Source: Gillisia limnaea DSM 15749
Lineage (GTDB): Bacteria; Bacteroidota; Bacteroidia; Flavobacteriales; Flavobacteriaceae
Assembly (NCBI RefSeq): GCF_000243235.1
Contig: NZ_JH594606.1
Span: 786,934 to 850,933, forward strand
Reading direction: 5' to 3'
DNA length: 64,000 nucleotides
Shown: piece after piece, positions 1-64,000 of the stretch
Layout of the letters: each line of letters begins with the position of its first letter
How positions within the stretch are numbered: the stretch's first letter is position 1
The notes under the pieces: model-generated
Database searches by the model: none
The model's input: the letters and a program-made list of their open reading frames with translations, nothing else
Told to the model about the DNA's origin: nothing
Position numbers and translations under genes: made by a program

Positions 1-432
1 ATTTCTAAATAAAAGATCTTTAGCCTCACCACCCCTGGAAATAATCTCACCCTGATTTGCATTTTCATCGAACAGATGGGCATGGCAAGTTACCAACCCA
101 ACTTTTGGGGAACTATTTAAAATGTTTACTGCCTTTTGAATAAAAGTTGGTTCAAAAAAATCATCGGCATCCAAAGTGAGTATAAATTCTCCTTTTGCTT
201 CTGTTACCCCCCTATTCCTGGCAACACTGGGGCCTTTATTTTCTATTGTTATCAATAGATCAATTTTTTGTGTAAGTTTTTTTAAAACCGCTTTCGTTTT
301 ATGATTGGAGCCATCATCAATTATTATAATTTCTTTATTGGTATAGGATTGATCCAAAATAGATTGAACCGCTTGTTCAATATAATCCCCATCATTATAA
401 CAGGGAATTATTATGGAAACTAATTTGCTCAT
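1..432 (-). CDS. Glycosyltransferase family 2, partial (N-terminal part only)
   Basis: The minus strand reads from ATG at 432 to the window edge with no stop, giving 144 codons of a GT-A glycosyltransferase. The start MSKLVSIIIPCYNDGDYIEQ is the classic family 2 opening; an IIIDDGS motif and an LDADD motif (the DxD metal/nucleotide-sugar site) follow. It should transfer a sugar from a nucleotide donor to the growing surface glycan at the inner face of the membrane. The start lies 4 bp from the stop of the next upstream gene, so it is the distal end of the same operon. The acceptor-specific C-terminal half lies outside the window. Confidence 0.9.
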   Translation of the reverse strand, partial: MSKLVSIIIPCYNDGDYIEQAVQSILDQSYTNKEIIIIDDGSNHKTKAVLKKLTQKIDLLITIENKGPSVARNRGVTEAKGEFILTLDADDFFEPTFIQKAVNILNSSPKVGLVTCHAHLFDENANQGEIISRGGEAKDLLFRN

Positions 433-436
433 TCAA

Positions 437-1561
437 TTAATGTTGAAAAAATAGATTTTCAAGGGTTGATATTTTCGGGGCATTGGAACAATTGGAAATA
501 TACGTTTGTCTTAGTGAATTTGAAAGATTTTGATATTCTATTTCACTTAAATTCATTAATCTTTCAGCCATTCTAAGCATATTCTCGAAATCATTTACTA
601 CTAAGTGTATATGTTCACCTATTCTTTCTTTCATGGCTCCCACATTATAGCTCAATACCGGCACACCAGCAGCCATTGACTCTAATCCTGTCAATGGTCC
701 AGTTTCAGCCTGTGAGGTGATTAAAAAAAATGAAATATTTTTATAAAATAAATGCGTATTGGCCGGAGAAATATTTTTTTTTATAAGTGTTATATATTCC
801 TGTAATCCATAATCCTTTATTAGCTCTTTTAACCGGTAAGAGTATCTTTCATCACCGTCACCTTGTATTATAAGGGTTGCATCTAACCCGCTTAATTTCA
901 GTTTATTTATTAAGGAAATTGCATGTTCAATTCTTTTCTCTTCAGAAAATCTGCAAAGCATACCAAATGTGTAAATTCTATTTGATTGACATTCTAATAA
1001 GCGTTTTTCATTGGCAATTATAATATCCTGTACAATAACATTATTACTTTTTAGAATGTTAGCAATATAAAACTGATGTCCTTTACTCATTACAATATTC
1101 CATTTGAGAGCTCTTAAATATTTTTTTTTCCAACTCTCTATACCCTCCTCATGTACTATAGTATATTTTATCAAACAATTTTTAGGGTTAAAATTATTAA
1201 GAATTGGAATATAATAGTTTTGAGTTGTAGAGGTTAGAATATAAATGTAATCAAATCCCCTTAAACGCTGGAAAAACCAAAATAAATTTTCTATAAAGGA
1301 AGTTTTTAAATGAAAGAGACGCCTAAAAAAAACATTGATTTTTTTAATATATAAATTATTAAAAAAATCAGGATATGTTTTAAATTTTATATTTGGATTA
1401 ACAGCCAGATCTTGAAAATTACCTAATTCAAGATGATAGGGGCAAAAAATTTCAATTTTTTTAAAACTTCCTGAGTTGGCAAGTTCTTGGGCTGTTATTA
1501 GCGTTTCAATTTCCGTGCCTCCAACAGTTAATAGAAATGGTGCAGTTATTAATAGTTTCAT
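437..1561 (-). CDS. Glycosyltransferase family 4 (GT-B)
   Basis: 374 residues with a GT-B two-domain layout. The N-terminal part opens MKLLITAPFLLTVGGTEIET, and the C-terminal nucleotide-sugar domain contains FGMLCRFSEEKRIEHAI, then an EX7E-type motif around SQAETGPLTGLESMAAGVPV. It probably adds one sugar to the repeat unit; donor and acceptor cannot be read from sequence. It is very AT-rich, like most glycosyltransferases here, which is typical of exchanged glycan genes. It is followed at 4 bp by the partial GT2 gene. Confidence 0.88.
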   Translation of the reverse strand: MKLLITAPFLLTVGGTEIETLITAQELANSGSFKKIEIFCPYHLELGNFQDLAVNPNIKFKTYPDFFNNLYIKKINVFFRRLFHLKTSFIENLFWFFQRLRGFDYIYILTSTTQNYYIPILNNFNPKNCLIKYTIVHEEGIESWKKKYLRALKWNIVMSKGHQFYIANILKSNNVIVQDIIIANEKRLLECQSNRIYTFGMLCRFSEEKRIEHAISLINKLKLSGLDATLIIQGDGDERYSYRLKELIKDYGLQEYITLIKKNISPANTHLFYKNISFFLITSQAETGPLTGLESMAAGVPVLSYNVGAMKERIGEHIHLVVNDFENMLRMAERLMNLSEIEYQNLSNSLRQTYISNCSNAPKISTLENLFFQH

Positions 1562-1684
1562 CTCAAATTTTGTATACTTTTAAATAAAGCTTGTAATTTC
1601 AAAATGAATCCATTTGGAAAAAGAGATAATAATAATTTCTCCAGAAATTCAAAATACCAATAAATTGCATATCACAGTCAAGCT

Positions 1685-2464
1685 TTAAAATTTATTTAAT
1701 AGACCAAGTTTAATTAATAAATTTATTTTCCGAGATTTTTTCAAATTTCTTACTATTGATTTTAGCTCATATAACTCTTGAACTTCTATAAGAAATGCAC
1801 TAAAGTGATTGTTAAGAACGTTATTTCTTTCCTCTATTATTACAGTATCGTTTTCAGGCATGGCACTTATACCGTCCGTATTGACAATTGTTAATATATC
1901 ATCAATCTTGTTAGAAGTACAATTTTCTTTAAACAAAGCGAGTATTATAAATTTCCAATCGGAGACTATTTTTAACGTTTCATCATATAAACCAACTTTT
2001 TGAAATAATTCATATTTAATAAAAACAGATTGATGACATAGCGTACCGTATAAAAGATCTGAAAATCGTAATTGCGTTGGATAAGAAATTAATGTCGAAC
2101 TATCTTTTGCTTCAACTTGTACATTGAAATAAATAATATCTTTTATTTTTAAAAACTTAAAATTCCGATCGAGAACATATTTGCTATAAAACTGATCCCC
2201 ACTATTCAAAAATAGCAAATATCTTCCAGTCGCCACTTTTATACCTTTGTTCATCGCATTATAAATACCCGAATCCTTTTCACTCGCCCAAAAATCTATT
2301 CTATCACTATGCTGTTCAATATATTCCTTACTCCCATCTGTGGAACCCCCATCAATAACTATGTATTCATACTCCTGCCAGGTTTGCTCAAAAACACTAT
2401 TCATTGTTCTTTCCAAGCCTTCAAGATTGTTTAGGTTAACGGTAATTATCGATATTAAAGGCAT
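1685..2464 (-). CDS. Glycosyltransferase family 2 (WcaA/colanic-acid type)
   Basis: 259 residues, near the usual length of short GT2 enzymes. The N-terminus MPLISIITVNLNNLEGLERT, the VIDGGSTDGS motif, KGIKVATGRYLLFLNSGDQF (SGD in place of DxD) and a later SDWKFI motif place it with the WcaA-like GT2 enzymes of O-antigen loci. It starts 1 bp after the fcl stop, so the two are co-transcribed and probably translationally coupled. A fucosyltransferase role is possible from that linkage but is inference only. Confidence 0.88.
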   Translation of the reverse strand: MPLISIITVNLNNLEGLERTMNSVFEQTWQEYEYIVIDGGSTDGSKEYIEQHSDRIDFWASEKDSGIYNAMNKGIKVATGRYLLFLNSGDQFYSKYVLDRNFKFLKIKDIIYFNVQVEAKDSSTLISYPTQLRFSDLLYGTLCHQSVFIKYELFQKVGLYDETLKIVSDWKFIILALFKENCTSNKIDDILTIVNTDGISAMPENDTVIIEERNNVLNNHFSAFLIEVQELYELKSIVRNLKKSRKINLLIKLGLLNKF

Positions 2465-2465
2465 C

Positions 2466-3572
2466 TCAACTTAAAAATTTATTATTATAAACTTCCCTAA
2501 TCCCTTCCTCCAATCCAATACTATGTTCCCATCCCAAACTATGTATTAAAGAAACATCCAACAATTTTCGAGGTGTGCCATCGGGTTTGGCTCTATTCCA
2601 GATTATTTCACCCTTATATCCTACGTTTTTCCTTATCACATCTGCGAGTTCCTTTATTGAAATATCTTTTCCTGTCCCTATATTCACGCTTGTATTTCCA
2701 TGGTAGGTTTGCATTAAATGAAAACAAGCCTCGGCAAGGTCATCCACGTGTAAAAACTCCCTCATAGGAGTCCCTGTTCCCCACAGTTCGACAGGCTCAC
2801 TGCGGGGTTCGACAGGCTCACTGCGGGGTTCGACAGGCTCACTGCGGGATTCGACAGGCTCACTGCGGGATTCGACAGGCTCACTGCGGGATTCGACAGG
2901 CTCACTACCGCACTTCGGCAGGCTCAGTGGGCTCAGTGGGCTCAGTGGAACAGGAGGTTTGGGATTGGATTTATCCATCTTTTCTTCACGCAACTTAGCT
3001 TCGTGAAATTTACGCAATAATGCCGGAAGCACGTGCGCGGTTTCTAAATCGTAATTATCGTTGGGGCCATAAAGGTTGGTTGGCATTACCGAAATAAAAT
3101 CACAGCCATACTGCCGGTTGTAATTTTCACACATTTTTACCCCGGCTATTTTAGCGATGGAATAGGGTTCATTCGTGGGTTCCAGTTTCCCGTCAAGAAG
3201 GTATTCCTCTTTTATGGGTTGTGGTGACAGTTTTGGGTAAATACAGGAGGATGCCAAAAACAACAATTTTTTAACTCCGTGAACATAACTTTGGTGAATC
3301 ACGTTGTTCTGGATCATCAAATTTTCATATAAAAACTGCGCCCTATAAGTGTTATTAGCCTCTATTCCCCCCACTTTTGCGGCAGCCAAAAAAACATATT
3401 CCGGTTGCTCGTTCTCAAAGAAGGAAGCTACAGCTTGCTGATTTATAAGGTCCAGCTCTTTAGAAGTTTTAAAAACAAAATTTGAATAACCTTTAGCTTT
3501 AAGATTTCTAGCAATCGCAGAACCTACCATTCCCGTATGTCCTGCAATGTATATTTTAGAATCTTTCTCCAT
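2466..3572 (-). CDS. fcl: GDP-L-fucose synthase with in-frame repeat insertion
   Basis: Converts GDP-4-keto-6-deoxymannose (product of Gmd) to GDP-L-fucose by epimerisation and NADPH reduction. Visible are the GHTGMVGSA Rossmann motif near residue 11, S-S-C at 108-110, catalytic Tyr137-x3-Lys141 (YSIAK), [12 protein letters not shown] and the conserved [19 protein letters not shown]. Length is 368, about 50-60 residues longer than the family's usual 310-320. The excess is a low-complexity insert at about residues 195-262, made of a Pro/Ser/Leu stretch and six SEPVE(S/P)R heptads encoded by a 21-bp DNA repeat. It sits in the loop before WGTGTP, so the enzyme may still fold. Gmd lies upstream, with a TA module between. 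Confidence 0.93.
2786..2949 (+). repeat. 21-bp tandem repeat array inside fcl
   Basis: Six near-perfect 21-bp units, core TTCGACAGGCTCACTGCGG, run from 2786 to 2911. A degenerate tail (CTTCGGCAGGCTCAGTGGG, then GGCTCAGTG iterations) continues to about 2949. The unit length is a multiple of three, so the array is read in frame as [14 protein letters not shown] heptads in fcl. Sequence like this normally sits between genes in flavobacteria (recollection, not a search). The first three units carry a G where the next three carry an A, suggesting stepwise duplication. Confidence 0.95.
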
Positions 3573-3633
3573 TTAATAATTAGGTTGCTTTTACCTGAAA
3601 ACTAAAAAACCCGGTTAGGGGCATTCTTATAGT

Positions 3634-3957
3634 TTATTTGTTCTTTTTTGGGTCCTGACTGGTATCAAAAATCCTGACCACATAAATTTTCGTTTTCCCT
3701 TTGCGATAAGTGATTTTACAATGATGCTGAGTTAGTTTTCTATAGGAGTATTTTAAATGATCAAAATCCTTATCTAGTTCTCCAATCTCGGTAAAATTAT
3801 AATCAGGATTTTCCAATGTTTCCAACAGCTCAAAAATTGTATCGATAATTTCTTGAGCTCTTACAATTCCGTATAAATCCAAATTAAAGGATTTTACTTT
3901 TTTTAAATCCTTTATAGCCCTTGAGGTTAACTCTACTCGTTTTATTGAGCTGCTCAA
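3634..3957 (-). CDS. RelE/ParE-family toxin
   Basis: 107 residues with the fold pattern of the RelE/ParE superfamily: an N-terminal helix pair (VELTSRAIKDLKKVKSFN) followed by beta strands, the core HLKYSYRKLTQHHCKITYRK and the terminal KIYVVRIFDTSQDP strand. Such proteins are ribosome-dependent mRNases (RelE) or gyrase poisons (ParE); the sequence alone does not decide which. The start codon overlaps the end of the antitoxin gene by 4 bp (ATGA), the usual antitoxin-first arrangement. The pair lies between gmd and fcl, an unusual place for a TA module. Confidence 0.85.
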   Translation of the reverse strand: MSSSIKRVELTSRAIKDLKKVKSFNLDLYGIVRAQEIIDTIFELLETLENPDYNFTEIGELDKDFDHLKYSYRKLTQHHCKITYRKGKTKIYVVRIFDTSQDPKKNK

Positions 3958-4154
3958 GTATCGAGCATTTTTTTCGCTTCTTTTAAACTATAAGTACGTC
4001 CAGCTTTAATATCTTCCTCCCCTTCTAAGATCATTTTATCTTTTTGCAATTGTTCCATATAAACTTTTGCCATTTCGTAAAACATTTTTACAAATTTGTC
4101 ATCCCCGGTATCTACAAATTCATGGAGCTTTTGTTTTATTTCTATTGTACTCAT
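3954..4154 (-). CDS. Small antitoxin partner of the RelE/ParE toxin
   Basis: 66 residues from ATG at 4154 (MSTIEIKQKLHEFVDTGDDK). A longer open frame reaches 4229, but its extra 25 residues have no supporting signal and run into a remnant of fcl. The protein is charged and helical, ending EEDIKAGRTYSLKEAKKMLD, typical of the C-terminal toxin-wrapping tail of small antitoxins. No DNA-binding domain is obvious. It overlaps the toxin by 4 bp and should be co-transcribed. Identification rests mainly on size and its position before the toxin. Confidence 0.78.
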   Translation of the reverse strand: MSTIEIKQKLHEFVDTGDDKFVKMFYEMAKVYMEQLQKDKMILEGEEDIKAGRTYSLKEAKKMLDT

Positions 4155-4225
4155 AACAGTGTTTTTGAGACTTATAAAGATACACATTTTGTGCCGATAG
4201 CTATCCTGATTTAATTTTCTGCAAT

Positions 4226-4282
4226 TCAAGAACTCACCATTCCGGTATGACCTGAGATGTATATTTTAGAATCTTTCTCCAT
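4226..4282 (-). pseudogene. Truncated 5' copy of fcl
   Basis: From ATG at 4282 the minus strand reads [18 protein letters not shown] then TGA. This matches the intact fcl start ([18 protein letters not shown]) at 17 of the first 18 residues bar two changes. At DNA level 4231-4282 aligns with 3521-3572 with 6 mismatches in 52 bases. The copy sits upstream of the TA module, and the intact gene lies downstream of it. The homology fades just past residue 18, where the TA leader begins. It is best read as a target duplication left by insertion of the module. Confidence 0.88.
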
Positions 4283-4432
4283 TTGTTGCGAATTTACCCG
4301 AATTAATCTGAACTAAAACAAATTTATCCGAATTTTGAGATAACTGTTGTTGAAAAATTGAAATTTGATTTCTGACACTGAACATTGAACGTTGAACTTT
4401 TTTAACTCCCCCTTTGGAGGCTGGGGGGCTTT

Positions 4433-5548
4433 TTATTCATTATATTTCAAAGTGTCATGACCTCCATCTTTCAGGTATTTCTCTTTCTGAAATAATTTTA
4501 TGTCTGCCGCCATCATATCTGCTACCAATTCACCTATAGAATGTGTTGGTTCCCAGTTCAATTTTTCCCTGCATTTTGTAGCATCACCTATCAGCATATC
4601 CACTTCTGTTGGTCGATGATATTTTGGATCTATCTTCACTACCACCTTCCCAATGGGCAGCTGAAATTCAGGATTTGAACAGGCTTTTACCAATCCTGTT
4701 TCATTTTCATTTTCTCCTTCAAAAGTCAGGCTAATCCCAACCTCTGCAAAAGCCATCCTCACAAAATCCCTTACCGAAGTAGTCACTCCGGTGGCAATAA
4801 CATAATCTTCCGGCTCGTCCTGTTGTAACATTAACCACATCGCCTTCACGTAATCGTTGGCGTGGCCCCAATCTCGTTTTGCATCCAAATTCCCTAAAAA
4901 CAAGGTATCCTGCATCCCTAAAACAATTCTTGAAGTTGCTCTTGTAATCTTTCTGGTTACAAAGGTTTCTCCCCGCAATGGAGATTCGTGGTTGAACAGG
5001 ATCCCGTTACAGGCAAACATACTATAAGCCTCACGATAATTCACGGTAATCCAGTAGGCATACAATTTCGCGACTCCATAAGGGCTTCTTGGATAAAAAG
5101 GCGTTTTCTCGGTTTGCGGCACTTCCTGCACCTTTCCGTAAAGTTCTGAAGTTGAAGCCTGGTAGATCCTCGTCTTATCCGTCATACCAAGTAAACGGAC
5201 CGCTTCAAGTATCCTTAGTGTTCCTAAACCATCAATATTCCCGGTATATTCCGGAGTATCAAAACTCACCTTTACATGAGACATTGCTCCCAGGTTGTAA
5301 ATCTCATCGGGTTGCACTTCCTGGATAATACGCGTTAAATTCATTGGATCACTTAAATCTCCATAATGCAATTTAAACTTAACATTCTTTTCATGGGGAT
5401 CTTGATAGAGGTGATCGATCCTGTCTGTATTAAAGGAGGAACTTCTTCTTTTAATACCGTGAACTATGTATCCTTTTTCTAAAAGCAATTCTGCCAGATA
5501 GGCTCCATCCTGACCTGTGATTCCTGTGATGAGGGCTGTTTTATTCAT
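4433..5548 (-). CDS. gmd: GDP-mannose 4,6-dehydratase
   Basis: Makes GDP-4-keto-6-deoxymannose from GDP-mannose, first step to GDP-L-fucose (Fcl) and GDP-rhamnose (Rmd). The 371-residue length is normal. Visible are the [20 protein letters not shown] cofactor motif, the [15 protein letters not shown] segment, the TSELYGK catalytic motif, YGVAK (Tyr-x3-Lys), [17 protein letters not shown] and NWEPTHSI near the end. It is clearly less AT-rich than the flanking glycosyltransferases, as is fcl, suggesting a different history for the precursor genes. Confidence 0.97.
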
Positions 5549-5584
5549 TTCAATTTGAATTCTTGATTCAATCTTTCTTAACTC

Positions 5585-6658
5585 TTAAATAACTTTAGCG
5601 TATAAATCCATAGTTTCTTTCCGACATTTTTCCCACGAAAAATCTTTTAATCGAATTTTTCCAGCCTCAATTAAATCTAGTTTTAATGTACTGTCTGAAA
5701 TAACATTTTGTATAGTATTTCTAATAGACTTAATATCTTTCGGATCAAAATAAATAGCCGCATTGCCTGCTATTTCCTTTAGCGATCCTCCCGGGCTGCT
5801 TATCACCGGGCAGTTGCAAGCAAAGGCCTCGAGAAGAGGAAAACCAAAGCCTTCGTATAATGAAGGAAAAACAAAACATTCTGCATTAGTATATAGGTGA
5901 ACTAATTCTCCATCACTTTGACAAAAATAGCTATTCACTTTACTTTTTATTTCCAATTCTTCTATCCATCTATTTTCGATAGCTGTAAAATCCGGCCCTG
6001 TGCATACCAAATGTAAATCTTTATTATTCTTCAAGATTGGTGCTACAGAAATTAAAAAGGTTAGGAAATTTTTATAGGCACTTCTGTTACCTGTAAATAA
6101 AACATAAGGATGATCTATATCAAATTTTGGCTTTATACTAATAATACTTGCATAATCGGTTGCCAAATATATCACCTCTATTTTTTCCTTTGGAATATTA
6201 AAAATATCAATTAAATCTTTTTTTGTTGAATTAGAAATTGCAATAATTTTTGATGCTGAATTACATAAATTTCTTTTATTAAATGAATCCCTGCTATTCC
6301 CAAAATACTCCGCATACTTCTCGTGGATCATATCATAAACAGTCACTACAAATGGTGTTTTTAAATAATTTAAAAAATAATTGCCGTAATAGGTTGGATG
6401 AAAAACATCAAATTGAAGATCCCTTATTTGTGAATTATAAAAATCATATTTATTAGCTTTCGGTTGCTTTCCATTAAACAGCGTTCTAGTTAATTTTGAT
6501 TGAACTCTTTGATAAAACTCTTTCTTTTTTGGAGATTGGTCCGTAAACAATTCCATTTTTTGGACTGCATCATTGCCGCGTTCCAGCATATTGAAATATC
6601 GACTTATTCCGCCAAATTTCTGTTGTTCAAATATTTGATTATCAATTAACACCTTCAT
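5585..6658 (-). CDS. Glycosyltransferase family 4 (GT-B)
   Basis: 357 residues. The N-terminus (MKVLIDNQIFEQQKFGGISR) is typical of the family 4 mannosyltransferase-like group in O-antigen loci. The C-terminal domain has VLFTGNRSAYKNF and the donor-binding EGFGFPLLEAFACNCPVISS, which includes the EX7E pattern. It probably uses GDP-mannose or a GDP-deoxysugar, given that gmd and an Rmd-like gene flank it; that is inference. Its start overlaps the preceding stop by 1 bp, so it is translationally coupled to the reductase. Confidence 0.9.
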   Translation of the reverse strand: MKVLIDNQIFEQQKFGGISRYFNMLERGNDAVQKMELFTDQSPKKKEFYQRVQSKLTRTLFNGKQPKANKYDFYNSQIRDLQFDVFHPTYYGNYFLNYLKTPFVVTVYDMIHEKYAEYFGNSRDSFNKRNLCNSASKIIAISNSTKKDLIDIFNIPKEKIEVIYLATDYASIISIKPKFDIDHPYVLFTGNRSAYKNFLTFLISVAPILKNNKDLHLVCTGPDFTAIENRWIEELEIKSKVNSYFCQSDGELVHLYTNAECFVFPSLYEGFGFPLLEAFACNCPVISSPGGSLKEIAGNAAIYFDPKDIKSIRNTIQNVISDSTLKLDLIEAGKIRLKDFSWEKCRKETMDLYAKVI

Positions 6659-7611
6659 TATTGTAGATATAATTCTTTTTGATTAACCATTAATTGAAGT
6701 TCATCTTTCAAATTTTTTATTGGTTTCCATCCGGTAAGTGTTTGCAACTTCTCATAACTACCAATAATAACAGGATTATCATTAGGACGAATTAATTTTT
6801 CTGAAATAATATAATTTTCATTAATTCCTGCAATTTTATAAATATGAACTAATATTTCCTTTAAGCTATATCCTTTACCGGAGCAAACATTATATAATTC
6901 GCCAGTAATTCCCTTCCTCAATAAAATAATATAGGCTTTAACAACATCATCAACATGCAGAAAGTCTCGTATAATGCTTAAGTCTCCTACCTCAATTTTT
7001 ATGTCATATTCATTATATTTCTGAATTAAAACTTTATTAATAAATGAAGGAATAACAAAGCGATCCGTTTGAGTATTTCCAAAATGGTTAAAAGATCTTG
7101 TAGATACAATATCTAACCCGAAACCTTTCACATAAACCTTACTTAGTTCACTTTGAGCCTGCCTAGCGACTGCATAAGGCGAAACAGGATTGGGTCTTAC
7201 GGTTTCTTTTATAGGTATTTGCTTTCCACCAACTACTCCATATTCTTCTGAAGAACCTATTGAAAGGATTCTTGATTTAAAACCTAACTTTCTTACTGAT
7301 TCTAATATATTTAGATAAATATTTACATTGTTTTGAAAGCTTAAATTTGGTTCTTTCCAACTATATGCCACACTGCTTTCTGCTGCAAGATGAATTATGT
7401 AATTTGGTTTTATTTCAGCCACGGTTTTTAATACGAAAGATGAATTTTTTAAATCACCAAATATTACATTAATTCCAATATTTTCTTCAACATTTTTGTC
7501 TAAAGGCCTTCGAGAAATGGCAAATATTTGAAATGATTTGTCTTGTTTTAATTTTTCAATTAGACGCCTGCCAACAAATCCAAAGCCTCCTGTAATTAAA
7601 ATAACCTGCAT
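6658..7611 (-). CDS. Rmd-like GDP-4-keto-6-deoxymannose reductase / NDP-sugar epimerase
   Basis: 317-residue extended SDR. It shows TGGFGFVGRRLIEKL (GxxGxxG), IHLAAESSVAYSWKEP, IGSSEEYG and SPYAVARQAQSEL, then TRSFNHFGNTQTDRFVIPSF, the last resembling the RPFNH...FVIPSF block of GDP-6-deoxy-D-mannose reductase. Reduction of the Gmd product would give GDP-D-rhamnose. The active-site YxxxK reads Y-A-V-A-R, with Arg where Lys is usual; this may be a subfamily trait or lower activity. It overlaps the next gene by 1 bp. Another NDP-sugar epimerase or reductase activity cannot be excluded. Confidence 0.8.
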   Translation of the reverse strand: MQVILITGGFGFVGRRLIEKLKQDKSFQIFAISRRPLDKNVEENIGINVIFGDLKNSSFVLKTVAEIKPNYIIHLAAESSVAYSWKEPNLSFQNNVNIYLNILESVRKLGFKSRILSIGSSEEYGVVGGKQIPIKETVRPNPVSPYAVARQAQSELSKVYVKGFGLDIVSTRSFNHFGNTQTDRFVIPSFINKVLIQKYNEYDIKIEVGDLSIIRDFLHVDDVVKAYIILLRKGITGELYNVCSGKGYSLKEILVHIYKIAGINENYIISEKLIRPNDNPVIIGSYEKLQTLTGWKPIKNLKDELQLMVNQKELYLQ

Positions 7612-7644
7612 TTATTGTATTGTTTTAAAGACCTCATTAATATA

Positions 7645-8535
7645 TTAAACTAAATCATCATTTTGAAGTTTCTTTTTTACATATTCAAAATCCTTCATAA
7701 TTAAAGACTCCGGAACCACTTTTCTTGTATTAAAAGTTTGATTTTGATTTATCTTATAATTGATTTTATTTACAATTCGTTGAAGAATTGTCTTTTTTAT
7801 TTGTGCCTTTTTCTCCTCAACAAAAGGATTAGCAGAAAATTTTTCTCGTGATAAAATATGGAGGTTTATAGAATCTGTATAATAATAGACATTGAATTTT
7901 TTAGCGATTCTATCAAAAGCATCTTCAGTATAAAATGATACATGTTGTCCTGTTTCAGGTACAAAATACCACCAATCTTTTAACTCAGAAATATGTCTTG
8001 TGGGCTGTAACTCGGTGGACAATAAAATTGTATCAGAATAATTGAACATTTTTGTGATTTCCTCAATGGGATTAGGTAAATGTTCAAAAACCTCAAAAGC
8101 AGTTAAAATATCGAACTTATGGCTTACTGGTAAATCCTTAACATCAAAATAGCGAGCATATAAATTATCGGCATGTAAATCTTGCCTATAAAAATTAAAT
8201 CCTTTATCACGCATTAATCGAACAAACACGCCTTCACCTCCACCGTAATCCACTGCAGAAAAGGCATTGAAATTTGAGAATAATTTTCCTAATATATTTT
8301 GAGTTTTATGCAACAATAGAAGGTTTCTCGACATAATACCTACGTCCAATGCACTTATGGCCCCCGTGCTGTATGCTTCCTCTAACCAAAATGGGAATTC
8401 AGTCTGAAGGAAATAACAATTTTCACATTGATAATAATCAACATCATACTTCCTTAAGATTTTCTTTGAAAAAATCTTATTACTAAGATCAGCACATATT
8501 CTACAAGTCATAAAATTTAATTTAAACTCTTCCAA
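7645..8535 (-). CDS. Class I SAM-dependent methyltransferase (Methyltransf_23 type)
   Basis: 296 residues. An N-terminal cysteine cluster (MTCRICADL...YYQCENCYFLQTEF) resembles a zinc-binding knuckle seen in sugar methyltransferases. The Rossmann core follows with AVDYGGGEGVFVRLM (motif I), then FDILTAFEVFEHLPNP. It probably methylates a sugar hydroxyl of the glycan or a lipid-linked intermediate. It overlaps the preceding gene by 14 bp. The real start may be the Met at residue 9, just before the cysteine cluster. Confidence 0.85.
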   Translation of the reverse strand: MEEFKLNFMTCRICADLSNKIFSKKILRKYDVDYYQCENCYFLQTEFPFWLEEAYSTGAISALDVGIMSRNLLLLHKTQNILGKLFSNFNAFSAVDYGGGEGVFVRLMRDKGFNFYRQDLHADNLYARYFDVKDLPVSHKFDILTAFEVFEHLPNPIEEITKMFNYSDTILLSTELQPTRHISELKDWWYFVPETGQHVSFYTEDAFDRIAKKFNVYYYTDSINLHILSREKFSANPFVEEKKAQIKKTILQRIVNKINYKINQNQTFNTRKVVPESLIMKDFEYVKKKLQNDDLV

Positions 8536-9433
8536 AAGAATTTATCAACCTTGACAAAATATTATTTTTGCTTCCCTTTATATTATAAACTAAATCAGAA
8601 GCATAATCATCCGCTTTTTTATTAACAATAATTTTATCTGGATGGCTAATAACCCCGATTTCAACTGTTTCTAAATTCGCAAAAGGACTGCTTCCTTTAG
8701 TATGAGTAGCATTTTCACCAAATCCGATATTGGAAATCAAATTGGTATTTGGCAAAATTGTCAATGCGTTGTTTTTCCAAATTGAAAAAACCCATTGATA
8801 GTCCCAAGTGTCAATATTCTTTTTAGCAACTTCTTCAAAAATATTTAGCCAGTAATCCCGAAATTTTTTTCGCTTATCAATTTTACAAATGGAATTGTTT
8901 TTCTTAAACTGATCTAGTTCCTCCATATTAAAATCATACTTTTCCCACGCTCTCCTCCATGTAGCCCAACCCCATACAAAAACATAATTTGAGAAAAAGT
9001 AAGAAGCATTACCTCTTGAAATACCGTTTTGAAAATTATCACCACTTATTGCATAAATCTGCTCATTATACTTATATTTCTCTAGCAATACTTCACAAAA
9101 GCTAAAAAAACTATGATTTGGTAAACAGTCATCTTCTAAAATAATTCCCTGCTCTACGTTTTCGAAAAACCAATTAATTGCTAAGGAAACACCTTTTCCA
9201 CAACCTAAATTTTCCTTTCTAAATAAAGTTTTAACTTCACAATCCCAGTCAATTCCGTCAAGTACAATTTTCCTTGCAGAAGTGCATTTTTCGAAATCAT
9301 CATTAATGTTTTCTCTAGGACCGTCAGCTGCTACGAACAAATATTTAGGTTTTTGTTTTTTTATCTCTTCAAAGACCTTTTGCGTAATCTCCGGACGATT
9401 AAAAATGATGAATAAGAGTGGAGTATTAAACAT
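8522..9433 (-). CDS. GT-A glycosyltransferase (GNT-I-like)
   Basis: 303 residues starting MFNTPLLFIIFNRPEITQKV, with VAADGPR, ENLGCGKGVSLAINWFFENV and ILEDDCLPNHSFF (the E-D-D metal site), then VFVWGWATWRRAWEKYD. This pattern belongs to a bacterial GT-A group often annotated as nucleotide-diphospho-sugar transferase or HlpA-like. It probably extends the surface glycan from a nucleotide sugar. It sits in a run of overlapping genes from wzt to the Rmd-like gene. Donor specificity is not readable. Confidence 0.8.
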   Translation of the reverse strand: MFNTPLLFIIFNRPEITQKVFEEIKKQKPKYLFVAADGPRENINDDFEKCTSARKIVLDGIDWDCEVKTLFRKENLGCGKGVSLAINWFFENVEQGIILEDDCLPNHSFFSFCEVLLEKYKYNEQIYAISGDNFQNGISRGNASYFFSNYVFVWGWATWRRAWEKYDFNMEELDQFKKNNSICKIDKRKKFRDYWLNIFEEVAKKNIDTWDYQWVFSIWKNNALTILPNTNLISNIGFGENATHTKGSSPFANLETVEIGVISHPDKIIVNKKADDYASDLVYNIKGSKNNILSRLINSFGRV

Positions 9434-9441
9434 AAAAAAAT

Positions 9442-10179
9442 TTAAATTAGAATTTTATAAAAACAAGTATTTGTAGTTTTTGCATAAAGCGAATATCCCT
9501 TAGAAACTAGAAAAATATTGATGTCACTTTTCTCGATATCACCAATTGAATTCATATTTAATATTTCAACTAGTATGATAAAGGGTTTAAATTTATTCCA
9601 ATTATTAGATTTCAAAACTTGAAAATCCAAGCCTTCAACATCTATAGTTAAGAAATCAATTTTATCATCCTCCTTTAAATATTGATTTAAAATTTCTGAT
9701 AATAGATAGGTTTTCAATTTAATTCTTTCAACAATTTTATATCCTTTAACCCCATCATTTTTTTCTGCTTCAATCCTTGAAAAGGTATTTAATGCAGGTT
9801 CATTAAAAACGTAAAAATCCAGATTCTCCTTTGAATTTGAAATTGCATATTCAAGATTAATATCATCAGGCCGTACTTTTCTAAAACCATCCATACTCCC
9901 GGGCATTGCATCTATATTGATTCCACGCCAGCCCATTTTGTAAAATTCATAAGTATTTGAAAATCGCTTTGGATGATGTGCTCCAACATCTAAATAAAAT
10001 CCCTCCTTTTGACCTTCAAAAATTCTTTTTAAAATTAAATCCTCTCCTTCCTGAGAATATGAAAGTGTTGCATAAGAATCCAATTTCATATTCTCCTTTT
10101 TAACCGATTCTTGAAAAATATTTTGAATCCTGACAGGAGTAATCTTTATAATAATCTTCTTTATTTTATTAAATCCCAT
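9442..10179 (-). CDS. FkbM-family methyltransferase
   Basis: 245 residues with the FkbM layout: SQEGEDLILKRIFEGQKEGF, FYLDVGAHHPKRFSNTYEFY (SAM-binding region), GWRGINIDAMPGSM and a late DFLTIDVEGLDFQVLKSN. FkbM enzymes O-methylate sugars or related metabolites; a surface glycan substrate is likely here. The gene overlaps the end of wzt by 19 bp and is the second gene of that operon. A second FkbM gene lies at 16835-17635. Confidence 0.9.
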   Translation of the reverse strand: MGFNKIKKIIIKITPVRIQNIFQESVKKENMKLDSYATLSYSQEGEDLILKRIFEGQKEGFYLDVGAHHPKRFSNTYEFYKMGWRGINIDAMPGSMDGFRKVRPDDINLEYAISNSKENLDFYVFNEPALNTFSRIEAEKNDGVKGYKIVERIKLKTYLLSEILNQYLKEDDKIDFLTIDVEGLDFQVLKSNNWNKFKPFIILVEILNMNSIGDIEKSDINIFLVSKGYSLYAKTTNTCFYKILI

Positions 10180-11447
10180 TCTCCTTTTATTAGAAGTTTC
10201 GACTTCCCATTAAAACCCAAGTTTCCGGATCTGTAAAAATCACCTTTTATTACATTAAATCTTCCCAGTGGTACTTTAGGCCAATCAGATTCTCTTTTAT
10301 CACATTCAATACGACCTTTAACAATATAATTTCCCTCATTCAGAGCTAAATCGGCAATCACACATTGAATTTTATACTCTCCATTTGAATTAACTTGTAT
10401 AGTTTTATTCTGATAAGAATTATATAAAACAGTTATTAATTCATCATCCGATGTGTGTATTGAAAAACCTAAATCTATATTAAAGTTATTGGTAAGGTTA
10501 GCGACATCTATGGCAAAGGAAAACACAACCGTGTCACCATTTAAAACATTTTCTATAATTTGTCCATTCGTGTGTTCAATATGAAAACTTCGAAATTTTA
10601 CTGTTCCAGTTCCACTTCTATCCTTAATAGATGTGAGATCTTTAGGAATTATTTGCTTTTCATTTGATAAATAAAAATTAATTGCTTTTTCAGTTGAACC
10701 ATCAAATTCTAATAAACCATTCTCCAGAACAATTCCTCGGGTGCACAAACTCTTCACACTCGCCATATTATGACTCACAAACAACACCGTCCTACCCTGC
10801 CCAACAGATAAATCCTGCATCTTGCCGATAGCTTTTTTCTGGAATTCGGCATCGCCCACGGCCAACACCTCATCTACCACCAGGATTTCCGGTTCCAGGT
10901 GCGCTGCCACGGCAAAGCCCAGCCGCACCGTCATCCCACTGCTATAGCGTTTTACGGGCGTATCTATATACATTTCACAACCAGAAAAATCTATAATTTC
11001 ATCAAGTTTAGTTTTTATTTCATTCTTGGTCATCCCCAAAACGGCGCCATTCATAAAAATATTTTCTCTGCCGGTAAGTTCTCCATGAAATCCGGTTCCT
11101 ACTTCCAACAGAGATGCGATACGCCCTCTGGTTTTTATACTACCGGTTGTAGGAGAAGTTACCCGAGATAATATTTTAAGCAAGGTAGTTTTTCCAGCCC
11201 CGTTTTTTCCAATAATCCCCAATACCTCGCCTGTTTTAACCTCAAAATTGATGTCCCGCAACGCCCATACATAATCTTCAGTAGCCTTAGCGCTACGGTC
11301 GTTTACCGCCCCCACTTTTAAATAGGGATCTTCCTTCCCGCGAACGGTATGCCACCAACGGTTAAGATCGTGGCTAAGCGTGCCTGTGCCAACCTGGCCG
11401 AGCCGGTATTGTTTGGAGATGTTTTCTGCTTTCAGGATGATACTCAT
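10161..11447 (-). CDS. wzt: Wzt-type ABC ATPase of glycan export, with C-terminal carbohydrate-binding domain
   Basis: 428 residues. The ATPase domain (about 1-250) has Walker A GKNGAGKTT, signature YSSGMTVRLGFAVA, Walker B ILVVDEVLAVGD and SHNMASV. A second domain (about 270-428) is a beta-rich segment like the Wzt C-terminal domain that reads the cap of a finished O-polysaccharide. The partner permease Wzm, usually adjacent, is absent from this window. Base composition shifts near 10730: the ATPase half is GC-richer and the C-terminal half is AT-rich like the downstream genes. That suggests recombination at the domain border, swapping glycan specificity. Confidence 0.9.
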   Translation of the reverse strand: MSIILKAENISKQYRLGQVGTGTLSHDLNRWWHTVRGKEDPYLKVGAVNDRSAKATEDYVWALRDINFEVKTGEVLGIIGKNGAGKTTLLKILSRVTSPTTGSIKTRGRIASLLEVGTGFHGELTGRENIFMNGAVLGMTKNEIKTKLDEIIDFSGCEMYIDTPVKRYSSGMTVRLGFAVAAHLEPEILVVDEVLAVGDAEFQKKAIGKMQDLSVGQGRTVLFVSHNMASVKSLCTRGIVLENGLLEFDGSTEKAINFYLSNEKQIIPKDLTSIKDRSGTGTVKFRSFHIEHTNGQIIENVLNGDTVVFSFAIDVANLTNNFNIDLGFSIHTSDDELITVLYNSYQNKTIQVNSNGEYKIQCVIADLALNEGNYIVKGRIECDKRESDWPKVPLGRFNVIKGDFYRSGNLGFNGKSKLLIKGEWDLIK

Positions 11448-11462
11448 TTTATTCGTTTACGG

Positions 11463-11504
11463 TTTGGTGTTTGGTGTTTGGTGTTTGGTGTTTGGTGTTT
11501 GGTA
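11463..11504 (+). repeat. TTTGGTG heptamer tandem array
   Basis: Six consecutive copies of the 7-bp unit TTTGGTG, the last imperfect, lie 15 bp upstream of the wzt start. The position in the 5' region means copy-number change by slippage could alter wzt expression. It belongs to the period-7 repeats found throughout the left half of the window. The remainder of the gap to 11621 holds a CCACGAAACCACGAAT motif similar to one near 49680. Confidence 0.9.
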
Positions 11505-11621
11505 AAAATATAAAAATTAGCCACGAAACCACGAATTATTCATAATATAGAAATATGCATTTAGACCCTTTTTTGTAGATAGTTCTGTTTTTAAAATATT
11601 GAAAAATAAGCTGACAAAAAA

Positions 11622-12470
11622 TTAAACCCTTGGATTTTTATAAACTATCAACTGGCTTCTGGTAAAAGGTTTATTCAGAAACCCGGGCAAAAAACGCTCA
11701 CTCTTTAATGCCCATCGCTTATATCTATTTCTTCTTTCACCCCAACCAAAGAAACGGCTAAAGCGTTCAAGAGTCCCCACCGGAATTATTTCTACCTCTC
11801 CAAAAAATGCTGTTCCGGCTTTTTCCCAATGTTGGGAACTAAAACTCCTGTCCGGATGCGGATCGTTCTCCTTCCATATTTTAAAGGCATCTTTATTGAA
11901 TTTTGAAGGCCTGCCTCCAATGGGGATATGCCAGCGTATCTCATCGAGCACCTTTGAATTTACAGCAGGTTCGAAAAATCGTGCTTCCCCATTTGATTTT
12001 AAAAGCCGGGCGGTTTCCTTTAAAAATAATTTTTCTACAGGAATTGTGAGATGATGTAAAAAGGCCTTGCCAACCACGAAATCGAAGCTTTTAGAGGTTA
12101 GGTTATTTTCCAAAAAATCTCCTTCCACAAAAACTATAGGTTGCTTAAAAGTGTAATTTTCATTTAACTTTCTCACAATTTCACCACTTTCAGATGCTAT
12201 GTCATTGGCATAAACCTCAGCTCCCAAAGCGGCCATCACCGCAGCATTGGTACAATCTCCACAGCCCATTTCCAGCACTTTCTTTCCCTTTATTTTCTCC
12301 CTGAAATTGTTCTGATATAATCCAAACCAACTGGTTTCAGTAGTGGTTGCAGAGTTGAGAAATTTTTCGAGGTTATTGATCCAATGCAGAATATTACTGA
12401 TGTTATAATTGGCATATAGCTTCTCATAATGCTCTTTATTCTTTTCCTGATTATGGTCTGTGCTACTCAT
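11622..12470 (-). CDS. Class I SAM-dependent methyltransferase
   Basis: 282 residues with a clear Rossmann motif I, KVLEMGCGDCTNAAVMAAL, followed by GAEVYANDIASESGE, FVEGDFLENNLTSKSFDFVV and GKAFLHHLTIPVE. It is a UbiE/Methyltransf_11-like small-molecule methyltransferase. In this glycan locus it probably methylates a sugar or a lipid-linked intermediate. The gene stands apart, with 170-bp and 490-bp gaps on either side, and probably has its own promoter. Confidence 0.87.
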   Translation of the reverse strand: MSSTDHNQEKNKEHYEKLYANYNISNILHWINNLEKFLNSATTTETSWFGLYQNNFREKIKGKKVLEMGCGDCTNAAVMAALGAEVYANDIASESGEIVRKLNENYTFKQPIVFVEGDFLENNLTSKSFDFVVGKAFLHHLTIPVEKLFLKETARLLKSNGEARFFEPAVNSKVLDEIRWHIPIGGRPSKFNKDAFKIWKENDPHPDRSFSSQHWEKAGTAFFGEVEIIPVGTLERFSRFFGWGERRNRYKRWALKSERFLPGFLNKPFTRSQLIVYKNPRV

Positions 12471-12540
12471 AAAACTTCATGTGTGCGCAATTTATAAATT
12501 ATTGATCACCGAAACGCAAAAATATTTATTTATGATTGGG

Positions 12541-12983
12541 AGTTGTTAATTCGTTAATTCGAGATTCGTTAATTCGTTGATTTGTTAACTCGTTAATTGG
12601 ATTTTCGCCAGTCTCAACGTCCCCTCGTCTCCCTGTCCCTTTTAACGATTCGTTAATTTGTTAATTGAGGATTGGTGGTTTCATTGATTCGTTAATTTGT
12701 TAAATCATTATCCCTCATCTCTCCTTCGCTTTTAGATACGATGGTTTAACATTATCCTAAATTACCTCGTTATCCGTCACAACATTAGAACACCACTGCG
12801 TTACTCCGTCACTTCATCACATCGTTACTTCTTTACAGCGTCACAGCTTCACAGCTTCACAGCTTCACAACTTCACAGATTCACAACTTCACATTGTTAC
12901 TCCATCACTTCATCACATCGTTACTTCTTTACAGCGCCACATCTTCACAGCTTCACAGCGTTACTCCGTCACTTCGTCACTAT
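12541..12983 (+). repeat. Composite low-complexity repeat, copy 1 (8-bp periods)
   Basis: Two kinds of 8-bp periodic repeat. From 12541 to about 12600 the unit is GTTAATTC. Then comes a TTTTCGCCAGTCTCAACG segment and a pyrimidine-rich CCCTCGTCTCCCTGTCCC stretch, more GTTAATTC-like units, and from about 12790 to 12983 over 20 units of a degenerate CTTCACAG/CGTTACTC octamer. The last units reach into the 3' end of the pyruvyltransferase gene. No gene or RNA structure was seen in the gap. Confidence 0.9.
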
Positions 12984-13797
12984 TCCTAAACGGACAATCC
13001 CTCATCAACCCATCACACAACTTCTCAACCTTACCCTCATCCGGCATTCCACCATATTTTTCAAACAAACTTTCAATTTCTTTCAAGCTTAATTTCCTGT
13101 CCAGAAATTCTGCCTGATAAAAAGCCAATTCCACCGATTCAAGATAATCCCGATATTTAATTCCGTCTCCAAAGATCTTATTTGAAAACTCCACCCATAT
13201 ACTGGGAATTCCATAAGCGTGAGAAACTATCACCCCGTGCAAAGAGGAAGAAATAGTTTTTTCGCAACTCAGAATCTGTCGGGTCACTTCTTCCACATCC
13301 AGCGTCATAAGGTCAATCACCAGGATTTCAGGATCATTTTTATAGTTTTCTAAAACAAATTTAAAATCGTGATAGTGCGGAATGATCCCTAATTTGTATT
13401 TTTTCTTAACTGCGGGATGATAGTATTTTGGCAGCAGAAGTGCAGGATCCCCATAAACTTCGGGGCAGCTATATCCAAGCTCTAACAAATATTTTCTGGT
13501 TTGGGGTCCGCGAACTGCCCTGTAATCTGCTTTAGATATGACTTGCTCCTTATCTATAATCCCGCTTCCCCACACAATACTGTCTTTGGAAGCGTGGTGA
13601 AGTATACTTCCTATAGTGACATAATTTGTTTTATCCCATTTGTACCAGGGCTGTTTTTTAGGATGAACCCATTTTATCTCTTTTCCCGAGATCTTTTCAA
13701 CCAAATATTTAGACAGTAAATCCCCATAATTCTCCTTCTTCTTAAAGATGAATTTTATCTCGCTCCAGTAAAATAGCGGAATTGTTTGGGATGGCAT
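12961..13797 (-). CDS. Polysaccharide pyruvyl transferase family protein
   Basis: 278 residues. Family features are KKENYGDLLSKYLVEKISG near the N-terminus, IGSILHHASKDSIVWGSGII, RAVRGPQTRKYLLELGY, EVYGDPALLLP and TISSSLHGVIVSHAYGIPSI, the last including the conserved SLHG. These enzymes add pyruvate ketals from phosphoenolpyruvate to sugars. The last six residues (SDEVTE) and the stop codon are encoded by units of the 8-bp repeat that continues past the gene, so the repeat has replaced the native C-terminus. Confidence 0.9.
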   Translation of the reverse strand: MPSQTIPLFYWSEIKFIFKKKENYGDLLSKYLVEKISGKEIKWVHPKKQPWYKWDKTNYVTIGSILHHASKDSIVWGSGIIDKEQVISKADYRAVRGPQTRKYLLELGYSCPEVYGDPALLLPKYYHPAVKKKYKLGIIPHYHDFKFVLENYKNDPEILVIDLMTLDVEEVTRQILSCEKTISSSLHGVIVSHAYGIPSIWVEFSNKIFGDGIKYRDYLESVELAFYQAEFLDRKLSLKEIESLFEKYGGMPDEGKVEKLCDGLMRDCPFRNSDEVTE

Positions 13798-13844
13798 TAT
13801 CTTTTGGATTTTCTTAATTTCAAAAGTAATGATTTTTGTTTAGT

Positions 13845-14205
13845 GTGATTCGGTAATTCGGGATTTGTTGATTCGTTGATTTGTTGATTTGGTGATTGGT
13901 TAATTCGGGATTCGTTAATTGGTTAATTGGATTTTCGCCAGTCTCAAGCCCCCACGTCACCCTGTCTCCCTGTCTCCTCGTCCTTTTTAAGGATTCGTTA
14001 ATTTGTTGATTCGGGATTCGTCGATTTCTTTATTGGAAATTCTGTTTCCTCATCTCCCTGTCTCATCGTCCCTCCTTCCCCTTAGGGATTCGTTAATTGG
14101 TTAATTGGTTTTTCGCCAGTCAACGCCCTTCATCACATCATCACACCATCACATCATCACATCATCACATCATTACACCATCACATCATTACATCATCAC
14201 TTTTT
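13845..14205 (+). repeat. Composite low-complexity repeat, copy 2
   Basis: Same architecture as the copy at 12541-12983: GTTGATTTGTTGATTT octamers, TTTTCGCCAGTCTCAAG at about 13932, a CCCTGTCTCCCTGTCTCCTC stretch, further GATTCGTTAATT units, a second TTTTCGCCAGTC near 14110, then nine CATCACAT-type octamers from 14130 to 14203. The array ends directly before the promoter of the truncated gene at 14241. No coding signal. Confidence 0.9.
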
Positions 14206-14208
14206 TCC

Positions 14209-14216
14209 TATATTTG
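14209..14216 (+). promoter_or_regulatory. TATATTTG promoter box, copy 1
   Basis: A perfect match to the Bacteroidota -7 consensus TAnnTTTG, 24 bp before the TTG start of the truncated gene. The same TTTTCCTATATTTGAACAAG-like context recurs at 15331 (before the intact gene) and at 18104, so promoter and gene start were duplicated together. Confidence 0.6.
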
Positions 14217-14240
14217 AACGAGCCAAAACTAATACCCGAT

Positions 14241-14450
14241 TTGAAACCAAAAAAAATCTTCATTCTGCTCCCCGATGGCGTAGGCTTACGCAACTTTGCT
14301 TTCACCTCTTTTGTTGAGATTGGAGAAAAAATGGGCTGGGAAGTGGTATTCTGGAATCAAACCGGTTTCCAACTTTCTGAATTAGGGTGGAAGGAAATAA
14401 AGCTAAAATTTTTTCACAAACATAACAAAAATGTTATATATTTGAGTTAA
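14241..14450 (+). pseudogene. Truncated 5' copy of the 15365 glycan gene
   Basis: From TTG at 14241 the frame encodes MKPKKIFILLPDGVGLRNFA and continues in close agreement with the intact protein at 15365 for 56 residues, to KEIKLK (about 14408). It then switches abruptly to an unrelated FFHKHNKNVIYLS tail and a TAA that overlaps the hicA ATG (TAATG). The divergence point is where the hicA regulatory region begins. Several substitutions separate the copies, so the duplication is not recent. It is the left half of a gene fragment - TA module - intact gene arrangement. Confidence 0.9.
14422..14444 (+). promoter_or_regulatory. hicAB operator/promoter
   Basis: A perfect inverted repeat, ATAACA-AAAA-TGTTAT (14422-14437), abuts a TATATTTG box (14437-14444) that fits the Bacteroidota TAnnTTTG -7 element. 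The hicA ATG follows 5 bp later, so the transcript may be leaderless or nearly so. HicB carries a C-terminal HTH and is the likely repressor binding this palindrome. Confidence 0.6.
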
Positions 14451-14632
14451 TGAATTCGAATGATCTCATTAAAATGATTGAAAAGGAAGGTTGGTACCTG
14501 GTGCGGACAATAGGAAGTCACCACCACTTTAAACATCCGGCTCACAAAGGACTCGTTACTATTCCTCATCCTAAAAAAGATGTTCCGAAAGGAACGGTAA
14601 AATCTATCCTAAGACAAGCAGGAATAGAATAA
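14450..14632 (+). CDS. hicA: HicA mRNA interferase toxin
   Basis: 60 residues, normal for HicA. The dsRBD-like fold shows the key signature GSHHHFKHP with the catalytic His, then VTIPHPKKDVPKGTVKSILRQAG. HicA cleaves mRNA in the cytoplasm and is held by HicB. The gene precedes hicB by 15 bp, the usual hicA-hicB order. Its ATG overlaps the stop of the truncated gene (TAATG). Confidence 0.95.
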   Translation: MNSNDLIKMIEKEGWYLVRTIGSHHHFKHPAHKGLVTIPHPKKDVPKGTVKSILRQAGIE

Positions 14633-14647
14633 TTTAAATAAAAAGCC

Positions 14648-15061
14648 ATGAAAAATAAGAGCGTAGAAGTTTATGTAGAGAAGGCGGCAGACGGAACCTA
14701 TTGGGGCACCACTCAAAACCTGCCGGGGGTAGTAACCGCATTTGGAAATTCCCTGGAGGAATTAAAAATAAATTTACAACAAGCTTACAGCGATTATCTG
14801 GAAACTGCTATAGAAGTAAATGAAGAATGGATCCAACAGATTTTACATGCCAATGTTTTTGTATATCGTTTAGATATTCAGGCACTTTTTAAACTCATTC
14901 CTGAAATAAAAATTTCCAGTTTGGCAAAAAAAGCTGGGATAAACGAATCCTTAATGAGGCAATATGCTACGGGAAAGGCCAATGCTTCGGAGGAGAGGGC
15001 CAAGAAAATTGAAAAAGCCCTTCATGAATTGGGCAACGAATTATTGTCGGTTACTTTCTAA
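14648..15061 (+). CDS. hicB: HicB antitoxin with C-terminal HTH
   Basis: 137 residues. The N-terminal HicB fold is seen in VEVYVEKAADGTYWGTTQNL and PGVVTAFGNSLEELKINLQQ; a C-terminal XRE-like helix-turn-helix covers about residues 92-137 (ISSLAKKAGINESLMRQYAT then GKANASEERAKKIEKAL). It neutralises HicA and should repress the operon at the palindrome upstream of hicA. The stop is followed by a degenerate 8-bp repeat field. Confidence 0.95.
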   Translation: MKNKSVEVYVEKAADGTYWGTTQNLPGVVTAFGNSLEELKINLQQAYSDYLETAIEVNEEWIQQILHANVFVYRLDIQALFKLIPEIKISSLAKKAGINESLMRQYATGKANASEERAKKIEKALHELGNELLSVTF

Positions 15062-15084
15062 GTTTGAACGAAATGAGGAATGAT

Positions 15085-15330
15085 TCTTACCGTTATCATC
15101 ATCACAGCGTTACTCCATCACAACAATATTCCAATACCAAGGCTTTTCGTTCCCCTTTAGGGGCCAGGGGTTAAGGAATTCATAATTTATCCTCTTCGAC
15201 ACAGCACCACAACTTCACAGCTTCACAAATTCACAAATTCACAACTTCACAGCTTCACAACTTCACAACTTCACAACTTCACAGCTTCACAGCTTCACAA
15301 CCTTACTTCATCACATCTTCACAATTTTCC
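15085..15330 (+). repeat. Octamer repeat field, copy 3
   Basis: CATCACAG/CGTTACTC-like units at 15097-15125 and a long run of CTTCACAA/ATTCACAA/CTTCACAG octamers from about 15200 to 15300. Between them is a short unique stretch (about 15126-15195) with no coding signal. It lies between hicB and the promoter of the intact gene, so the HicAB module has octamer arrays on both sides (14130-14203 and here). Confidence 0.88.
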
Positions 15331-15338
15331 TATATTTG
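15331..15338 (+). promoter_or_regulatory. TATATTTG promoter box, copy 2
   Basis: TAnnTTTG match 26 bp before the TTG start at 15365. The surrounding sequence (TTTTCCTATATTTGAACAAG) is shared with 14202-14220 and 18099-18118. It is the probable promoter of the intact glycan gene. Confidence 0.6.
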
Positions 15339-15364
15339 AACAAGCCAAAACTAACACCCCCGAT

Positions 15365-16768
15365 TTGAAACCAAAAAAAATCTTCATTCTGCTCCCCGAT
15401 GGCGTAGGCCTGCGGAATTTCGCTTTTACCTCTTTTGTCGAAATTGGAGAACAAATGGGCTGGGAAGTTGTATTCTGGAATCAGACCCCTTTTGATCTAA
15501 CTGAATTGGGGTATAAAGAAATAAAATTAAAAGGAAAACCAAGAGCCTTTACCGATCTTTTAAAGAGGGCGAAGATCAGCGCAGAACTGGATCATTTTGA
15601 AGAAAAATTCGATGATCCCGTTTATCAGACCTATAAATTTCCTGCCGGCAACAAAAACATAAAATCTAAAATTAAGAATGCTGTCGTAACTCAGCTCACC
15701 AAAACCTACCGGGGAGAAAAAGGGCTGGAAAAGTTGCGATCAAAATTAAAGGATTCTGAAAGAAAGTCTCCTTTTTACAAGCAATGTAGAGAGGTGCTGA
15801 AAAGAGAAAAACCCGATTTTATTTTTTGTACCAATCAGCGTCCCGTAAATGCCATTGCTCCTTTAACCGCAGGACAGGATTTGGGAATTCCTACAAGCAC
15901 TTTTATTTTTTCCTGGGATAATCTTCCTAAGGCTACTATGGTGATTGAACCTGATTTCTATTTTGTATGGAGTGAGTATATGAAGGAGGAATTACTGAAT
16001 TATTATCCTTTTGTAAAAAAAGACCAGATTTTTATTACCGGAAGTCCACAATTTGAACCTCATTTCAACCTGAAGTTAAGAGAAACGCGGGAGCAATTTT
16101 TTGAAGAGAACAACTTAGATCCCACCAAAGAATATATTTGCTTTAGCGGTGACGATAGTACCACCAGCCCGGATGATCCCCAGTATTTAAATGATTTGGC
16201 GAAGGCGGTTAAAAAATTGAACAAAAGCAAAGATTATAACCTGGGAATTATTTTCAGGCGATGTCCGGTCGACTTTTCTAATAGGTATGATCGGACTTTA
16301 GAAACATATAAAGATTTGATAGTTCCTGTAGCTCCCAGATGGAAAAAACTGGGGGATCAATGGAACACGATTCTTCCTACAAAAGAGGATCTGCAGCTAC
16401 AGGTAAATACAATCATTCATAGTAAAGCGGTAATAAATCTGGGTTCCTCAATGGTGTTTGATTTTGCTATTTTAGAAAAACCCTGTCTTTTTCTCCATTA
16501 TGATGTTGAAAACAAACAGGATGAAAACTGGGGAGTAGAAAAAATATATAATTTTGTTCATTTCAGGTCTATGCCAACAGGGAAAGAAGTTATCTGGTTG
16601 AGATCAAAAGAAGAAATCGAGTCAAAACTAGAAGCTGCATTAAAAGAAGCCCCGGCGGAAGTGCAAAGGGCTAAAACCTGGTTTAACAAGATCAACCAAA
16701 CCCCTGCAGAAAAGGCTTCAGAAAGGATATGGGAAGGAATTGATAAAATAACAGAAAAATCCACTTAG
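15365..16768 (+). CDS. GT-B-like surface glycan biosynthesis protein
   Basis: 467 residues starting from TTG; no in-frame ATG fits, and the truncated duplicate starts at the same TTG. A GT-B-like organisation is suggested by KKIFILLPDGVGLRNFAFTS, a middle PDFIFCTNQRPVNAIAPLTA then FSWDNLPKATMVIEPDFYFV, and a C-terminal KAVINLGSSMVFDFAILEKP segment resembling CDP-glycerol- or UDP-GlcNAc-epimerase-like donor sites. The sugar or polyol-phosphate it transfers is unknown. A 56-residue N-terminal copy precedes hicA, and a possible third remnant lies at 18101. Confidence 0.75.
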   Translation: MKPKKIFILLPDGVGLRNFAFTSFVEIGEQMGWEVVFWNQTPFDLTELGYKEIKLKGKPRAFTDLLKRAKISAELDHFEEKFDDPVYQTYKFPAGNKNIKSKIKNAVVTQLTKTYRGEKGLEKLRSKLKDSERKSPFYKQCREVLKREKPDFIFCTNQRPVNAIAPLTAGQDLGIPTSTFIFSWDNLPKATMVIEPDFYFVWSEYMKEELLNYYPFVKKDQIFITGSPQFEPHFNLKLRETREQFFEENNLDPTKEYICFSGDDSTTSPDDPQYLNDLAKAVKKLNKSKDYNLGIIFRRCPVDFSNRYDRTLETYKDLIVPVAPRWKKLGDQWNTILPTKEDLQLQVNTIIHSKAVINLGSSMVFDFAILEKPCLFLHYDVENKQDENWGVEKIYNFVHFRSMPTGKEVIWLRSKEEIESKLEAALKEAPAEVQRAKTWFNKINQTPAEKASERIWEGIDKITEKST

Positions 16769-16834
16769 CCTTGCTTACCCCCGTTTTCGGTTTGTTAACT
16801 ATAAATTATAAAAGGCCGAAGGCCAACTGTAAAC

Positions 16835-17635
16835 CTATACTTCATTTAAAATATACCAGTCATCAAAATGAGAAAATTCTTCATGAATTCGCTTATATCC
16901 GTTGGAAGTTAAAAGCTTATAAATCTCTTTTCTTATAGCCATGTAATTATGCTCTATTGTCATTACACGGAATTTGAATTTTTTGAAATCAAAGTTCTTC
17001 AGGATTTCCAGCTCACTTCCTTCAGTGTCTATCGATATATAGTCTATAATTGGGGGAGCATTGTATTTCGTTAAAAAATCCAAGAGGGAAAGTGTATTTA
17101 CCTTATAGTTAATGGCATCCGTTCTTGATTTGCTATGGTTATCATCTTCGCCAAATCCTTGGAGGGTTGATAAAGATGCCAGCTTAACTTCTTTAAAAAT
17201 TAGTTGTTCTTCACTACTGGACCAGATGCAACTTTTCTCAATTGGAACTCCCCTATTTTTGAAAAGTTTTTCATGCCATACTTTACCCGGTTCTGCCAAG
17301 ATACCTTGCCACCCAAATTCCTTTTCAAGCAAATAAGTATTGCTTAAAGATATCCCGTCTGTAGCACCAAATTCAACAAAAAAACCATTCCTTTTAAAAT
17401 CCAGTTTCATTAAGACAAATAGATCTTGTTTTAATTGCGCTTTGGATGAATCATTGTATTTTAAATAATTAGAAGCGTTAAAAGGGTAAGATTTTATAAA
17501 ATTAAATTCTTCAACTTGAGGTATTAAATTATTATATTTTTTCATTGAATCTACCCTAATCAAAGAATAACCTAGAGCGCCAAAAAGCTTGGTAATAGAT
17601 TTTGTAAAGATTTTTTTCATTTTAAATATAATCAT
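16835..17635 (-). CDS. FkbM-family methyltransferase
   Basis: 266 residues. Core motifs are KAQLKQDLFVLMKLDFKRNG, FFVEFGATDGISLSNTYLLE (SAM site), GWQGILAEPGKVWHEKL and PIIDYISIDTEGSELEILKN. A likely better start is the Met at residue 6 (position 17620), since MKKIFTKSITK is a more typical beginning. It probably O-methylates a glycan residue. It converges with the 15365 gene; the 66-bp gap between their ends is too short to hold more than a terminator. Confidence 0.88.
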   Translation of the reverse strand: MIIFKMKKIFTKSITKLFGALGYSLIRVDSMKKYNNLIPQVEEFNFIKSYPFNASNYLKYNDSSKAQLKQDLFVLMKLDFKRNGFFVEFGATDGISLSNTYLLEKEFGWQGILAEPGKVWHEKLFKNRGVPIEKSCIWSSSEEQLIFKEVKLASLSTLQGFGEDDNHSKSRTDAINYKVNTLSLLDFLTKYNAPPIIDYISIDTEGSELEILKNFDFKKFKFRVMTIEHNYMAIRKEIYKLLTSNGYKRIHEEFSHFDDWYILNEV

Positions 17636-18245
17636 TGAGACATGTGATTAAAAAAGCATGGCTAAATGCAATTCAAAAGTCAATCGAAAAAGACTTCCGT
17701 CTACAGCTGCCTGCTGTATATAATGCATCTATAAAATTCTTTTCTGTTCCCTCAAAAACAACCAGCCCTTATCGGAAACATTAAAACAGCAAGGATAAGG
17801 GTATAGGAAAAACCAAATTAATGGATGCTTTATCCAGGAACATATATCTGAAGCTTTCAATAATATGAGTAAGCGAATTGTATTCTGCGATCCAAGTATA
17901 TTTTTCCTATCCTTCCTGACCTTCACTTAAGGGATATGAAAACACGAATATATACATAAAAAACTCAACACAAATCCTATTAAAAAGAACAGATCAGATT
18001 AGAGTTTTTGTTCATCTTTGTAATTAATGTTTTGCAGAGAAGAGTGGAGAAAACAAGAACGGTAAACAGTAAATACCAAATAGCAATCGGAAAACAATTT
18101 TCCTATATTTGAACAAGAAAAAACCAGAGAAAATGAATTAGGAAGTGGTATTTTGGAAACGGCCTTCTTTCTATTTCAAGCAGGTGTGGAGTTTTTTACA
18201 ATAAACTTAGTAGAGGATCTGTTACAATAAAATTAATAATAAACT
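17636..18245. other. 610-bp gap with a decayed gene remnant
   Basis: No convincing gene. A 65-residue open frame on the minus strand (17729-17926) has no ribosome site and no family look. At 18101-18160 the sequence repeats the TCCTATATTTGAACAAG promoter context and then GAAGTGGTATTTTGGAAA, matching the part of the 15365 gene that encodes EVVFWN. The intervening codons are deleted, so this looks like a third, badly decayed copy of the same gene start. Confidence 0.6.
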
Positions 18246-19391
18246 ATGCACCTGGCCTTCCTCACCCCTGAATACCCCCACCCGCTCTCCACTTCATCTG
18301 GAGGATTAGGAACCAGCATCAAAAATATGGTTACTGCCCTTGCAGCAAAAGGGATTAAAGTTTCCATATTTATCTACGGCCAGTCAACAAATGAGATTTT
18401 TACTGAAGACGGAATAAAATTTCATTTGATAAAACAGCGAAAATATAAGTTCCTGGGCTGGTACCTGCACCGCAAATTTCTTCAGAATTACCTCAACGAA
18501 GCTATAATTCAGGACAAAATAAACGCCCTGGAAGCCGCGGACTGGACCGGAATTACTGCATTTATGAAACTCAAATGTCCGCTTGTGATTAGGATGAATG
18601 GCAGCGACACTTATTTTTGTCATCTCGAGATCCGGTCCCAAAAGAAAAAGAATTTCTGGTTTGAGAAACAAGCACTGCAGGGAGCAGACCATTTGCTTTC
18701 GGTAAGTAAATTCACCGCGGATAAAACCACTGAGCTCTTCGGCTTAAAAAAACAGGTAAAAGTAATTCCAAATTCTGTGGATGTAGCGCGTTTTATTCCG
18801 CAACCGGATAAATATGAACCAGGCGACATCCTTTATTTTGGAAGTCTGATAAGGAAAAAAGGCGTTTTGGAACTGGCAGCCATCTTTAATCTCATAGTCG
18901 CAAAAAAACCGGAGGCCAGGCTTCTCTTTGCGGGAAAAGACGTGAAAGATCAGCTCACCGGCCGTTCCACCAAACAATTGATCCTGGAGCAACTTTCTCC
19001 TGCAGCCATAAAAAACACAACCTGGCTGGGCGTGCTCCCTTATGAAAAGGTGCTGGCACAAATAGCCGCCGCAAATGCAGTAGTCCTCCCCAGCTTCGCC
19101 GAAGCCTTGCCCATGACCTGGATAGAAGCTATGGCGATGGAGAAAGCACTGGTGACTTCGGATATCGGTTGGGCAAAAGAAGTAATGACAGACGGGGAAA
19201 CGGGTTTTACAGTAAATCCTAAAGATCATCAATTATATGCAGAACGAATTCTTCAGCTCTTAATGGATCCTGCCCTGGCTAAGAAAATGGGGGTTGCCGC
19301 GAGGGAGCGGGTTGTAAGGAAGTTTTCTACTGAGGTGGTGGTTGAGGAGAATATTAGGTATTTCAAAAAAGTAGTGAGTAATCAGAATTGA
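18246..19391 (+). CDS. Glycosyltransferase family 4 (GT-B)
   Basis: 381 residues. The N-terminus MHLAFLTPEYPHPLSTSSGG plus LGTSIKNMVTALAAKG is a classic GT4 start. The C-terminal domain has ILYFGSLIRKKGVLELAAIF, then VLPSFAEALPMTWIEAMAME with the EX7E motif. It transfers a hexose or related sugar during surface glycan assembly. It is the rightmost glycan gene, on the plus strand with no close partner. It is GC-richer than the left-hand glycosyltransferases. Confidence 0.92.
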   Translation: MHLAFLTPEYPHPLSTSSGGLGTSIKNMVTALAAKGIKVSIFIYGQSTNEIFTEDGIKFHLIKQRKYKFLGWYLHRKFLQNYLNEAIIQDKINALEAADWTGITAFMKLKCPLVIRMNGSDTYFCHLEIRSQKKKNFWFEKQALQGADHLLSVSKFTADKTTELFGLKKQVKVIPNSVDVARFIPQPDKYEPGDILYFGSLIRKKGVLELAAIFNLIVAKKPEARLLFAGKDVKDQLTGRSTKQLILEQLSPAAIKNTTWLGVLPYEKVLAQIAAANAVVLPSFAEALPMTWIEAMAMEKALVTSDIGWAKEVMTDGETGFTVNPKDHQLYAERILQLLMDPALAKKMGVAARERVVRKFSTEVVVEENIRYFKKVVSNQN

Positions 19392-19570
19392 GTATTGAGG
19401 TTGTTGAGGGAAACTCCAAACATAATGCAACCTCCGGCTTACATAAGATTGCTTCAGTCGCTGGATTGCTTCAGTCGCAATGGCAGTCCTAAACAAGGTC
19501 GTTGAAAATGCTCCTTCAGAGAAAAACACAAATTGCACAAATTAAAACGAATTACGTAGATTAGTGGAAA

Positions 19571-20091
19571 ACGCTAAACGGCCAAAGGCCAATGGTAAAC
19601 GGTGTTTTATTCCATTTTTGGCCTGGCACTCATAAACCAAAAAGTCAATTTTTCATCATGCCCTTCATTTCTTTTGTTCTCCCAAAAGAAACGAAGCAAA
19701 GAAAAAGGCGCCTTTTTCAAGGAATTTTTAGGCAAAAATGCCAAAAACCGTGCAAAAAACCCCGCGTCGAACCGATTGAAAAAATCGGCTCTCCTGAATC
19801 TCGGGGTTTTTCCCACATATTCTGCGAAAAAGGGTTTTAAAAATTAACCTTCCGAATAATTGATATTCGATTTGAAGAGAGGTAAAACCGCAAGGATGGT
19901 TGTCACGGATGAAGTGGAAATTGGGGAGAGACCTAAAGCAGTGGAAGTTTTGCTTTTCAGTTGCCTGTTTTCGGTTTTCGGTTTTTGGTTTTCGGTTTTC
20001 GGTTTTCGGTTCACGGTTATAACGGTATACTCCCAGAAGAAACGAAGCAAAGAAAAAAGTTTTTAAAAAATCAAACTTCCGAATAATTGTA
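19571..20091 (+). repeat. Long composite period-7 repeat, copy A
   Basis: The 880-bp gap 19392-20271 is mostly repeat. In order: AAACGGCCAAAGGCCAATGG, a GTGTTTTATTCCATTTTTGG block, CATCATGCCCTTCATTTC, AAAGAAACGAAGCAAAG, about 100 bp absent from the other copies, a 103-bp conserved block (19849-19951), then CGGTTTT heptamers and GTTATAACGG. The same order recurs at 28781-29341 and in part at 27636-27830. Short reading frames over it on both strands have no independent support. Confidence 0.88.
19849..19951 (+). other. 103-bp conserved non-coding block (copy A)
   Basis: Matches 29037-29139 with about three mismatches over 103 bp, while the flanking repeats differ much more. It runs from CTTCCGAATAATTGATATT through ATGGTTGTCACGGATGAAG to CTAAAGCAGTGGAAGTTTT. 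A reading frame crosses it, but its C-terminal part is only heptamer repeat. It could be a small RNA, a protein-binding site or part of an old mobile repeat. Confidence 0.6.
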
Positions 20092-20197
20092 GGATTTCAT
20101 TAAAAAAAGAAGTTCAGGAACTGATCAATACTACAGATGATATAAATGGTGAAGCCGTAAATAATGAACTGAATTAAAAGCTCCTATTCTATTTTAA

Positions 20198-20234
20198 ACA
20201 AAACAACCTCCCTTTTTTAGAGCGGTTGTTTTGT
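20198..20234. terminator. Hairpin terminator between 18246 and the response regulator gene
   Basis: Perfect 11-bp stem ACAAAACAACC / GGTTGTTTTGT with a 15-nt loop, followed on the plus strand by a T-rich stretch. It ends plus-strand transcription and may also serve the minus-strand regulator gene that stops at 20272. Just before it, 20093-20176 reads as the apparent tail of a lost gene (ISLKKEVQELINTTDDINGE to a TAA). Confidence 0.75.
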
Positions 20235-20271
20235 TTTTGTGATTCTTTGCGCAAAGTGTTTGGAGATGCTT

Positions 20272-20655
20272 TTAAGGAATAGGCTCCTCATCCTGTAATA
20301 CCGAATTTATCCTGGTTATAAGAAAATCCATTTCAAAGGGTTTGGCTATAAAATCATTGGCTCCTGCTTTTTTGCATTTATCTCCTGCATCATGCAGGGC
20401 AGACATCATTATAACCGGGGTATTTGCTGTAGCTTCATTTTTTCTAATCCCGGCACAAACATCGGTGCCATTAACTCCAGAGATAAGCATATCCAACAGG
20501 ACAAGATCAATGTTGTTCTTCACTATCAAATCCTCAGCCTCGTCTGGTTTTTCGGTTACCGTAACCTGGTATTCATAAAATTCCAACAGGGTCTTCAACA
20601 TTTCCCCTATTCCGGAATCATCATCTACAACTAATATTTTTTTACTATTTGTCAT
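20272..20655 (-). CDS. CheY-like response regulator (receiver only)
   Basis: 127 residues comprising a single receiver domain. KKILVVDDDSGIGEMLKTLL has the acidic pair, LVLLDMLISGVNGTDVC the phosphorylated Asp, VIMMSALHD the switch Thr/Ser position (Ser here) and FIAKPFEMD the conserved Lys. With no output domain, it must act through protein contacts. Its start overlaps the end of the histidine kinase gene by 11 bp, so the two are one operon and the kinase is the likely phosphodonor. Confidence 0.95.
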   Translation of the reverse strand: MTNSKKILVVDDDSGIGEMLKTLLEFYEYQVTVTEKPDEAEDLIVKNNIDLVLLDMLISGVNGTDVCAGIRKNEATANTPVIMMSALHDAGDKCKKAGANDFIAKPFEMDFLITRINSVLQDEEPIP

Positions 20656-23296
20656 TTTCGGGATTTAACTGAGCTATTGATAAAATGAAAGAAAAATCGG
20701 AGCCCTTACCTTTTTTGCTTTTTACTGTTATGGTACCATTGTGCCTTTGAATAATCTCATTGGCAAGGTATAGCCCAATTCCAAATCCGGAATACGTGTC
20801 TTCACTTTTACCGCCTATGCGGTAAAATCGTTTAAATATATTGCGGTGATTCTTCTTATCAATTCCTATTCCATTATCGCTTACAATAACCGCCACCTGG
20901 TTATTTTTATGTTTTTGCACTTTAACCGCTATTTCCTGGCTGTCCGGGGAATACTTTATGGCATTGGTAATGAAGTTTATAAGTACCTGTCCTATCCTAT
21001 CCTTATCGGCCTGCACATTGCACTTATAATCCTGGTGAACTTCAATATTATGCTGGGTATTGGTATAATTTATATCCTGTACGGTTTCGGATACCAAATC
21101 ATTCAGGGAAAATATTTCCTTTTGAAGTTCCATTTTATTTTCCTCAATACGGGAAAGATCCAGCATTTCAGAAATCAATCTTGTTAATCTCTTGATTTGA
21201 TGGTCCATTCGCCCCAAAGACTGTTCAAGAGGTAGGCCCTGTACCACTACCCCATCTCTTTTAAGCAAACTTAGTAATAACTGCACATATCCTTTAACGG
21301 AAGTTACAGGGGTTTTTAACTCATGGCTTACCATTTTAAGGAAATCACCTTTGCGTTTCTCTTCTTCTTTCAGTTTTTGAATTTCCGTATTGGTGCCAAT
21401 CCACATTTTAATAGATCCATCCTCATTCATAACTGCTTCGGCACGCCTTAGATGCCATTTATATTTACCTTGTTTATTCATATACCGCAGTTCCATCTCA
21501 AAAGGATTTCCTGAATCCAAGGAAGCCTGCCATCTTTCCTGGAAAGTTTCGCTTTCTGATGGGTGAATAAAATTTATCCATCCTTTTTTTAATAATTCAT
21601 TAGTATCCAGCCCGGTATAATCCAGCCAGTTCTGATTGAAATAAATAAAATTTCCTGCAGCATCTGTATTTGTAACCTTTGTAGGCATAAGGTCTGCCAT
21701 TTGCCTGAAATGCGTCTCGCTCTCCTTTAACTGCATTTTAGATTTGATCAATTCTGTTACATCAACTGCCATGTTGAGGATCCCATAGATCTCTCCATTC
21801 TCATTGCGCAATGGTTTATATGTAAAATTAAAATATCCGGTTTGCATTTTCCCGTTGATCTCCAGGTCTACCTTATCTTCCTTACCCCAATATGTTTTTC
21901 CTGTGGTGAAAACCTCATCAAGTAAATCATGGAATGGCTGCCCTTCAAGTTCGGGCAATACTTCGCGAAGGGTTTTCCCTATCACATCCGGATTTTTACC
22001 CCAAAATTTGATCATGGCCTCATTAGCCAGTTCAATTTTCATTTCCTTCCCTACATAAATCCCTGTAGCAACAGTAGCCTCCTGTACAATATTTCTTATT
22101 CGGTGTTCACTCTCCCTTATCCGCTGCTCTTTCAATTTTTCCTCATGAACATCCATCACGGTCCCAACCATTCCTTCAAATTTCCCGTGCTCATTGAACT
22201 TTGGGCTTCCGCTGTCAATCACCCACCGATAATCCCCGTTTTTGTTTCTCAATCTAAAGGCAACACTATAGGCTTGTTGTTTTTCAGAGGCAGTCCTGAA
22301 AGCGTCCTCTGCCATGTCCATATCTTCGGGATGGGTGGCCTTTAACCATCCAAAACCTTCAGCCTCTCGTTCAGCCTGACCTGTATACCTGTACCAATTG
22401 TCATTTAAATAGACACTTTTCCCGTCTTCATTGGTAATCCAGATCATTGCCGGCACGGTATCAATGAGGTTTTGAAGTCTCTCCTCGCTATGCTCAAGAA
22501 GTTTTCGAGCTTCCACCTGTTCAGTAACATTGATGGCATGAACAAAGATCCCTTCAACTTCACCCCTGGCATTTTTGGTGGGTTGGTATACGAAATTTAG
22601 ATAGGAATTCTTCAATTCTCCATTTCGACTTTCAAGGTTGATAGGAATTTCATTCCCAATAAAGGGTTCCCCTGTAGTATATACTTTGTTTAGCAAATCT
22701 AAAAACCCCTGGCTGGCAACTTCAGGAAGCGCTTCCTTCACGGTCTTTCCAATAATTTCACGATTTCCTACCAACTGCAAATAATTTTCATTGGCAACTT
22801 CAAAAACGTGTTTCGGCCCGCGCAGAGTACATATGTAAGCAGGTGCCTGGGAAAGGATGTCATTAAAAATTCTCATGAATTTTTTATCTCGTTTTGCGAG
22901 ACCGGAAGCTGTTTTAGGCTTTTTACAGGAAAGCAGGATCACATTATTTCCCGTAGGAGTTTCCAGTTTACTGGCGTTAATAAGAAACGTCCTCTCAACT
23001 GTATTTGAGGTAAATATGGGAACCGGTATATTTTTCAATGGTTCCCCGGTTTTTTTAAGGTTTTCTAATTCCTGCCGTAGCACCTCAACATCAAACCGGC
23101 CTTTATTGAATTCAAAAACAGAGAGATCATGGGGAAGGTTTTCATCCAGCTTGAATTTATTGGAGAAATTTTTGTTCCAGCACAGGATCTTCAGATCCTC
23201 ATCTAGTATAACCAGTGGTTCCCTAACTACATTTACAATCGTCCTTGCGAAATTTTCTATTTGCTCTCCTTTCAAACTGTCTCCGGTGTTATCCAT
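20645..23296 (-). CDS. Multi-PAS sensor histidine kinase (cytoplasmic)
   Basis: 883 residues, no signal peptide or membrane helix. About five PAS/PAC modules fill residues 10-645: two near-identical types carry GKTVKEALPEVASQGFLDLL and GKTLREVLPELEGQPFHDLL, and two others carry PAMIWITNEDGKSVYLNDNW and TKVTNTDAAGNFIYFNQNWL. HisKA follows (FLKMVSHELKTPVTSVKGYV, phospho-His) and HATPase_c (NFITNAIKYSPDS, VSDNGIGIDK, SGFGIGLYLANEI). The signal is unknown, but repeated PAS modules suggest redox, light or a small ligand. It is co-transcribed with the receiver protein downstream. Confidence 0.95.
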   Translation of the reverse strand: MDNTGDSLKGEQIENFARTIVNVVREPLVILDEDLKILCWNKNFSNKFKLDENLPHDLSVFEFNKGRFDVEVLRQELENLKKTGEPLKNIPVPIFTSNTVERTFLINASKLETPTGNNVILLSCKKPKTASGLAKRDKKFMRIFNDILSQAPAYICTLRGPKHVFEVANENYLQLVGNREIIGKTVKEALPEVASQGFLDLLNKVYTTGEPFIGNEIPINLESRNGELKNSYLNFVYQPTKNARGEVEGIFVHAINVTEQVEARKLLEHSEERLQNLIDTVPAMIWITNEDGKSVYLNDNWYRYTGQAEREAEGFGWLKATHPEDMDMAEDAFRTASEKQQAYSVAFRLRNKNGDYRWVIDSGSPKFNEHGKFEGMVGTVMDVHEEKLKEQRIRESEHRIRNIVQEATVATGIYVGKEMKIELANEAMIKFWGKNPDVIGKTLREVLPELEGQPFHDLLDEVFTTGKTYWGKEDKVDLEINGKMQTGYFNFTYKPLRNENGEIYGILNMAVDVTELIKSKMQLKESETHFRQMADLMPTKVTNTDAAGNFIYFNQNWLDYTGLDTNELLKKGWINFIHPSESETFQERWQASLDSGNPFEMELRYMNKQGKYKWHLRRAEAVMNEDGSIKMWIGTNTEIQKLKEEEKRKGDFLKMVSHELKTPVTSVKGYVQLLLSLLKRDGVVVQGLPLEQSLGRMDHQIKRLTRLISEMLDLSRIEENKMELQKEIFSLNDLVSETVQDINYTNTQHNIEVHQDYKCNVQADKDRIGQVLINFITNAIKYSPDSQEIAVKVQKHKNNQVAVIVSDNGIGIDKKNHRNIFKRFYRIGGKSEDTYSGFGIGLYLANEIIQRHNGTITVKSKKGKGSDFSFILSIAQLNPENDK

Positions 23297-23512
23297 TCTG
23301 TATCGTTAACCTTATTATCTCTAAGTGTTTTAAAATTTGCTAAGATATTATAATTCCCGTGTTCAAAATCTCCTTTTAGCATAGTTATAACCTTTGCAAA
23401 TAAGTACGGGCTTCATCCCTCATTAGGGTTTAATCCTTGAAGCAAGCTAATTTCAAAATTTCAATCGCTCGCTAAAAATAACTCTTTACACAAAATAAAA
23501 ATCAGAAATAAA

Positions 23513-23539
23513 AAGCTCCGCAGAGGTCCTGCGGAGCTT
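23513..23539 (-). terminator. Terminator of the metalloprotease gene
   Basis: An 11-bp perfect stem AAGCTCCGCAG / CTGCGGAGCTT with a 5-nt loop lies 22 bp past the stop of the minus-strand gene at 23561. Reading leftward, the hairpin is followed by a TTTTATTTCTGATTTTT tract. The rest of the gap to 23296 holds a TTTAATCCTTGAAGCAAGCT repeat, seen again near 27570. Confidence 0.9.
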
Positions 23540-23560
23540 AAGAATTTATATAAAAAGGGA

Positions 23561-26023
23561 CTAAGAATCCAAATCAAGTCCTACATCAATTCTGGCAACC
23601 AGATCATTCCAGTGATACCGCGTTAAATTGTCATTGGTCCTGTTCTTTTGCCTGTTGATATCCCGCTTCAATCGCTCCATTTCTCCGCGCATGAGAGCGA
23701 TAATGTCAGTCTTTAATACTGCATCATTAGCATCTTCTTTCACTTTTTTCACATATTGGGCTGCGGCATCTACATAAGAGCGTTGCAAATTCCTGCGATA
23801 GGCATCGGCACTACGTCCGGCATATAATTCGCTAAAAATACCTTTTCTAAGGTCTTCCATCATTTCCAGCGGAGTATAGGCTTGTGTGGCATTTACCTGC
23901 TCGTTACTCACCATTCGTTTAAGTCGGTCCTCATCAAGCAACGCATTGAGTGACCTGGTTTGAAGATTTTGCACCCGCTCTATCGCTCCACCGGATTCTA
24001 TACGATCCAGAAGCTCGTGATTTAGCAACCACTGCGGGGTGGTAAAAGCATGCGTATTCAGAAAATTAACGGCATCTTTCTGGGTGCTTTTGGGAACGCT
24101 GGTATATATTACACCTTCCTGATCGGATGTTTTTCTTGTTTCATATACCCCCCCTACATTGGTGATCACATGGGTTATATATCCTCTCCATAAATTTGTG
24201 AGTTCGCCATAAAGTTCATCGAGATCATCATATCCATACCCATCTTTTGCAGTCCACTCCATCAAATTAGGAACGACTTTCTTTAAATTGGCCAATCCGT
24301 ATTCACTTGCCTTTACCTGGTCAGCACCCAGACTTTCCCTTTGAGACTGTGGATCTACTCTATCATAACCTCCGCCAAACTCATATATGGGATCTCCCGC
24401 CTTTTCAGCAATCCATTTATCCAGGGTTTTCTTTTCGTCTTTCATGCTAGTGGCCCCTGGTAAATACCTGTAACCCCAGTTAATGCTATACAGATCATAC
24501 GGCCCCATCATCCTTATAAAACGAACATTTTTATCTTCAGGCTGTGCCACATAGTTTACACGGGCATAGTCCATAATAGAAGGAGTGAGTCCATATTTTT
24601 GTGTGAATTCTGCAGAGCGAAGGGAATCTGTTGGATAAGCTGAGCTGGCTTTCATATTATGCGGCAAGCCTAAGGCATGTCCCACTTCATGAGCGATCAC
24701 CATGCGCATCATTTCACCAATTTCTGCCTCCGGGGTGTTCAAGGTCCTGGCATCCGGGTTTTGGGCTCCGGCCTCTATCATAAACCGGTTTCGATAAGAC
24801 CGTAAATGATTATGGTACCAGATGATACTACTCCCTATAATTTCACCTGTTCGCGGATCGGTAACTGAAGGTCCGGTTGCATTCCGCGTAGTACTTGCAA
24901 CATACCTTACCACTGAATATCGAACATCTTCCGGGCTAAATTCTGGATCTTCCTCTTTGGAAGGTGGGTCTTTTGCAATAATGGCATTTTTAAAACCTGC
25001 TTTTTCAAAGGCTACATTCCAGTCCTCGATCCCTTTTTTGAAATAAGGTCTCCATTTCTCGGGCGTGGCGGGATCCAGATAATAAACAATAGGTTTTACC
25101 GGCTCCACCAGTTCTCCTCTTTTATACGCTTCAACATCCTTAGGTTCCAGTCTCCATCTTCTTATAATCTCGTAATCATCTGATTTAAGCTCTTCAGAAT
25201 CATAGTCATATTTTTTAGTGGTGAACCAACCTACCCTGTAATCGGCCAATCTTGGCTGCATCATATCCTCCGGAAGGAGTACCATAGATTGATTCATCAA
25301 AAGAGAGATCGTTCCGGCCTGCCCCCTTTCCGGTGGCTCCTCTGCTTCGTAGGTCATAACGTGTTTAACCTCTACATTTTTAGGGAAAGAATTCGCAGAT
25401 TCTATATAAGACCGATTGGAATCCAGCTTTTTCACTTTGTAGCGTTTCTTTAAAGCGGGGGAAATTCCATTTATCGCATCAATATCATTTTCAAATAAGG
25501 AATTCACCTCAACTACCACGGCAGTAGAATCCCGATTATATGCCGAAATTTTTGTGCTATATAGTATGGGGAAAAAGTTATTGGCAACTACCGATTGATA
25601 GATAGGAGATTCCTCATCGCTCTGGTTTTCAAAACTGATGATCTTCATATCCACGCTTTGTCCCCTTTTGGTCCATCGAACCACCTGTTCATTTACTTTG
25701 GATCCGGCGTTCACATATCCCCCACCAAAACCTGATGGCACTTTGGCTATCCGACTCACCAGGAGCATGTCTTTCTCCAGTAAATTCAGCGGAATTTCAA
25801 AATACAGTTTATCCCCTACGAAATGGGTAGTAAATAAGCCTTCATCGCTTTTTGCTTCCGAAGTAATTACCTCCTTATAAGATTTTAGAGTTCCATTGGT
25901 TATTTTGGGAGTTGAAATCTCTGCCGATTGGTTTTTATTTTGGTTTCCGGCAATTTGGCCCTGGCTTTGACAGCCCAGACTTATAACCGCGAGTAAACCT
26001 ATGACCGATACTCTTTTTAACAT
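23561..26023 (-). CDS. Zinc-dependent metalloprotease lipoprotein (DUF5117/DUF4953 type)
   Basis: 820 residues. A lipoprotein signal (MLKRVSVIGLLAVISLGCQS, Cys at 18) anchors it to the envelope. The layout follows the Bacteroidota family of a short DUF5118-like segment, DUF5117 (about 90-290) and a zincin domain with the extended motif HEVGHALGLPHN near residue 445; SIMDYARVN downstream fits the Met-turn. It is expected to degrade extracellular or periplasmic proteins; the substrate is unknown. It is a single-gene unit ending at the strong terminator at 23513. Confidence 0.93.
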   Translation of the reverse strand: MLKRVSVIGLLAVISLGCQSQGQIAGNQNKNQSAEISTPKITNGTLKSYKEVITSEAKSDEGLFTTHFVGDKLYFEIPLNLLEKDMLLVSRIAKVPSGFGGGYVNAGSKVNEQVVRWTKRGQSVDMKIISFENQSDEESPIYQSVVANNFFPILYSTKISAYNRDSTAVVVEVNSLFENDIDAINGISPALKKRYKVKKLDSNRSYIESANSFPKNVEVKHVMTYEAEEPPERGQAGTISLLMNQSMVLLPEDMMQPRLADYRVGWFTTKKYDYDSEELKSDDYEIIRRWRLEPKDVEAYKRGELVEPVKPIVYYLDPATPEKWRPYFKKGIEDWNVAFEKAGFKNAIIAKDPPSKEEDPEFSPEDVRYSVVRYVASTTRNATGPSVTDPRTGEIIGSSIIWYHNHLRSYRNRFMIEAGAQNPDARTLNTPEAEIGEMMRMVIAHEVGHALGLPHNMKASSAYPTDSLRSAEFTQKYGLTPSIMDYARVNYVAQPEDKNVRFIRMMGPYDLYSINWGYRYLPGATSMKDEKKTLDKWIAEKAGDPIYEFGGGYDRVDPQSQRESLGADQVKASEYGLANLKKVVPNLMEWTAKDGYGYDDLDELYGELTNLWRGYITHVITNVGGVYETRKTSDQEGVIYTSVPKSTQKDAVNFLNTHAFTTPQWLLNHELLDRIESGGAIERVQNLQTRSLNALLDEDRLKRMVSNEQVNATQAYTPLEMMEDLRKGIFSELYAGRSADAYRRNLQRSYVDAAAQYVKKVKEDANDAVLKTDIIALMRGEMERLKRDINRQKNRTNDNLTRYHWNDLVARIDVGLDLDS

Positions 26024-26074
26024 AACTTTCTAATTTTTGGGACACAAGATAAGAAAACCTTCTGTAAAGGTCCC

Positions 26075-26330
26075 CGTTTCAGGTTTTCAGTTTTTGGTTC
26101 TCGCTTTTCGTTTTTCAGTTAAACAGCAAACGCTAAACTCCGTACAGCAATCAGTAAACGTTAAACGGCCGAAGGTAAACAAGCAAACAGTTTTAGCCAC
26201 CTCTAGTGGGTTGGAGGTGCCGGGAAAAAAGTATGGAAAAAAGCCGAAGGCAAACGGCAAACGCTGAACGCTGAACGCTGAACGCTAAAAGTTAAAAAGC
26301 CGAAGGCAAACAGCATAAAGTTGAAAATGA
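26075..26330 (+). repeat. Period-7 repeat array, left of the Xre/RES module
   Basis: Heptameric low-complexity sequence: TTTTCGTTTTTCAGTTAAAC, AAACGGCCGAAGG, and three exact CTGAACG units near 26264-26285, ending AAAAAGCCGAAGGCAAACAG. The same elements recur immediately downstream of the RES gene (27348-27440), in the same orientation. A 76-residue open frame here is repeat-derived and is not called. Confidence 0.85.
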
Positions 26331-26367
26331 AGCAGATATACTGTATATTTAAAGCAAATTTGTTGTT

Positions 26368-26880
26368 ATGGCGATTAAAAAAGATGACACCTCAGCGGGT
26401 ACCAAGATGTATAACCCAAAGAAAAGCATTCAACGAGCAAGGGGAAGTAAGGCTGGAAGGCCGACGTGGCGCATAAAAGTTACCGAAGAGGAATATGTTT
26501 GGGCTACTAAGATGGATCGGGTAACTATTATTAGAAAAGGACTTCCTTATGAGTCTATTGAAGTTATAAGCCAAAGAGCCGGTTTACCTATAAGACATGT
26601 TTTAAGCTTATTTGGCATCCCGCAAACTACTTATAACAAGAAAAAGAGGGACAAAGATCTACTTAGTGGAAGAGACAGTGAAGTGGTACTGGTGCTTACG
26701 GAGTTACTGGATTTCGGGTTAGAGGTATTCAATAATGAAGCGGAAAAATTTCAACGTTGGCTAAAAAAACCTAATATTTCGTTAGGGAGCGCTACTCCGG
26801 AAAACCTGTTTGATTCGTTAACGGGGATTCAGGAGGTTAGAAACAGCCTCAATAGACTGGAATACGGAAATCTGGCTTAA
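26368..26880 (+). CDS. Xre/MbcA/ParS-type antitoxin
   Basis: 170 residues. The middle region (EEYVWATKMDRVTIIRKGLP through SQRAGLPIRHVLSLFGIPQT) is the Xre-like HTH of the ParS/MbcA antitoxins. The C-terminal part (VLTELLDFGLEVFNNEAEKF QRWLKKPN... then PENLFDSLTGIQEV) is the DUF2384 toxin-binding region. It should neutralise the RES toxin and repress the operon. It overlaps the toxin gene by 1 bp (TAATG). A TATATTTA near 26344 may be the promoter. Confidence 0.92.
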   Translation: MAIKKDDTSAGTKMYNPKKSIQRARGSKAGRPTWRIKVTEEEYVWATKMDRVTIIRKGLPYESIEVISQRAGLPIRHVLSLFGIPQTTYNKKKRDKDLLSGRDSEVVLVLTELLDFGLEVFNNEAEKFQRWLKKPNISLGSATPENLFDSLTGIQEVRNSLNRLEYGNLA

Positions 26881-27347
26881 TGAGGGTATATAGAATTGAA
26901 AGGGAAAAATACCTGGACACCACTTTAAAAGGAATTGGAGCCGCATTAATGGAAGGTTTTCGCTGGAATAGTCTCAACACCTATTTGGTTTACACTTCAG
27001 AATCCCGTGCACTTGCAACTTTAGAAGTAGGGGTTCATTTAGACCTCAGTGAAGATTTACCTACTGATAGATTTTACGTGGAAATAGATATTCCCGATGA
27101 TGTGGCAATTCTTGAATTAAGAGCAGAAGACTTACCGGAAAACTGGGATGCAAAGCCTCCAATTCTTGAAACACAATTTATAGGGGATGATTTTGTTAAA
27201 GATGCTCCTGCGGCCGTCCTTAAGGTTCCAAGTTGTATTATTCCACCCGAATTCAACTACTTAATCAATCCTAATCATCCTGATGCAAAAAAAATTACTG
27301 TATTCGCTCATGGGTCGATAAATTTCGATCAAAGGTTTAAAAAGTAA
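26880..27347 (+). CDS. RES-domain NAD-targeting toxin
   Basis: 155 residues, near the usual RES length. MRVYRIEREKY gives the first conserved Arg; GAALMEGFRWNSLNTYLVYT and SESRALATLEVGVHL contain the conserved Glu/Ser region; HPDAKKITVF and FDQRF close the domain. Characterised RES toxins (ParT, MbcT) degrade or transfer NAD+. It is coupled to the antitoxin by the 1-bp overlap. The stop is followed within a few bases by period-7 repeats. Confidence 0.92.
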   Translation: MRVYRIEREKYLDTTLKGIGAALMEGFRWNSLNTYLVYTSESRALATLEVGVHLDLSEDLPTDRFYVEIDIPDDVAILELRAEDLPENWDAKPPILETQFIGDDFVKDAPAAVLKVPSCIIPPEFNYLINPNHPDAKKITVFAHGSINFDQRFKK

Positions 27348-28047
27348 ACAGAAAACAGCCGAAGGCCAGCGCTAAACAGAAAACGCTGAACGGCAAACAG
27401 TAAACGTTAAACAGCCGAAGGCAAACAGCAAACGGTTAACCAAACCCAGTCATTTCGAAATGAGCTTGTCATTGCTATCACGATTTTTGTATCTGGAGAA
27501 GCAATCTGGCGATTGAGATTTCTCGTCGCTTTAGCATCTATACTTAAAAAAATTCTGTAGAAAACTTAATCCTTGAAGCAAGCTGATTTCAGACTATAAA
27601 TCGCTCGCTCGAAATGACACTTGCTCATAAACAATAATTCATTGTTTTATTCCATTTTTGGCCTGGCATTGCTAAATCCCAAAGTCGTTTTCGGTTTTCG
27701 GCTCTCGGTTTTCGGCTCCCGGTTATAACAGTAAACACCAAACATTAAACGTTAAACAGCCGTAGGCCAATGGTAAAAGGAAAACGATAAACTCTGAACG
27801 CCAAACGGTTTTGGGTTTCGACCAATATAGGTTGTAGGTTAAAATCCTAATAGAATATTGAATATTAAAAAAGGAACGTTTGACGTTGGTAAGTAGTGGT
27901 ATATGATTATAAGAATGATACTATTAAAAGAGAAACTATTCGCTAGTTCAATTTCCCAAATGGAGATCTACTGTATTTTAATCTTCATTCACCGGCCAAA
28001 TCAATTATTTTTTCGAATAACCGGTCGCTAAATCTGAAGTCGGTTAA
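27340..28047. other. 700-bp repeat-filled gap between two TA modules
   Basis: 27348-27440 is a CCGAAGG/AAACGG/CTGAACG heptamer array. 27445-27625 is a separate repeat with CATTTCGAAATGAGCTTGTC, GATTTCTCGTCGCTTTAGC and TTAATCCTTGAAGCAAGCTG (also near 23430). 27636-27830 is a partial copy of the long composite repeat (ATTCCATTTTTGGCCTGGCA, CGGTTTT units, GTTATAACAGTAAACACC). 27830-28047 shows no feature. No gene was seen. Confidence 0.75.
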
Positions 28048-28446
28048 TTAGATTTTGTCGATTACCGGTTTTACTGATTTTATTAATCCCGTTTGCTTTG
28101 CTTTTAGGATCACTCCAAAAGTTCCCGAAAATTTTAGATTAAGGCGTTCTGCAATTTTTCTTCCTTTTAGCTCATCCAGAATTAAAATTGAATCCTGTAT
28201 TTCCATAGAAAGTGCTATTGCACTTGCCTCACCTTGGTCAAGATCTAATTCCAGGATTTTTTGATATTGGGTGTTTTCCGGCTTTGAAACTAATACCCAT
28301 TCAGGAAGGGGTTGACCATATTCCGAATGAATTACAGGAGTAACATAAATCTTATTACTAATTCCTCGCAACAATTCGAGTTCCTCAATTTTGCTGAGAA
28401 TTATTAAACAGCTGGTATCCAAAATAAGATTAGAACTGAGCTGCAT
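28048..28446 (-). CDS. PIN-like toxin (DUF3368)
   Basis: 132 residues. LILDTSCLIILSKIEELELL begins with the first PIN acidic residue; LDLDQGEASAIALSMEIQDS and ILILDELKGRKIAERLNLKF follow with D/E positions and the DUF3368 signature, then FSGTFGVILKAKQTGLIKS. Proteins of this family pair with UPF0175 antitoxins, as here, and are presumed ribonucleases. It overlaps its partner by 17 bp. Repeat fields flank the pair on both sides. Confidence 0.9.
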   Translation of the reverse strand: MQLSSNLILDTSCLIILSKIEELELLRGISNKIYVTPVIHSEYGQPLPEWVLVSKPENTQYQKILELDLDQGEASAIALSMEIQDSILILDELKGRKIAERLNLKFSGTFGVILKAKQTGLIKSVKPVIDKI

Positions 28447-28657
28447 CCCTGCTTATATCAGAAGGAGAATAATTGATGAGGGAAACATTATAATCTTTGA
28501 GGATTTCCGAAAAAGCTATTTTTGATAATCCGGCAAGCTCAGCTGCCTGACCTAGAGAAAGCTTACCAACTTCATATAATTTGGCGGCTAAAAACCTTTT
28601 AGCTTCTTTCTCATTGAGATCTATATTCTCGGGGATTTCTAATATCAACTTTTTCAT
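28430..28657 (-). CDS. UPF0175-family antitoxin
   Basis: 75 residues: LEIPENIDLNEKEAKRFLAA then KLYEVGKLSLGQAAELAGLS and KIAFSEILKDYNV, the standard UPF0175 pattern with an embedded HTH. It is expected to bind and inhibit the DUF3368 protein and to autoregulate. It is the first gene of the pair; its start (MKKLILEIPENI) is supported by family length. Confidence 0.9.
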   Translation of the reverse strand: MKKLILEIPENIDLNEKEAKRFLAAKLYEVGKLSLGQAAELAGLSKIAFSEILKDYNVSLINYSPSDISRDAAQF

Positions 28658-28689
28658 ATTCTAAATTTAAGCTTTTTATTTTTAATAAT

Positions 28690-29345
28690 TGACGGCAAAC
28701 GGTTGTCAGTTCCTTCACTTCGAGTGTTTTTTCCTGAACGAAAGAGAAGAAAAAAATGTATCGAGAAATGCTTACAAGTTCAGATCTTCCGATTTTCGGT
28801 TACCTGTTCCCGGTTCACGGTTCACGGTTATAACGGTAAACACCAAACAGTAAACGGTAAACAACCGAAGGCCAACGGTAAACAGTGTTTTATTCCATTT
28901 TAGGCCTGGCACTCATAAACCCAAAAGTCAATTTTTCATCATGCCCTTCATTTCTTTTGTTCGCCCAAAAGAAACGAAGTAAAGAAAAAGGCGCTTTTTT
29001 CAAGGAATTTCTGCGAAAAAGGTTTTAAAAATCAAACTTCCGAATAATTGATATTTGATTTGAAGAGAGGTAAAACCGAAAGGATGGTTGTCACGGATGA
29101 AGTGGAATTTGGGGAGAGACCTAAAGCAGTGGAAGTTTTTGGTTTTCGGCTGCCTGTTTTCGGTTTTCGGTTCACGGTTATAACAGTAAACACCAAACAT
29201 TAAACGTTAAACAGCCGTAGGCAAACGGTAAACCGCGTTTCATTCCATTCTTGGCCGGACACTTTAAACCCAAAGTCAATTTTTCATCATGCCCTTCATT
29301 TCTTTTGTTGCTCAAAACAAACGAAGCAAAGAAAAAGGAAGAAAT
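28690..29345 (+). repeat. Long composite period-7 repeat, copies C1 and C2
   Basis: After a short unique stretch, 28781-29150 repeats the order of copy A (19571-20091): GGTTCACGGTTATAACGG, AAACACCAAACAG, ACAACCGAAGGCC, GTGTTTTATTCCATTTTAGG, CATCATGCCCTTCATTTC, AAAGAAACGAAGTAAAG and the 103-bp block at 29037-29139. It lacks about 100 bp present in copy A. 29150-29341 is a second, partial iteration of the same order. No gene was seen between 28658 and 29347. Confidence 0.87.
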
Positions 29346-29347
29346 AT

Positions 29348-30094
29348 TTACTGTGCAAGATATCCTCCATCTATAGGATAATAAGCTCCGGTGGCAAAAG
29401 AAGCCCTATCACTGGCAAGCCAAAGAAACATTTGAGCTACTTCAAGAGATTCCCCAAGCCTTCCTATTGGGTGCGCACTCACCAATTGATCTAACATCTC
29501 CTCGTCTAGACTTTCCAGCAAGGAGGTTTTAATAAAGGCAGGACCTACGGAATTTACCCGTATTCCTTTGGATGAATATTCCAGGGCAGCCGTTTTGGTA
29601 AGCCCCACCAACCCGTGTTTGGCCGCTACATACGCCGAGCTATTGGCAAAACCCACGCTTCCAAGAATAGAGGATACATTGATAATGGAACCACTTCCAT
29701 TTTTAAGCATCGCCGGGATTTGATACCGCATCCCATAAAAAACCCCGGAAAGGTTTATTGCGATCACTTTATCCCAATCTTCAATAGCGTATTCGCCTAT
29801 AGGGGATTGAGCTCCGCCAATTCCGGCATTATTCACTGCAATATCCAGTTTCCCGAATTTCTCAACGGCTTTTTCGACGCTTTTTTGAGAATCGGAAGGA
29901 TTAGAAGTGTCCGCCTTAATAAATATAGCCTCTCCTCCCTGTTGTTTGATCTTTTCCAGAACTTTATTTCCGTTTTCCTCGTCAATATCGGTTAAAACAA
30001 CTTTTGCGCCTTCTTTGGCAAAAAGTAAGGCGGTGCTCTCCCCTATTCCCGCAGCAGCGCCCGTAATTAATGCAACTTTATCCTTTAATTCCAT
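29348..30094 (-). CDS. Short-chain dehydrogenase/reductase (classical SDR)
   Basis: 248 residues, the standard classical SDR length. TGAAAGIGESTALLFAKEGA is the cofactor motif, followed by VLTDIDEENG (Asp suggests NAD preference), NNAGIGGAQ, ISVSS-type Ser in INVSSILGS, Tyr-x3-Lys in YVAAKHG and the terminal ASFATGAYYPIDGGYLAQ. It resembles glucose 1-dehydrogenase/3-ketoacyl reductase-like proteins; the substrate is unknown. It stands alone next to a repeat field. Confidence 0.92.
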   Translation of the reverse strand: MELKDKVALITGAAAGIGESTALLFAKEGAKVVLTDIDEENGNKVLEKIKQQGGEAIFIKADTSNPSDSQKSVEKAVEKFGKLDIAVNNAGIGGAQSPIGEYAIEDWDKVIAINLSGVFYGMRYQIPAMLKNGSGSIINVSSILGSVGFANSSAYVAAKHGLVGLTKTAALEYSSKGIRVNSVGPAFIKTSLLESLDEEMLDQLVSAHPIGRLGESLEVAQMFLWLASDRASFATGAYYPIDGGYLAQ

Positions 30095-30223
30095 AGTATT
30101 AAAATTTATTTGATTTATATTTTTTTCAGATTCATGGAAATTAAGGAATTTGAATTTTAGCTACTATGAGAAAAGTCAGGAAAAATTAATTTTGTCTAAC
30201 TTTCGGCCAAATCAAGCACCTAC

Positions 30224-30901
30224 ATGAAGCGTTTTCTATTTTTAATCATTATTTCTTTTAGTCTGAATCTTAGTTTTGGACAGGAAAAGAACCTTCCATC
30301 CGGATTTGTGTATGTAAAAGAAATGATTCCCGATATCGTTTTGGAAATGCGATATGCCGGCAACCATAATTTTATTGGAAAACCCATCAACGGATATCAA
30401 CAACCGAAAGCCATTCTTACAACAGCTGCCGCAGAAGCTTTAAAAAAAGTCCAGATCGAATTAGAGAACCAGGGATATTGTTTGAAAATTTTCGATGCCT
30501 ACCGACCTCAACGCGCAGTTAATCATTTTATAGAATGGGCACGCAATCCCAAGGATGCAATCATGAAAGCAACATTCTATCCGGGAATAGACAAAAAGGA
30601 TCTTTTCAGCCTGGGTTATATTTCCACGAGATCCGGTCATTCCAGGGGAAGCACGGTAGACCTCACGCTTATTGATGCAAACACCGGGGAAGAAATCAAC
30701 ATGGGAGGCAGTTATGATTTCTTCGGCGAAATCTCACATCATGACAGCACACAGATCACTTTAGAACAAAAAGAAAAACGGGAGTTGTTGAAACAAACCA
30801 TGAGCAAACATGGTTTCCGCTCCTATCTTCAGGAATGGTGGCATTATACCTTACGAATAGAACCTTATCCCGATACCTATTTTGATTTTGAGGTGGAGTA
30901 A
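30224..30901 (+). CDS. D-Ala-D-Ala dipeptidase, VanX/DdpX-like (M15D)
   Basis: 225 residues with a signal peptide (MKRFLFLIIISFSLNLSFGQ). The zinc site is visible in SGHSRGSTVDLTL (SxHxxGxxxD) and EWWHYTL (ExxWH); YAGNHNFIGKPINGY and FDAYRPQRAV are family hallmarks. It should cleave D-Ala-D-Ala in the periplasm, for peptidoglycan turnover rather than vancomycin resistance, since no vanH/vanA genes are present. It is a single gene, with no TAnnTTTG box obvious upstream. Confidence 0.93.
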   Translation: MKRFLFLIIISFSLNLSFGQEKNLPSGFVYVKEMIPDIVLEMRYAGNHNFIGKPINGYQQPKAILTTAAAEALKKVQIELENQGYCLKIFDAYRPQRAVNHFIEWARNPKDAIMKATFYPGIDKKDLFSLGYISTRSGHSRGSTVDLTLIDANTGEEINMGGSYDFFGEISHHDSTQITLEQKEKRELLKQTMSKHGFRSYLQEWWHYTLRIEPYPDTYFDFEVE

Positions 30902-31275
30902 ATCAAGAACTTCGGGGTAAGCCCGGCCGAACGGTACGGGTGGGCCCACGGTATGTCCCGATTGCTATCGGGAGGAAAATATTTTTAAAAACTCGAGGCA
31001 TCCCGACGAGCTATCGGGACGGGGAACCTGCCCGAAGGTCAGGCGGGTTAAACCCTCAATGAGGGATTAAAATTCAACATCTTTATTTTTCAATATAAAG
31101 GCATCTCTATTTCCTGCTAGAAGTACATATTTGTGTTTTGGTGACACCTTTCTGCTTTCAATAACATAATAGTCGATTTAGGCTGATGCAGTATCTGGAG
31201 TTTTTGTGAATTTTAACGGGAGGTCTTTTTATTTTTGTTTTTATATATCAGTATCTTTAGGTAAAATTACTACTG
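30902..31275. repeat. Intergenic repeat (hyphenated palindromes) and unremarkable DNA
   Basis: 30908-31070 is GC-rich and palindromic: TCCCGATTGCTATCGGGA, then TCCCGACGAGCTATCGGGA and a CCTGCCCGAAGGTCAGGCGGG hairpin, ending CCCTCAATGAGGGATTAAA. A related piece is at 49490-49600 (CTCAATGAGAAATTTAAAG). It looks like a REP-like repeat. 31070-31275 contains nothing recognisable. Confidence 0.7.
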
Positions 31276-32214
31276 ATGATTTTACTTTTACAATCCAATG
31301 GAGAAACCATTGTCAATTCCCTGGAAACATATTATAAAAAATTACTTATTGCGCTACCGCGTATCGCAATGGGAATTTTAGTTGTTATTTTGGGAATATT
31401 GTTCGCGCAGTTACTTACCAATTTATATAAAAGACGGATCCAAAAAAAAGCAGAAGATCCTTTAATGGCGAGGTTTTTGGCTCAGGCAATAAAAATTATA
31501 CTCGTCATTATTGCCATTATGCTCGCACTGCAAGTTGCAGGTTTGAATGGAATTGCTACAGGTCTTTTGACAGCCGTTGGTGGGGGAGCCATTATTTTGG
31601 GTTTCGCTTTTCAGGATATTGGAAAAAATTTTTTGGCAGGGATTATTTTAGCCTTCAACAGGCCCTTTAATATTAACGATACCATTAAGATTGACGATAT
31701 TTTCGGAAAAGTGAGAGCGCTGAGTTTTCGGTATTCACATATAAAAACTTTTGATGGGAGGGATATCTATATTCCCAACAGTGATGTGCTTACCAAACCG
31801 GTTGCCAATTATACTGCCGATGGTTTTTATAGGGTGGATTTTGTTGTGGGCATTGGTTATGAAGACGATATTGAATCTGCCAAAAAAGTAATTCAGGAAA
31901 TTTTAGATGCCAACAAAGAAATTGTCCGCGATAAGTTCCACGAAAATTTTGTGATAGAGAACGAACTCGCCGCCAGTACCGTAAACCTAAAAGTTTTCTT
32001 TTGGGTGGATACATTCGATTACCGGCGGGCATCCCTGGTATTAAGAGGCATAATAATACGTGAGGTAAAACAAGAATTGGTAAGTAGAGGCTTTAATCTT
32101 CCTGCCGATATCAAGGAACTTAAAATTTATGGAACTGAAGATGCCATTGCGGTTAAGATTCGGCACGAGGATGATAAAGGGAACAGGAAAAACAATGTGA
32201 AGGACAACCTATAA
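31276..32214 (+). CDS. mscS: MscS-family mechanosensitive channel
   Basis: 312 residues. The N-terminal region carries three hydrophobic helices (RIAMGILVVILGILFAQLLT, IKIILVIIAIMLALQVAGL, and the pore helix GIATGLLTAVGGGAIILGFA). Then come FQDIGKNFLAGIILAFNRPF and the beta domain NDTIKIDDIFGKVRALSFRY. It releases solutes under hypo-osmotic shock. Before insertion of the element it would have converged with the tRNA operon; the hairpin at 32304 now lies between it and attL. Confidence 0.95.
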   Translation: MILLLQSNGETIVNSLETYYKKLLIALPRIAMGILVVILGILFAQLLTNLYKRRIQKKAEDPLMARFLAQAIKIILVIIAIMLALQVAGLNGIATGLLTAVGGGAIILGFAFQDIGKNFLAGIILAFNRPFNINDTIKIDDIFGKVRALSFRYSHIKTFDGRDIYIPNSDVLTKPVANYTADGFYRVDFVVGIGYEDDIESAKKVIQEILDANKEIVRDKFHENFVIENELAASTVNLKVFFWVDTFDYRRASLVLRGIIIREVKQELVSRGFNLPADIKELKIYGTEDAIAVKIRHEDDKGNRKNNVKDNL

Positions 32215-32303
32215 TGACCCATATTTGGTGAGAACTATAACAGGGTGAACCAACTGGTTTATGGGCGTATCATGCGTGGTTTCGAATATGATAAAACCAA
32301 AAA

Positions 32304-32335
32304 AAACCCTGATAATCAAGCGATTAACAGGGTTT
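32304..32335 (-). terminator. Original terminator of the tRNA operon, orphaned by insertion
   Basis: On the minus strand, AAACCCTG-TTAATC-GCTT-GATTA-CAGGGTTT forms a strong hairpin followed by eight Ts. It begins immediately downstream of the attL copy of the tRNA-Leu 3' end, so it is placed as the ancestral terminator of that tRNA transcript. On the plus strand no T-run follows, though it could still slow mscS transcription. Confidence 0.85.
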
Positions 32336-32336
32336 A

Positions 32337-32354
32337 AAGTACTCGGAGCGGGAC
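32337..32354 (+). other. attL core
   Basis: AAGTACTCGGAGCGGGAC, identical to the 3' end region of tRNA-Leu at 41424-41441. The following bases differ (AAGAAACC here, TTGAACCC in the tRNA), defining the right edge of the shared core. Confidence 0.92.
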
Positions 32355-32494
32355 AAGAAACCCCCTATTTTAACACTTTTACAACCCCCTGTAAAATCTC
32401 AATAACCTTCTGTATTTACTCACTTACCCAACAATAACAAAGCCTTACACCGTATTAAAGAAATTGAATAGAATTGAATAGTATCTTAATTTCC

Positions 32495-32515
32495 TTTGTC
32501 AAGTATTTGCCAAGT
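32495..32515 (+). promoter_or_regulatory. Putative integrase arm site, left
   Basis: TTTGTCAAGTATTTG followed by CCAAGT: two TGTCAAGT-like units 10 bp apart. The same 21 bp with one mismatch occurs near the other end at 41351-41371, in the same orientation. Paired arm-type sites are expected for a lambda-type tyrosine recombinase. TTGTCAA also recurs in the non-coding block around 40568-40590 and 40715. Confidence 0.55.
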
Positions 32516-32546
32516 CCAAAAATTAGACTACTTTAGTATTGTTCAA

Positions 32547-32591
32547 ATGTTCAATACTTCAATCTTCAAATATGGCAACGGTAAATTTTAG
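32547..32591 (+). CDS. Possible 14-residue leader peptide overlapping the integrase start
   Basis: ATG at 32547 lies within the motif ATTGTTCAAATGTTC and opens MFNTSIFKYGNGKF then TAG, in a different frame from the integrase, whose ATG is at 32572. A near-identical ATGTTC start opens a leader before rep (36185). Translation of the leader would interfere with or couple to integrase initiation. This is prediction from layout only. Confidence 0.4.
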   Translation: MFNTSIFKYGNGKF

Positions 32592-33885
32592 AATTCGCAG
32601 TAAAGCAAATAGACCTGTATCAATTTTCATTTATGTATCATTAGAAGTTGGGAATGTAATTTCTACACCCTCAGGTTTTAATGTACTCCCTAAAGATTGG
32701 AGCACTACCACAAAAAGACCTAAACAAAATTCCGAAGGCAATAAGAAAACCTTTAGTGAATTGAACAAACTTCAAAAATTCATTTATGATGAGGTTAACA
32801 CCGCACAATCAAAAGGGCAATTAATAGACGTACACTGGTTAAAGGATAAAATAGACCTTTGCTTCGACCGGGTAAATAAAACGGATCACAGCCTGTTAAT
32901 TAACCATACCCAGTACATAATTGATAATGCCAACACCCGTAAAATTACAGGCAGCAATAAAATTGGTATATCTCAACGCCGGGTAACTGGTTACAAATCT
33001 TTCAAAAAGGTAATGGAGGTTTACGAAAAGGAAACAAAAAAGAAAATCCAATTACAGGACATAAACAAACCCTTTGTTGACAAGTTTACTAACTGGTTAA
33101 TGAATAAAAAAAACTACTCCACTAATTACGCGGGTAAGATTTTGGACAACCTTAAAACCGTTTGTTTAGATGCTGAGAAATTAGATATAAAAGTTAACCC
33201 GTATGCAAAGCAAATAACAGGCTTTAGAGAGCAAAATAACGATAGGTTTATAATTACCCTATCATTTGAAGAACTGGAGCAAATACGTACTGCAGAAATA
33301 GAATCAGAAGCCTTAAAGAACGCGCGCAACTGGTTGTTATTAGGTTGTGAAATAGGACAAAGGGCAAGCGACCTTTTAAAACTTTCCCCGGACAATTTGA
33401 GGTATAAAGGCAACCGCATTTATTTTGATATTGAACAACAAAAGACAGGCAAATTTGTAACCGTTGGGGTAATTGCTCCGCACGTTATTGATATTGTAGA
33501 AAATAACTTTCCTTACCCTATCTCACAGCAAAAACTAAATAAGCATATTAAGGATGTTTGTGAACTTGCTAAAATTGAAGAAATGGTAAAAGGCAGTAAA
33601 TATGATAAAAAGACCGGGCGTAAAAAGTTAGACGTTTACCCAAAATATGATTTAATAACCTCGCATACCTTTAGAAGATCCTTTGCGACAAACTATTATA
33701 AGAAAATACCAACCGCAGTATTAATAGGGATTACAGGACATTCAAAAGAAAGTTTATTCCTGGAATACATTAACAGGCGCGAAGATAAAGACCTTAACGC
33801 GGATCTATTTATGAAGTTCTATGAAACACTACACCAGGACAAAGAACCGCAGTTAAAAGTAATTAGAAACGCATCCAATCAATAA
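32572..33885 (+). CDS. Tyrosine recombinase / integrase
   Basis: 437 residues from ATG at 32572 (MATVNFRIRSKANRPVSIFI); an in-frame TTG at 32539 would add 11 residues lacking family look. It has the Bacteroidota phage-integrase layout: N-terminal arm-binding domain, SAM-like core-binding domain (about 110-220), then a catalytic domain with Arg in CEIGQRASDLLKLSPDNL, HTFRRSFATNYYKKIPTAVL (HxxR), TGHSKESLFLEYINR (GH and Tyr nucleophile). It catalyses recombination at the tRNA-Leu 3' end. Its 5' leader shares a 15-bp motif with the rep leader. Confidence 0.96.
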   Translation: MATVNFRIRSKANRPVSIFIYVSLEVGNVISTPSGFNVLPKDWSTTTKRPKQNSEGNKKTFSELNKLQKFIYDEVNTAQSKGQLIDVHWLKDKIDLCFDRVNKTDHSLLINHTQYIIDNANTRKITGSNKIGISQRRVTGYKSFKKVMEVYEKETKKKIQLQDINKPFVDKFTNWLMNKKNYSTNYAGKILDNLKTVCLDAEKLDIKVNPYAKQITGFREQNNDRFIITLSFEELEQIRTAEIESEALKNARNWLLLGCEIGQRASDLLKLSPDNLRYKGNRIYFDIEQQKTGKFVTVGVIAPHVIDIVENNFPYPISQQKLNKHIKDVCELAKIEEMVKGSKYDKKTGRKKLDVYPKYDLITSHTFRRSFATNYYKKIPTAVLIGITGHSKESLFLEYINRREDKDLNADLFMKFYETLHQDKEPQLKVIRNASNQ

Positions 33886-33890
33886 AGAAA

Positions 33891-33995
33891 ATGACCTTAA
33901 AGGAAATAAAAATCTATTTACAGAACAGGGATAATTACACCAAAGAAGAAAGAAAAATTATCAGAGAGAAATTACTAAAATCAATAAATAACTAA
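33891..33995 (+). CDS. Micro-ORF 1, 34 residues
   Basis: Starts 5 bp after the integrase stop: MTLKEIKIYLQNRDNYTKEE then RKIIREKLLKSINN. The DNYTKEERKII segment matches DSYTIEERKKL and DSYTTEEREKL in micro-ORFs 3 and 4, so it is a shorter relative of them. Short spacing and family similarity support translation. Function unknown; a small charged helical regulator is plausible. Confidence 0.6.
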   Translation: MTLKEIKIYLQNRDNYTKEERKIIREKLLKSINN

Positions 33996-34005
33996 AAACT
34001 TAATT

Positions 34006-34155
34006 ATGAAAATTTCCCCCTTAAACCATTTAAAAAAACAGGATTACCAAAAAGAGGTTATAATTAATAATCTAATCAAAGAACGTAAGGCAAATAACCT
34101 ACCTATAACATTTAGTAGGGAAACCATAGAAACCTTTGTAAATAACCACCTTTAA
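34006..34155 (+). CDS. Micro-ORF 2, 49 residues
   Basis: MKISPLNHLKKQDYQKEVII...ITFSRETIETFVNNHL. It shares the MKISP/MRISP start with micro-ORFs 3 and 4 but a different body. The DNA encoding its tail (FSRETIE) has a degenerate echo after micro-ORF 3 (34327-34350, encoding FNRETIR), so a unit of micro-ORF 2 plus 3 seems to have been duplicated and partly lost. Function unknown. Confidence 0.6.
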   Translation: MKISPLNHLKKQDYQKEVIINNLIKERKANNLPITFSRETIETFVNNHL

Positions 34156-34169
34156 TTTAAATAACAAAT

Positions 34170-34310
34170 ATGAGAATTTCCCCCGATTCACCAACAATGA
34201 AACTTTACCAGGAGTTTACCACCTTTAATTTTTACTGGGATAGTTACACCATAGAGGAAAGGAAAAAATTAAATAAAGACTTTATGCAGAAATTATATGA
34301 ATTAGGTTAA
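34170..34310 (+). CDS. Micro-ORF 3, 46 residues
   Basis: MRISPDSPTMKLYQEFTTFN then FYWDSYTIEERKKLNKDFMQ and KLYELG. It is about 60 percent identical by eye to micro-ORF 4, with the same length and stop context (TTAGGTTAACCAA). Conservation of the two copies at protein level argues for function. No known family recognised. Confidence 0.68.
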   Translation: MRISPDSPTMKLYQEFTTFNFYWDSYTIEERKKLNKDFMQKLYELG

Positions 34311-34379
34311 CCAAATACATACCCTTCAACAGGGAAACTATTAGAAAACTCCTTAAATACCAACCTTAAAATAACAATT

Positions 34380-34520
34380 ATGAAAATTTCCCCCGACTTA
34401 TCAATAGATAAACTTTACCAGGAGTACGCAACTTTCAAATATTATTGGGATAGTTACACTACTGAAGAGAGAGAAAAGTTACTTAAAGACTTCAAACAAA
34501 GGCTTTATCACTTAGGTTAA
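34380..34520 (+). CDS. Micro-ORF 4, 46 residues
   Basis: MKISPDLSIDKLYQEYATFK then YYWDSYTTEEREKLLKDFKQ and RLYHLG. It is a paralogue of micro-ORF 3; differences include conservative changes (F/Y, N/K, K/E), as expected for a protein under selection. It ends 11 bp before a hairpin terminator, closing the integrase-micro-ORF unit. Confidence 0.68.
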   Translation: MKISPDLSIDKLYQEYATFKYYWDSYTTEEREKLLKDFKQRLYHLG

Positions 34521-34531
34521 CCAACTCCACA

Positions 34532-34558
34532 CCCTTTGCACCTCAGCAAGGGGTTTTT
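34532..34558 (+). terminator. Terminator after the integrase/micro-ORF unit
   Basis: Stem CCCTTTGC / GCAAGGGG (8 bp with one G-T pair), 6-nt loop, then TTTTT. It separates the integrase and micro-ORFs from the 258-residue gene, which starts 38 bp later. Confidence 0.85.
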
Positions 34559-34595
34559 AGTATATTAGCAACGGCAACGAATTAAACCTGTTCAA

Positions 34596-35372
34596 ATGGA
34601 AAATAAATCTGAAGACTTAATACCAGTACTTGATTTAGAAAAAATCAAAGCAAACAATTATAAAAATTTAGATTGTCTACACCCCTATTATAGAAAACAT
34701 CTTTTACTCCGCTTAGCATATTCTTTAGATTTACCTCTTTATACTCGTTATAGCACCTTTGAAGGGAAAAGTTCTGAGTTTATAAAGGAAATTGAAATTG
34801 TAGACCCTATAGAACGGAAAGAGGTTTACAGAATTGGAATGGCAATGATGACATTTATGGATTCCCAGTACAAAGAACCTATAAAAATTCCAACGGTACA
34901 TAGATTATTATATACAGAAGGTTTAAAATTTATAGAGGTTGTACCTACATTGTCAAGAAAAATAAAAGTTTTAAAGGCGTTAATAGAGCATGTCTATATC
35001 AAAGAAACAAAAAATACTTTTCATAAGAATGTTTTTGAAGATGTTAGGTTGAATCTTGTTGTCAAACTTGAATCCTTTGAAAAATTACTTTCACTTCAAA
35101 ATAAAAAGCAGGAGAAAGAAAAAACAAACGATTTACCTTACAAAATAGCACTATTAAAAGAAATAGGCTTTTTTGATTTACCATTACTTAAAAACTTAAC
35201 TGGCAATAAAAAAAGAGAAGTAGTTGCTCAGTTAATTGGGGGTACAGATAGGCAAATTAAAGGGAATATTAATGTTCTCAACCCTCAAAGTATGGATGAC
35301 AGAACAAGATACACCTCTTTTACTTATGAAGATGAGGTAAAAAGATTTGTTTCCCGTTTATTCAATACATAG
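34596..35372 (+). CDS. Unknown 258-residue element protein
   Basis: Not recognised. It begins MENKSEDLIPVLDLEKIKAN, has a mid part LHPYYRKHLLLRLAYSLDLP, and a C-terminal region (ALLKEIGFFDLPLLKNLTGN ... VAQLIGGTDRQIKGNINVLN) that resembles the C-terminal helical segment common in Bacteroidota mobile-element regulatory proteins. Soluble, basic-to-neutral, no signal. The ATG lies inside TGTTCAAATG, the same motif found in the int and rep leaders, suggesting shared post-transcriptional or transcriptional control. Confidence 0.7.
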   Translation: MENKSEDLIPVLDLEKIKANNYKNLDCLHPYYRKHLLLRLAYSLDLPLYTRYSTFEGKSSEFIKEIEIVDPIERKEVYRIGMAMMTFMDSQYKEPIKIPTVHRLLYTEGLKFIEVVPTLSRKIKVLKALIEHVYIKETKNTFHKNVFEDVRLNLVVKLESFEKLLSLQNKKQEKEKTNDLPYKIALLKEIGFFDLPLLKNLTGNKKREVVAQLIGGTDRQIKGNINVLNPQSMDDRTRYTSFTYEDEVKRFVSRLFNT

Positions 35373-35440
35373 GGCGTATAAACAGGCGCACGCCCCACCT
35401 TCAAACGCATTGATATTTGTTGAAATTAAAACTTTCAGCA

Positions 35441-35716
35441 ATGAGCAACGTAACACAACTACACAACGCAACCCCGGAGCAAATAACAGATGCTATCCTA
35501 CAAGGGGTTAAAGAGCAATTAGATCAACTTAAAAAGGAATACCAACCCAAAGAGCCGGAGGAATATCTTTCACGTGCTGAGGTTGCTAAATTGCTTAAAG
35601 TCGATATTTCAACAATACACAATTGGGGCAAAGCCGGAAAACTTCAAAGATTTGCTTTAGGGAACAGGATTTATTTTAAGCGTTCTCAAGTCGAAAGTGC
35701 AATAATTCAACTTTAA
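35441..35716 (+). CDS. MerR/HTH_17-type DNA-binding protein, excisionase-like
   Basis: 91 residues from ATG at 35441; an upstream TTG at 35417 is less likely. After an N-terminal helix (ATPEQITDAILQGVKEQLDQ) comes the HTH_17 domain: YLSRAEVAKLLKVDISTIHN then WGKAGKLQRFALGNRIYFKR. This is the common excisionase-like protein of Bacteroidota integrative elements, which bends DNA at att sites or regulates transcription. It lies 11 bp before the next gene. Confidence 0.88.
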   Translation: MSNVTQLHNATPEQITDAILQGVKEQLDQLKKEYQPKEPEEYLSRAEVAKLLKVDISTIHNWGKAGKLQRFALGNRIYFKRSQVESAIIQL

Positions 35717-35727
35717 TCTTCTGAATT

Positions 35728-36114
35728 ATGGCAACGATACCAACACCCACCGTTCACAGTTATATAGAAATTAACCATGGTAAATTTGCAGAGGTTAAAC
35801 ACTACGAACTCAAAGAGGTTACCAACGGCAACCCGATTTTATCCAACCTAATAAACGTAAGTAAAAACCGCAATTTTGCAAGATCAAACCCGGATTACTG
35901 GTTAAAAATTAGAGAAGGTAAGAAATGGATCAACCCGGCATTAACTGGTTTATTTAAAACCTCCACCCCTTTAATTTATTACGGAGATCACAACGACAAA
36001 AAGAATCTTATAATAGTTAGATTTTCTGCAAATGCAGAGGAAGTTATAATCTATTACTTTAAAGATTACTATACCCGCGATTTAAAGCCTTTAATAGGCG
36101 CAACCGTTAGATAA
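35728..36114 (+). CDS. Unknown 128-residue element protein
   Basis: Not recognised. MATIPTPTVHSYIEINHGKF, then NPILSNLINVSKNRNFARSN and LTGLFKTSTPLIYYGDHNDK; the end (LIIVRFSANAEEVIIYYFKD) alternates like beta strands. No signal or membrane segment. It is probably in one operon with the HTH gene 11 bp upstream. A small DNA-binding or accessory replication role is possible from position before rep. Confidence 0.65.
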   Translation: MATIPTPTVHSYIEINHGKFAEVKHYELKEVTNGNPILSNLINVSKNRNFARSNPDYWLKIREGKKWINPALTGLFKTSTPLIYYGDHNDKKNLIIVRFSANAEEVIIYYFKDYYTRDLKPLIGATVR

Positions 36115-36145
36115 CAACACCCTAAGCATACCTAAGTATTAAAAC

Positions 36146-36212
36146 AAAAAAAGAGGGGCGTTCAACCCCCTCTAAATTGTTCAAATGTTCGGGAATACGG
36201 CAACGCATACCC
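36146..36212 (-). ncRNA. Predicted antisense RNA of the rep leader (about 65 nt)
   Basis: The minus strand has a perfect TATATTTG box (36219-36226) and, about 50 bp further on, a perfect intrinsic terminator: stem AGAGGGG / CCCCTCT (36152-36158 with 36167-36173) followed by seven Ts. All annotated genes in the element are on the plus strand, so a minus-only terminator needs an antisense transcript. The RNA would cover the start codon of the leader peptide before rep, as copy-control RNAs do (CopA of plasmid R1 is the classic case). It carries GAACATTTGAACAAT, complementary to 15 nt of the int leader. No TTG -33 element is obvious. Confidence 0.55.
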
Positions 36213-36235
36213 ACAACTCAAATATAAGAAATTAA
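36185..36235 (+). CDS. Possible 16-residue rep leader peptide
   Basis: ATG at 36185, inside ATTGTTCAAATGTTC, opens MFGNTATHTHNSNIRN and ends with TAA directly abutting, and in frame with, the TTG at which the Rep frame begins. This suggests translational coupling by termination-reinitiation (or read-through of the TAA). The antisense RNA predicted here would pair over the leader start. Confidence 0.45.
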   Translation: MFGNTATHTHNSNIRN

Positions 36236-37345
36236 TTGGTTGACTTCGTAAAATTACTAATCAAAGATTATGACCCCCTAAAATTAGAGGGTAATAGGTA
36301 TTTAGATTTTTACGATAATATAAACTTGGAAACTGGAGAGATTAAAACCATTAATAAAAAAGGTAAAAGGGTAACTCCACACAAACAAGCCTATTATAAA
36401 GACCTGGACTTTAGGATATATGAAACAGGTACTATAACAATAGCAGGTAGTTTACATAAGTACTACAATGCAGGAGGTCACAATTATAACGATTTTGATT
36501 TTAACGCATTTTTAGGGGTTTTAAAGGACTTACAAAAGAAATTCAACTTAGACCTAAACAAATGTATTTTAAGGCAATTAGAGGTAGGTATAAACGTTGT
36601 GCCACCTAAACCAACTAATGAGATACTGGAATATAGTTTTTTACACAAAACAACCCCTTTTGAATTTAAATACAATTCAGATGAGGGAAAGTATTTACAG
36701 GCAAAACATAGCCAGTACATTATTAAATTTTACAATAAATACCTGCATTACAAAAAAGCCTTTTTAGTTGAAACCGAAATAATGCGTTTTGAAATTAAGT
36801 ACACTAAAATGAAAAAGGTAAATGCAAAAGGAATATTCACCTTACAGGATTTAGCCGACAAAGGTTTGTATTTGTTCAAAGAAGATCTTTTACAGGAATG
36901 GAATAACGTTTTGTTTTATGACTGTACAATTAACCATAAAAGTAAGGTTTTAGACAATTACAATAACCCTATATACTGGAATAGGCAACTTCAAAAGAAA
37001 AGCCATTCAGCCTATTATAAACACCGCAGAAAGTTATCCGAATTAACCGCAAATCATTCTGAAAACCTTCAGGAACAAATAAGAAATATAATGAGTGAAA
37101 AGGTTGACTTTTTAAATGGCAGGGGTACACGTTTTGACAGTTTATATATAGGGTCAATTCCTGTACCCCCACTTCAAGAAATTACAGCCAAAATAAACAA
37201 CGTTTGTCAGGTTACCAGTCTGAATATTTCAATGCAAAGGGATGACAGTTTTTTACTATCCCACACAGGATTAAACTACTATTACAAAACAGATAAAAAG
37301 ATATTTGAGGAAGTGAAAAGAAAGTATCTTTCAAAGACTTGGTAA
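36236..37345 (+). CDS. Rep-like replication initiator
   Basis: 369 residues from TTG at 36236; no in-frame ATG exists near the start, so initiation probably depends on the leader. Motifs such as LNKCILRQLEVGINVVPPKP, IIKFYNKYLHYK and VETEIMRFEIKYTKMKKV resemble replication initiators of small phages and plasmids (the gpII/CRI-like group seen in Bacteroidota elements). A nicking or origin-binding role in the cytoplasm is expected. The family assignment is by eye and the catalytic Tyr/HUH cannot be placed firmly. A 320-bp gap follows. Confidence 0.6.
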   Translation: MVDFVKLLIKDYDPLKLEGNRYLDFYDNINLETGEIKTINKKGKRVTPHKQAYYKDLDFRIYETGTITIAGSLHKYYNAGGHNYNDFDFNAFLGVLKDLQKKFNLDLNKCILRQLEVGINVVPPKPTNEILEYSFLHKTTPFEFKYNSDEGKYLQAKHSQYIIKFYNKYLHYKKAFLVETEIMRFEIKYTKMKKVNAKGIFTLQDLADKGLYLFKEDLLQEWNNVLFYDCTINHKSKVLDNYNNPIYWNRQLQKKSHSAYYKHRRKLSELTANHSENLQEQIRNIMSEKVDFLNGRGTRFDSLYIGSIPVPPLQEITAKINNVCQVTSLNISMQRDDSFLLSHTGLNYYYKTDKKIFEEVKRKYLSKTW

Positions 37346-37664
37346 AAGGCAGATCACAAAACCCAGATAAAACAAATTGCTAAGAATATTAGGCATACCA
37401 GAACCAACAGACAAAACAAGCAGGAAAGATTATACCCACCCGGGCAACCTTTATTATTTGACTTAGCAGTTTAGAAATTAAACCATTTTACATAAGCCTA
37501 ACCGTTACATTCATTGTTAACAAATGCTAACATTCAAAATTATGTGTCTGAACTCATAACCGTTGCATTCAATTATTTCAAAACAATAATCATTAATAAT
37601 CTTTTTTAATTATGGCACACGTTTTTAAAACTAAAATAATAACAACTAACTAAAACTTAAAACT
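37346..37664. other. 320-bp leader region of the 733-residue gene
   Basis: AT-rich, no gene above 30 residues. Features seen: an imperfect inverted repeat ATTGTTAACAAATGCTAACAT near 37516-37536 and a 13-residue frame MAHVFKTKIITTN from ATG at 37612, ending just before the 37665 gene. The spacing suggests a regulated 5' region. No TAnnTTTG box was found. Confidence 0.4.
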
Positions 37665-39866
37665 ATGTTTAATAACAGGCGCAAATACTCCCTTAGTTCA
37701 CCACTTGGAAAAATAGATTTAAAAATGGATCCTATGGGGTGGGATAAAACAGAAACCGAAATAGGCAGAAGCGAAAAAACATACGGGATCTTCTTAACGG
37801 TTTCCAATAACTTAGAATTTACAGGGAAGGCAAAGGAGTTTTTAGAACTTAACTGGAATACTTTTGGCGTACAGGCAGAGGTTACTCTAATCAAATGGGA
37901 AAAGCATCCAATTAGTGATGAGTGGTTGTTATCCTATACAGGGGAATTAGATTTTTCTACCAGAGAGGTAAAGGATAATAAATTTAAAATAGATGCAATA
38001 GAGGGAGGTTTAAGAGAGGTTTTCACTTCTCAATTAAAAGAAAAATATGAGTTAAACCGAAAAGAAGATATTAACGGTGAGCCTATAACCCCTCTTTCAC
38101 CTTCCCAAATAACCATCGCAGGCAGGGAAATATACCTATTAAGCCGATTTGTAGAGCGAGATTCGCAGTTCACTACAAAAAGCGGGCGATGGAGTTCAAT
38201 AAATGAAGATAGAGAATCCTTTCATCCATTCCCGGTAAACCCAATAGCAAATTCAGATACTTTAAACATCACACCCCCGTATGAAAGTTATAAAGCGGAG
38301 GAAAGATGGGATGATAAAAGCACCATTAATATGTTTTTTGCTATCGCAGACAGGGATAGAGGTATAACAAAATTCAAAGGTTCAGCATCCTTTAAAGTGA
38401 GCAGCCGGGATGTGAGTAGGGTAAACGAATACAATTTTAAATTTGTGGTTTTCAGTTTTACAAGCGATGAAGATGGATCTAACTTAACAAGAGATTTAAC
38501 GCCTGTTTTTCAGCAAAATCTTGGAGGTTTACCCGCTGTGGGATCTGAATTTACAGTAACCTTGCCAGAGATAACACTAGAGCCTAAGAAGAACGAAAGT
38601 TATGCAATGGGGCTTTATTCTGTAGGTCAATACGGTGGACCTATCCAGCCCCCAACATTTGACGGGTGGGCAAATATAACTTTTTCAGACTTCAAAGCCA
38701 GTTTCACTTGGGCTGAGGATTCATTTTATCAAAGAACAAATTCTAAGTTTCTTACTGCTTATGAAGTAGGTAAAAGATTAATTGAGATATACACCGGAAA
38801 ACCAAAATTCATTAGTAGTACTTTACAAAAGGATGAATACCCGGCTTTGGGTTTTTCTTGTGGAGGTTGGATAAGGAACCTTCAGAAAGTAGATGAGGAA
38901 GATAATATCATAGAATGGCCGTTAACCCTTTCCTTTGAGGACTATTTTAGGAGCATAGATGCAATAGAACCAGTTGCCTATGGTATCGTGACTAAAGGAG
39001 CAAAGCAATTTGTTAGACTAGAGAAAAGAAGGTTTTTCTTTCAGCCTTATATTACTATTAGATTAGGTCTAGGATCCAAATACATAAGAACAACGGCTGG
39101 AGATTTCATCTACTCATCTTTCACTACAGGCTATACTCAGGGAGGGAATTATGAAAAACCCCTTGGATTAGATGAACCAAATATTCAAACAACATTCATT
39201 TCCCCAATAACCAAAACGGATAATAAATATGAGGCACTAGGCACAAGCCGGGCAGATAGTTATGCCGTTGAGGATGCCAGGAGGATGCAGTATGAGAATT
39301 TCCCCGATGAAGATACACCCTACGACAAAGATAATTTTTTGTTAGATGCTAAGTTTAGAACCCGATCCAACCTAAAAGACTATTATGACTTGAGGTTATG
39401 GCAGGATGACTTTGAGCAGGTGCCGACAGGAATATATTCCCCGGAAACAGCCTTTAATTTACGCCTTAGTCCTGCTAATAACCGTAACAGGCACGCGTAC
39501 TGGTTTAATTGTGGTTTAATGAATGACCCAACTAAAAAAATAAGATATGCCAGCAGCGAAGGGAATAGCGAGTTAAAAACAAAATTGCCAGGGAAACCAG
39601 AAGTAAAAGAAAATGAAGACGTTATAATACAGGATCTTTCAAACCCTATTTTTTCCCCTGACTGGATAGAATTTGAATATCCCCGCAATCAGGAATTAAT
39701 CGACCTTTTACAAAGCACCACTGAGATAAACGGAGAGGAAATAAACAACTATTACGGCTTAGTAGAGTTCATAAATGAGAATGGGAACAAAGAGAGAGGA
39801 TATATCTTTGATGTGAAAATTAAAAATGTAATTTCCTTTAAACTTTTAAAGAGTTACGGGTTTTAA
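37665..39866 (+). CDS. Large phage-tail-like or unknown cargo protein, 733 residues
   Basis: The N-terminus (LSSPLGKIDLKMDPMGWDKT then SEKTYGIFLTVSNNLEFTGK) recalls structural proteins of Bacteroidota phages, which open with a similar G-W/N-W-D-x-x-E ... R-S/D-E-K pattern and a NLEF/LxF-G-x-G/A-x-E/K-F/L region. The rest shows many beta-strand-like stretches, no signal peptide and no membrane segment. No other virion gene is present, so a lone structural protein is odd: it may be a hijacking or adaptor protein of a satellite, or a defence/effector cargo. Largest gene of the element. Confidence 0.5.
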   Translation: MFNNRRKYSLSSPLGKIDLKMDPMGWDKTETEIGRSEKTYGIFLTVSNNLEFTGKAKEFLELNWNTFGVQAEVTLIKWEKHPISDEWLLSYTGELDFSTREVKDNKFKIDAIEGGLREVFTSQLKEKYELNRKEDINGEPITPLSPSQITIAGREIYLLSRFVERDSQFTTKSGRWSSINEDRESFHPFPVNPIANSDTLNITPPYESYKAEERWDDKSTINMFFAIADRDRGITKFKGSASFKVSSRDVSRVNEYNFKFVVFSFTSDEDGSNLTRDLTPVFQQNLGGLPAVGSEFTVTLPEITLEPKKNESYAMGLYSVGQYGGPIQPPTFDGWANITFSDFKASFTWAEDSFYQRTNSKFLTAYEVGKRLIEIYTGKPKFISSTLQKDEYPALGFSCGGWIRNLQKVDEEDNIIEWPLTLSFEDYFRSIDAIEPVAYGIVTKGAKQFVRLEKRRFFFQPYITIRLGLGSKYIRTTAGDFIYSSFTTGYTQGGNYEKPLGLDEPNIQTTFISPITKTDNKYEALGTSRADSYAVEDARRMQYENFPDEDTPYDKDNFLLDAKFRTRSNLKDYYDLRLWQDDFEQVPTGIYSPETAFNLRLSPANNRNRHAYWFNCGLMNDPTKKIRYASSEGNSELKTKLPGKPEVKENEDVIIQDLSNPIFSPDWIEFEYPRNQELIDLLQSTTEINGEEINNYYGLVEFINENGNKERGYIFDVKIKNVISFKLLKSYGF

Positions 39867-40309
39867 ATAATCAATTCTTTATTTGTTTTAATCAAACGTT
39901 TTTCAAGTGATTAGGTTACATTTTCCGACCAATACGCGCGCGCGCATGAGGAAGAGTTCTCTTACATAGTAAAAAAGGGCAGAATCGGAGCAATACGCGC
40001 GCGCATGAGGAGCCAATCAAATGATTGTTATTCGAACACTAAAAAAGGAAGACTTTGTAACGGTCAAAAATCTAAAAAAAGTTTATCGAAGACTTTACGC
40101 GCGTATGAATAATTATAAATCGTTTATTTTAAAGACTTTTTGGGAATCATTACGCGTGAGTAAAATCTAAGTTTTTAACACGATAAAAAAGAATAGGATT
40201 ACAACAAGATTACAACAGGGATTATTAAAAGGTCAACCCTAAGGTTACCCAAAGGATTGATAAATGATTTAATGCGTATTTAAACCGATAATAACGGTAA
40301 GAATACGGT

Positions 40310-40359
40310 AAGGACTAACCTAAGATTACCTAAGTTTTAACGGTCGATAAACGGTCGAA
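40310..40359 (+). repeat. 50-bp direct repeat, copy 1
   Basis: Perfectly repeated at 40620-40669. It contains GGACTAACCTAAGATTACC and the double motif ACGGTCGATAAACGGTCGA. The exact identity across 50 bp in otherwise diverged non-coding DNA implies constraint or recent duplication. Confidence 0.93.
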
Positions 40360-40619
40360 AAGATGTAGATTTTATAACGTTCTAACACGCGCACTTGGAA
40401 CGATTGAAAATTAATAAAAGATAAACCTTTAAGTGACCATTACCCGCGCGTGAAACATCTATAAATTAAATAGGTGAAGTTTTTTGGGGTCTATACGCGC
40501 GGGAGTAGGTTACTGATTTTAGGACTAATATACCCTAAGGTATAACAGCCGGGAAACAGCGATAGAACTTGTCAAAACTTGTCAAGGTTTAGTCAAGGGT
40601 ATAACGGCAAGATTACGGC

Positions 40620-40669
40620 AAGGACTAACCTAAGATTACCTAAGTTTTAACGGTCGATAAACGGTCGAA
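40620..40669 (+). repeat. 50-bp direct repeat, copy 2
   Basis: Second copy of 40310-40359, 310 bp away in the same orientation. It is followed at 40687 by GAAACAGCGATA and ACTTGTCAAAACTTG, which also occur at about 40552. Confidence 0.93.
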
Positions 40670-40872
40670 TAACAGTTGAGAAACAGCGATAAAACAGTGA
40701 TAGGACTTGTCAAAACTTGATATTCAAAATTGATTATTCAAGTTTAATTAATTAAAAGTTTTTTATTTCTTAACCTGTATGTAAGGAACTGGACGAATTG
40801 AACTACCTAAAAGAATTTAGTAACCGATAATTACGGTTAATAACGGTAAGGTTGCGGTAATTTGTTTTTTCA

Positions 40873-40880
40873 TATATTTG
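40873..40880 (+). promoter_or_regulatory. TATATTTG promoter box of the lipoprotein gene
   Basis: Perfect TAnnTTTG box 31 bp before the ATG at 40912, followed by a short leader ending in CACAAATG. It gives the last gene of the element its own transcription unit. Confidence 0.65.
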
Positions 40881-40911
40881 GGTTTAACCTCCCTACACTA
40901 AAAAACCACAA

Positions 40912-41184
40912 ATGAAAAAGATCCTTTTATTACTATTTTTAACCGTTATGTCCTGTTCTACTGAAGATGAATCGGAAAACCAGGCATTGTGTTGCGGCAC
41001 TCCTATTGCAGAAATCATAGAAAGTTATCATAAAATGTACGGTGAAGTTCTTGAAAATGGAACTTTTACAGAAGCAAGGAGAAGGGAAATTATAGCAGAA
41101 TATAATGATAGGATAGAAAACCCCTGCGAAAGCCATATAAGATCCCTGGAAAATGCCGGGGCATCGTGTGAGAATCCTAATTAA
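40912..41184 (+). CDS. Small Cys-containing lipoprotein, element cargo
   Basis: 90 residues. MKKILLLLFLTVMSCSTEDE is a lipoprotein signal with lipobox VMSC; the mature part has four more cysteines (ALCCGTPIAE, NPCESH, GASCENPN), giving possible disulfides in the envelope. No family recognised. It has its own promoter and terminator next to attR, the usual place for accessory genes such as superinfection-exclusion lipoproteins; that role is inference. Confidence 0.82.
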   Translation: MKKILLLLFLTVMSCSTEDESENQALCCGTPIAEIIESYHKMYGEVLENGTFTEARRREIIAEYNDRIENPCESHIRSLENAGASCENPN

Positions 41185-41207
41185 TTACGAATAACACTAC
41201 TATTTAG

Positions 41208-41231
41208 CCACTTCTAGCGAGGTGGTTTTTT
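41208..41231 (+). terminator. Terminator of the lipoprotein gene
   Basis: Stem CCACTTC / GAGGTGG with loop TAGC, followed by seven Ts. It lies 24 bp past the stop codon. Confidence 0.9.
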
Positions 41232-41350
41232 TGCTTTAGAACAATTAATTAATCTTTTATTAATTATTGAAACTATGCCAGGAGCAAAAAGTAGTAAATA
41301 ATTAGAATTCTTATTTAGAATGATTATAAACAAGCGTGAAACTCATTTTA

Positions 41351-41371
41351 TTTGTCAAGTATTTGTCAAGT
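41351..41371 (+). promoter_or_regulatory. Putative integrase arm site, right
   Basis: TTTGTCAAGTATTTG followed by TCAAGT, matching 32495-32515 with one mismatch and in the same orientation. It lies 53 bp from the attR core. Confidence 0.55.
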
Positions 41372-41381
41372 AAGCATAAAA

Positions 41382-41421
41382 AAACCTGTAAAGCCTTATA
41401 AATAAAGCATATACAGGTTTT
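41382..41421 (-). terminator. Element-supplied terminator for the tRNA operon
   Basis: On the minus strand, AAAACCTGTA / TACAGGTTTTTTT forms a hairpin with a long AT-rich loop right after the tRNA-Leu 3' end, ending in a T-run. It sits inside the element next to attR and replaces the original terminator now left at 32304-32335. Confidence 0.85.
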
Positions 41422-41423
41422 CT

Positions 41424-41441
41424 AAGTACTCGGAGCGGGAC
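41424..41441 (+). other. attR core
   Basis: AAGTACTCGGAGCGGGAC, the 3' end of tRNA-Leu (minus strand) plus 3 flanking bases. Identical to attL at 32337-32354. Insertion keeps the tRNA intact. Confidence 0.92.
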
Positions 41442-41512
41442 TTGAACCCGCACGACCGTTGCTGATCATTGGATTTTAAGTCCAACGTGTCTACCAATTC
41501 CACCATCCGAGC
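41427..41512 (-). tRNA. tRNA-Leu (anticodon TAA)
   Basis: 86 nt, with the long variable arm of class II tRNAs. Acceptor GCTCGGA pairs with TCCGAGT (first pair G-U), discriminator A; no encoded CCA. The anticodon loop reads CTTAAAA, anticodon TAA; the T-arm is GCGGGTTCAAGTCCCGC. Its 3' end is the attachment site of the 9.1-kb element. It follows tRNA-Gly by 87 bp on the same strand. Confidence 0.96.
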
Positions 41513-41599
41513 ATAGACATTTATTTTGAGCAAAAAACGCCCCAATAGCTATCGGGGAACCCGCGAACCTCAGAGTTATTTTCTATCTCTTCCTTCCAG

Positions 41600-41672
41600 A
41601 GCGAAAAACGGGATTCGAACCCGCGACCTCCACCTTGGCAAGGTGGCGCTCTACCAACTGAGCTATTTTCGC
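41600..41672 (-). tRNA. tRNA-Gly (anticodon GCC)
   Basis: 73 nt. Acceptor GCGAAAA/TTTTCGC (with a G-rich T-arm CGGGTTCGAATCCCG), D-arm AGCTCAGTTGGTAGAGC, anticodon loop CTTGCCAAG, discriminator T. It is the first gene of the tRNA pair. The 230 bp upstream to mutS hold no other feature seen. Confidence 0.96.
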
Positions 41673-41902
41673 AAATTTAAAGAACTTTCACGCCTTAAAG
41701 GCGATGCGCAACTGTTTATTGCGGTTGCAAATTTAATACAATTCTTATAATAGCAAAGGTTTTTTACTGAAAATTGAAGTCCTCTTACCTTTACTTTGTT
41801 GCTTCTAAAAGAAAAAATCCTTAACAGCTTGTTTTTCAGCTTTCAAAAAATTTATCCCATTCCATTCAATCTCTAATTCCGGGAATAAAACCTGGGGTGA
41901 GA

Positions 41903-44527
41903 TTAAACTTTTGCTTTCTGTTTACTTGATAACATTCGCTTTATCTCGTTTAGCTTCATCAGGGCTTCTACCGGTGTAAGCGTGTCGATGTCAATATGCA
42001 GCAATTCTTCCTTCAATTCCTGCAGCAAAGGATCGTCCAGATTGAAAAAACTAAGCTGCATGTCCCTCTCGGCGGAATTTCTCAGGATCTCGCCGGAGTT
42101 TTCTATTTGATGTGATTTTTCCAGCTTTTTCAATATTTTATTGGCCCTGGAAATTACCTGCTGCGGCATTCCGGCCATCTTCGCTACATGGATCCCAAAA
42201 CTATGCTCACTCCCACCGGCCACCAGCTTCCGAAGGAACAAGACCGTATCCTTCAATTCTTTTACCGAAACATTGTAATTTTTTATCCTTTTAAAGGTTT
42301 CCCCCATATCATTGAGCTCATGATAATGCGTGGCGAAGAGGGTTTTTGGCCTGGCCGGATGTTCATGAAGATATTCTGTAATTGCCCAGGCAATTGAAAT
42401 TCCGTCATAGGTGCTAGTTCCACGGCCAATTTCATCTAAAAGCACCAGGCTGCGGTTGGAAATATTATTAAGAATACTGGCGGTTTCATTCATCTCTACC
42501 ATAAAGGTAGATTCCCCCATGGAAATATTATCACTCGCCCCTACCCGGGTAAAGATCTTATCTATAAGTCCTATCCTGGCGGACTTTGCCGGCACAAAAC
42601 TTCCCATTTGGGCCAAAAGAACAATAAGTGCCGTTTGCCTTAATATAGCCGACTTACCGCTCATGTTGGGGCCGGTTATCATAATGATTTGTTGGGTTTC
42701 CCGGTCCAGAAAAAGATCATTGGTCACATAACTTTCGCCCATGGGCAATTGTTTTTCAATCACGGGATGCCGACCGTCTTTAATCTCCAGTTCCAGGGAA
42801 TCATCGATTACAGGTTCGGTGTAATTTTCAGAGATAGCGTGACAGGCAAAAGAACATAAGCAATCCAGTTGTGCCACCAGTCTTGCGTTTTGCTGCACCG
42901 GCTGAATGTAATCTCCCAGCCAATCTACCAGCTTTCCAAAAATAGCCTGCTCCAGCTGCTGTATCTTTTCTTCGGCCCCCAGGATCTTTCCTTCATATTC
43001 CTTTAATTCTTCTGTGATATATCTTTCTGCATTAACAAGTGTTTGCTTGCGTATCCATGCTTCCGGAACCTTATCTTTATGGGAATTGCGTACTTCTATA
43101 TAATACCCATACACATTATTACTACCTATTTTAAGCGAAGAAATCCCTGTTGCTTTGGTTTCACGCTGCAGCATTCCATCCAGGTACTCCTTTCCCGAAA
43201 ATGCCAAAGCTCTCAATTCATCGAGTTCAGGATGAAACCCTTTTGCGATGGTATTTCCCTTCAGAATATTTACCGGGGCATCTTCATGCAAGGTTTCTTT
43301 TATTTTAATTCTTAGCACCTCACAATTTTGCAATTTATCCCCGATTACTTTCAACGCTTCTTCCGAGGAATCCATCGCCAATGATTTTATTGGTACAATT
43401 GCTTCCAAAGAATTATTGAGATGAAGCACCTCCCGGGGGCAAATTTTTCCGGTAGCAACCTTGGATATTAAACGTTCCAGATCACTGATCTTTTTTATTT
43501 GCTGCTGAATTTTATCCAGTTCGGGACGATTTTCTATAAAATGTCCAACCACTTTGTGCCGGTTCCTTATCTTTTCGGCATTTTTAAGCGGTAGCGCAAG
43601 CCAGCGTTTTAGCATCCTGCCTCCCATTGGGGAGATAGTTTGATCTATCACATCCAGAAGCGTCACCGCATTTTGCGCGTTAGATTGGTACAATTCAAGG
43701 TTCCTGATGGTAAACCTGTCCATCCATACATACTCCTCTTCAGCAATGCGATTTATAGATGCTATATGCTGCAGCCTGTGGTGCTGGGTTTCCCCGAGAT
43801 AATATAAGATGGCTCCGGAGGAAATGATCCCCTCTGCCAGGTGATCCACCCCAAACCCCTTTAAGGATTTGGTATTGAAATGTGCGTTTAAAGACTCGTA
43901 GGCATAATCAAGCTTAAAGATCCAGTCCTCCAGGTAAAAACAATGAAACGCATCGCCAAAGGTTTTCGAAAAATCCTTTTTAAAATTCTTCTGAATAAGG
44001 ACCTCGCTGGGACTAAAATTTTGCAGAAGTTTATCAATATATTCTGAAGATCCCTGGGCAGTAAGAAATTCCCCGGTAGAAACATCCAGAAAGGATACTC
44101 CAAGGTTTTTCTTACCGAAGTGAATGGCACATAAAAAGTTATTGGACGTACTGTTTAAAACCTCGTCATTCATAGAAACCCCGGGAGTCACTAATTCTGT
44201 CACACCGCGTTTCACGATGGTTTTGGTCATTTTAGGATCTTCCAATTGATCACAAATGGCTACACGCAACCCTGCTTTTACCAGTTTTGGCAAATAGGTA
44301 TTCAAGGCATGATGCGGAAATCCGGCAAGGGCTGTTTCCACTTCACTGCCATTTCCTCTTTTAGTAAGCACAATGTTTAGAATTCTTGCAGTTCTTACGG
44401 CATCCTCACCAAAAGTCTCATAAAAATCTCCCACCCTAAATAACAACAAAGCATCGGGATATTTATCCTTGATGGCATTGTACTGCTTCATTAAAGGTGT
44501 GGTTTCTTTTGTTTTCTTCGCTGCCAA
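41903..44527 (-). CDS. mutS: DNA mismatch repair protein MutS
   Basis: 874 residues, full length. The mismatch-reading motif is DFYETFGEDA (Phe-x-Glu) near residue 36; connector and lever domains follow. The C-terminal ATPase has Walker A TGPNMSGKSAILRQTALIVL, then DNISMGESTFMVEMNETASI, Walker B LVLLDEIGRGTSTYDGISIA and FATHYHEL. It recognises mismatches and recruits MutL. It is a single gene, divergent from nothing obvious upstream and followed by the tRNA genes. Confidence 0.98.
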   Translation of the reverse strand: MAAKKTKETTPLMKQYNAIKDKYPDALLLFRVGDFYETFGEDAVRTARILNIVLTKRGNGSEVETALAGFPHHALNTYLPKLVKAGLRVAICDQLEDPKMTKTIVKRGVTELVTPGVSMNDEVLNSTSNNFLCAIHFGKKNLGVSFLDVSTGEFLTAQGSSEYIDKLLQNFSPSEVLIQKNFKKDFSKTFGDAFHCFYLEDWIFKLDYAYESLNAHFNTKSLKGFGVDHLAEGIISSGAILYYLGETQHHRLQHIASINRIAEEEYVWMDRFTIRNLELYQSNAQNAVTLLDVIDQTISPMGGRMLKRWLALPLKNAEKIRNRHKVVGHFIENRPELDKIQQQIKKISDLERLISKVATGKICPREVLHLNNSLEAIVPIKSLAMDSSEEALKVIGDKLQNCEVLRIKIKETLHEDAPVNILKGNTIAKGFHPELDELRALAFSGKEYLDGMLQRETKATGISSLKIGSNNVYGYYIEVRNSHKDKVPEAWIRKQTLVNAERYITEELKEYEGKILGAEEKIQQLEQAIFGKLVDWLGDYIQPVQQNARLVAQLDCLCSFACHAISENYTEPVIDDSLELEIKDGRHPVIEKQLPMGESYVTNDLFLDRETQQIIMITGPNMSGKSAILRQTALIVLLAQMGSFVPAKSARIGLIDKIFTRVGASDNISMGESTFMVEMNETASILNNISNRSLVLLDEIGRGTSTYDGISIAWAITEYLHEHPARPKTLFATHYHELNDMGETFKRIKNYNVSVKELKDTVLFLRKLVAGGSEHSFGIHVAKMAGMPQQVISRANKILKKLEKSHQIENSGEILRNSAERDMQLSFFNLDDPLLQELKEELLHIDIDTLTPVEALMKLNEIKRMLSSKQKAKV

Positions 44528-44675
44528 AATATCGGGGATTTTAATTCCTGCTAAAGTACTTATTTCAGGATTTATTCAAAATATAAGATACAGTTTTATC
44601 CGCGATTTTCAAACTCCGCATATCCTGGAAAAACAGGGAATTCAGCACCTCATAGATTTGTAGCTTTGCAGATCT

Positions 44676-45095
44676 TCAGTCAGTCCAAGAATACTGCAGC
44701 AGGCTTAGCAGGAACACCACAGACCAAAGCGCAGTGCGGATCCAGTTTTTTTTCACCAGGTTCCCGGTGATAGCTTCGCAATTTTTATCGGGTAAAACCG
44801 CATTGTGCAGCGGAACAAAGATCGAAAATGTAAGTATCCACAAAGCGGCAATTATAATAATACCTGAAATCGTATACAGGGATATTTCTTTCCAAAGCTG
44901 AAGAGCAGCAATTAAGGCTTGCCCTATCATAAGTGGACCAACCACATAAGCAATCCGGGCAGTATATAATTTATGCCATTTTACCAGGTCCTTTTCGCTG
45001 TAGTAGCAAAAACCCGGATAGATCACCAGTTGCACTATCCAGATAAGTATCACCAGGCCAAAATCAAATAGCAGGCGCAGTATAAGTAAATCCAT
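44676..45095 (-). CDS. Four-helix membrane protein, unknown function
   Basis: 139 residues with four hydrophobic segments: LLFDFGLVILIWIVQLVIYP, VVGPLMIGQALIAALQLW, TISGIIIIAALWILTFSIFV and TALWSVVFLLSLLQYS. A conserved-looking WIVQLVIYPGF and KWHKLYTARI pattern is shared with Bacteroidota DUF1772-like inner-membrane proteins. No enzymatic motif. It lies upstream of a REP array on its 5' side. Confidence 0.8.
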   Translation of the reverse strand: MDLLILRLLFDFGLVILIWIVQLVIYPGFCYYSEKDLVKWHKLYTARIAYVVGPLMIGQALIAALQLWKEISLYTISGIIIIAALWILTFSIFVPLHNAVLPDKNCEAITGNLVKKNWIRTALWSVVFLLSLLQYSWTD

Positions 45096-45109
45096 AAGGT
45101 TGTTTTATT

Positions 45110-45440
45110 TCAGCCCTTTCAGCCCTTCAGGCTGATTGAGGCTATGCCTCAAATTATGATGCCTGAGCCTTTCAGGCTCTTTGCCTCCCCACAGGCTGAA
45201 AGCCTGAAACATCAATCCCTGGGGCATCTCCTCAAAGAAAGAAATCTCCCGCAAAACCCAAAGGCTGAAGGCCTGCAACATCAATCCTTGGGGCAACGTT
45301 CCAAGAAATTTCTCCAAAAAACCCTCAGGCTGAAGGCCTGAAACATCAAACCTTGAGGCAGCGCCTCAAAGAAAGAAATCTCCCGCAAAACCCACAGGCT
45401 GAAGGCCTGAAACATCAATCCTTGGGGCATCGCCCCAAGA
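45110..45440 (+). repeat. REP array left of the Y1 transposase
   Basis: Four units of about 67 bp begin near 45192, 45261, 45327 and 45395. Each holds the imperfect palindrome AGGCTGAAGGCCT, then GAAACATCAATCC and TTGGGGCATCGCCCCAA, separated by AAAGAAATCTCCCGCAAAAC. In front (45112-45186) is a distinct head, AGCCCTTCAGGCTGA then GAGCCTTTCAGGCTC, found again at 45913-45998. The palindromes are typical REP hairpins. Confidence 0.9.
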
Positions 45441-45444
45441 AGAA

Positions 45445-45894
45445 TTATTCATAAAAATATTTGGCATCATACTCCGTGATATTATAATCCTTCATAGATT
45501 TTTCAATTTCATCCTTAAAAGTCACAATTTTATGATGTTCCTTTTGCCTAAGAATATAATTTCTCACCACCTCTACCTTATAGCTACTTACAGAAAAAGC
45601 TCCATATCCAATTTGCCACGTAAATCCAACTACTCCTTTTTCCTTCATCCACTTGGACGATTGTTTCTTCACTTCCTCCACCACCTTTGCCAAAGCGAAA
45701 TTTTTCGAAAGTCGGAATAGGATATGAATATGATCCGGTACAGAATTGATTATCAAGGCAGGACTTTCCATATTTTTTAATATCCCGGCCATATAGGCAT
45801 GCAATAAAGGCTCTATGTCCTCCTGAATATAGGGACGCCCATATTTTGTTCGAAAGACCAGGTGGGTATACATTTGTGCTAGTGATTGTCCCAT
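45445..45894 (-). CDS. REP-associated / IS200-type Y1 transposase
   Basis: 149 residues. HUH motif in VPDHIHILFRLS, TWQIGYGAFSVSS, and the catalytic Tyr in VVRNYILRQKEHHK; N-terminus MGQSLAQMYTHLVFRTKYGR is typical of the IS200/RAYT group. It makes single-strand cuts at REP hairpins and probably spreads them. It is flanked on both sides by REP arrays in the same orientation. Intact and not obviously degraded. Confidence 0.93.
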   Translation of the reverse strand: MGQSLAQMYTHLVFRTKYGRPYIQEDIEPLLHAYMAGILKNMESPALIINSVPDHIHILFRLSKNFALAKVVEEVKKQSSKWMKEKGVVGFTWQIGYGAFSVSSYKVEVVRNYILRQKEHHKIVTFKDEIEKSMKDYNITEYDAKYFYE

Positions 45895-45904
45895 ATATAA
45901 TGAT

Positions 45905-46195
45905 TTTATGTATCAGCCCTTCAGGCTGAGGTTGTATGTGCTATCTATGTAGAGGCGCTGCCTCTACTTGTAATGTCCGAGCCCTTCAGGCTCTTAGCAA
46001 TCTCCCTCAGGCTGAAAGCCTGCAAGATCAAACCTTGGGGCAGCGCCCCAAAAAATTCCCTCCCAAGAAATTCCTGCCCAAAGCAAATTTCCCCAAAAAA
46101 TTCCCCGCAAAAAAGCTGCAGGCTGAAGGCCTGCAAGATAATACCTTGGGGCATCGCCCCAAGAAAAGCCTCAGGCTGAAGGCCTGAAACATTAT
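45905..46195 (+). repeat. REP array right of the Y1 transposase
   Basis: Starts with the same head as the left array (AGCCCTTCAGGCTGA; then GAGCCCTTCAGGCTC at about 45980), followed by three REP units with AGGCTGAAGGCCTGCAAGAT and TTGGGGCATCGCCCCAA near 46013, 46129 and 46170. Direct orientation relative to the left array. Two proline/lysine-rich frames over it are not called. Confidence 0.9.
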
Positions 46196-46213
46196 TAGAT
46201 TAAAATAAGATTT

Positions 46214-48046
46214 TTATTGATAGCCTGCTGCCTGAAGATTAAATAATTCTGCATACAATTTATCATTCTGCATCAATTCCTCGTGAGTACCAATTTCCAG
46301 GACAGCACCATCTTTCAGGACCATGATCCGGTCGGCTATTCGAACGGTGCTAAAGCGGTGCGATATGATCACGGCTGTTTTTCCTTCGGTGAGTTTTATA
46401 AATCGATTGAATGCTTCGGTTTCTGCACGGGCATCCAGAGCCGATGTCGGCTCATCCAGGATCAATACCTCAGCATCTTTCATATAAGCCCTTGCAATAG
46501 CGATTTTTTGCCATTGCCCGCCGGAAAGGTCTTTCCCTTGCTTAAAGCGTTTCCCAAGTTGCTGGTCATATCCTCCGGGCATTTCAGAGATCACCTCATC
46601 GGCCAGGCTTTTTTCCGCTGCACGATTTATCCTGGGTTGATTTTCAATCTGGCTAATTTCCCCCATCGCAATATTCTCCCGAAGCGTTAATTCAAACTTC
46701 ACAAAATCCTGAAAGATCACACCAAAATATTGCTGGTATTGGGTTTGGTTGTATTCTTTTACCGGAATTCCGTCCAAAAGAATTTCTCCTTCCGAAGGTT
46801 CATAAAACCGAAGCAGCAATTTTATAAGCGTTGTTTTACCGGCGCCATTCTCGCCCACAAAAGCCAGTTTTTCGCCCGCTTTAAGTTCAAAATTGATATG
46901 TCTAACCACCCATTTTTCAGATTTTGGGTATTTAAATCCTACATTTTTAAACTCGAAGCCTTTTTGAATTTTCCTGGGTAGCGGTAATTTTTCTTCGGAA
47001 ACAGCCTCAGAATATTTCATATCCAGAAATTCGAAATAATCCTGCAGGTACAGGGCACTTTCTGTAATGGCCGTAAACCGGGTGAAAAATCCCTGTAACT
47101 TGGTTCGCAACCGGTTGAAGGATCCCGAAAGAAAGGTAAGGTCTCCAAGTGAAAATATCCCGGCTACGGTTCTAAAAATTATAAAAACATAGGCTCCGTA
47201 ATACGCCGTAGTTCCAATTACATTGAAGAACGAACCCCAGCCGGCACGCTGTTTTGCCAGTTTTTTGCTTTGAATGTAATACTTGTCTGAAAGATCCTTA
47301 AATCGTGCTGCCAGGTAATCTGAAAGCCCGAAAAGTTTGACTTCCTTCGCGGTAACATCACTCGCACCGGCATAACGCAAATAATCGAGCTCCCGCCGCT
47401 CCTGTGTCCAGCTGCGTGCCAGGGAATAACTCGTACCACTAAATTTGATCTCATTGATGATCGTGGGAATAATAGAAACCACCAGCAAAATAATAAGCCA
47501 GGGTTCAAAGGTAACCACCCCCACAAGCAAGGATAAGATCACGATCACATCTTCACCCTGGGTAAGAATATTGGACATCAACCCCACGCGACCGGTAGTT
47601 TGTTGGCGTGCTCTTTCCAGTTTGTCATAAAACTCGGAATCCTCCAGCTGATCCAGGTTTAATTCTGAAGTTTTTTTGATGATCTTCACCGAAGTATCTA
47701 TGGAGTATTGATCGCCCAGCAAAGCATCACTTAAGCTAATCCCCCTGCTTAAAAGATCTGAAAGTACGGCAAGTCCAAATTCTGCCGCCACCAAAATCCA
47801 TAACAAATCCAGATCTTTTACATCGGCAGCCATTTGCAAAACCACTTCATCAATAATGAGTTTACCTACCCAAAGCATCAACACCGGTAGGATGGCATTT
47901 AGGATCCGGCAAAGGACATTTACGTAAAAAAGCAAAGGATTTACTTTTCGTATCTCTTTAAAAAAACGAGGCACGAATTTTAGGGAAGCAAAGCTCTCCC
48001 TGAAATTTATCTTATTGGGTTCTAAGGATGTTTTTGGTCTGGGCAA
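46214..48046 (-). CDS. ABC transporter, fused permease-ATPase
   Basis: 610 residues: a six-helix transmembrane domain (about 30-330) and a C-terminal ATPase. Walker A GENGAGKTTLIKLLLRF, signature LSGGQWQKIAIARAYMKDAE, Walker B VLILDEPTSALDA and a SHRFSTVRIADRI H-loop are all intact. It is an exporter-type half-transporter (MsbA/multidrug family) working as a homodimer; the substrate is unknown. It stands alone, with a REP array immediately downstream. Confidence 0.93.
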   Translation of the reverse strand: MPRPKTSLEPNKINFRESFASLKFVPRFFKEIRKVNPLLFYVNVLCRILNAILPVLMLWVGKLIIDEVVLQMAADVKDLDLLWILVAAEFGLAVLSDLLSRGISLSDALLGDQYSIDTSVKIIKKTSELNLDQLEDSEFYDKLERARQQTTGRVGLMSNILTQGEDVIVILSLLVGVVTFEPWLIILLVVSIIPTIINEIKFSGTSYSLARSWTQERRELDYLRYAGASDVTAKEVKLFGLSDYLAARFKDLSDKYYIQSKKLAKQRAGWGSFFNVIGTTAYYGAYVFIIFRTVAGIFSLGDLTFLSGSFNRLRTKLQGFFTRFTAITESALYLQDYFEFLDMKYSEAVSEEKLPLPRKIQKGFEFKNVGFKYPKSEKWVVRHINFELKAGEKLAFVGENGAGKTTLIKLLLRFYEPSEGEILLDGIPVKEYNQTQYQQYFGVIFQDFVKFELTLRENIAMGEISQIENQPRINRAAEKSLADEVISEMPGGYDQQLGKRFKQGKDLSGGQWQKIAIARAYMKDAEVLILDEPTSALDARAETEAFNRFIKLTEGKTAVIISHRFSTVRIADRIMVLKDGAVLEIGTHEELMQNDKLYAELFNLQAAGYQ

Positions 48047-48139
48047 GGAATAGTTATTTTAGCTGCAAGGTAACAATGGAATTTGAAATCCTGAACCCGG
48101 CTACCAAAATTATGATATGTTTAAGCCACTTTTGTTGGT

Positions 48140-48478
48140 TTAAACGCTCTCTTTGGAAGTAACCCGGATAAGTTCATACCGGAAGGAAGAACCATCCTGC
48201 GGCGGATCCTTTACCGTGATCTTTCGAACGATGAGATCATACATATAACCCGGTTCATAATCAAACCCCTCTATGCTATCTTCATAATAGAAAAACTCCC
48301 AGTCTTCTGTTCCTATTTTGTCCCCTTCCTGTACTAAAAGGCACTTGCCTTCCATTTCCCCATAACATTCTACCGTGTAACTATTCACCCTAAGCTCGAT
48401 CTCTTCTGCAGGAATGTCTGAATTATCATTACAGCTAAAAACCAATGCAAATATTGAAAGGATAAAATGTAATTTCAT
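48140..48478 (-). CDS. DUF4377 lipoprotein
   Basis: 112 residues. A lipoprotein signal MKLHFILSIFALVFSCNDNS is followed by a DUF4377 domain: RVNSYTVECYGEMEGKCLLV, WEFFYYEDSIEGFDYEPGYM and YDLIVRKITVKDPPQDGSSF then RYELI. The family is widespread in Bacteroidota and related to HslJ-like heat-shock lipoproteins; function unknown. Cys pair in the domain (CYG...KC) is conserved in the family. The 370 bp upstream (48479-48851) show nothing. Confidence 0.88.
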   Translation of the reverse strand: MKLHFILSIFALVFSCNDNSDIPAEEIELRVNSYTVECYGEMEGKCLLVQEGDKIGTEDWEFFYYEDSIEGFDYEPGYMYDLIVRKITVKDPPQDGSSFRYELIRVTSKESV

Positions 48479-48851
48479 ATGTAACTATTTATTGTTTCTT
48501 AATTGGGCTCCCGATATCGGGAGTAATTCGCTTATTTTCATCGGTGTTTGTATCGTATTCGCATTATGTTCATTTCATAAAAATGAATTAGATGTATCTT
48601 AAAGTTAGTGTAATTTTTACAGAAATCCCACAAGAATCTTTAAACAGAATTCCAGGTATAAAATCGATCAAATAGTATTGCCTTACTTTCTATTCTCTAT
48701 TTATCTGGAATTAAAAACCCCTCTTTTCCTAATTTTTGCCTTATGACCAAAAGAAGTAAACCGTAAAACAGCGAACTCGATCGCAAGAGCTTAAAAGAAT
48801 TTAAGGCGGCTCAAAAATCGGCTTTCCCTGTAGTTAATTGATTCTGGAATT

Positions 48852-49313
48852 TTAAATTTTGAATTTTAGATTTCTTATTCCCTCATATACCACAACACTC
48901 ACTGCGTTTGCAAGGTTTAAACTTCTTATATGCGGACTAAAAATAGGGATTTTGTATAGCTTATCCGGATTCTTCTCTATGATTTCAGAAGACAATCCGC
49001 CGGATTCTTTTCCAAAAATGAAGAACATCTCATCGGTATAGTCAATATCATAATACTCTTTCTCTCCGTGGCTTGAGAAAAACGCCATTTTCTTATCTTT
49101 ATTTATTTCGAAAAATTCATCTGCACTTTCGTAAATTTTTAGGGAAATATGCTTCCAGTAATCAAGTCCGGCTCGTTTTACCCTTTTATCGTCCAACTCA
49201 AAACCAAAGGGTTTCACCAAATGCAAAGTCGATCCCGATGCCAGGCTCAACCGACCAATATTTCCGGTATTCATTGGAATTTCCGGTTCTATAAGCACAA
49301 TATTATATCCCAT
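48852..49313 (-). CDS. trmL: tRNA (cytidine/uridine-34 2'-O)-methyltransferase
   Basis: 153 residues, the standard TrmL length. SPOUT fold with EPEIPMNTGNIGRLSLASGS, LVKPFGFELDDKRVKRAGLD then YWKHISL, FFIFGKESGGLSSEIIEKNP and IPIFSPHIRSLNLANAVSVV. These are the TrmL/YibK knot motifs. It methylates the wobble ribose of tRNA-Leu isoacceptors. It is a single gene. Confidence 0.95.
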   Translation of the reverse strand: MGYNIVLIEPEIPMNTGNIGRLSLASGSTLHLVKPFGFELDDKRVKRAGLDYWKHISLKIYESADEFFEINKDKKMAFFSSHGEKEYYDIDYTDEMFFIFGKESGGLSSEIIEKNPDKLYKIPIFSPHIRSLNLANAVSVVVYEGIRNLKFKI

Positions 49314-49880
49314 AATTAATTTTATCTATTTCCTCTTCCTATTCAATTTCAATATTCAACAGTATTAGCTGCCTGCTATAAAATGTTCTCAGGTTTTTTT
49401 ATAAATCAACCTGTTGTTAGCAATGCTTGTAACGACAAAGGAAAATAAACCTGTTGAAATTTTGCCTGGGTTTTGGATTTTTATTTAAACAAGAACCTCG
49501 GGGCAGGCTCGCCCGAAGGGTACGAAGAGGCCCGCCTGAATGAAATGTATTTCGGACAGGCCTCTGGAACTTAAATCCTCAATGAGAAATTTAAAGAAGT
49601 TATGTAAAATTTTAACCTAAAATCTATTCCCCTAGACATTCTATAAAATAAAACCACGGGAACACAAATAAAAAATTCGTGAATTCGTGGCTAAATTTAT
49701 TTCAGAAAACATCAAGCATTATTTATTCACATTTTTCAGCCTTTGCTCTCTCTAAAACATCATTTTAGATTACAAAGTGTTTTATAATCTTTCTTGGGAC
49801 TAAAAGCGTCAAAGGAAAAACAAAAAATATTAGTGAAATTATTTTTTCATTTCCCGATCATTTTAATCCAACCGCTGGAT
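49314..49880. other. 570-bp gap with a REP-like repeat
   Basis: 49490-49600 repeats a palindromic GC-rich element related to 30902-31060 (GGCAGGCTCGCCCGAAGGGT, then CTCAATGAGAAATTTAAAG). 49670-49695 has CACGAATTCACGAAT-type sequence similar to 11520. A stem AATCCA/TGGATT near 49866-49880 just past the GH3 stop may be a weak terminator. No gene. Confidence 0.6.
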
Positions 49881-52148
49881 TTAATCCACCGTAAAACTTC
49901 CGGTAAATTCGCTATCGGAGCTGCCACCTACAAAAAATTCAAACTCTCCGGGTTCAAAGATGAATTCCTCCTCATTGTTATAGAATTTAAGGTCTTCTGT
50001 AGTGATCTCAAATGTCACGGTTTGAGAAGCCCCTTTCTCAAGGAAGATCTTTTCGAAACCTTTTAATTCTTTCATTGGTGGAGTAATAGACCTCACTTTA
50101 TCGTGCAGGTAAAGTTGCACAACCTCTTCGCCGTTATAATCTCCGGAATTGGTTACAGTTGCTGAGATGGTAATACTTCCATTTTCAGAAAGTGTAGGAT
50201 TACTCACTTTTACATTGGAATAATCAAATTCTGTATAGCTCAACCCATATCCAAAGGGAAATAGAGGGGCGTTTGGAGCGTCAAGGTAATTGGACTTAAA
50301 TTTCTCGAACTCCTCTGAAGCTGCAGGTCTCCCTGTGGTTCTCATTCCGTAGTAGATAGGGATCTGTCCCACATTCACAGGCCAGGTAGAGGTAAGTTTT
50401 CCCGAAGGATTATAATCTCCAAAAACAACATCGGCTACAGCATTTCCTGCTTCCACTCCGGGATGCCATACCTGTAATATACTCACCGGTAATTCCATTT
50501 CTTCCGAAATGGTAAGCGGGCGACCACTCATTAAGACCAGTACCACGGGTTTTCCGCTTGCGGCAAGTTCTCTTATAAGTTTCTTCTGACTTTCAGGAAT
50601 AGAAATATCAGTTCGGCTGGCGGCTTCCCCGCTCATTTCTGATGCTTCTCCAACCACTGCAACAACCACATCGGCATTCGCAACCAACTTCATAGCTTCC
50701 TTCAACAATTGTTCAGGAGATTCTTCTGAAATCTCTATACGTGGCCCGAATACATTCACTTTTTTTGCGAATGTGGTATCATCGCTAATATTGGCCCCTT
50801 TTGCGTAGGTAATGCTGGCATTGGGCGCCACATTTTTAAAACCTTCCAGGAGTGGAATTGAAAGCTGTTGATCGCCGGTTGGTGCCCAGGTTCCCAGCAT
50901 ATTGTTTTTGTTGTTTGCCAGCGGACCAATAAGCGCAATCTTTGCATTTTTAGAGATAGGTAGGGTATTATTATGTTTTTTAAGAAGCACGAAAGATTTG
51001 GTGGCAGCTTCCCTTGCTTTCGCCCGGTGCTCCGCGGTAAGAATATCAGTTGCAGGCCTGCTCTCATCAGAGTATCTGTAGGGATCATCAAACAAACCAA
51101 GTTTGTGTTTGGCTTCAAGGATCCTTCTGGTAGCAGCAGTAATAGTTGCTTCAGTCACTTTCCCTTCTTCAACAGATTTTTTTAGGGTGGTAAGAAAACC
51201 TTCTCCAACCATATCCATATCCAACCCGGCATTGATCGCCAGTGCCGAAACGGCCTGCAGGTCTCCCATGCCGTGAGCGATCATTTCGTTTACCGAAGTA
51301 TAATCTGATACCACAAACCCGTCAAATCCCCAGCGCTCACGTAAAACATCGGTAAGCAGCCATTTATTTCCTGAAGCGGGAACCCCGTCTATGTCATTAA
51401 AGGAGGTCATTACACTCCATACTCCGGCATCTACTGCGGCTTTATAAGGTGGCAGATATTCATTAAACATTTTTGCACGACTCATATCTACACGATTATA
51501 ATCGCGACCACCTTCAGCAGCTCCGTAGAGCGCCATATGCTTTACAGTAGAGATCATTGTTTCTGGTTTAGAAAGATCATCTCCCTGGTAACCCTCAACC
51601 ATTGCTTTAGCAACCTGCGAGCCCAGGTATGGGTCTTCTCCTGCACCTTCAGCTACCCGGCCCCAACGAGGGTCGCGCGAAATATCCACCATTGGAGAGA
51701 AATTCCAGTTAATCCCATCGGCTGTGGCTTCTTTGGCTGCTATTTGGGCGGTTTCCTTTATAAGTTTCATATCCCAACTGGCCGAAAGTCCCAGCGGAAT
51801 AGGAAACGTGGTTTTATACCCATGGATCACATCGCTACCTATAAGCAGCGGAATTTTAAGTCGCGAATTTTTTACTGCAAGGTCCTGGGCCTGTCTAACC
51901 CGCTCTGGGCTCGAGACGCCAAACACTCCTCCTACATTTCCCGCTTTGATCTTGGCCTCTACATCTTCACTCACCACAGATCCTGTAGCAACACCACCGC
52001 CGGGAGTTAATAAATTAAGCTGACCGATCTTTTCTTCCAGAGTCATTTTAGAGAGGAGTTCCTCTACTTCAGGAATTTGAGTTTGTGCCTGAAGCGCAAA
52101 GCTGCCCGCAAGAAGCAACATACTAATTGACAGATAAATTTTTCTCAT
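49881..52148 (-). CDS. bglX: Glycoside hydrolase family 3 beta-glucosidase
   Basis: 755 residues with signal peptide (MRKIYLSISMLLLAGSFALQAQ). GH3 N-domain with the nucleophile in GFVVSDYTSVNEM (SDY) and PMVDISRDPRWGRVAEGAGE DPYLG, GH3 C-domain with VGEASEMSGEA, and a C-terminal Fn3-like domain (VSNPTLSENGSITISATVTN). It is a periplasmic BglX-type beta-glucosidase that finishes oligosaccharides from the upstream endo-enzymes. Last gene of the utilisation locus. Confidence 0.96.
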   Translation of the reverse strand: MRKIYLSISMLLLAGSFALQAQTQIPEVEELLSKMTLEEKIGQLNLLTPGGGVATGSVVSEDVEAKIKAGNVGGVFGVSSPERVRQAQDLAVKNSRLKIPLLIGSDVIHGYKTTFPIPLGLSASWDMKLIKETAQIAAKEATADGINWNFSPMVDISRDPRWGRVAEGAGEDPYLGSQVAKAMVEGYQGDDLSKPETMISTVKHMALYGAAEGGRDYNRVDMSRAKMFNEYLPPYKAAVDAGVWSVMTSFNDIDGVPASGNKWLLTDVLRERWGFDGFVVSDYTSVNEMIAHGMGDLQAVSALAINAGLDMDMVGEGFLTTLKKSVEEGKVTEATITAATRRILEAKHKLGLFDDPYRYSDESRPATDILTAEHRAKAREAATKSFVLLKKHNNTLPISKNAKIALIGPLANNKNNMLGTWAPTGDQQLSIPLLEGFKNVAPNASITYAKGANISDDTTFAKKVNVFGPRIEISEESPEQLLKEAMKLVANADVVVAVVGEASEMSGEAASRTDISIPESQKKLIRELAASGKPVVLVLMSGRPLTISEEMELPVSILQVWHPGVEAGNAVADVVFGDYNPSGKLTSTWPVNVGQIPIYYGMRTTGRPAASEEFEKFKSNYLDAPNAPLFPFGYGLSYTEFDYSNVKVSNPTLSENGSITISATVTNSGDYNGEEVVQLYLHDKVRSITPPMKELKGFEKIFLEKGASQTVTFEITTEDLKFYNNEEEFIFEPGEFEFFVGGSSDSEFTGSFTVD

Positions 52149-52187
52149 TGTAAAATCTTTATTTATTAAAATAGGTTTTTGTTTCGA

Positions 52188-53993
52188 TTATTTCACCCTG
52201 ATAATCTCAGACCTTTCAGAAATCCCATTCTCATTGAATGACTCAACACTGAAGTAATATTCTGTATCACGGTCCAGGTTGCGCATAAAATGTTCATTTT
52301 CATCGTAAATCAACCAGGATTGATATAATTTATCTGGAGCAATGCCCCAGCGGATATTGTATCCCTGAGCTCCTTTCACCGGATTCCAAGTAAAGGAGGC
52401 ATCTCTTCGATCTTCCTCGCGGGAAACTTCGAATCCCTTAACCTTTGCAGGCTTCTTACCTAAACCTTTACCAAATACCCTTATTTCGGATAATGCCAGG
52501 TTATTCCCCGGCACCTCGAAATTATTATAGCGAACATATTTTCCTTGTACAGGTTGATTAAGGGTGATGTAGGCATTTGGCGCATCTTTATAACTTTTAC
52601 TTCTGTCTACAACCGTTTCCCAGTTTTTGCCATCCTCTGAAACCTCCAGTGTGAATCGATGCCGTAAGTCTTCGATACGGGTATAAATGCCCGACTCCTG
52701 ATCATGAAAATTTAATTGAAAAGCATAAATATTTCCGGGGGAAAGCATTTCGATCTCAACCCATTGCTCATCATCATTGGCTTCAGCAACCCAAAAGGAT
52801 TTCGGGCTTTCATCGGTTAACAACTTCGAAATAATTTCACCTTCACTGTTCTTTTCCAGTGGCATTTCGGTGATGTCAAAATCATCATAGGTAGAAGTAC
52901 TTCTTTTCACCTGCATTTGCGAAGATGAAACCGTTGTTTTTCCTTTGTAAGAAAGCAACATCCAGCCACTATGCTGTCCCGCTTTTGTTGGATGATCTGG
53001 TCCAAACAATGGATAGTCGCCGTAGCTTGTAATGGTGTACATTAAACCTTCCTCATCAAAATAGGTAGGAAACATAGCCAGCCTGCGTTCCCAATGAGAG
53101 TTGGAAGCCAGGGCCATGGTGGCAAAATGCCAGTACTGTCCGTTAGTTTGTTTCATAGTAATCCCGTGGCCTGCCCCATTGGTGAAACCGCCCGGCTTGA
53201 AACTCATGGGATTATTTTTCATGTAAGTAAAAGGACCAAGCGGGGTTTCGCCTATATAAGCAGCATCGGCATACACATTAAATTGTGTACCGGGTGCCGC
53301 ATACTGTAAATAGTATTTACCATCGTGTTTGGTCATCGATGCACCTTCCATATATCCTTCTTTTAAGGTTGGATGAAAATTATTTTCACCAAAGCGTTCC
53401 CAACCGTGTTCTTCTTCCACCAGGTTGAAAAGTTCTTTTTCAATCCCGGTTTCAAGAAAACGATCGTCTTTGTTCAGCATTTTCACACTAAGGGGATGTA
53501 CATTTGACGAGCCCCAAAACAAGTAGGTTTTCCCGTCATCGTCGATAAATAATTCTGAATCCTGAATATTTTTGGTAATTGATGCGGTTGGTGTCCACTT
53601 CCCACTTTTCGGGTCATCTGTGTAAAGAATACTCCCGTAACCTGCGGGATCGCCTGCAAAATATACCAGCGAATCTTTATAATTGAATGCCGTTGGTGCA
53701 TTGGAACCCTCGAAAAACCATTGCTCTGGTCTAATAAATTCCCAATTGATCAAATCGGTGGAATGCCAATAACCAAAAGAACGTGTGACAAACATGTAGT
53801 ATTCGCCACGAAATTCAATAACCGCAGGATCTGCTCCGGAACGGTAGGAAATATTCTTATTTGAATTATAAACCATATAGGTATAATCAATATCCAGAGG
53901 ATTTATATAAGTTTCCGGAACTACTTCCTGTGCATACATAATAACACCAAATAATAAGGCCGTTGCTGTAAGTATGCTTTTATAACATTTCAT
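52188..53993 (-). CDS. GH43-type hydrolase with F5/8C-like and Fn3 domains
   Basis: 601 residues with a signal peptide (MKCYKSILTATALLFGVIMY AQ). The five-bladed propeller shows SGADPAVIEFRGEYYMF (catalytic Asp), NIQDSELFIDDDGKTYLFWG (Asp pKa modulator) and EGYMEGASMTKHDGKYYLQY (catalytic Glu). About 380-500 is a discoidin/CBM32-like domain (SPKSFWVAEANDDEQWVEIE, then GKYVRYNNFEVPGNN LALSE), and about 510-601 is Fn3. Activity is probably arabinofuranosidase or xylosidase-like; subfamily cannot be set by eye. 40 bp from the GH3 gene. Confidence 0.9.
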   Translation of the reverse strand: MKCYKSILTATALLFGVIMYAQEVVPETYINPLDIDYTYMVYNSNKNISYRSGADPAVIEFRGEYYMFVTRSFGYWHSTDLINWEFIRPEQWFFEGSNAPTAFNYKDSLVYFAGDPAGYGSILYTDDPKSGKWTPTASITKNIQDSELFIDDDGKTYLFWGSSNVHPLSVKMLNKDDRFLETGIEKELFNLVEEEHGWERFGENNFHPTLKEGYMEGASMTKHDGKYYLQYAAPGTQFNVYADAAYIGETPLGPFTYMKNNPMSFKPGGFTNGAGHGITMKQTNGQYWHFATMALASNSHWERRLAMFPTYFDEEGLMYTITSYGDYPLFGPDHPTKAGQHSGWMLLSYKGKTTVSSSQMQVKRSTSTYDDFDITEMPLEKNSEGEIISKLLTDESPKSFWVAEANDDEQWVEIEMLSPGNIYAFQLNFHDQESGIYTRIEDLRHRFTLEVSEDGKNWETVVDRSKSYKDAPNAYITLNQPVQGKYVRYNNFEVPGNNLALSEIRVFGKGLGKKPAKVKGFEVSREEDRRDASFTWNPVKGAQGYNIRWGIAPDKLYQSWLIYDENEHFMRNLDRDTEYYFSVESFNENGISERSEIIRVK

Positions 53994-54041
53994 TTCTTTC
54001 CGTCTTAAACAGATTAATAATTGTCAATTCTTTTCTCGTCC

Positions 54042-54839
54042 CTATTCAGTTCGTTTTTGTGAAAACAACCAGGGCAATAAATTAGGCTCAGCAAAAGCCG
54101 AATCCCAGCTGTTGTGATTATCTTCCGGATATAATGAAAGTTTAGCGTTTCCGCCATAATGGTTAATGGCCCTTGCCATCGCTTCAGAATATTTTGGAAG
54201 TACTACATCATCTTTTTTTCCGTGGAAAAGCCAAATATTGAAGCCTTGCGGATATTCCTTAGCAATTTCTGGATTTGCCCCACCGCAAATAGCGAAAGCT
54301 GCGGCAAACAATACGGGTTTCTTGTAAATGAGTTCGAAAGTTCCCATTCCTCCCATAGATAGTCCGCCCACGTAAATTCGATCTTTATTTACAAAGTTTT
54401 TCATAACCATTTCATCCATTAAATCCATCACCAACTTCAATGAAGTAGTGGCCGGCTGCTCATTTTTAAAATCGAACTGAAAAGGAATGGCATCCCGATT
54501 AACCTCCACTTTTGCCCAATAGTCATCTTTTGGTGCCTGCGGAAAGATCACAATAGCAGGAAAATTCTCCCTGTTTTCAAGAAAAAGAGAGCTGCCGTGG
54601 GTGAGTTGAGATTCGTTATCATTTCCCCTCTCCCCGGCTCCATGTAGAAAAAGGACTACCGGATATTTTTTGTCTTCTGAAAAATCTTTTGGAAATAAAA
54701 TGCGATAATTTAAAGTATCGGTACCTTTTATAAAATGTTCTTTTTTAAAATCCATTTTAGATTGTGCTTCTGCTGAGCAAAAAGGTGCTATTATAAAAGA
54801 TGCAATCAAAATTCCTAAATATAAAACTCTGTTTTTCAT
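54042..54839 (-). CDS. Secreted alpha/beta-hydrolase, CE1/phospholipase-carboxylesterase type
   Basis: 265 residues with a signal peptide ending near CSAEAQ. The catalytic Ser is in GGLSMGGMGTFELIY (GxSxG); LFLHGAGERGNDNES is the oxyanion region; Asp in HGKKDDVV and His in NHNSWDSAF complete the triad. It should remove acyl or acetyl esters from the glycan substrate. Its presence between GH144 and GH43 genes implies a decorated substrate. Confidence 0.87.
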   Translation of the reverse strand: MKNRVLYLGILIASFIIAPFCSAEAQSKMDFKKEHFIKGTDTLNYRILFPKDFSEDKKYPVVLFLHGAGERGNDNESQLTHGSSLFLENRENFPAIVIFPQAPKDDYWAKVEVNRDAIPFQFDFKNEQPATTSLKLVMDLMDEMVMKNFVNKDRIYVGGLSMGGMGTFELIYKKPVLFAAAFAICGGANPEIAKEYPQGFNIWLFHGKKDDVVLPKYSEAMARAINHYGGNAKLSLYPEDNHNSWDSAFAEPNLLPWLFSQKRTE

Positions 54840-54873
54840 AATCGTAGAATTAAAAACTGTAAACCTTAAGTTA

Positions 54874-56235
54874 CTACTGAATACTGAATCCCAATTTATC
54901 CAATCCCTGTTTTACTTCAGGCGCATTCATAAACAAATCCCAGATGAGGCCGGATCGGTGATTCTCTATCATTACTACAATTGGTCCCTGGTCTATCGCA
55001 AGATATTTTTTAGCTACCCACGGAGTTCCCTCAAGACTAAAAGCATCGTAAAATCCTGCAGGACCCCATAATAGGTCATGTTGTTCCTCATAAAAATATC
55101 GCATAGCCCTCATAGACTCTTTAGGAGTATATGGGAGTGAGGCTAAAGCCGCTGTAGGAGAAACTACCCCTCTGTCCTCATCTGGCGAGTGAGCTGCATA
55201 AGCTATACTCCCATCTTTATTTTTGGTATAACTGGCCGTGAGCCCCCAGGAATTTTCATTATAGGTCTCAAAGCATTTAGGATTCTCTACACAATAATTA
55301 TAGTTGATCTTGCTGTGATTTACATTGAGATCCCAGTAATTGGCATATTGATCGCTGAGTCCTTGTGGGTTTAAACCCAGATAAGAATAATGCGACCAGA
55401 ATAAGGGGCCACCTTTGTCACCACTGGTATTATGTTTTAGAATTAAAGGCAGGTCATAGGCCTCAACAGCGGTAGAGATATCTCCACTCCTGGCCCAACC
55501 ATTGTGATACACACTTGCTTCTATGGAATGATCTGGTGATGAAGCGGCCATAACATAGGTAATCAAACACTCATTGTAACCTTCGATCATAAAATCCATT
55601 TCCCATTGATACTCCGGTGACCAGTGCCAGTAAAGTCCGTCTTTATTGTTCGTATACCACTCCCACTCGATACCTTTCCACAGCTCGTCGTATTTTGCAG
55701 CAACTGCTTTTTCTTCTTCGTTCCCGTTTTTTAAATATTCGCGTACCACGATAAAGCCCTGTGCTAAAAAGGAGGTTTCAACAAGATCTCCCCCGTTATC
55801 TTTGTCACTAAAAGCCTGGGTTTCGCCTGTTTCGCCGTTTAACCAATGAGGCCAAACTCCGTGAAATCTTGGTGCATTATCTAAAAATTCTGCGATTTTA
55901 TCCAATCTTGCTACTGCCGAATCACGTTCAATGAATTCACGTTCCATTCCTGTTACTATGGCCATAAGTCCAAAACCAGATCCTCCGGTGGTAACTACAT
56001 GGGCATCGTTTTTTGGATATTCCCCATCCGGGTGATAGCGTTCGCGTGCCATTCCGGAGTTGGGTTCGGCGTACTCCCAAAAATATTTAAGGGTTTGTCT
56101 TTGAACTGTATCCATTAAGGCATCATCAGTTAATTCCTGTTGTTCCTTTGTTGTAGTTTCTACTTCCCTGTTATACTTACAGCCAATACTGGTAATAAAT
56201 AAAAGCAGTAATAAACTAATTTTCAAATTGGTCAT
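54874..56235 (-). CDS. Glycoamylase-domain lipoprotein, GH144-like endo-glucanase (paralogue 1)
   Basis: 453 residues. Lipoprotein signal with LLFITSIGCKYN. The PF10091/GH144 layout is seen in QRQTLKYFWEYAEPNSGMAR, TGGSGFGLMAIVTGMEREFI, WPHWLNGETGETQAFSDKDN GGDLVETSFLAQG, and WHWSPEYQWEMDFMIEGYNE. GH144 members hydrolyse beta-1,2-glucan. It has a paralogue directly upstream (56262). Cell-surface or periplasmic face is likely from the lipid anchor. Confidence 0.88.
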   Translation of the reverse strand: MTNLKISLLLLLFITSIGCKYNREVETTTKEQQELTDDALMDTVQRQTLKYFWEYAEPNSGMARERYHPDGEYPKNDAHVVTTGGSGFGLMAIVTGMEREFIERDSAVARLDKIAEFLDNAPRFHGVWPHWLNGETGETQAFSDKDNGGDLVETSFLAQGFIVVREYLKNGNEEEKAVAAKYDELWKGIEWEWYTNNKDGLYWHWSPEYQWEMDFMIEGYNECLITYVMAASSPDHSIEASVYHNGWARSGDISTAVEAYDLPLILKHNTSGDKGGPLFWSHYSYLGLNPQGLSDQYANYWDLNVNHSKINYNYCVENPKCFETYNENSWGLTASYTKNKDGSIAYAAHSPDEDRGVVSPTAALASLPYTPKESMRAMRYFYEEQHDLLWGPAGFYDAFSLEGTPWVAKKYLAIDQGPIVVMIENHRSGLIWDLFMNAPEVKQGLDKLGFSIQ

Positions 56236-56261
56236 ATATTAAATTTTGTTCGCAACAGCAT

Positions 56262-57611
56262 TTAAAAATTGAAATCAAGACGCGCAAGACCTGCCTGAAT
56301 TTCTTCATCGGCCATAAATAATTCCCATAGCAATCCTGTTCTGTGATTCTCGATCATTGAAATTATTGGTCCCTGGTCTATGGCCAGATAGCCATTGGCA
56401 ACCCAGTTCTCCTCTTCAGAAAAAGCATCATAAAAACCATAAGGTCCCCAAAGTTCATTTCCCCTTTCCTCATAAAAATACCTCAGGGCCTTCATCGACT
56501 CTTCAGGAGTATAGGGAAATGAGGACAAGGCAGCTGTAGGTGTGATTACACCTAAATCGTTGGTGGGACTGTGGGCCGAATAACCGTCAAAATTATCGCT
56601 GGCTGTAAATCCCCAACTGTTCTCCCCATAACCTTCAAAATTTTTCGGATTATCTATTGCATAATTATAATGGATGAGACTATGTGCGCGGTTTTGTTCC
56701 CAGTAATTGGCATATTGGTCGCTTAGATTCCGGGGATCTAGTCCTATAAACGAATAATGAGCAAAGAACAACGGACCACCAAATGCGGGTCCAAGAGTTA
56801 AATTAATTCCATAGTGTTGTCGGTCATTCACCATACTCCCATTGGATGCCCATCCCTGATGATAAACTTCAGGCTGTATAGAATAAGTTGGTGAAGATGC
56901 TGCCAACACATAAACTATAAGCGATTCATTCCATCCCTGGATTTTCAAATTTTTCTGAAACCCGAAATTTGTCGACCAATGCCAGTAAAGCACATTTTCT
57001 TCCTTGGTATACCAGTCCCATTCCACTGCTTCCCATAGTGCTGTTATCCTGTTTACAATGCTCGTTTCTTCTGAAAAATATTGTCTGTTTATTAGCAATC
57101 CCTGCATTAGGAATGCCGTTTCCACAAGGTCTCCGCCATCATCCATGTCGCCAAAAGGTCTTGTTTGGGCAGTATTATCCAGGTACCAATGAGAATATGC
57201 GCCACGGTAGGTAGGAATGGTTTCCAGGAAATCCAGGATCTTTTCCAGACGTTGAATAGCCTGAGATCTGGATACCCAGCCACGCTCTACCGCAACCGGA
57301 AATGCCGCAAGGCCAAAACCGGAACCTCCCATCGTGACAATATTTCTACCTTCACCACCATAAGCATCGGCCTGGGAACGCTCCTTAGCAAGACCGGAAT
57401 TGGTTCCCGCGAAGTCCCAGAAATATTTGAAGGTTTGTTGCTGGACTTTCTCTAAAAGTTCGTCATCGCTAAGTAGTTCCCCTGTATTTCCATTTCCGGG
57501 GTCGGGAATATAGGGTTCCTGATAACCTGGACCATCATCACCGGAACAAGCTGAGAAAATCAGGATCATTCCAATTAAATAAAATTTCCTCAACTTCTCT
57601 AAGTTTATCAT
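56262..57611 (-). CDS. Glycoamylase-domain lipoprotein, GH144-like endo-glucanase (paralogue 2)
   Basis: 449 residues. Lipobox LIFSAC followed by SGDDGPG, an acidic motif like the surface-export signal of flavobacterial lipoproteins. VQQQTFKYFWDFAGTNSGLA, MGGSGFGLAAFPVAVERGWV and MDDGGDLVETAFLMQGLLIN match the same family as the next gene at roughly half identity. The acidic tag here, absent in paralogue 1, suggests an outer-surface enzyme paired with a periplasmic one. Spacing 27 bp. Confidence 0.88.
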   Translation of the reverse strand: MINLEKLRKFYLIGMILIFSACSGDDGPGYQEPYIPDPGNGNTGELLSDDELLEKVQQQTFKYFWDFAGTNSGLAKERSQADAYGGEGRNIVTMGGSGFGLAAFPVAVERGWVSRSQAIQRLEKILDFLETIPTYRGAYSHWYLDNTAQTRPFGDMDDGGDLVETAFLMQGLLINRQYFSEETSIVNRITALWEAVEWDWYTKEENVLYWHWSTNFGFQKNLKIQGWNESLIVYVLAASSPTYSIQPEVYHQGWASNGSMVNDRQHYGINLTLGPAFGGPLFFAHYSFIGLDPRNLSDQYANYWEQNRAHSLIHYNYAIDNPKNFEGYGENSWGFTASDNFDGYSAHSPTNDLGVITPTAALSSFPYTPEESMKALRYFYEERGNELWGPYGFYDAFSEEENWVANGYLAIDQGPIISMIENHRTGLLWELFMADEEIQAGLARLDFNF

Positions 57612-57826
57612 CTTCCTGTGATTTTTATTATTGGCTTAAACCAATAACTTTTTTCAAAGTTATTGGGCTAAATAATTTTCAATTTAGAAATGGAATTTCG
57701 TTACCTCTTATTTTCTATTAAAGAGATAGCATACTTTTAAATATTTTTCCTGGTTATTTTCAGACCTATATCCTGAAAGTGAATAGCCTTGCAGGTCGTG
57801 AAGGGATCTGTTTAAAATTTATAAAA

Positions 57827-57859
57827 AGGCTCCAGCTTTTTAGGGATTTGCCGGAGCCT
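57827..57859 (-). terminator. Hairpin after the LamG lipoprotein gene
   Basis: AGGCTCC / GGAGCCT stem with a 19-nt loop and a TTTTTAT run on the minus strand, 9 bp past the stop at 57868. It probably lowers expression of the enzyme genes relative to susCD. The gap to 57611 holds no clear promoter box. Confidence 0.75.
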
Positions 57860-57867
57860 ATTATAAA

Positions 57868-59589
57868 CTAATCAGCCATTGCGGACTGAATTTCATCCTG
57901 AGTAAGCACTTTATTATAGAAGCGCAATTCATCCATAAAACTTGTGTCGGACAAGTGACCCCACTCGGAAAACCTTGGAGCCCCAGACATAATGGAAACC
58001 AGATCGGTTCCGGTCCAGTCTATTGCATTGGGTAATGCGCCTGTGTTCACCGCATCTCCATTAAGATAGATAACAGTTTCAGAACTAGAAATGGTAAACG
58101 CCACGTGCACCCAGTCTCCTTCAGCAACATTAATAACGCCGCCATCATTCCAGTGATCGCTTGTTCCTGAACCAACGTTTAATTTTATACGTTGTTCAGT
58201 AGCATTTCCTTCGCGGAAAAGCCTGAAGCCACTTGTTCTTTTATTCTGAACATCGGGAAAACTCGCATTTTCTGTATCCTCCGGACCAATTGTTATAAGA
58301 CCGGCTCTATCAGGACTGGCATTCACTTTGTACCAGAAAGTAGCACTGAAATCCTCACCTAACAAACCTTCTGAAGGAAGGGTAAGATAAGAATTTGCAG
58401 CTCCCGCATAGGCATCAGTACCTTCTACACTTTCTCCCGCAAAGCCTGGAGTTCCAACTACTGTAACCTCACGGTTTGCTACCATATCCTTGTATTGTCC
58501 GTCGAATGGCATATACAATGTTACAGCAGAGGCATTAATTAAATTTTGAATATCGCTTTGGGACAAAGCTGTATTGAAAAGTCTTAATTCATCTACAAGG
58601 CTGTTGGTATCTGATTTGTGATCCCAGTAGCTAAAGGTCTCCCCACCTGCCCCTATAGTGATTTTCTCTACCCCGGTCCAGTCTATAGCTCCGGGGATTG
58701 TTGCAGTGCGCAAAGGCATTCCGTTTACGTATAAAACAGTTTCAGAAGCGGTAACACTAAAAGCAATGTGAACCCAATCTCCCGTTACATCAATGCTTCC
58801 ACCATCATTCCAGCTATCACCACTTCCTGTGCCCACATTCAATTTAATTGTTTGTGAAGTTGCAGATCCTTCCCTGAAAAGACGGAAGCCCTGGTTACGG
58901 TCATCAGCATTGTCCCCCGCTACCAGTATCCCGGCACGACTTGCATCCCCACTTAATTTATACCAAAATGCAGCACTAAATTCGGATCCAAGGTCATCCT
59001 CATTAAGAGGTACCGTAATAAATGAATCGGCCACACCTTTGTATGCTCCTGTTCCCAGGAAGGAAGTGGAAGAAATGGCAGGAGTTCCAATCTCTTCGGC
59101 TGTATAAATATTTACCAATTCCATAAAATCCCCATCATAAGGCATATAGAAAAACTCACCGGCATATTTGGGAGAATAGGGAGGTTCTTTGCTGAAATTC
59201 ACCTCTTTGGTGGTCACATTCCCGGAAATATCTGTAGCTCTCACAGTAAGTGTGTGTTCCCCATTGGTAACATTATCAAATGTTACTGTTCTCTTTACAA
59301 TTCGGTAATCGGTAAATTCATCAAACATTGCTATTTGGTTTCCGTTCACCAATACTTCAATTTTTTCTACTTCAATATCATCTACAACTTCAAGTCTGAT
59401 GTCGATGGTAGCTACAGCTTCAGGAACCTGTATGGCGGTTCCTTCAGCAGGATACATAATAGTGATTACAGGGCTACCGGCGTCTGCACCCGGATCTACT
59501 GCTGTTATAGGATCAATTCCATCACTACACGAAGAAAACATTAGTAATATAGAAAATAACCCTATAAAAAGTTTATTTATATTTTTCAT
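57868..59589 (-). CDS. Surface glycan-binding lipoprotein with two LamG domains
   Basis: 573 residues. Lipoprotein signal (LLMFSSCSDG), an Ig-like domain (about 35-135, GSPVITIMYPAEGTAIQVPE ... NGEHTLTVRATDISGNVTTK), then two homologous LamG/concanavalin-like domains at about 145-350 and 355-573. The copies share phrases such as FSAAFWYKLSG/FSATFWYKVNA, GFRLFREGSAT/GFRLFREGNAT and WNDGG. It is in the position of a SusE/SGBP and should bind the glycan outside the cell. Follows susD by 23 bp. Confidence 0.9.
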   Translation of the reverse strand: MKNINKLFIGLFSILLMFSSCSDGIDPITAVDPGADAGSPVITIMYPAEGTAIQVPEAVATIDIRLEVVDDIEVEKIEVLVNGNQIAMFDEFTDYRIVKRTVTFDNVTNGEHTLTVRATDISGNVTTKEVNFSKEPPYSPKYAGEFFYMPYDGDFMELVNIYTAEEIGTPAISSTSFLGTGAYKGVADSFITVPLNEDDLGSEFSAAFWYKLSGDASRAGILVAGDNADDRNQGFRLFREGSATSQTIKLNVGTGSGDSWNDGGSIDVTGDWVHIAFSVTASETVLYVNGMPLRTATIPGAIDWTGVEKITIGAGGETFSYWDHKSDTNSLVDELRLFNTALSQSDIQNLINASAVTLYMPFDGQYKDMVANREVTVVGTPGFAGESVEGTDAYAGAANSYLTLPSEGLLGEDFSATFWYKVNASPDRAGLITIGPEDTENASFPDVQNKRTSGFRLFREGNATEQRIKLNVGSGTSDHWNDGGVINVAEGDWVHVAFTISSSETVIYLNGDAVNTGALPNAIDWTGTDLVSIMSGAPRFSEWGHLSDTSFMDELRFYNKVLTQDEIQSAMAD

Positions 59590-59612
59590 CCTTTTTAATT
59601 TTTTCGTTAGTA

Positions 59613-61160
59613 TTAATTAGATATCTCATCTAATATTGGGAATTCGTCTTTTTGATCTTGATGATATGTTACAAAAGTTTTATCTGCTGTAAAAGTTCTA
59701 CCTTCATAACTCAGTTCTCCATATCTTTCCAGTCTAACCATATCAAAAAATCGTTTACCCCACTCCATGGCAAGTTCTGCATATTTTTCATCTACAAGCT
59801 GATCTAAAGTCACTCCGCTTATTGGAGTTAGGCCTGCTCTCTCCCTAACCAAATTTACTGCCTGATCTGCACTCATGGCAGAGTTTGAAGCCCCTTGCAA
59901 CAATGATTCGGCATACATTAAAAGTGTTTCGGCATAACGGTAAACAATATAATTTTTATTACTACCATAATCATTTCGCCCAGGAATTAATTGGTTACTT
60001 GGTAAATAATGTTTCCCGCTGGAAAAGATATGCCTTGCATTATCTCTAAGAATATCTCCATCTCTGGTGGTAGAAGATACAAAAAGTGGTAGAGTAGCTG
60101 CTGTAAAAGATGTTGTAGATATAATACTATCAATACCATTTTGAGTAAACAACACCGAAGTTTCCAAACGACTACTTTCTCCCCTATCCAACATAAACTC
60201 AACAAATTTCAAACTAGGCTCAAAAAAGCCCCATCCAGCACTAGCACCAACAACAGCGGGTGTCCAACCATTCGGGCCATAAGGCGCATAAAGATGGCCT
60301 ACCCTGGTACCTGTACCTGCACCAAAATCGGAATATTGAAATTCATACAGACTTTCATTACTTAACTTTCCGGGAGTTTTAAAAAGTTCATAAAAATCAG
60401 GAAAAAGGCTAAACTTGCCAGAACTTATAATTTGCCCCGTGGCATCTGCTACTGCCTGATAATTTTTTAGTTCCTGATTGGCTAAAGCTTTAATATGTAA
60501 AGCCGTATACTTAGTCACGCCTCCTGGTAAATCTGTACGTTCGTTGGGTCGCATATCCAACAGAAATGGAATGGCTTCATCCATCTGATCTGAAAGATGC
60601 TGCATCACCTCATCTTTTGTAGGTACTGAAGTTACATTAGCAAAATCATCAAGATCAGAGGATTCTGGAATAAATACTGCGCCATAAACTTGCGACAGTT
60701 GGAAAAGCAATATAGCCCTTAGTACTTTAGCCTCAGCGATATATTGATTTCCCAAGGCTACTCCATCTTCATCTGCAAATTCCATGAATCTTTCAATTTG
60801 TTCTATACCCGTGTGAGCGCCAATAATATCACCATAATACGTTTCCCATAAGGTTCTTGAACCAAAAAAAGAATTGTCATATATATAGCGATCTAGATTT
60901 TTAAGACCTTGTTGATCCCCGGCAGCATTAACATCATCACCTCTGGTAGCAACCACCAACGGTTGTTCCCAACCCCTGGCACCAACAGATTGATAGACAC
61001 CAATGAGTGAAAAGATCATATCGCCAGTTTTCGAAAAATCTGTACCACCCGCAAAATTATTATTAAGTTCCGGTTGATCCAATTCATCTGAACAGCCTGT
61101 TAGCAGCATGGCTAGAAATACTAGAAGCACAGGCAATTGTTTTGTTTTTAAATATATCAT
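59613..61160 (-). CDS. SusD/RagB-family outer-membrane lipoprotein
   Basis: 515 residues. Lipobox LAMLLTGCSDEL; SusD fold with VLRAILLFQLSQVYGAVFIP, TPVPTKDEVMQHLSDQMDEA-like segment (TSVPTKDEVMQHLSDQMDEA), YTALHIKALANQELKNYQAV, YRYAETLLMYAESLLQGASN and RERAGLTPISG near the end. It captures oligosaccharide over the SusC pore. It sits 10 bp after susC and before the LamG protein, as in standard loci. Confidence 0.96.
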   Translation of the reverse strand: MIYLKTKQLPVLLVFLAMLLTGCSDELDQPELNNNFAGGTDFSKTGDMIFSLIGVYQSVGARGWEQPLVVATRGDDVNAAGDQQGLKNLDRYIYDNSFFGSRTLWETYYGDIIGAHTGIEQIERFMEFADEDGVALGNQYIAEAKVLRAILLFQLSQVYGAVFIPESSDLDDFANVTSVPTKDEVMQHLSDQMDEAIPFLLDMRPNERTDLPGGVTKYTALHIKALANQELKNYQAVADATGQIISSGKFSLFPDFYELFKTPGKLSNESLYEFQYSDFGAGTGTRVGHLYAPYGPNGWTPAVVGASAGWGFFEPSLKFVEFMLDRGESSRLETSVLFTQNGIDSIISTTSFTAATLPLFVSSTTRDGDILRDNARHIFSSGKHYLPSNQLIPGRNDYGSNKNYIVYRYAETLLMYAESLLQGASNSAMSADQAVNLVRERAGLTPISGVTLDQLVDEKYAELAMEWGKRFFDMVRLERYGELSYEGRTFTADKTFVTYHQDQKDEFPILDEISN

Positions 61161-61170
61161 ATCCTTTTTT

Positions 61171-64000
61171 TTAAATTTTAATATTCATTCCGAATGTATA
61201 TACCCCTGGGATAGGATAGGTTTGATTATCTCGTCCATCTGCTACCTCTGGTGTGAACCCATTGTAATCAAATATAGTTAACGGCCTCTCAGCAGTTAAA
61301 TAAAACCTAATGTCAGGATTGAATTTTCCTTTTAACTGTGGCAATGTATATCCCAATGTGACATTTTGCAATCGAACAAAATCCCCATCTTCAACAAAAA
61401 AGCTATTAAGAAATTGATTGCTCCATGGGTTTCTTATGCCTCTTGCAGAGGGATAGGAATCTGAAGTGCCAGGACCATTCCAACGGTTGATGAAAAATTC
61501 CCTATCAATATTAGGATCGGACGTTTGTCGTATTGCAAAACGTTTGATATTTGCTATGACATTGCCTCCTTGCCCAATTACATTTAAAGAAAAATCCCAG
61601 GCCTTATAGTTAAGCCCCAGATTAAAACCAAATGTATAGCTTGGCAAAAAGGATCCTAAATCCACTCTGTCTTGTGCATCAATCATCCCGTCTCCGTTAT
61701 GATCTACAAATCTAAAATCACCCGGTAACACCACTAGCCCATCTGCTAAAGCTGCTTGTGCTGCAGGATCTGCCTGAATTTCTTCAGGAGTTTGATATAC
61801 ACCAGCAACCTCAAGCCCGAAGAAAGAATTTATAGCACCTCCAACTACAGATCGCTGTTGCACATCCCCTCCAGTGGTTAAATTTTCTTGTCCTGCTAAA
61901 TCTAATATTTCATTTTCTAAGGTTGAAAAGTTTGCACCTATATTATAACTAAAATCTTCAGAAACACTTTTATTCCAATTTAACGCAATCTCAAATCCGG
62001 AGTTTTTAATTCTTCCAATATTCTGCCTGGTTGATCCTGGCACTAAAAGTCTTGAAACCGGAATTATGGCATCTGTTGTTTCTCTGGTAAAATAATCGGA
62101 CTCAATAGATAAGTGATTATCGAATAAAGTTGCGGAGATCCCCACGTTTGTTTCAGCAGTTACCTCCCATTTTAAAGATTCAAAATCACTACTGGTAACC
62201 AATCCTGGAAACCGGATATCACCAAAAGCGGCATCAACCTCTGTTGAAGTAATACCTCCGGTACTTGCAGCTACATTGGCATTTCCCAATTCACCCCAAC
62301 TAGCCCTGAATTTCAGGAAACTTACCGGATTATTATCTCCCCAGAAATCTTCTTGTGAAATTACCCAACCGGCACCAACAGTAGGGAAATAGCCCCATTT
62401 TTCCTGATATTTACTTGTTCCATCTGCCCTAAAAGTTCCATACAGCAGGTAACGACCATCAAAATTATAAGCAACACGCCCAAAATAAGAGAAGAAATAT
62501 TGTCTCACGCCACCATCGCCAACCCCATCCAAATCAATTGTTTTTGCCAAATCCAGGAAATAAGATTCGTCCCCAATTCCAGGACCATTCGGGAAGTTTA
62601 ATCCTGTTGCACGCAATTGTTCAAAAGATCTATCTCTAAAAGAGGTACCTGCTAAAACAGTTAAATTATGTTTTCCAAAATCATCATTATATGTTAAGGT
62701 ATTGTCCCAGGTTTGCTCAGAAAACGTTTCATTTCTTTTGATTAACTCCGCATTTTCCCTAAAAGCGTTTCCATTACCAAAAAAGAATGGAAGTCTTACG
62801 TCTCTTGTTTCCACTGTTTCAAAATTATGAGAGTATGCCGTTTTAATAGTTAGCATATCCGGAATCAGTTGATAGCTTAAATCAAAAGTCATTAATGTAT
62901 TCCGTATTTTATTCCTGTTTTCCGTATTTTCCATTAAAGGAAATGGATTTTGTGGCCCTCTGTACCCTAGGTCTTGCGCATCGGCATACGGTCTGGGGAA
63001 TGCGTCTGTTTTAGATGGGTCCAGAACGGGCATTGTAGGCACCGCAAAATATGCAGAACTAAAAGCACCATCTTCCGGACGGTATCTGGTAGCATTGCTT
63101 AAAAGTGATGAAACTCCTACTTTTAGTCGATCGCTTATATCAACATTTATTTTAGACCTTATATTAAATCGCTCATAGTCATTTTTCATTTTAAGAATAC
63201 CTTCTTGTTCAAATTGACTTATTCCTAGGGAATAGGTAATGTTTTCAGACCCACCTGTAACTCCTAGACTGTGATTTTGTATTAGAGCATCACGTAAAAT
63301 CAAATCGTACCAATCTGTATTTACATCAGGTATATTAGGGTTTATTCTACTACGTCCATAACGCTGAATGGCGTTATCTATAAAACTCGCTTCTGCAGCA
63401 GAACCAGATTCTCTTGCTAAGGTGGCAAATTGTTCAGAATTCGATAATTTGACAACATTTTGAGGAATTTGAAAACCTTGATAGCCGCTATAGGTTATTT
63501 GAGGTTTCTGATTCTTTCTTCCAGATTTAGTTTGAATAAGAACTACACCATTTGCAGCTCTTACCCCATAAATAGCAGATGCCGATGCATCTTTGAGCAC
63601 TGAAATGGTTTCAATATCCTCGCTGTTCAAAAAGTTAATATCATCGTAAAAGGTGCCGTCTACAACGAAGAGCGGGTTAGAAGCCCCACCTCCGGTATAA
63701 GATCCAAGACCACGAACTCGAACTGTAGGAGCCGTACCTGGAGCACCACTACTTATTATTTGCAAACCCGCCACTTTACCTTGTAATGATTGCATCACAG
63801 AACCAGAAGGTGTTCTTGTAATATCTTCCGACTCAATAGTAGTAATAGCACCTGTGAGATCGACCTTTTTCTGGGTTCCGTATCCTATTACCACAACCTC
63901 ATCCAGCTGGGATGCATCTTCGTTTAATACAATTACGTAATTATCCTGAGCACCAACGACCACTTCCTTCGGAAGAAATCCTAAATAGGTAATTCTCAAA
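61171..64000 (-). CDS. SusC/RagA TonB-dependent receptor, partial (N-terminus outside window)
   Basis: More than 940 residues, open at the window edge. The visible start lies in the CarboxypepD_reg-like region (LGFLPKEVVVGAQDNYVIVL), followed by the SusC linker LDEVVVIGYGTQKKVDLTGA and plug domain (GSVMQSLQGKVAGLQIISSG, then FVVDGTFYDDINFLN, VLKDASASAIYGVRAANGVV). The barrel ends with TFGMNIKI. It imports glycan oligosaccharides across the outer membrane with TonB energy. The signal peptide and about 80-110 residues are missing, and any regulator (sigma/anti-sigma or HTCS) lies further right. Confidence 0.97.
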   Translation of the reverse strand, partial: LRITYLGFLPKEVVVGAQDNYVIVLNEDASQLDEVVVIGYGTQKKVDLTGAITTIESEDITRTPSGSVMQSLQGKVAGLQIISSGAPGTAPTVRVRGLGSYTGGGASNPLFVVDGTFYDDINFLNSEDIETISVLKDASASAIYGVRAANGVVLIQTKSGRKNQKPQITYSGYQGFQIPQNVVKLSNSEQFATLARESGSAAEASFIDNAIQRYGRSRINPNIPDVNTDWYDLILRDALIQNHSLGVTGGSENITYSLGISQFEQEGILKMKNDYERFNIRSKINVDISDRLKVGVSSLLSNATRYRPEDGAFSSAYFAVPTMPVLDPSKTDAFPRPYADAQDLGYRGPQNPFPLMENTENRNKIRNTLMTFDLSYQLIPDMLTIKTAYSHNFETVETRDVRLPFFFGNGNAFRENAELIKRNETFSEQTWDNTLTYNDDFGKHNLTVLAGTSFRDRSFEQLRATGLNFPNGPGIGDESYFLDLAKTIDLDGVGDGGVRQYFFSYFGRVAYNFDGRYLLYGTFRADGTSKYQEKWGYFPTVGAGWVISQEDFWGDNNPVSFLKFRASWGELGNANVAASTGGITSTEVDAAFGDIRFPGLVTSSDFESLKWEVTAETNVGISATLFDNHLSIESDYFTRETTDAIIPVSRLLVPGSTRQNIGRIKNSGFEIALNWNKSVSEDFSYNIGANFSTLENEILDLAGQENLTTGGDVQQRSVVGGAINSFFGLEVAGVYQTPEEIQADPAAQAALADGLVVLPGDFRFVDHNGDGMIDAQDRVDLGSFLPSYTFGFNLGLNYKAWDFSLNVIGQGGNVIANIKRFAIRQTSDPNIDREFFINRWNGPGTSDSYPSARGIRNPWSNQFLNSFFVEDGDFVRLQNVTLGYTLPQLKGKFNPDIRFYLTAERPLTIFDYNGFTPEVADGRDNQTYPIPGVYTFGMNIKI

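Follow-up and report, generated by a model that had tools for sequence, protein, structure and literature searches.

In plasmid R1, an antisense RNA directed at the initiator leader operates in the CopA-tap-repA system. The CI RNA of satellite P4 and the c4 RNA of phage P1, both processed from the sense leader, silence their own element or prophage by pairing with the leader of their own operon. To our knowledge, most of the regulatory RNAs described for mobile elements come from Proteobacteria and Firmicutes. Plasmids offer well-established cases of initiators under antisense control (PMC5703833). In the account given in that review, pMV158/pLS1 (Rep_2) carries a 48-nt RNAII transcribed from a promoter inside the 5' end of the initiator gene (copG-repB), the RNAI of pT181 (87 nt) is antisense to the rep leader, and the RNAI of pSK41 (RepA_N; ~83 nt) is made of two stem-loops and a single-stranded spacer (PMC5703833). 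In Bacteroides, the FopS small RNAs are described as multi-copy, with a seed that is conserved and left unpaired and with an intrinsic terminator; their sequence was also seen in a phage, and polysaccharide transporters are reported as targets (PMC11697453). Our literature search returned nothing on point for RNAs of this sort from elements of Flavobacteriaceae or plasmids of Bacteroidota, nor for antisense control of an integrase mRNA.

Here, we describe a locus in a 64-kb window, by which we mean the whole stretch of DNA analysed, whose minus strand carries a predicted antisense small RNA of ~67 nt (36146..36212) opposite the leader of rep, a gene for a Rep_trans-like rolling-circle initiator or relaxase with a TTG start (36236..37345, plus strand). 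The RNA gene, its conserved structure, its place and a set of covarying complementary sites, nearly absent where the RNA is absent, were computed from the window and its relatives. Judged on these sequences, it is fairly likely that one and the same RNA acts as an antisense to rep and pairs in trans with the integrase and operon mRNAs, thereby keeping the element quiet.

The element in question spans 9.1 kb (32337-41441) and is bounded by 18-bp repeats, the left copy (AAGTACTCGGAGCGGGAC) at 32337..32354 and the right copy at 41424..41441, at the 3' end of a tRNA-Leu. On its plus strand lie a tyrosine integrase gene with an ATG start (32572..33885), small frames, a 258-aa gene (34596..35372), an HTH_17 or excisionase-like regulator gene upstream of rep (35417..35716), a 128-aa gene between the regulator gene and the RNA (35728..36114), rep itself, and a gene for a 733-aa protein homologous to a structural virion protein of flavobacterial siphophages (37665..39866), with homologues in 31 phage records, all below 60% identity. 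Gene ends similar to that of the 128-aa gene (YYFKDYYT-like) precede several other RNA-bearing reps. Altogether, the element resembles either a phage satellite or an integrative plasmid. The small elements each carry a single tail or virion gene, the siphophage structural homologue in the window and a tape-measure protein gene in L085 (832-3210), and no other virion gene was noticed near either of them; by analogy, such a gene might serve as in a satellite that alters the tail of its helper. Elsewhere in the window, at 26368-27347, lie two adjacent small genes that we take to resemble a toxin-antitoxin pair of the Xre/MbcA-RES type.

Among the plasmid systems, pMV158 offers a parallel in layout: as for RNAII in its published description, the predicted antisense promoter overlaps the 5' end of the initiator gene, and, as there, a gene for a DNA-binding regulator lies upstream in the operon of a putative rolling-circle initiator. 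Unlike the 48-nt RNAII as it is described, the RNA predicted here has two conserved hairpins, belongs to an integrated element and faces a Rep_trans-like initiator. The complementary sites in the integrase leader and in the second gene, the 258-aa gene, likewise set the locus apart from pMV158 as the review presents it.

The signals that delimit the RNA had been pointed out in a first-pass annotation made from the window alone, and both are where it placed them: the promoter -7 box TATATTTG (36219..36226, minus strand, read from 36226 to 36219), which we take to be the Bacteroidota-type TAnnTTTG element, and an intrinsic terminator (36146..36173, minus strand) composed of the stem AGAGGGG/CCCCTCT at 36173-36152 and seven T at 36152-36146. 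With the 5' end set ~7 nt past the box and the 3' end placed in the T run, the RNA comprises a 5' hairpin with the conserved loop UUGC(C) (36191..36212), an unpaired linker UUUGAACAA (36177..36185; consensus of 31 aligned sequences), which is a candidate seed, and the terminator hairpin, all on the minus strand. Among 31 aligned boxes, selected by a model that itself includes the box, positions 1-2 are T/A in 31/31, positions 5 and 6 are T in 30/31, position 7 is T in 29/31 and position 8 is G in 24/31, and the 31 sequences share no conserved -33 element upstream of it. The box alone is weak evidence, since TAnnTTTG occurs 40 times per strand in the 64-kb window; a sigma-70 scan gave matches no more numerous than those in shuffles. 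As the box lies 9 nt ahead of the rep start codon, the upstream part of the promoter falls in the first rep codons, and the RNA gene as a whole stretches from a promoter overlapping the start of the initiator gene to a terminator just beyond the upstream gene. About 24 nt separate the RNA from the rep start, and it is therefore not obvious that the RNA could block rep initiation directly.

The case for an RNA is carried by its conservation. A covariance model, R1, built solely from three relatives (L001, L002 and L004), recovers positions 36226-36146 of the window on the minus strand with 52.3 bits (E 2.9e-9), which places the combination of signals far beyond chance; it also matches nine further loci at the same place with E < 2e-4 (L009, L003, L047, L035, L006, L024, L008, L026 and L022). 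The expectation that close relatives keeping rep would also keep box and terminator held in the main. Seven of the nine close relatives with the rep start in view match R1 at E <1e-4 and the other two (L005, L007) do so weakly, while the exact box is present in five of the nine. All nine carry on the plus strand, between the upstream gene and rep, an A-run and a hairpin whose stem sequences differ, and therefore a minus-strand terminator. In the structural alignment of 31 sequences, 93.0% of the cells are paired (62.4% when shuffled), double, compensatory changes occur at 16/16 modelled pairs, the terminator included, where the stem sequence varies and the pairing is kept, and covariation amounts to 0.775 against 0.227±0.020 in shuffled and at most 0.180 in slid alignments; the alignment was fitted to the structure and favours it, a bias that is answered in part by the R1 matches and by both kinds of control, slid and shuffled. 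Its G-U cells (35) far exceed its A-C cells (6), compared with 66 and 40 in the shuffles, and such an inequality would be expected if the minus strand folds as RNA. The energy of the 5' hairpin alone does not tell the strands apart (z -1.54 for minus and -0.93 for plus; minus lower in 20/31). Taken together, an antisense RNA gene opposite the initiator leader, as proposed in the first-pass annotation, is strongly supported by conservation and covariation, that is, by sequence evidence.

The origins used by rolling-circle initiators are hairpins, frequently located close to rep, and it could be argued that the hairpins seen here are DNA structures, such as a double-strand origin nicked by the initiator, and that no RNA is involved. 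Hairpin origins are indeed usual for initiators of this kind, yet the promoter box and T run are conserved on one strand, the G-U excess belongs to the minus strand, and in L085 the same module faces a phage initiator of another, non-rolling-circle type, so we regard this explanation as very unlikely and retain that of an RNA. The RNA is absent from Rfam 15: over window positions 35900-36500 the best match overlapping it was isrP (15.9 bits against a gathering score of 45, E 1.8), and at gathering score none overlapped it in 13 loci. As a side observation, a Flavo-1 RNA (RF01705) is found on the same contig as the L009 RNA (L009 11101-11177). Like FopS as described, the RNA predicted here would be a Bacteroidota small RNA that combines an intrinsic terminator with a seed kept unpaired and conserved; unlike FopS, it has a 5' hairpin, which the consensus published for FopS lacks (PMC11697453).

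The first-pass annotation had gone further, proposing that the antisense RNA blocks a leader peptide translationally coupled to rep, by the logic of plasmid R1. The leader frame exists: MFGNTATHTHNSNIRN (36185..36235, plus strand) starts with an ATG at 36185, and its TAA at 36233-36235 abuts, in frame, the TTG of rep at 36236; a similar frame is found in L022. As with CopA of R1 (IncFII), moreover, sequence and covariation place the predicted RNA gene opposite the initiator leader. Nevertheless, these two are the only ones of the 21 RNA-bearing rep loci with an abutting in-frame leader, and several close relatives have no ATG at that position, so that, unlike tap-repA of R1, the locus has no conserved leader peptide. 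The comparison of relatives suggested with that proposal thus gave a divided answer, the terminator stem covarying as predicted and the leader frame not being conserved. Sequence comparison suggests that the frame is most likely there by chance, and probably not functional, and we consider an R1-type circuit extremely unlikely. Copy control of the plasmid type would be at best part of the role of this RNA, because its unpaired conserved segments match the integrase and second-gene mRNAs.

That the gene facing the RNA deserves the name rep, which it had been given from the outset, is supported by the fold and the residues of its product. The window protein belongs to no Pfam or NCBIfam family, and its best PHROG (E 0.055) is unconvincing; Pfam searches with 47 members of the rep family hit nine families, each by 1/47 and none of them a Rep family, and the curated Pfam model does not assign the window protein to Rep_trans. 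An AlphaFold2 model from 47 relatives (pLDDT 89, pTM 0.81) gave a VIA fold match to 4cwe with Z 12.0 (rmsd 4.1, 230 residues aligned; best unrelated fold Z 6.2), and Foldseek ranked 4cij first, with inovirus G2P second among viral models. E116, K164-Y166-K168 and R184-E186 are invariant in 47/47, D3 is kept in 45/47, and G118 and N120 in 46/47. In RepDE, the corresponding description lists D46, D142-A144-D146, R189-Y191-K193 and R212-E214, and the conserved residues of rep match these in order and in near spacing (PMC4797284). Fold and catalytic residues together therefore indicate that rep is probably a rolling-circle initiator or a relaxase of the Rep_trans fold. As in pT181, a Rep_trans-type initiator with matching catalytic residues (PMC4797284) would thus stand under a predicted antisense RNA; unlike that of pT181, this initiator has no Pfam match, and a simple scan of the plus strand in window positions 35400-37800 found no sense-leader terminator of the pT181 style before rep. 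The TTG start is common to the nine close relatives, but ATG is the start codon of several distant reps that carry the RNA. Some integrative elements use related relaxases, and by analogy a role of rep in mobilisation is possible. Searches of phage and plasmid records found no relative of rep, and a search of IMG/VR with rep gave none. The rep family, observed in 35/397 genomes of the bacterial family, has no Pfam or NCBIfam entry (for PHROGs, the window protein only was compared).

The sequence conserved in the RNA is its linker UUUGAACAA and its loop UUGCC. Since a cis-antisense RNA needs no conserved sequence, the integrase may be the reason for this conservation. The integrase leader contains TTGTTCAAATGTTC (32539..32552, plus strand), an exact complement of the linker region of the RNA, which sits just before ATGGCAACG and of which the 3.97-Mb genome has only one other copy, that of the rep leader; in addition, GGCAACG at 32574-32580, in the integrase start, is complementary to the RNA loop. 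The sense motif GTTCAA lies within 45 nt of the integrase start in 24/26 leaders accompanied by the RNA versus 1/16 leaders without it (Fisher 2e-8). After one start correction (L026) the former count becomes 25/26, the last leader (L035) having one mismatch. Five of the 16 leaders without the RNA have doubtful starts, and the single occurrence among the other 11 (L346) comes with a weak match to model R2 (28.6 bits, E 0.01) whose fold is unconvincing.

RNAs and integrase leaders also fit each other locus by locus. Across 25 cognate pairs, the duplex energy is -13.95 kcal/mol, compared with -11.64±0.41 kcal/mol when the pairs are permuted (0 of 20,000 permutations), and the Watson-Crick helix is 10.24 versus 9.06±0.29 (p 2e-4); with close relatives thinned to 20 pairs, both measures gave 0 of 20,000. 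Leaders without the RNA pair weakly, scoring -5.9 against the RNAs (16 leaders), compared with -11.5 for RNA-bearing leaders against foreign RNAs (25 leaders; p 2e-7). The cognate target ranked 13th or lower among the 25 for L009, L055, L022, L024 and L088. This comparison left out L026 (start misassigned), L047 (no integrase found), L005, L007 and L048 (weak RNA), L057, L060, L089 and L090 (no integrase in view) and L059 (integrase found late). In several loci both partners share odd letters: GAACGAU goes with AUCGUUC in L062, AUAUUUGAACAA goes with UUGUUCAAAUAU in L092, and in L003 both have one U less. Pairing of the loop with the integrase start was not significant in permutations (p 0.08 and 0.15 with 25 pairs; 0.06 and 0.17 with 20 pairs). 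A search of 22 genomes for the pattern promoter-TGTTCAAA-ATGGC found 19 matches in 13 of them, and none when the pattern was read backwards; six of these matches are leaders of integrases already read, and the 13 others, once translated, gave six integrase-like frames of 431-452 aa and seven short frames only. The integrase leaders of the window (32539-32571), L001, L009 and L005 are built of tandem ~8-nt units ending in TTCAA, four of them in the window and five in L001.

In part of the loci, further complementary motifs are found at the start of a second gene. GTTCAA together with GGCAA occurs at such a start in 12/26 RNA-bearing loci and in 0/23 others (Fisher 1e-4); a thirteenth start was also found, in L001, at an ATG that lies upstream within the integrase frame, and the 12 loci hold without it. 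In the window, the 258-aa gene has GGCAACG at 34573-34579 and GTTCAA at 34590-34595. In 12/12 loci the second gene follows the integrase gene and shares its strand, and it precedes rep wherever rep was marked. The order of the two motifs is collinear with the RNA in 5/12 and reversed in 7/12, the window included, and with the order reversed one RNA cannot fill both motifs as one collinear duplex.

These matches bear on whether the RNA acts on the rep leader alone, as a cis-antisense copy control to which the similar integrase leader would be unrelated. The position of the RNA opposite initiator leaders, the Rep_trans-like initiator and a build of two stem-loops joined by a spacer, which pSK41 RNAI shares (PMC5703833), would all fit such a control. 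Yet the single-stranded regions of pSK41 RNAI are described as dispensable (PMC5703833), and here the spacer is the most conserved part; the integrase leaders co-vary with the RNA, and RNA copies are found facing other genes or none. We therefore think it unlikely that the RNA works in cis only.

The main rival to pairing in trans is a DNA operator, with TTTGAACAA/TTGTTCAAA as the site of an element-encoded regulator such as the HTH protein, bound at the int promoter, at the start of the second gene and inside the RNA gene. The near-palindrome TTTGAACAAA, the tandem 8-nt repeats, the closeness of the sites to TAnnTTTG promoters in int leaders and the HTH gene in the same gene row are what one would look for in that case, and a protein site would give co-varying sites as well. 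Against it, the orientation is nearly fixed (sense GTTCAA 24 versus TTGAAC 1 of 26 int leaders), the site lies between two RNA hairpins that are themselves kept by compensatory change, the loop motif GGCAA accompanies the site at the second gene, and the 8-nt spacing is not helical. Orientation, the place between hairpins and the second motif argue against an operator, not decisively, and we give it a low probability, comparable to that of an action in cis only.

On the reading we prefer, that of an RNA pairing in trans, the minus strand would encode a two-hairpin RNA of ~67 nt that is by position a perfect antisense to the rep leader and would lower synthesis of the initiator. The linker UUUGAACAA, and probably also the loop UUGCC, would pair in trans with the integrase leader and with the start of the second gene between integrase and rep. 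We infer that the RNA is transcribed, that it pairs with these targets in the cell and that it represses rather than activates them, silencing being the simplest circuit. Repression of initiator, integrase and second gene would then be the most likely outcome, leaving the integrated element quiet, and excision and integration would be coupled to replication through shared repression. Should the level of the RNA drop, as might happen when a helper phage infects, the three genes could rise together; after replication the dose of RNA would rise and shut them again, and copy number after excision would be limited because this dose follows that of the element. Like the CI RNA of P4 and the c4 RNA, it would be a small RNA that keeps an integrating element silent by base pairing; unlike them, it is antisense, with its own promoter box and terminator on the opposite strand, and it also matches the integrase. 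Such a biological role would explain in concrete terms how integration is linked to replication in these elements, and the predicted trans targets are testable by single compensatory mutations. The RNA would form a conserved small RNA family of Bacteroidota mobile elements, useful also as a marker for finding them.

The RNA extends beyond this element. Searches with R2 found 14 matches at E <=2.5e-5 in 397 genomes of the family, 12 genomes at 1e-3 among 395 of the order and 6 genomes at 1e-3 among 345 of the phylum, the three draws overlapping, and the matches outside the order look like chance. As R2 E-values are optimistic (E up to 0.1 gave 187/397, far above expectation), the matches used are those with E of about 1e-4 or lower, or those in the expected gene neighbourhood; candidates L063-L066 and L094-L097 were set aside as apparent chance matches by their context, and L067-L078 entered the rep search only. 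Out of 50 rep loci, 21 carry the RNA, three a weak form and 26 none, counts that do not give a frequency, as six of the 21 (L062, L086, L087, L088, L091 and L093) came via the RNA search. The gap before rep measures 89-135 nt in 14/21 loci with the RNA and at most 20 nt in 20/26 without it. On a tree of 47 reps, presence of the RNA requires 11 changes, and it therefore appears to come and go as a cassette. In four further elements, L082-L085, the rep model does not recognise the gene that faces the RNA; that of L085 is a phage replication initiator (phrog_19658, E 9.7e-23), and that of L083 weakly matches one. Other copies face no initiator (L057, L060, L090 and the phage contig L283), or have no integrase in the stretch read, lying beside tmRNA (L057, L060), beside prs (L090) or near a contig end (L089).

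It is tempting to extend this to a portable cassette: a master RNA for silencing and immunity in a large and so far undescribed group of satellite-like elements, shutting initiator, integrase and early gene, working with unrelated initiators and, as solo copies, protecting the host or the resident element. We regard this wider proposal as possible and rather doubtful. If true, the group would comprise tRNA-integrating, satellite-like elements of Flavobacteriales plus some phages, and solo chromosomal copies by tRNA or tmRNA attachment sites would protect against incoming relatives. In the one genus tested (that of G292), the solo copy was present in 1/5 genomes and is thus no conserved chromosomal gene there. 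L059 was dropped as a solo copy, an integrase-like frame with the same leader lying 10.4 kb away. Separately, we observed no integrase near the copies at L079 9505-9584, L081 9226-9306 and L090 1501-1584, which may be remnants or immunity loci; two of the three lie ~120-190 nt downstream of tmRNA, on its strand.

Viral contigs of IMG/VR were sampled by pattern, giving at least 240 loci, 220 of which were scanned with R2. Among the matches listed, L272 and L283 are the only convincing ones, and L177, L211 and L216 match weakly (28.0 to 32.1 bits). On the 6.9-kb contig L272, the RNA lies upstream of the integrase. In the siphophage contig L283 (873-950), with no rep in view, it sits between a tape-measure-like gene and a presumably protease-like one, where it could be the phage's own RNA or a decoy.
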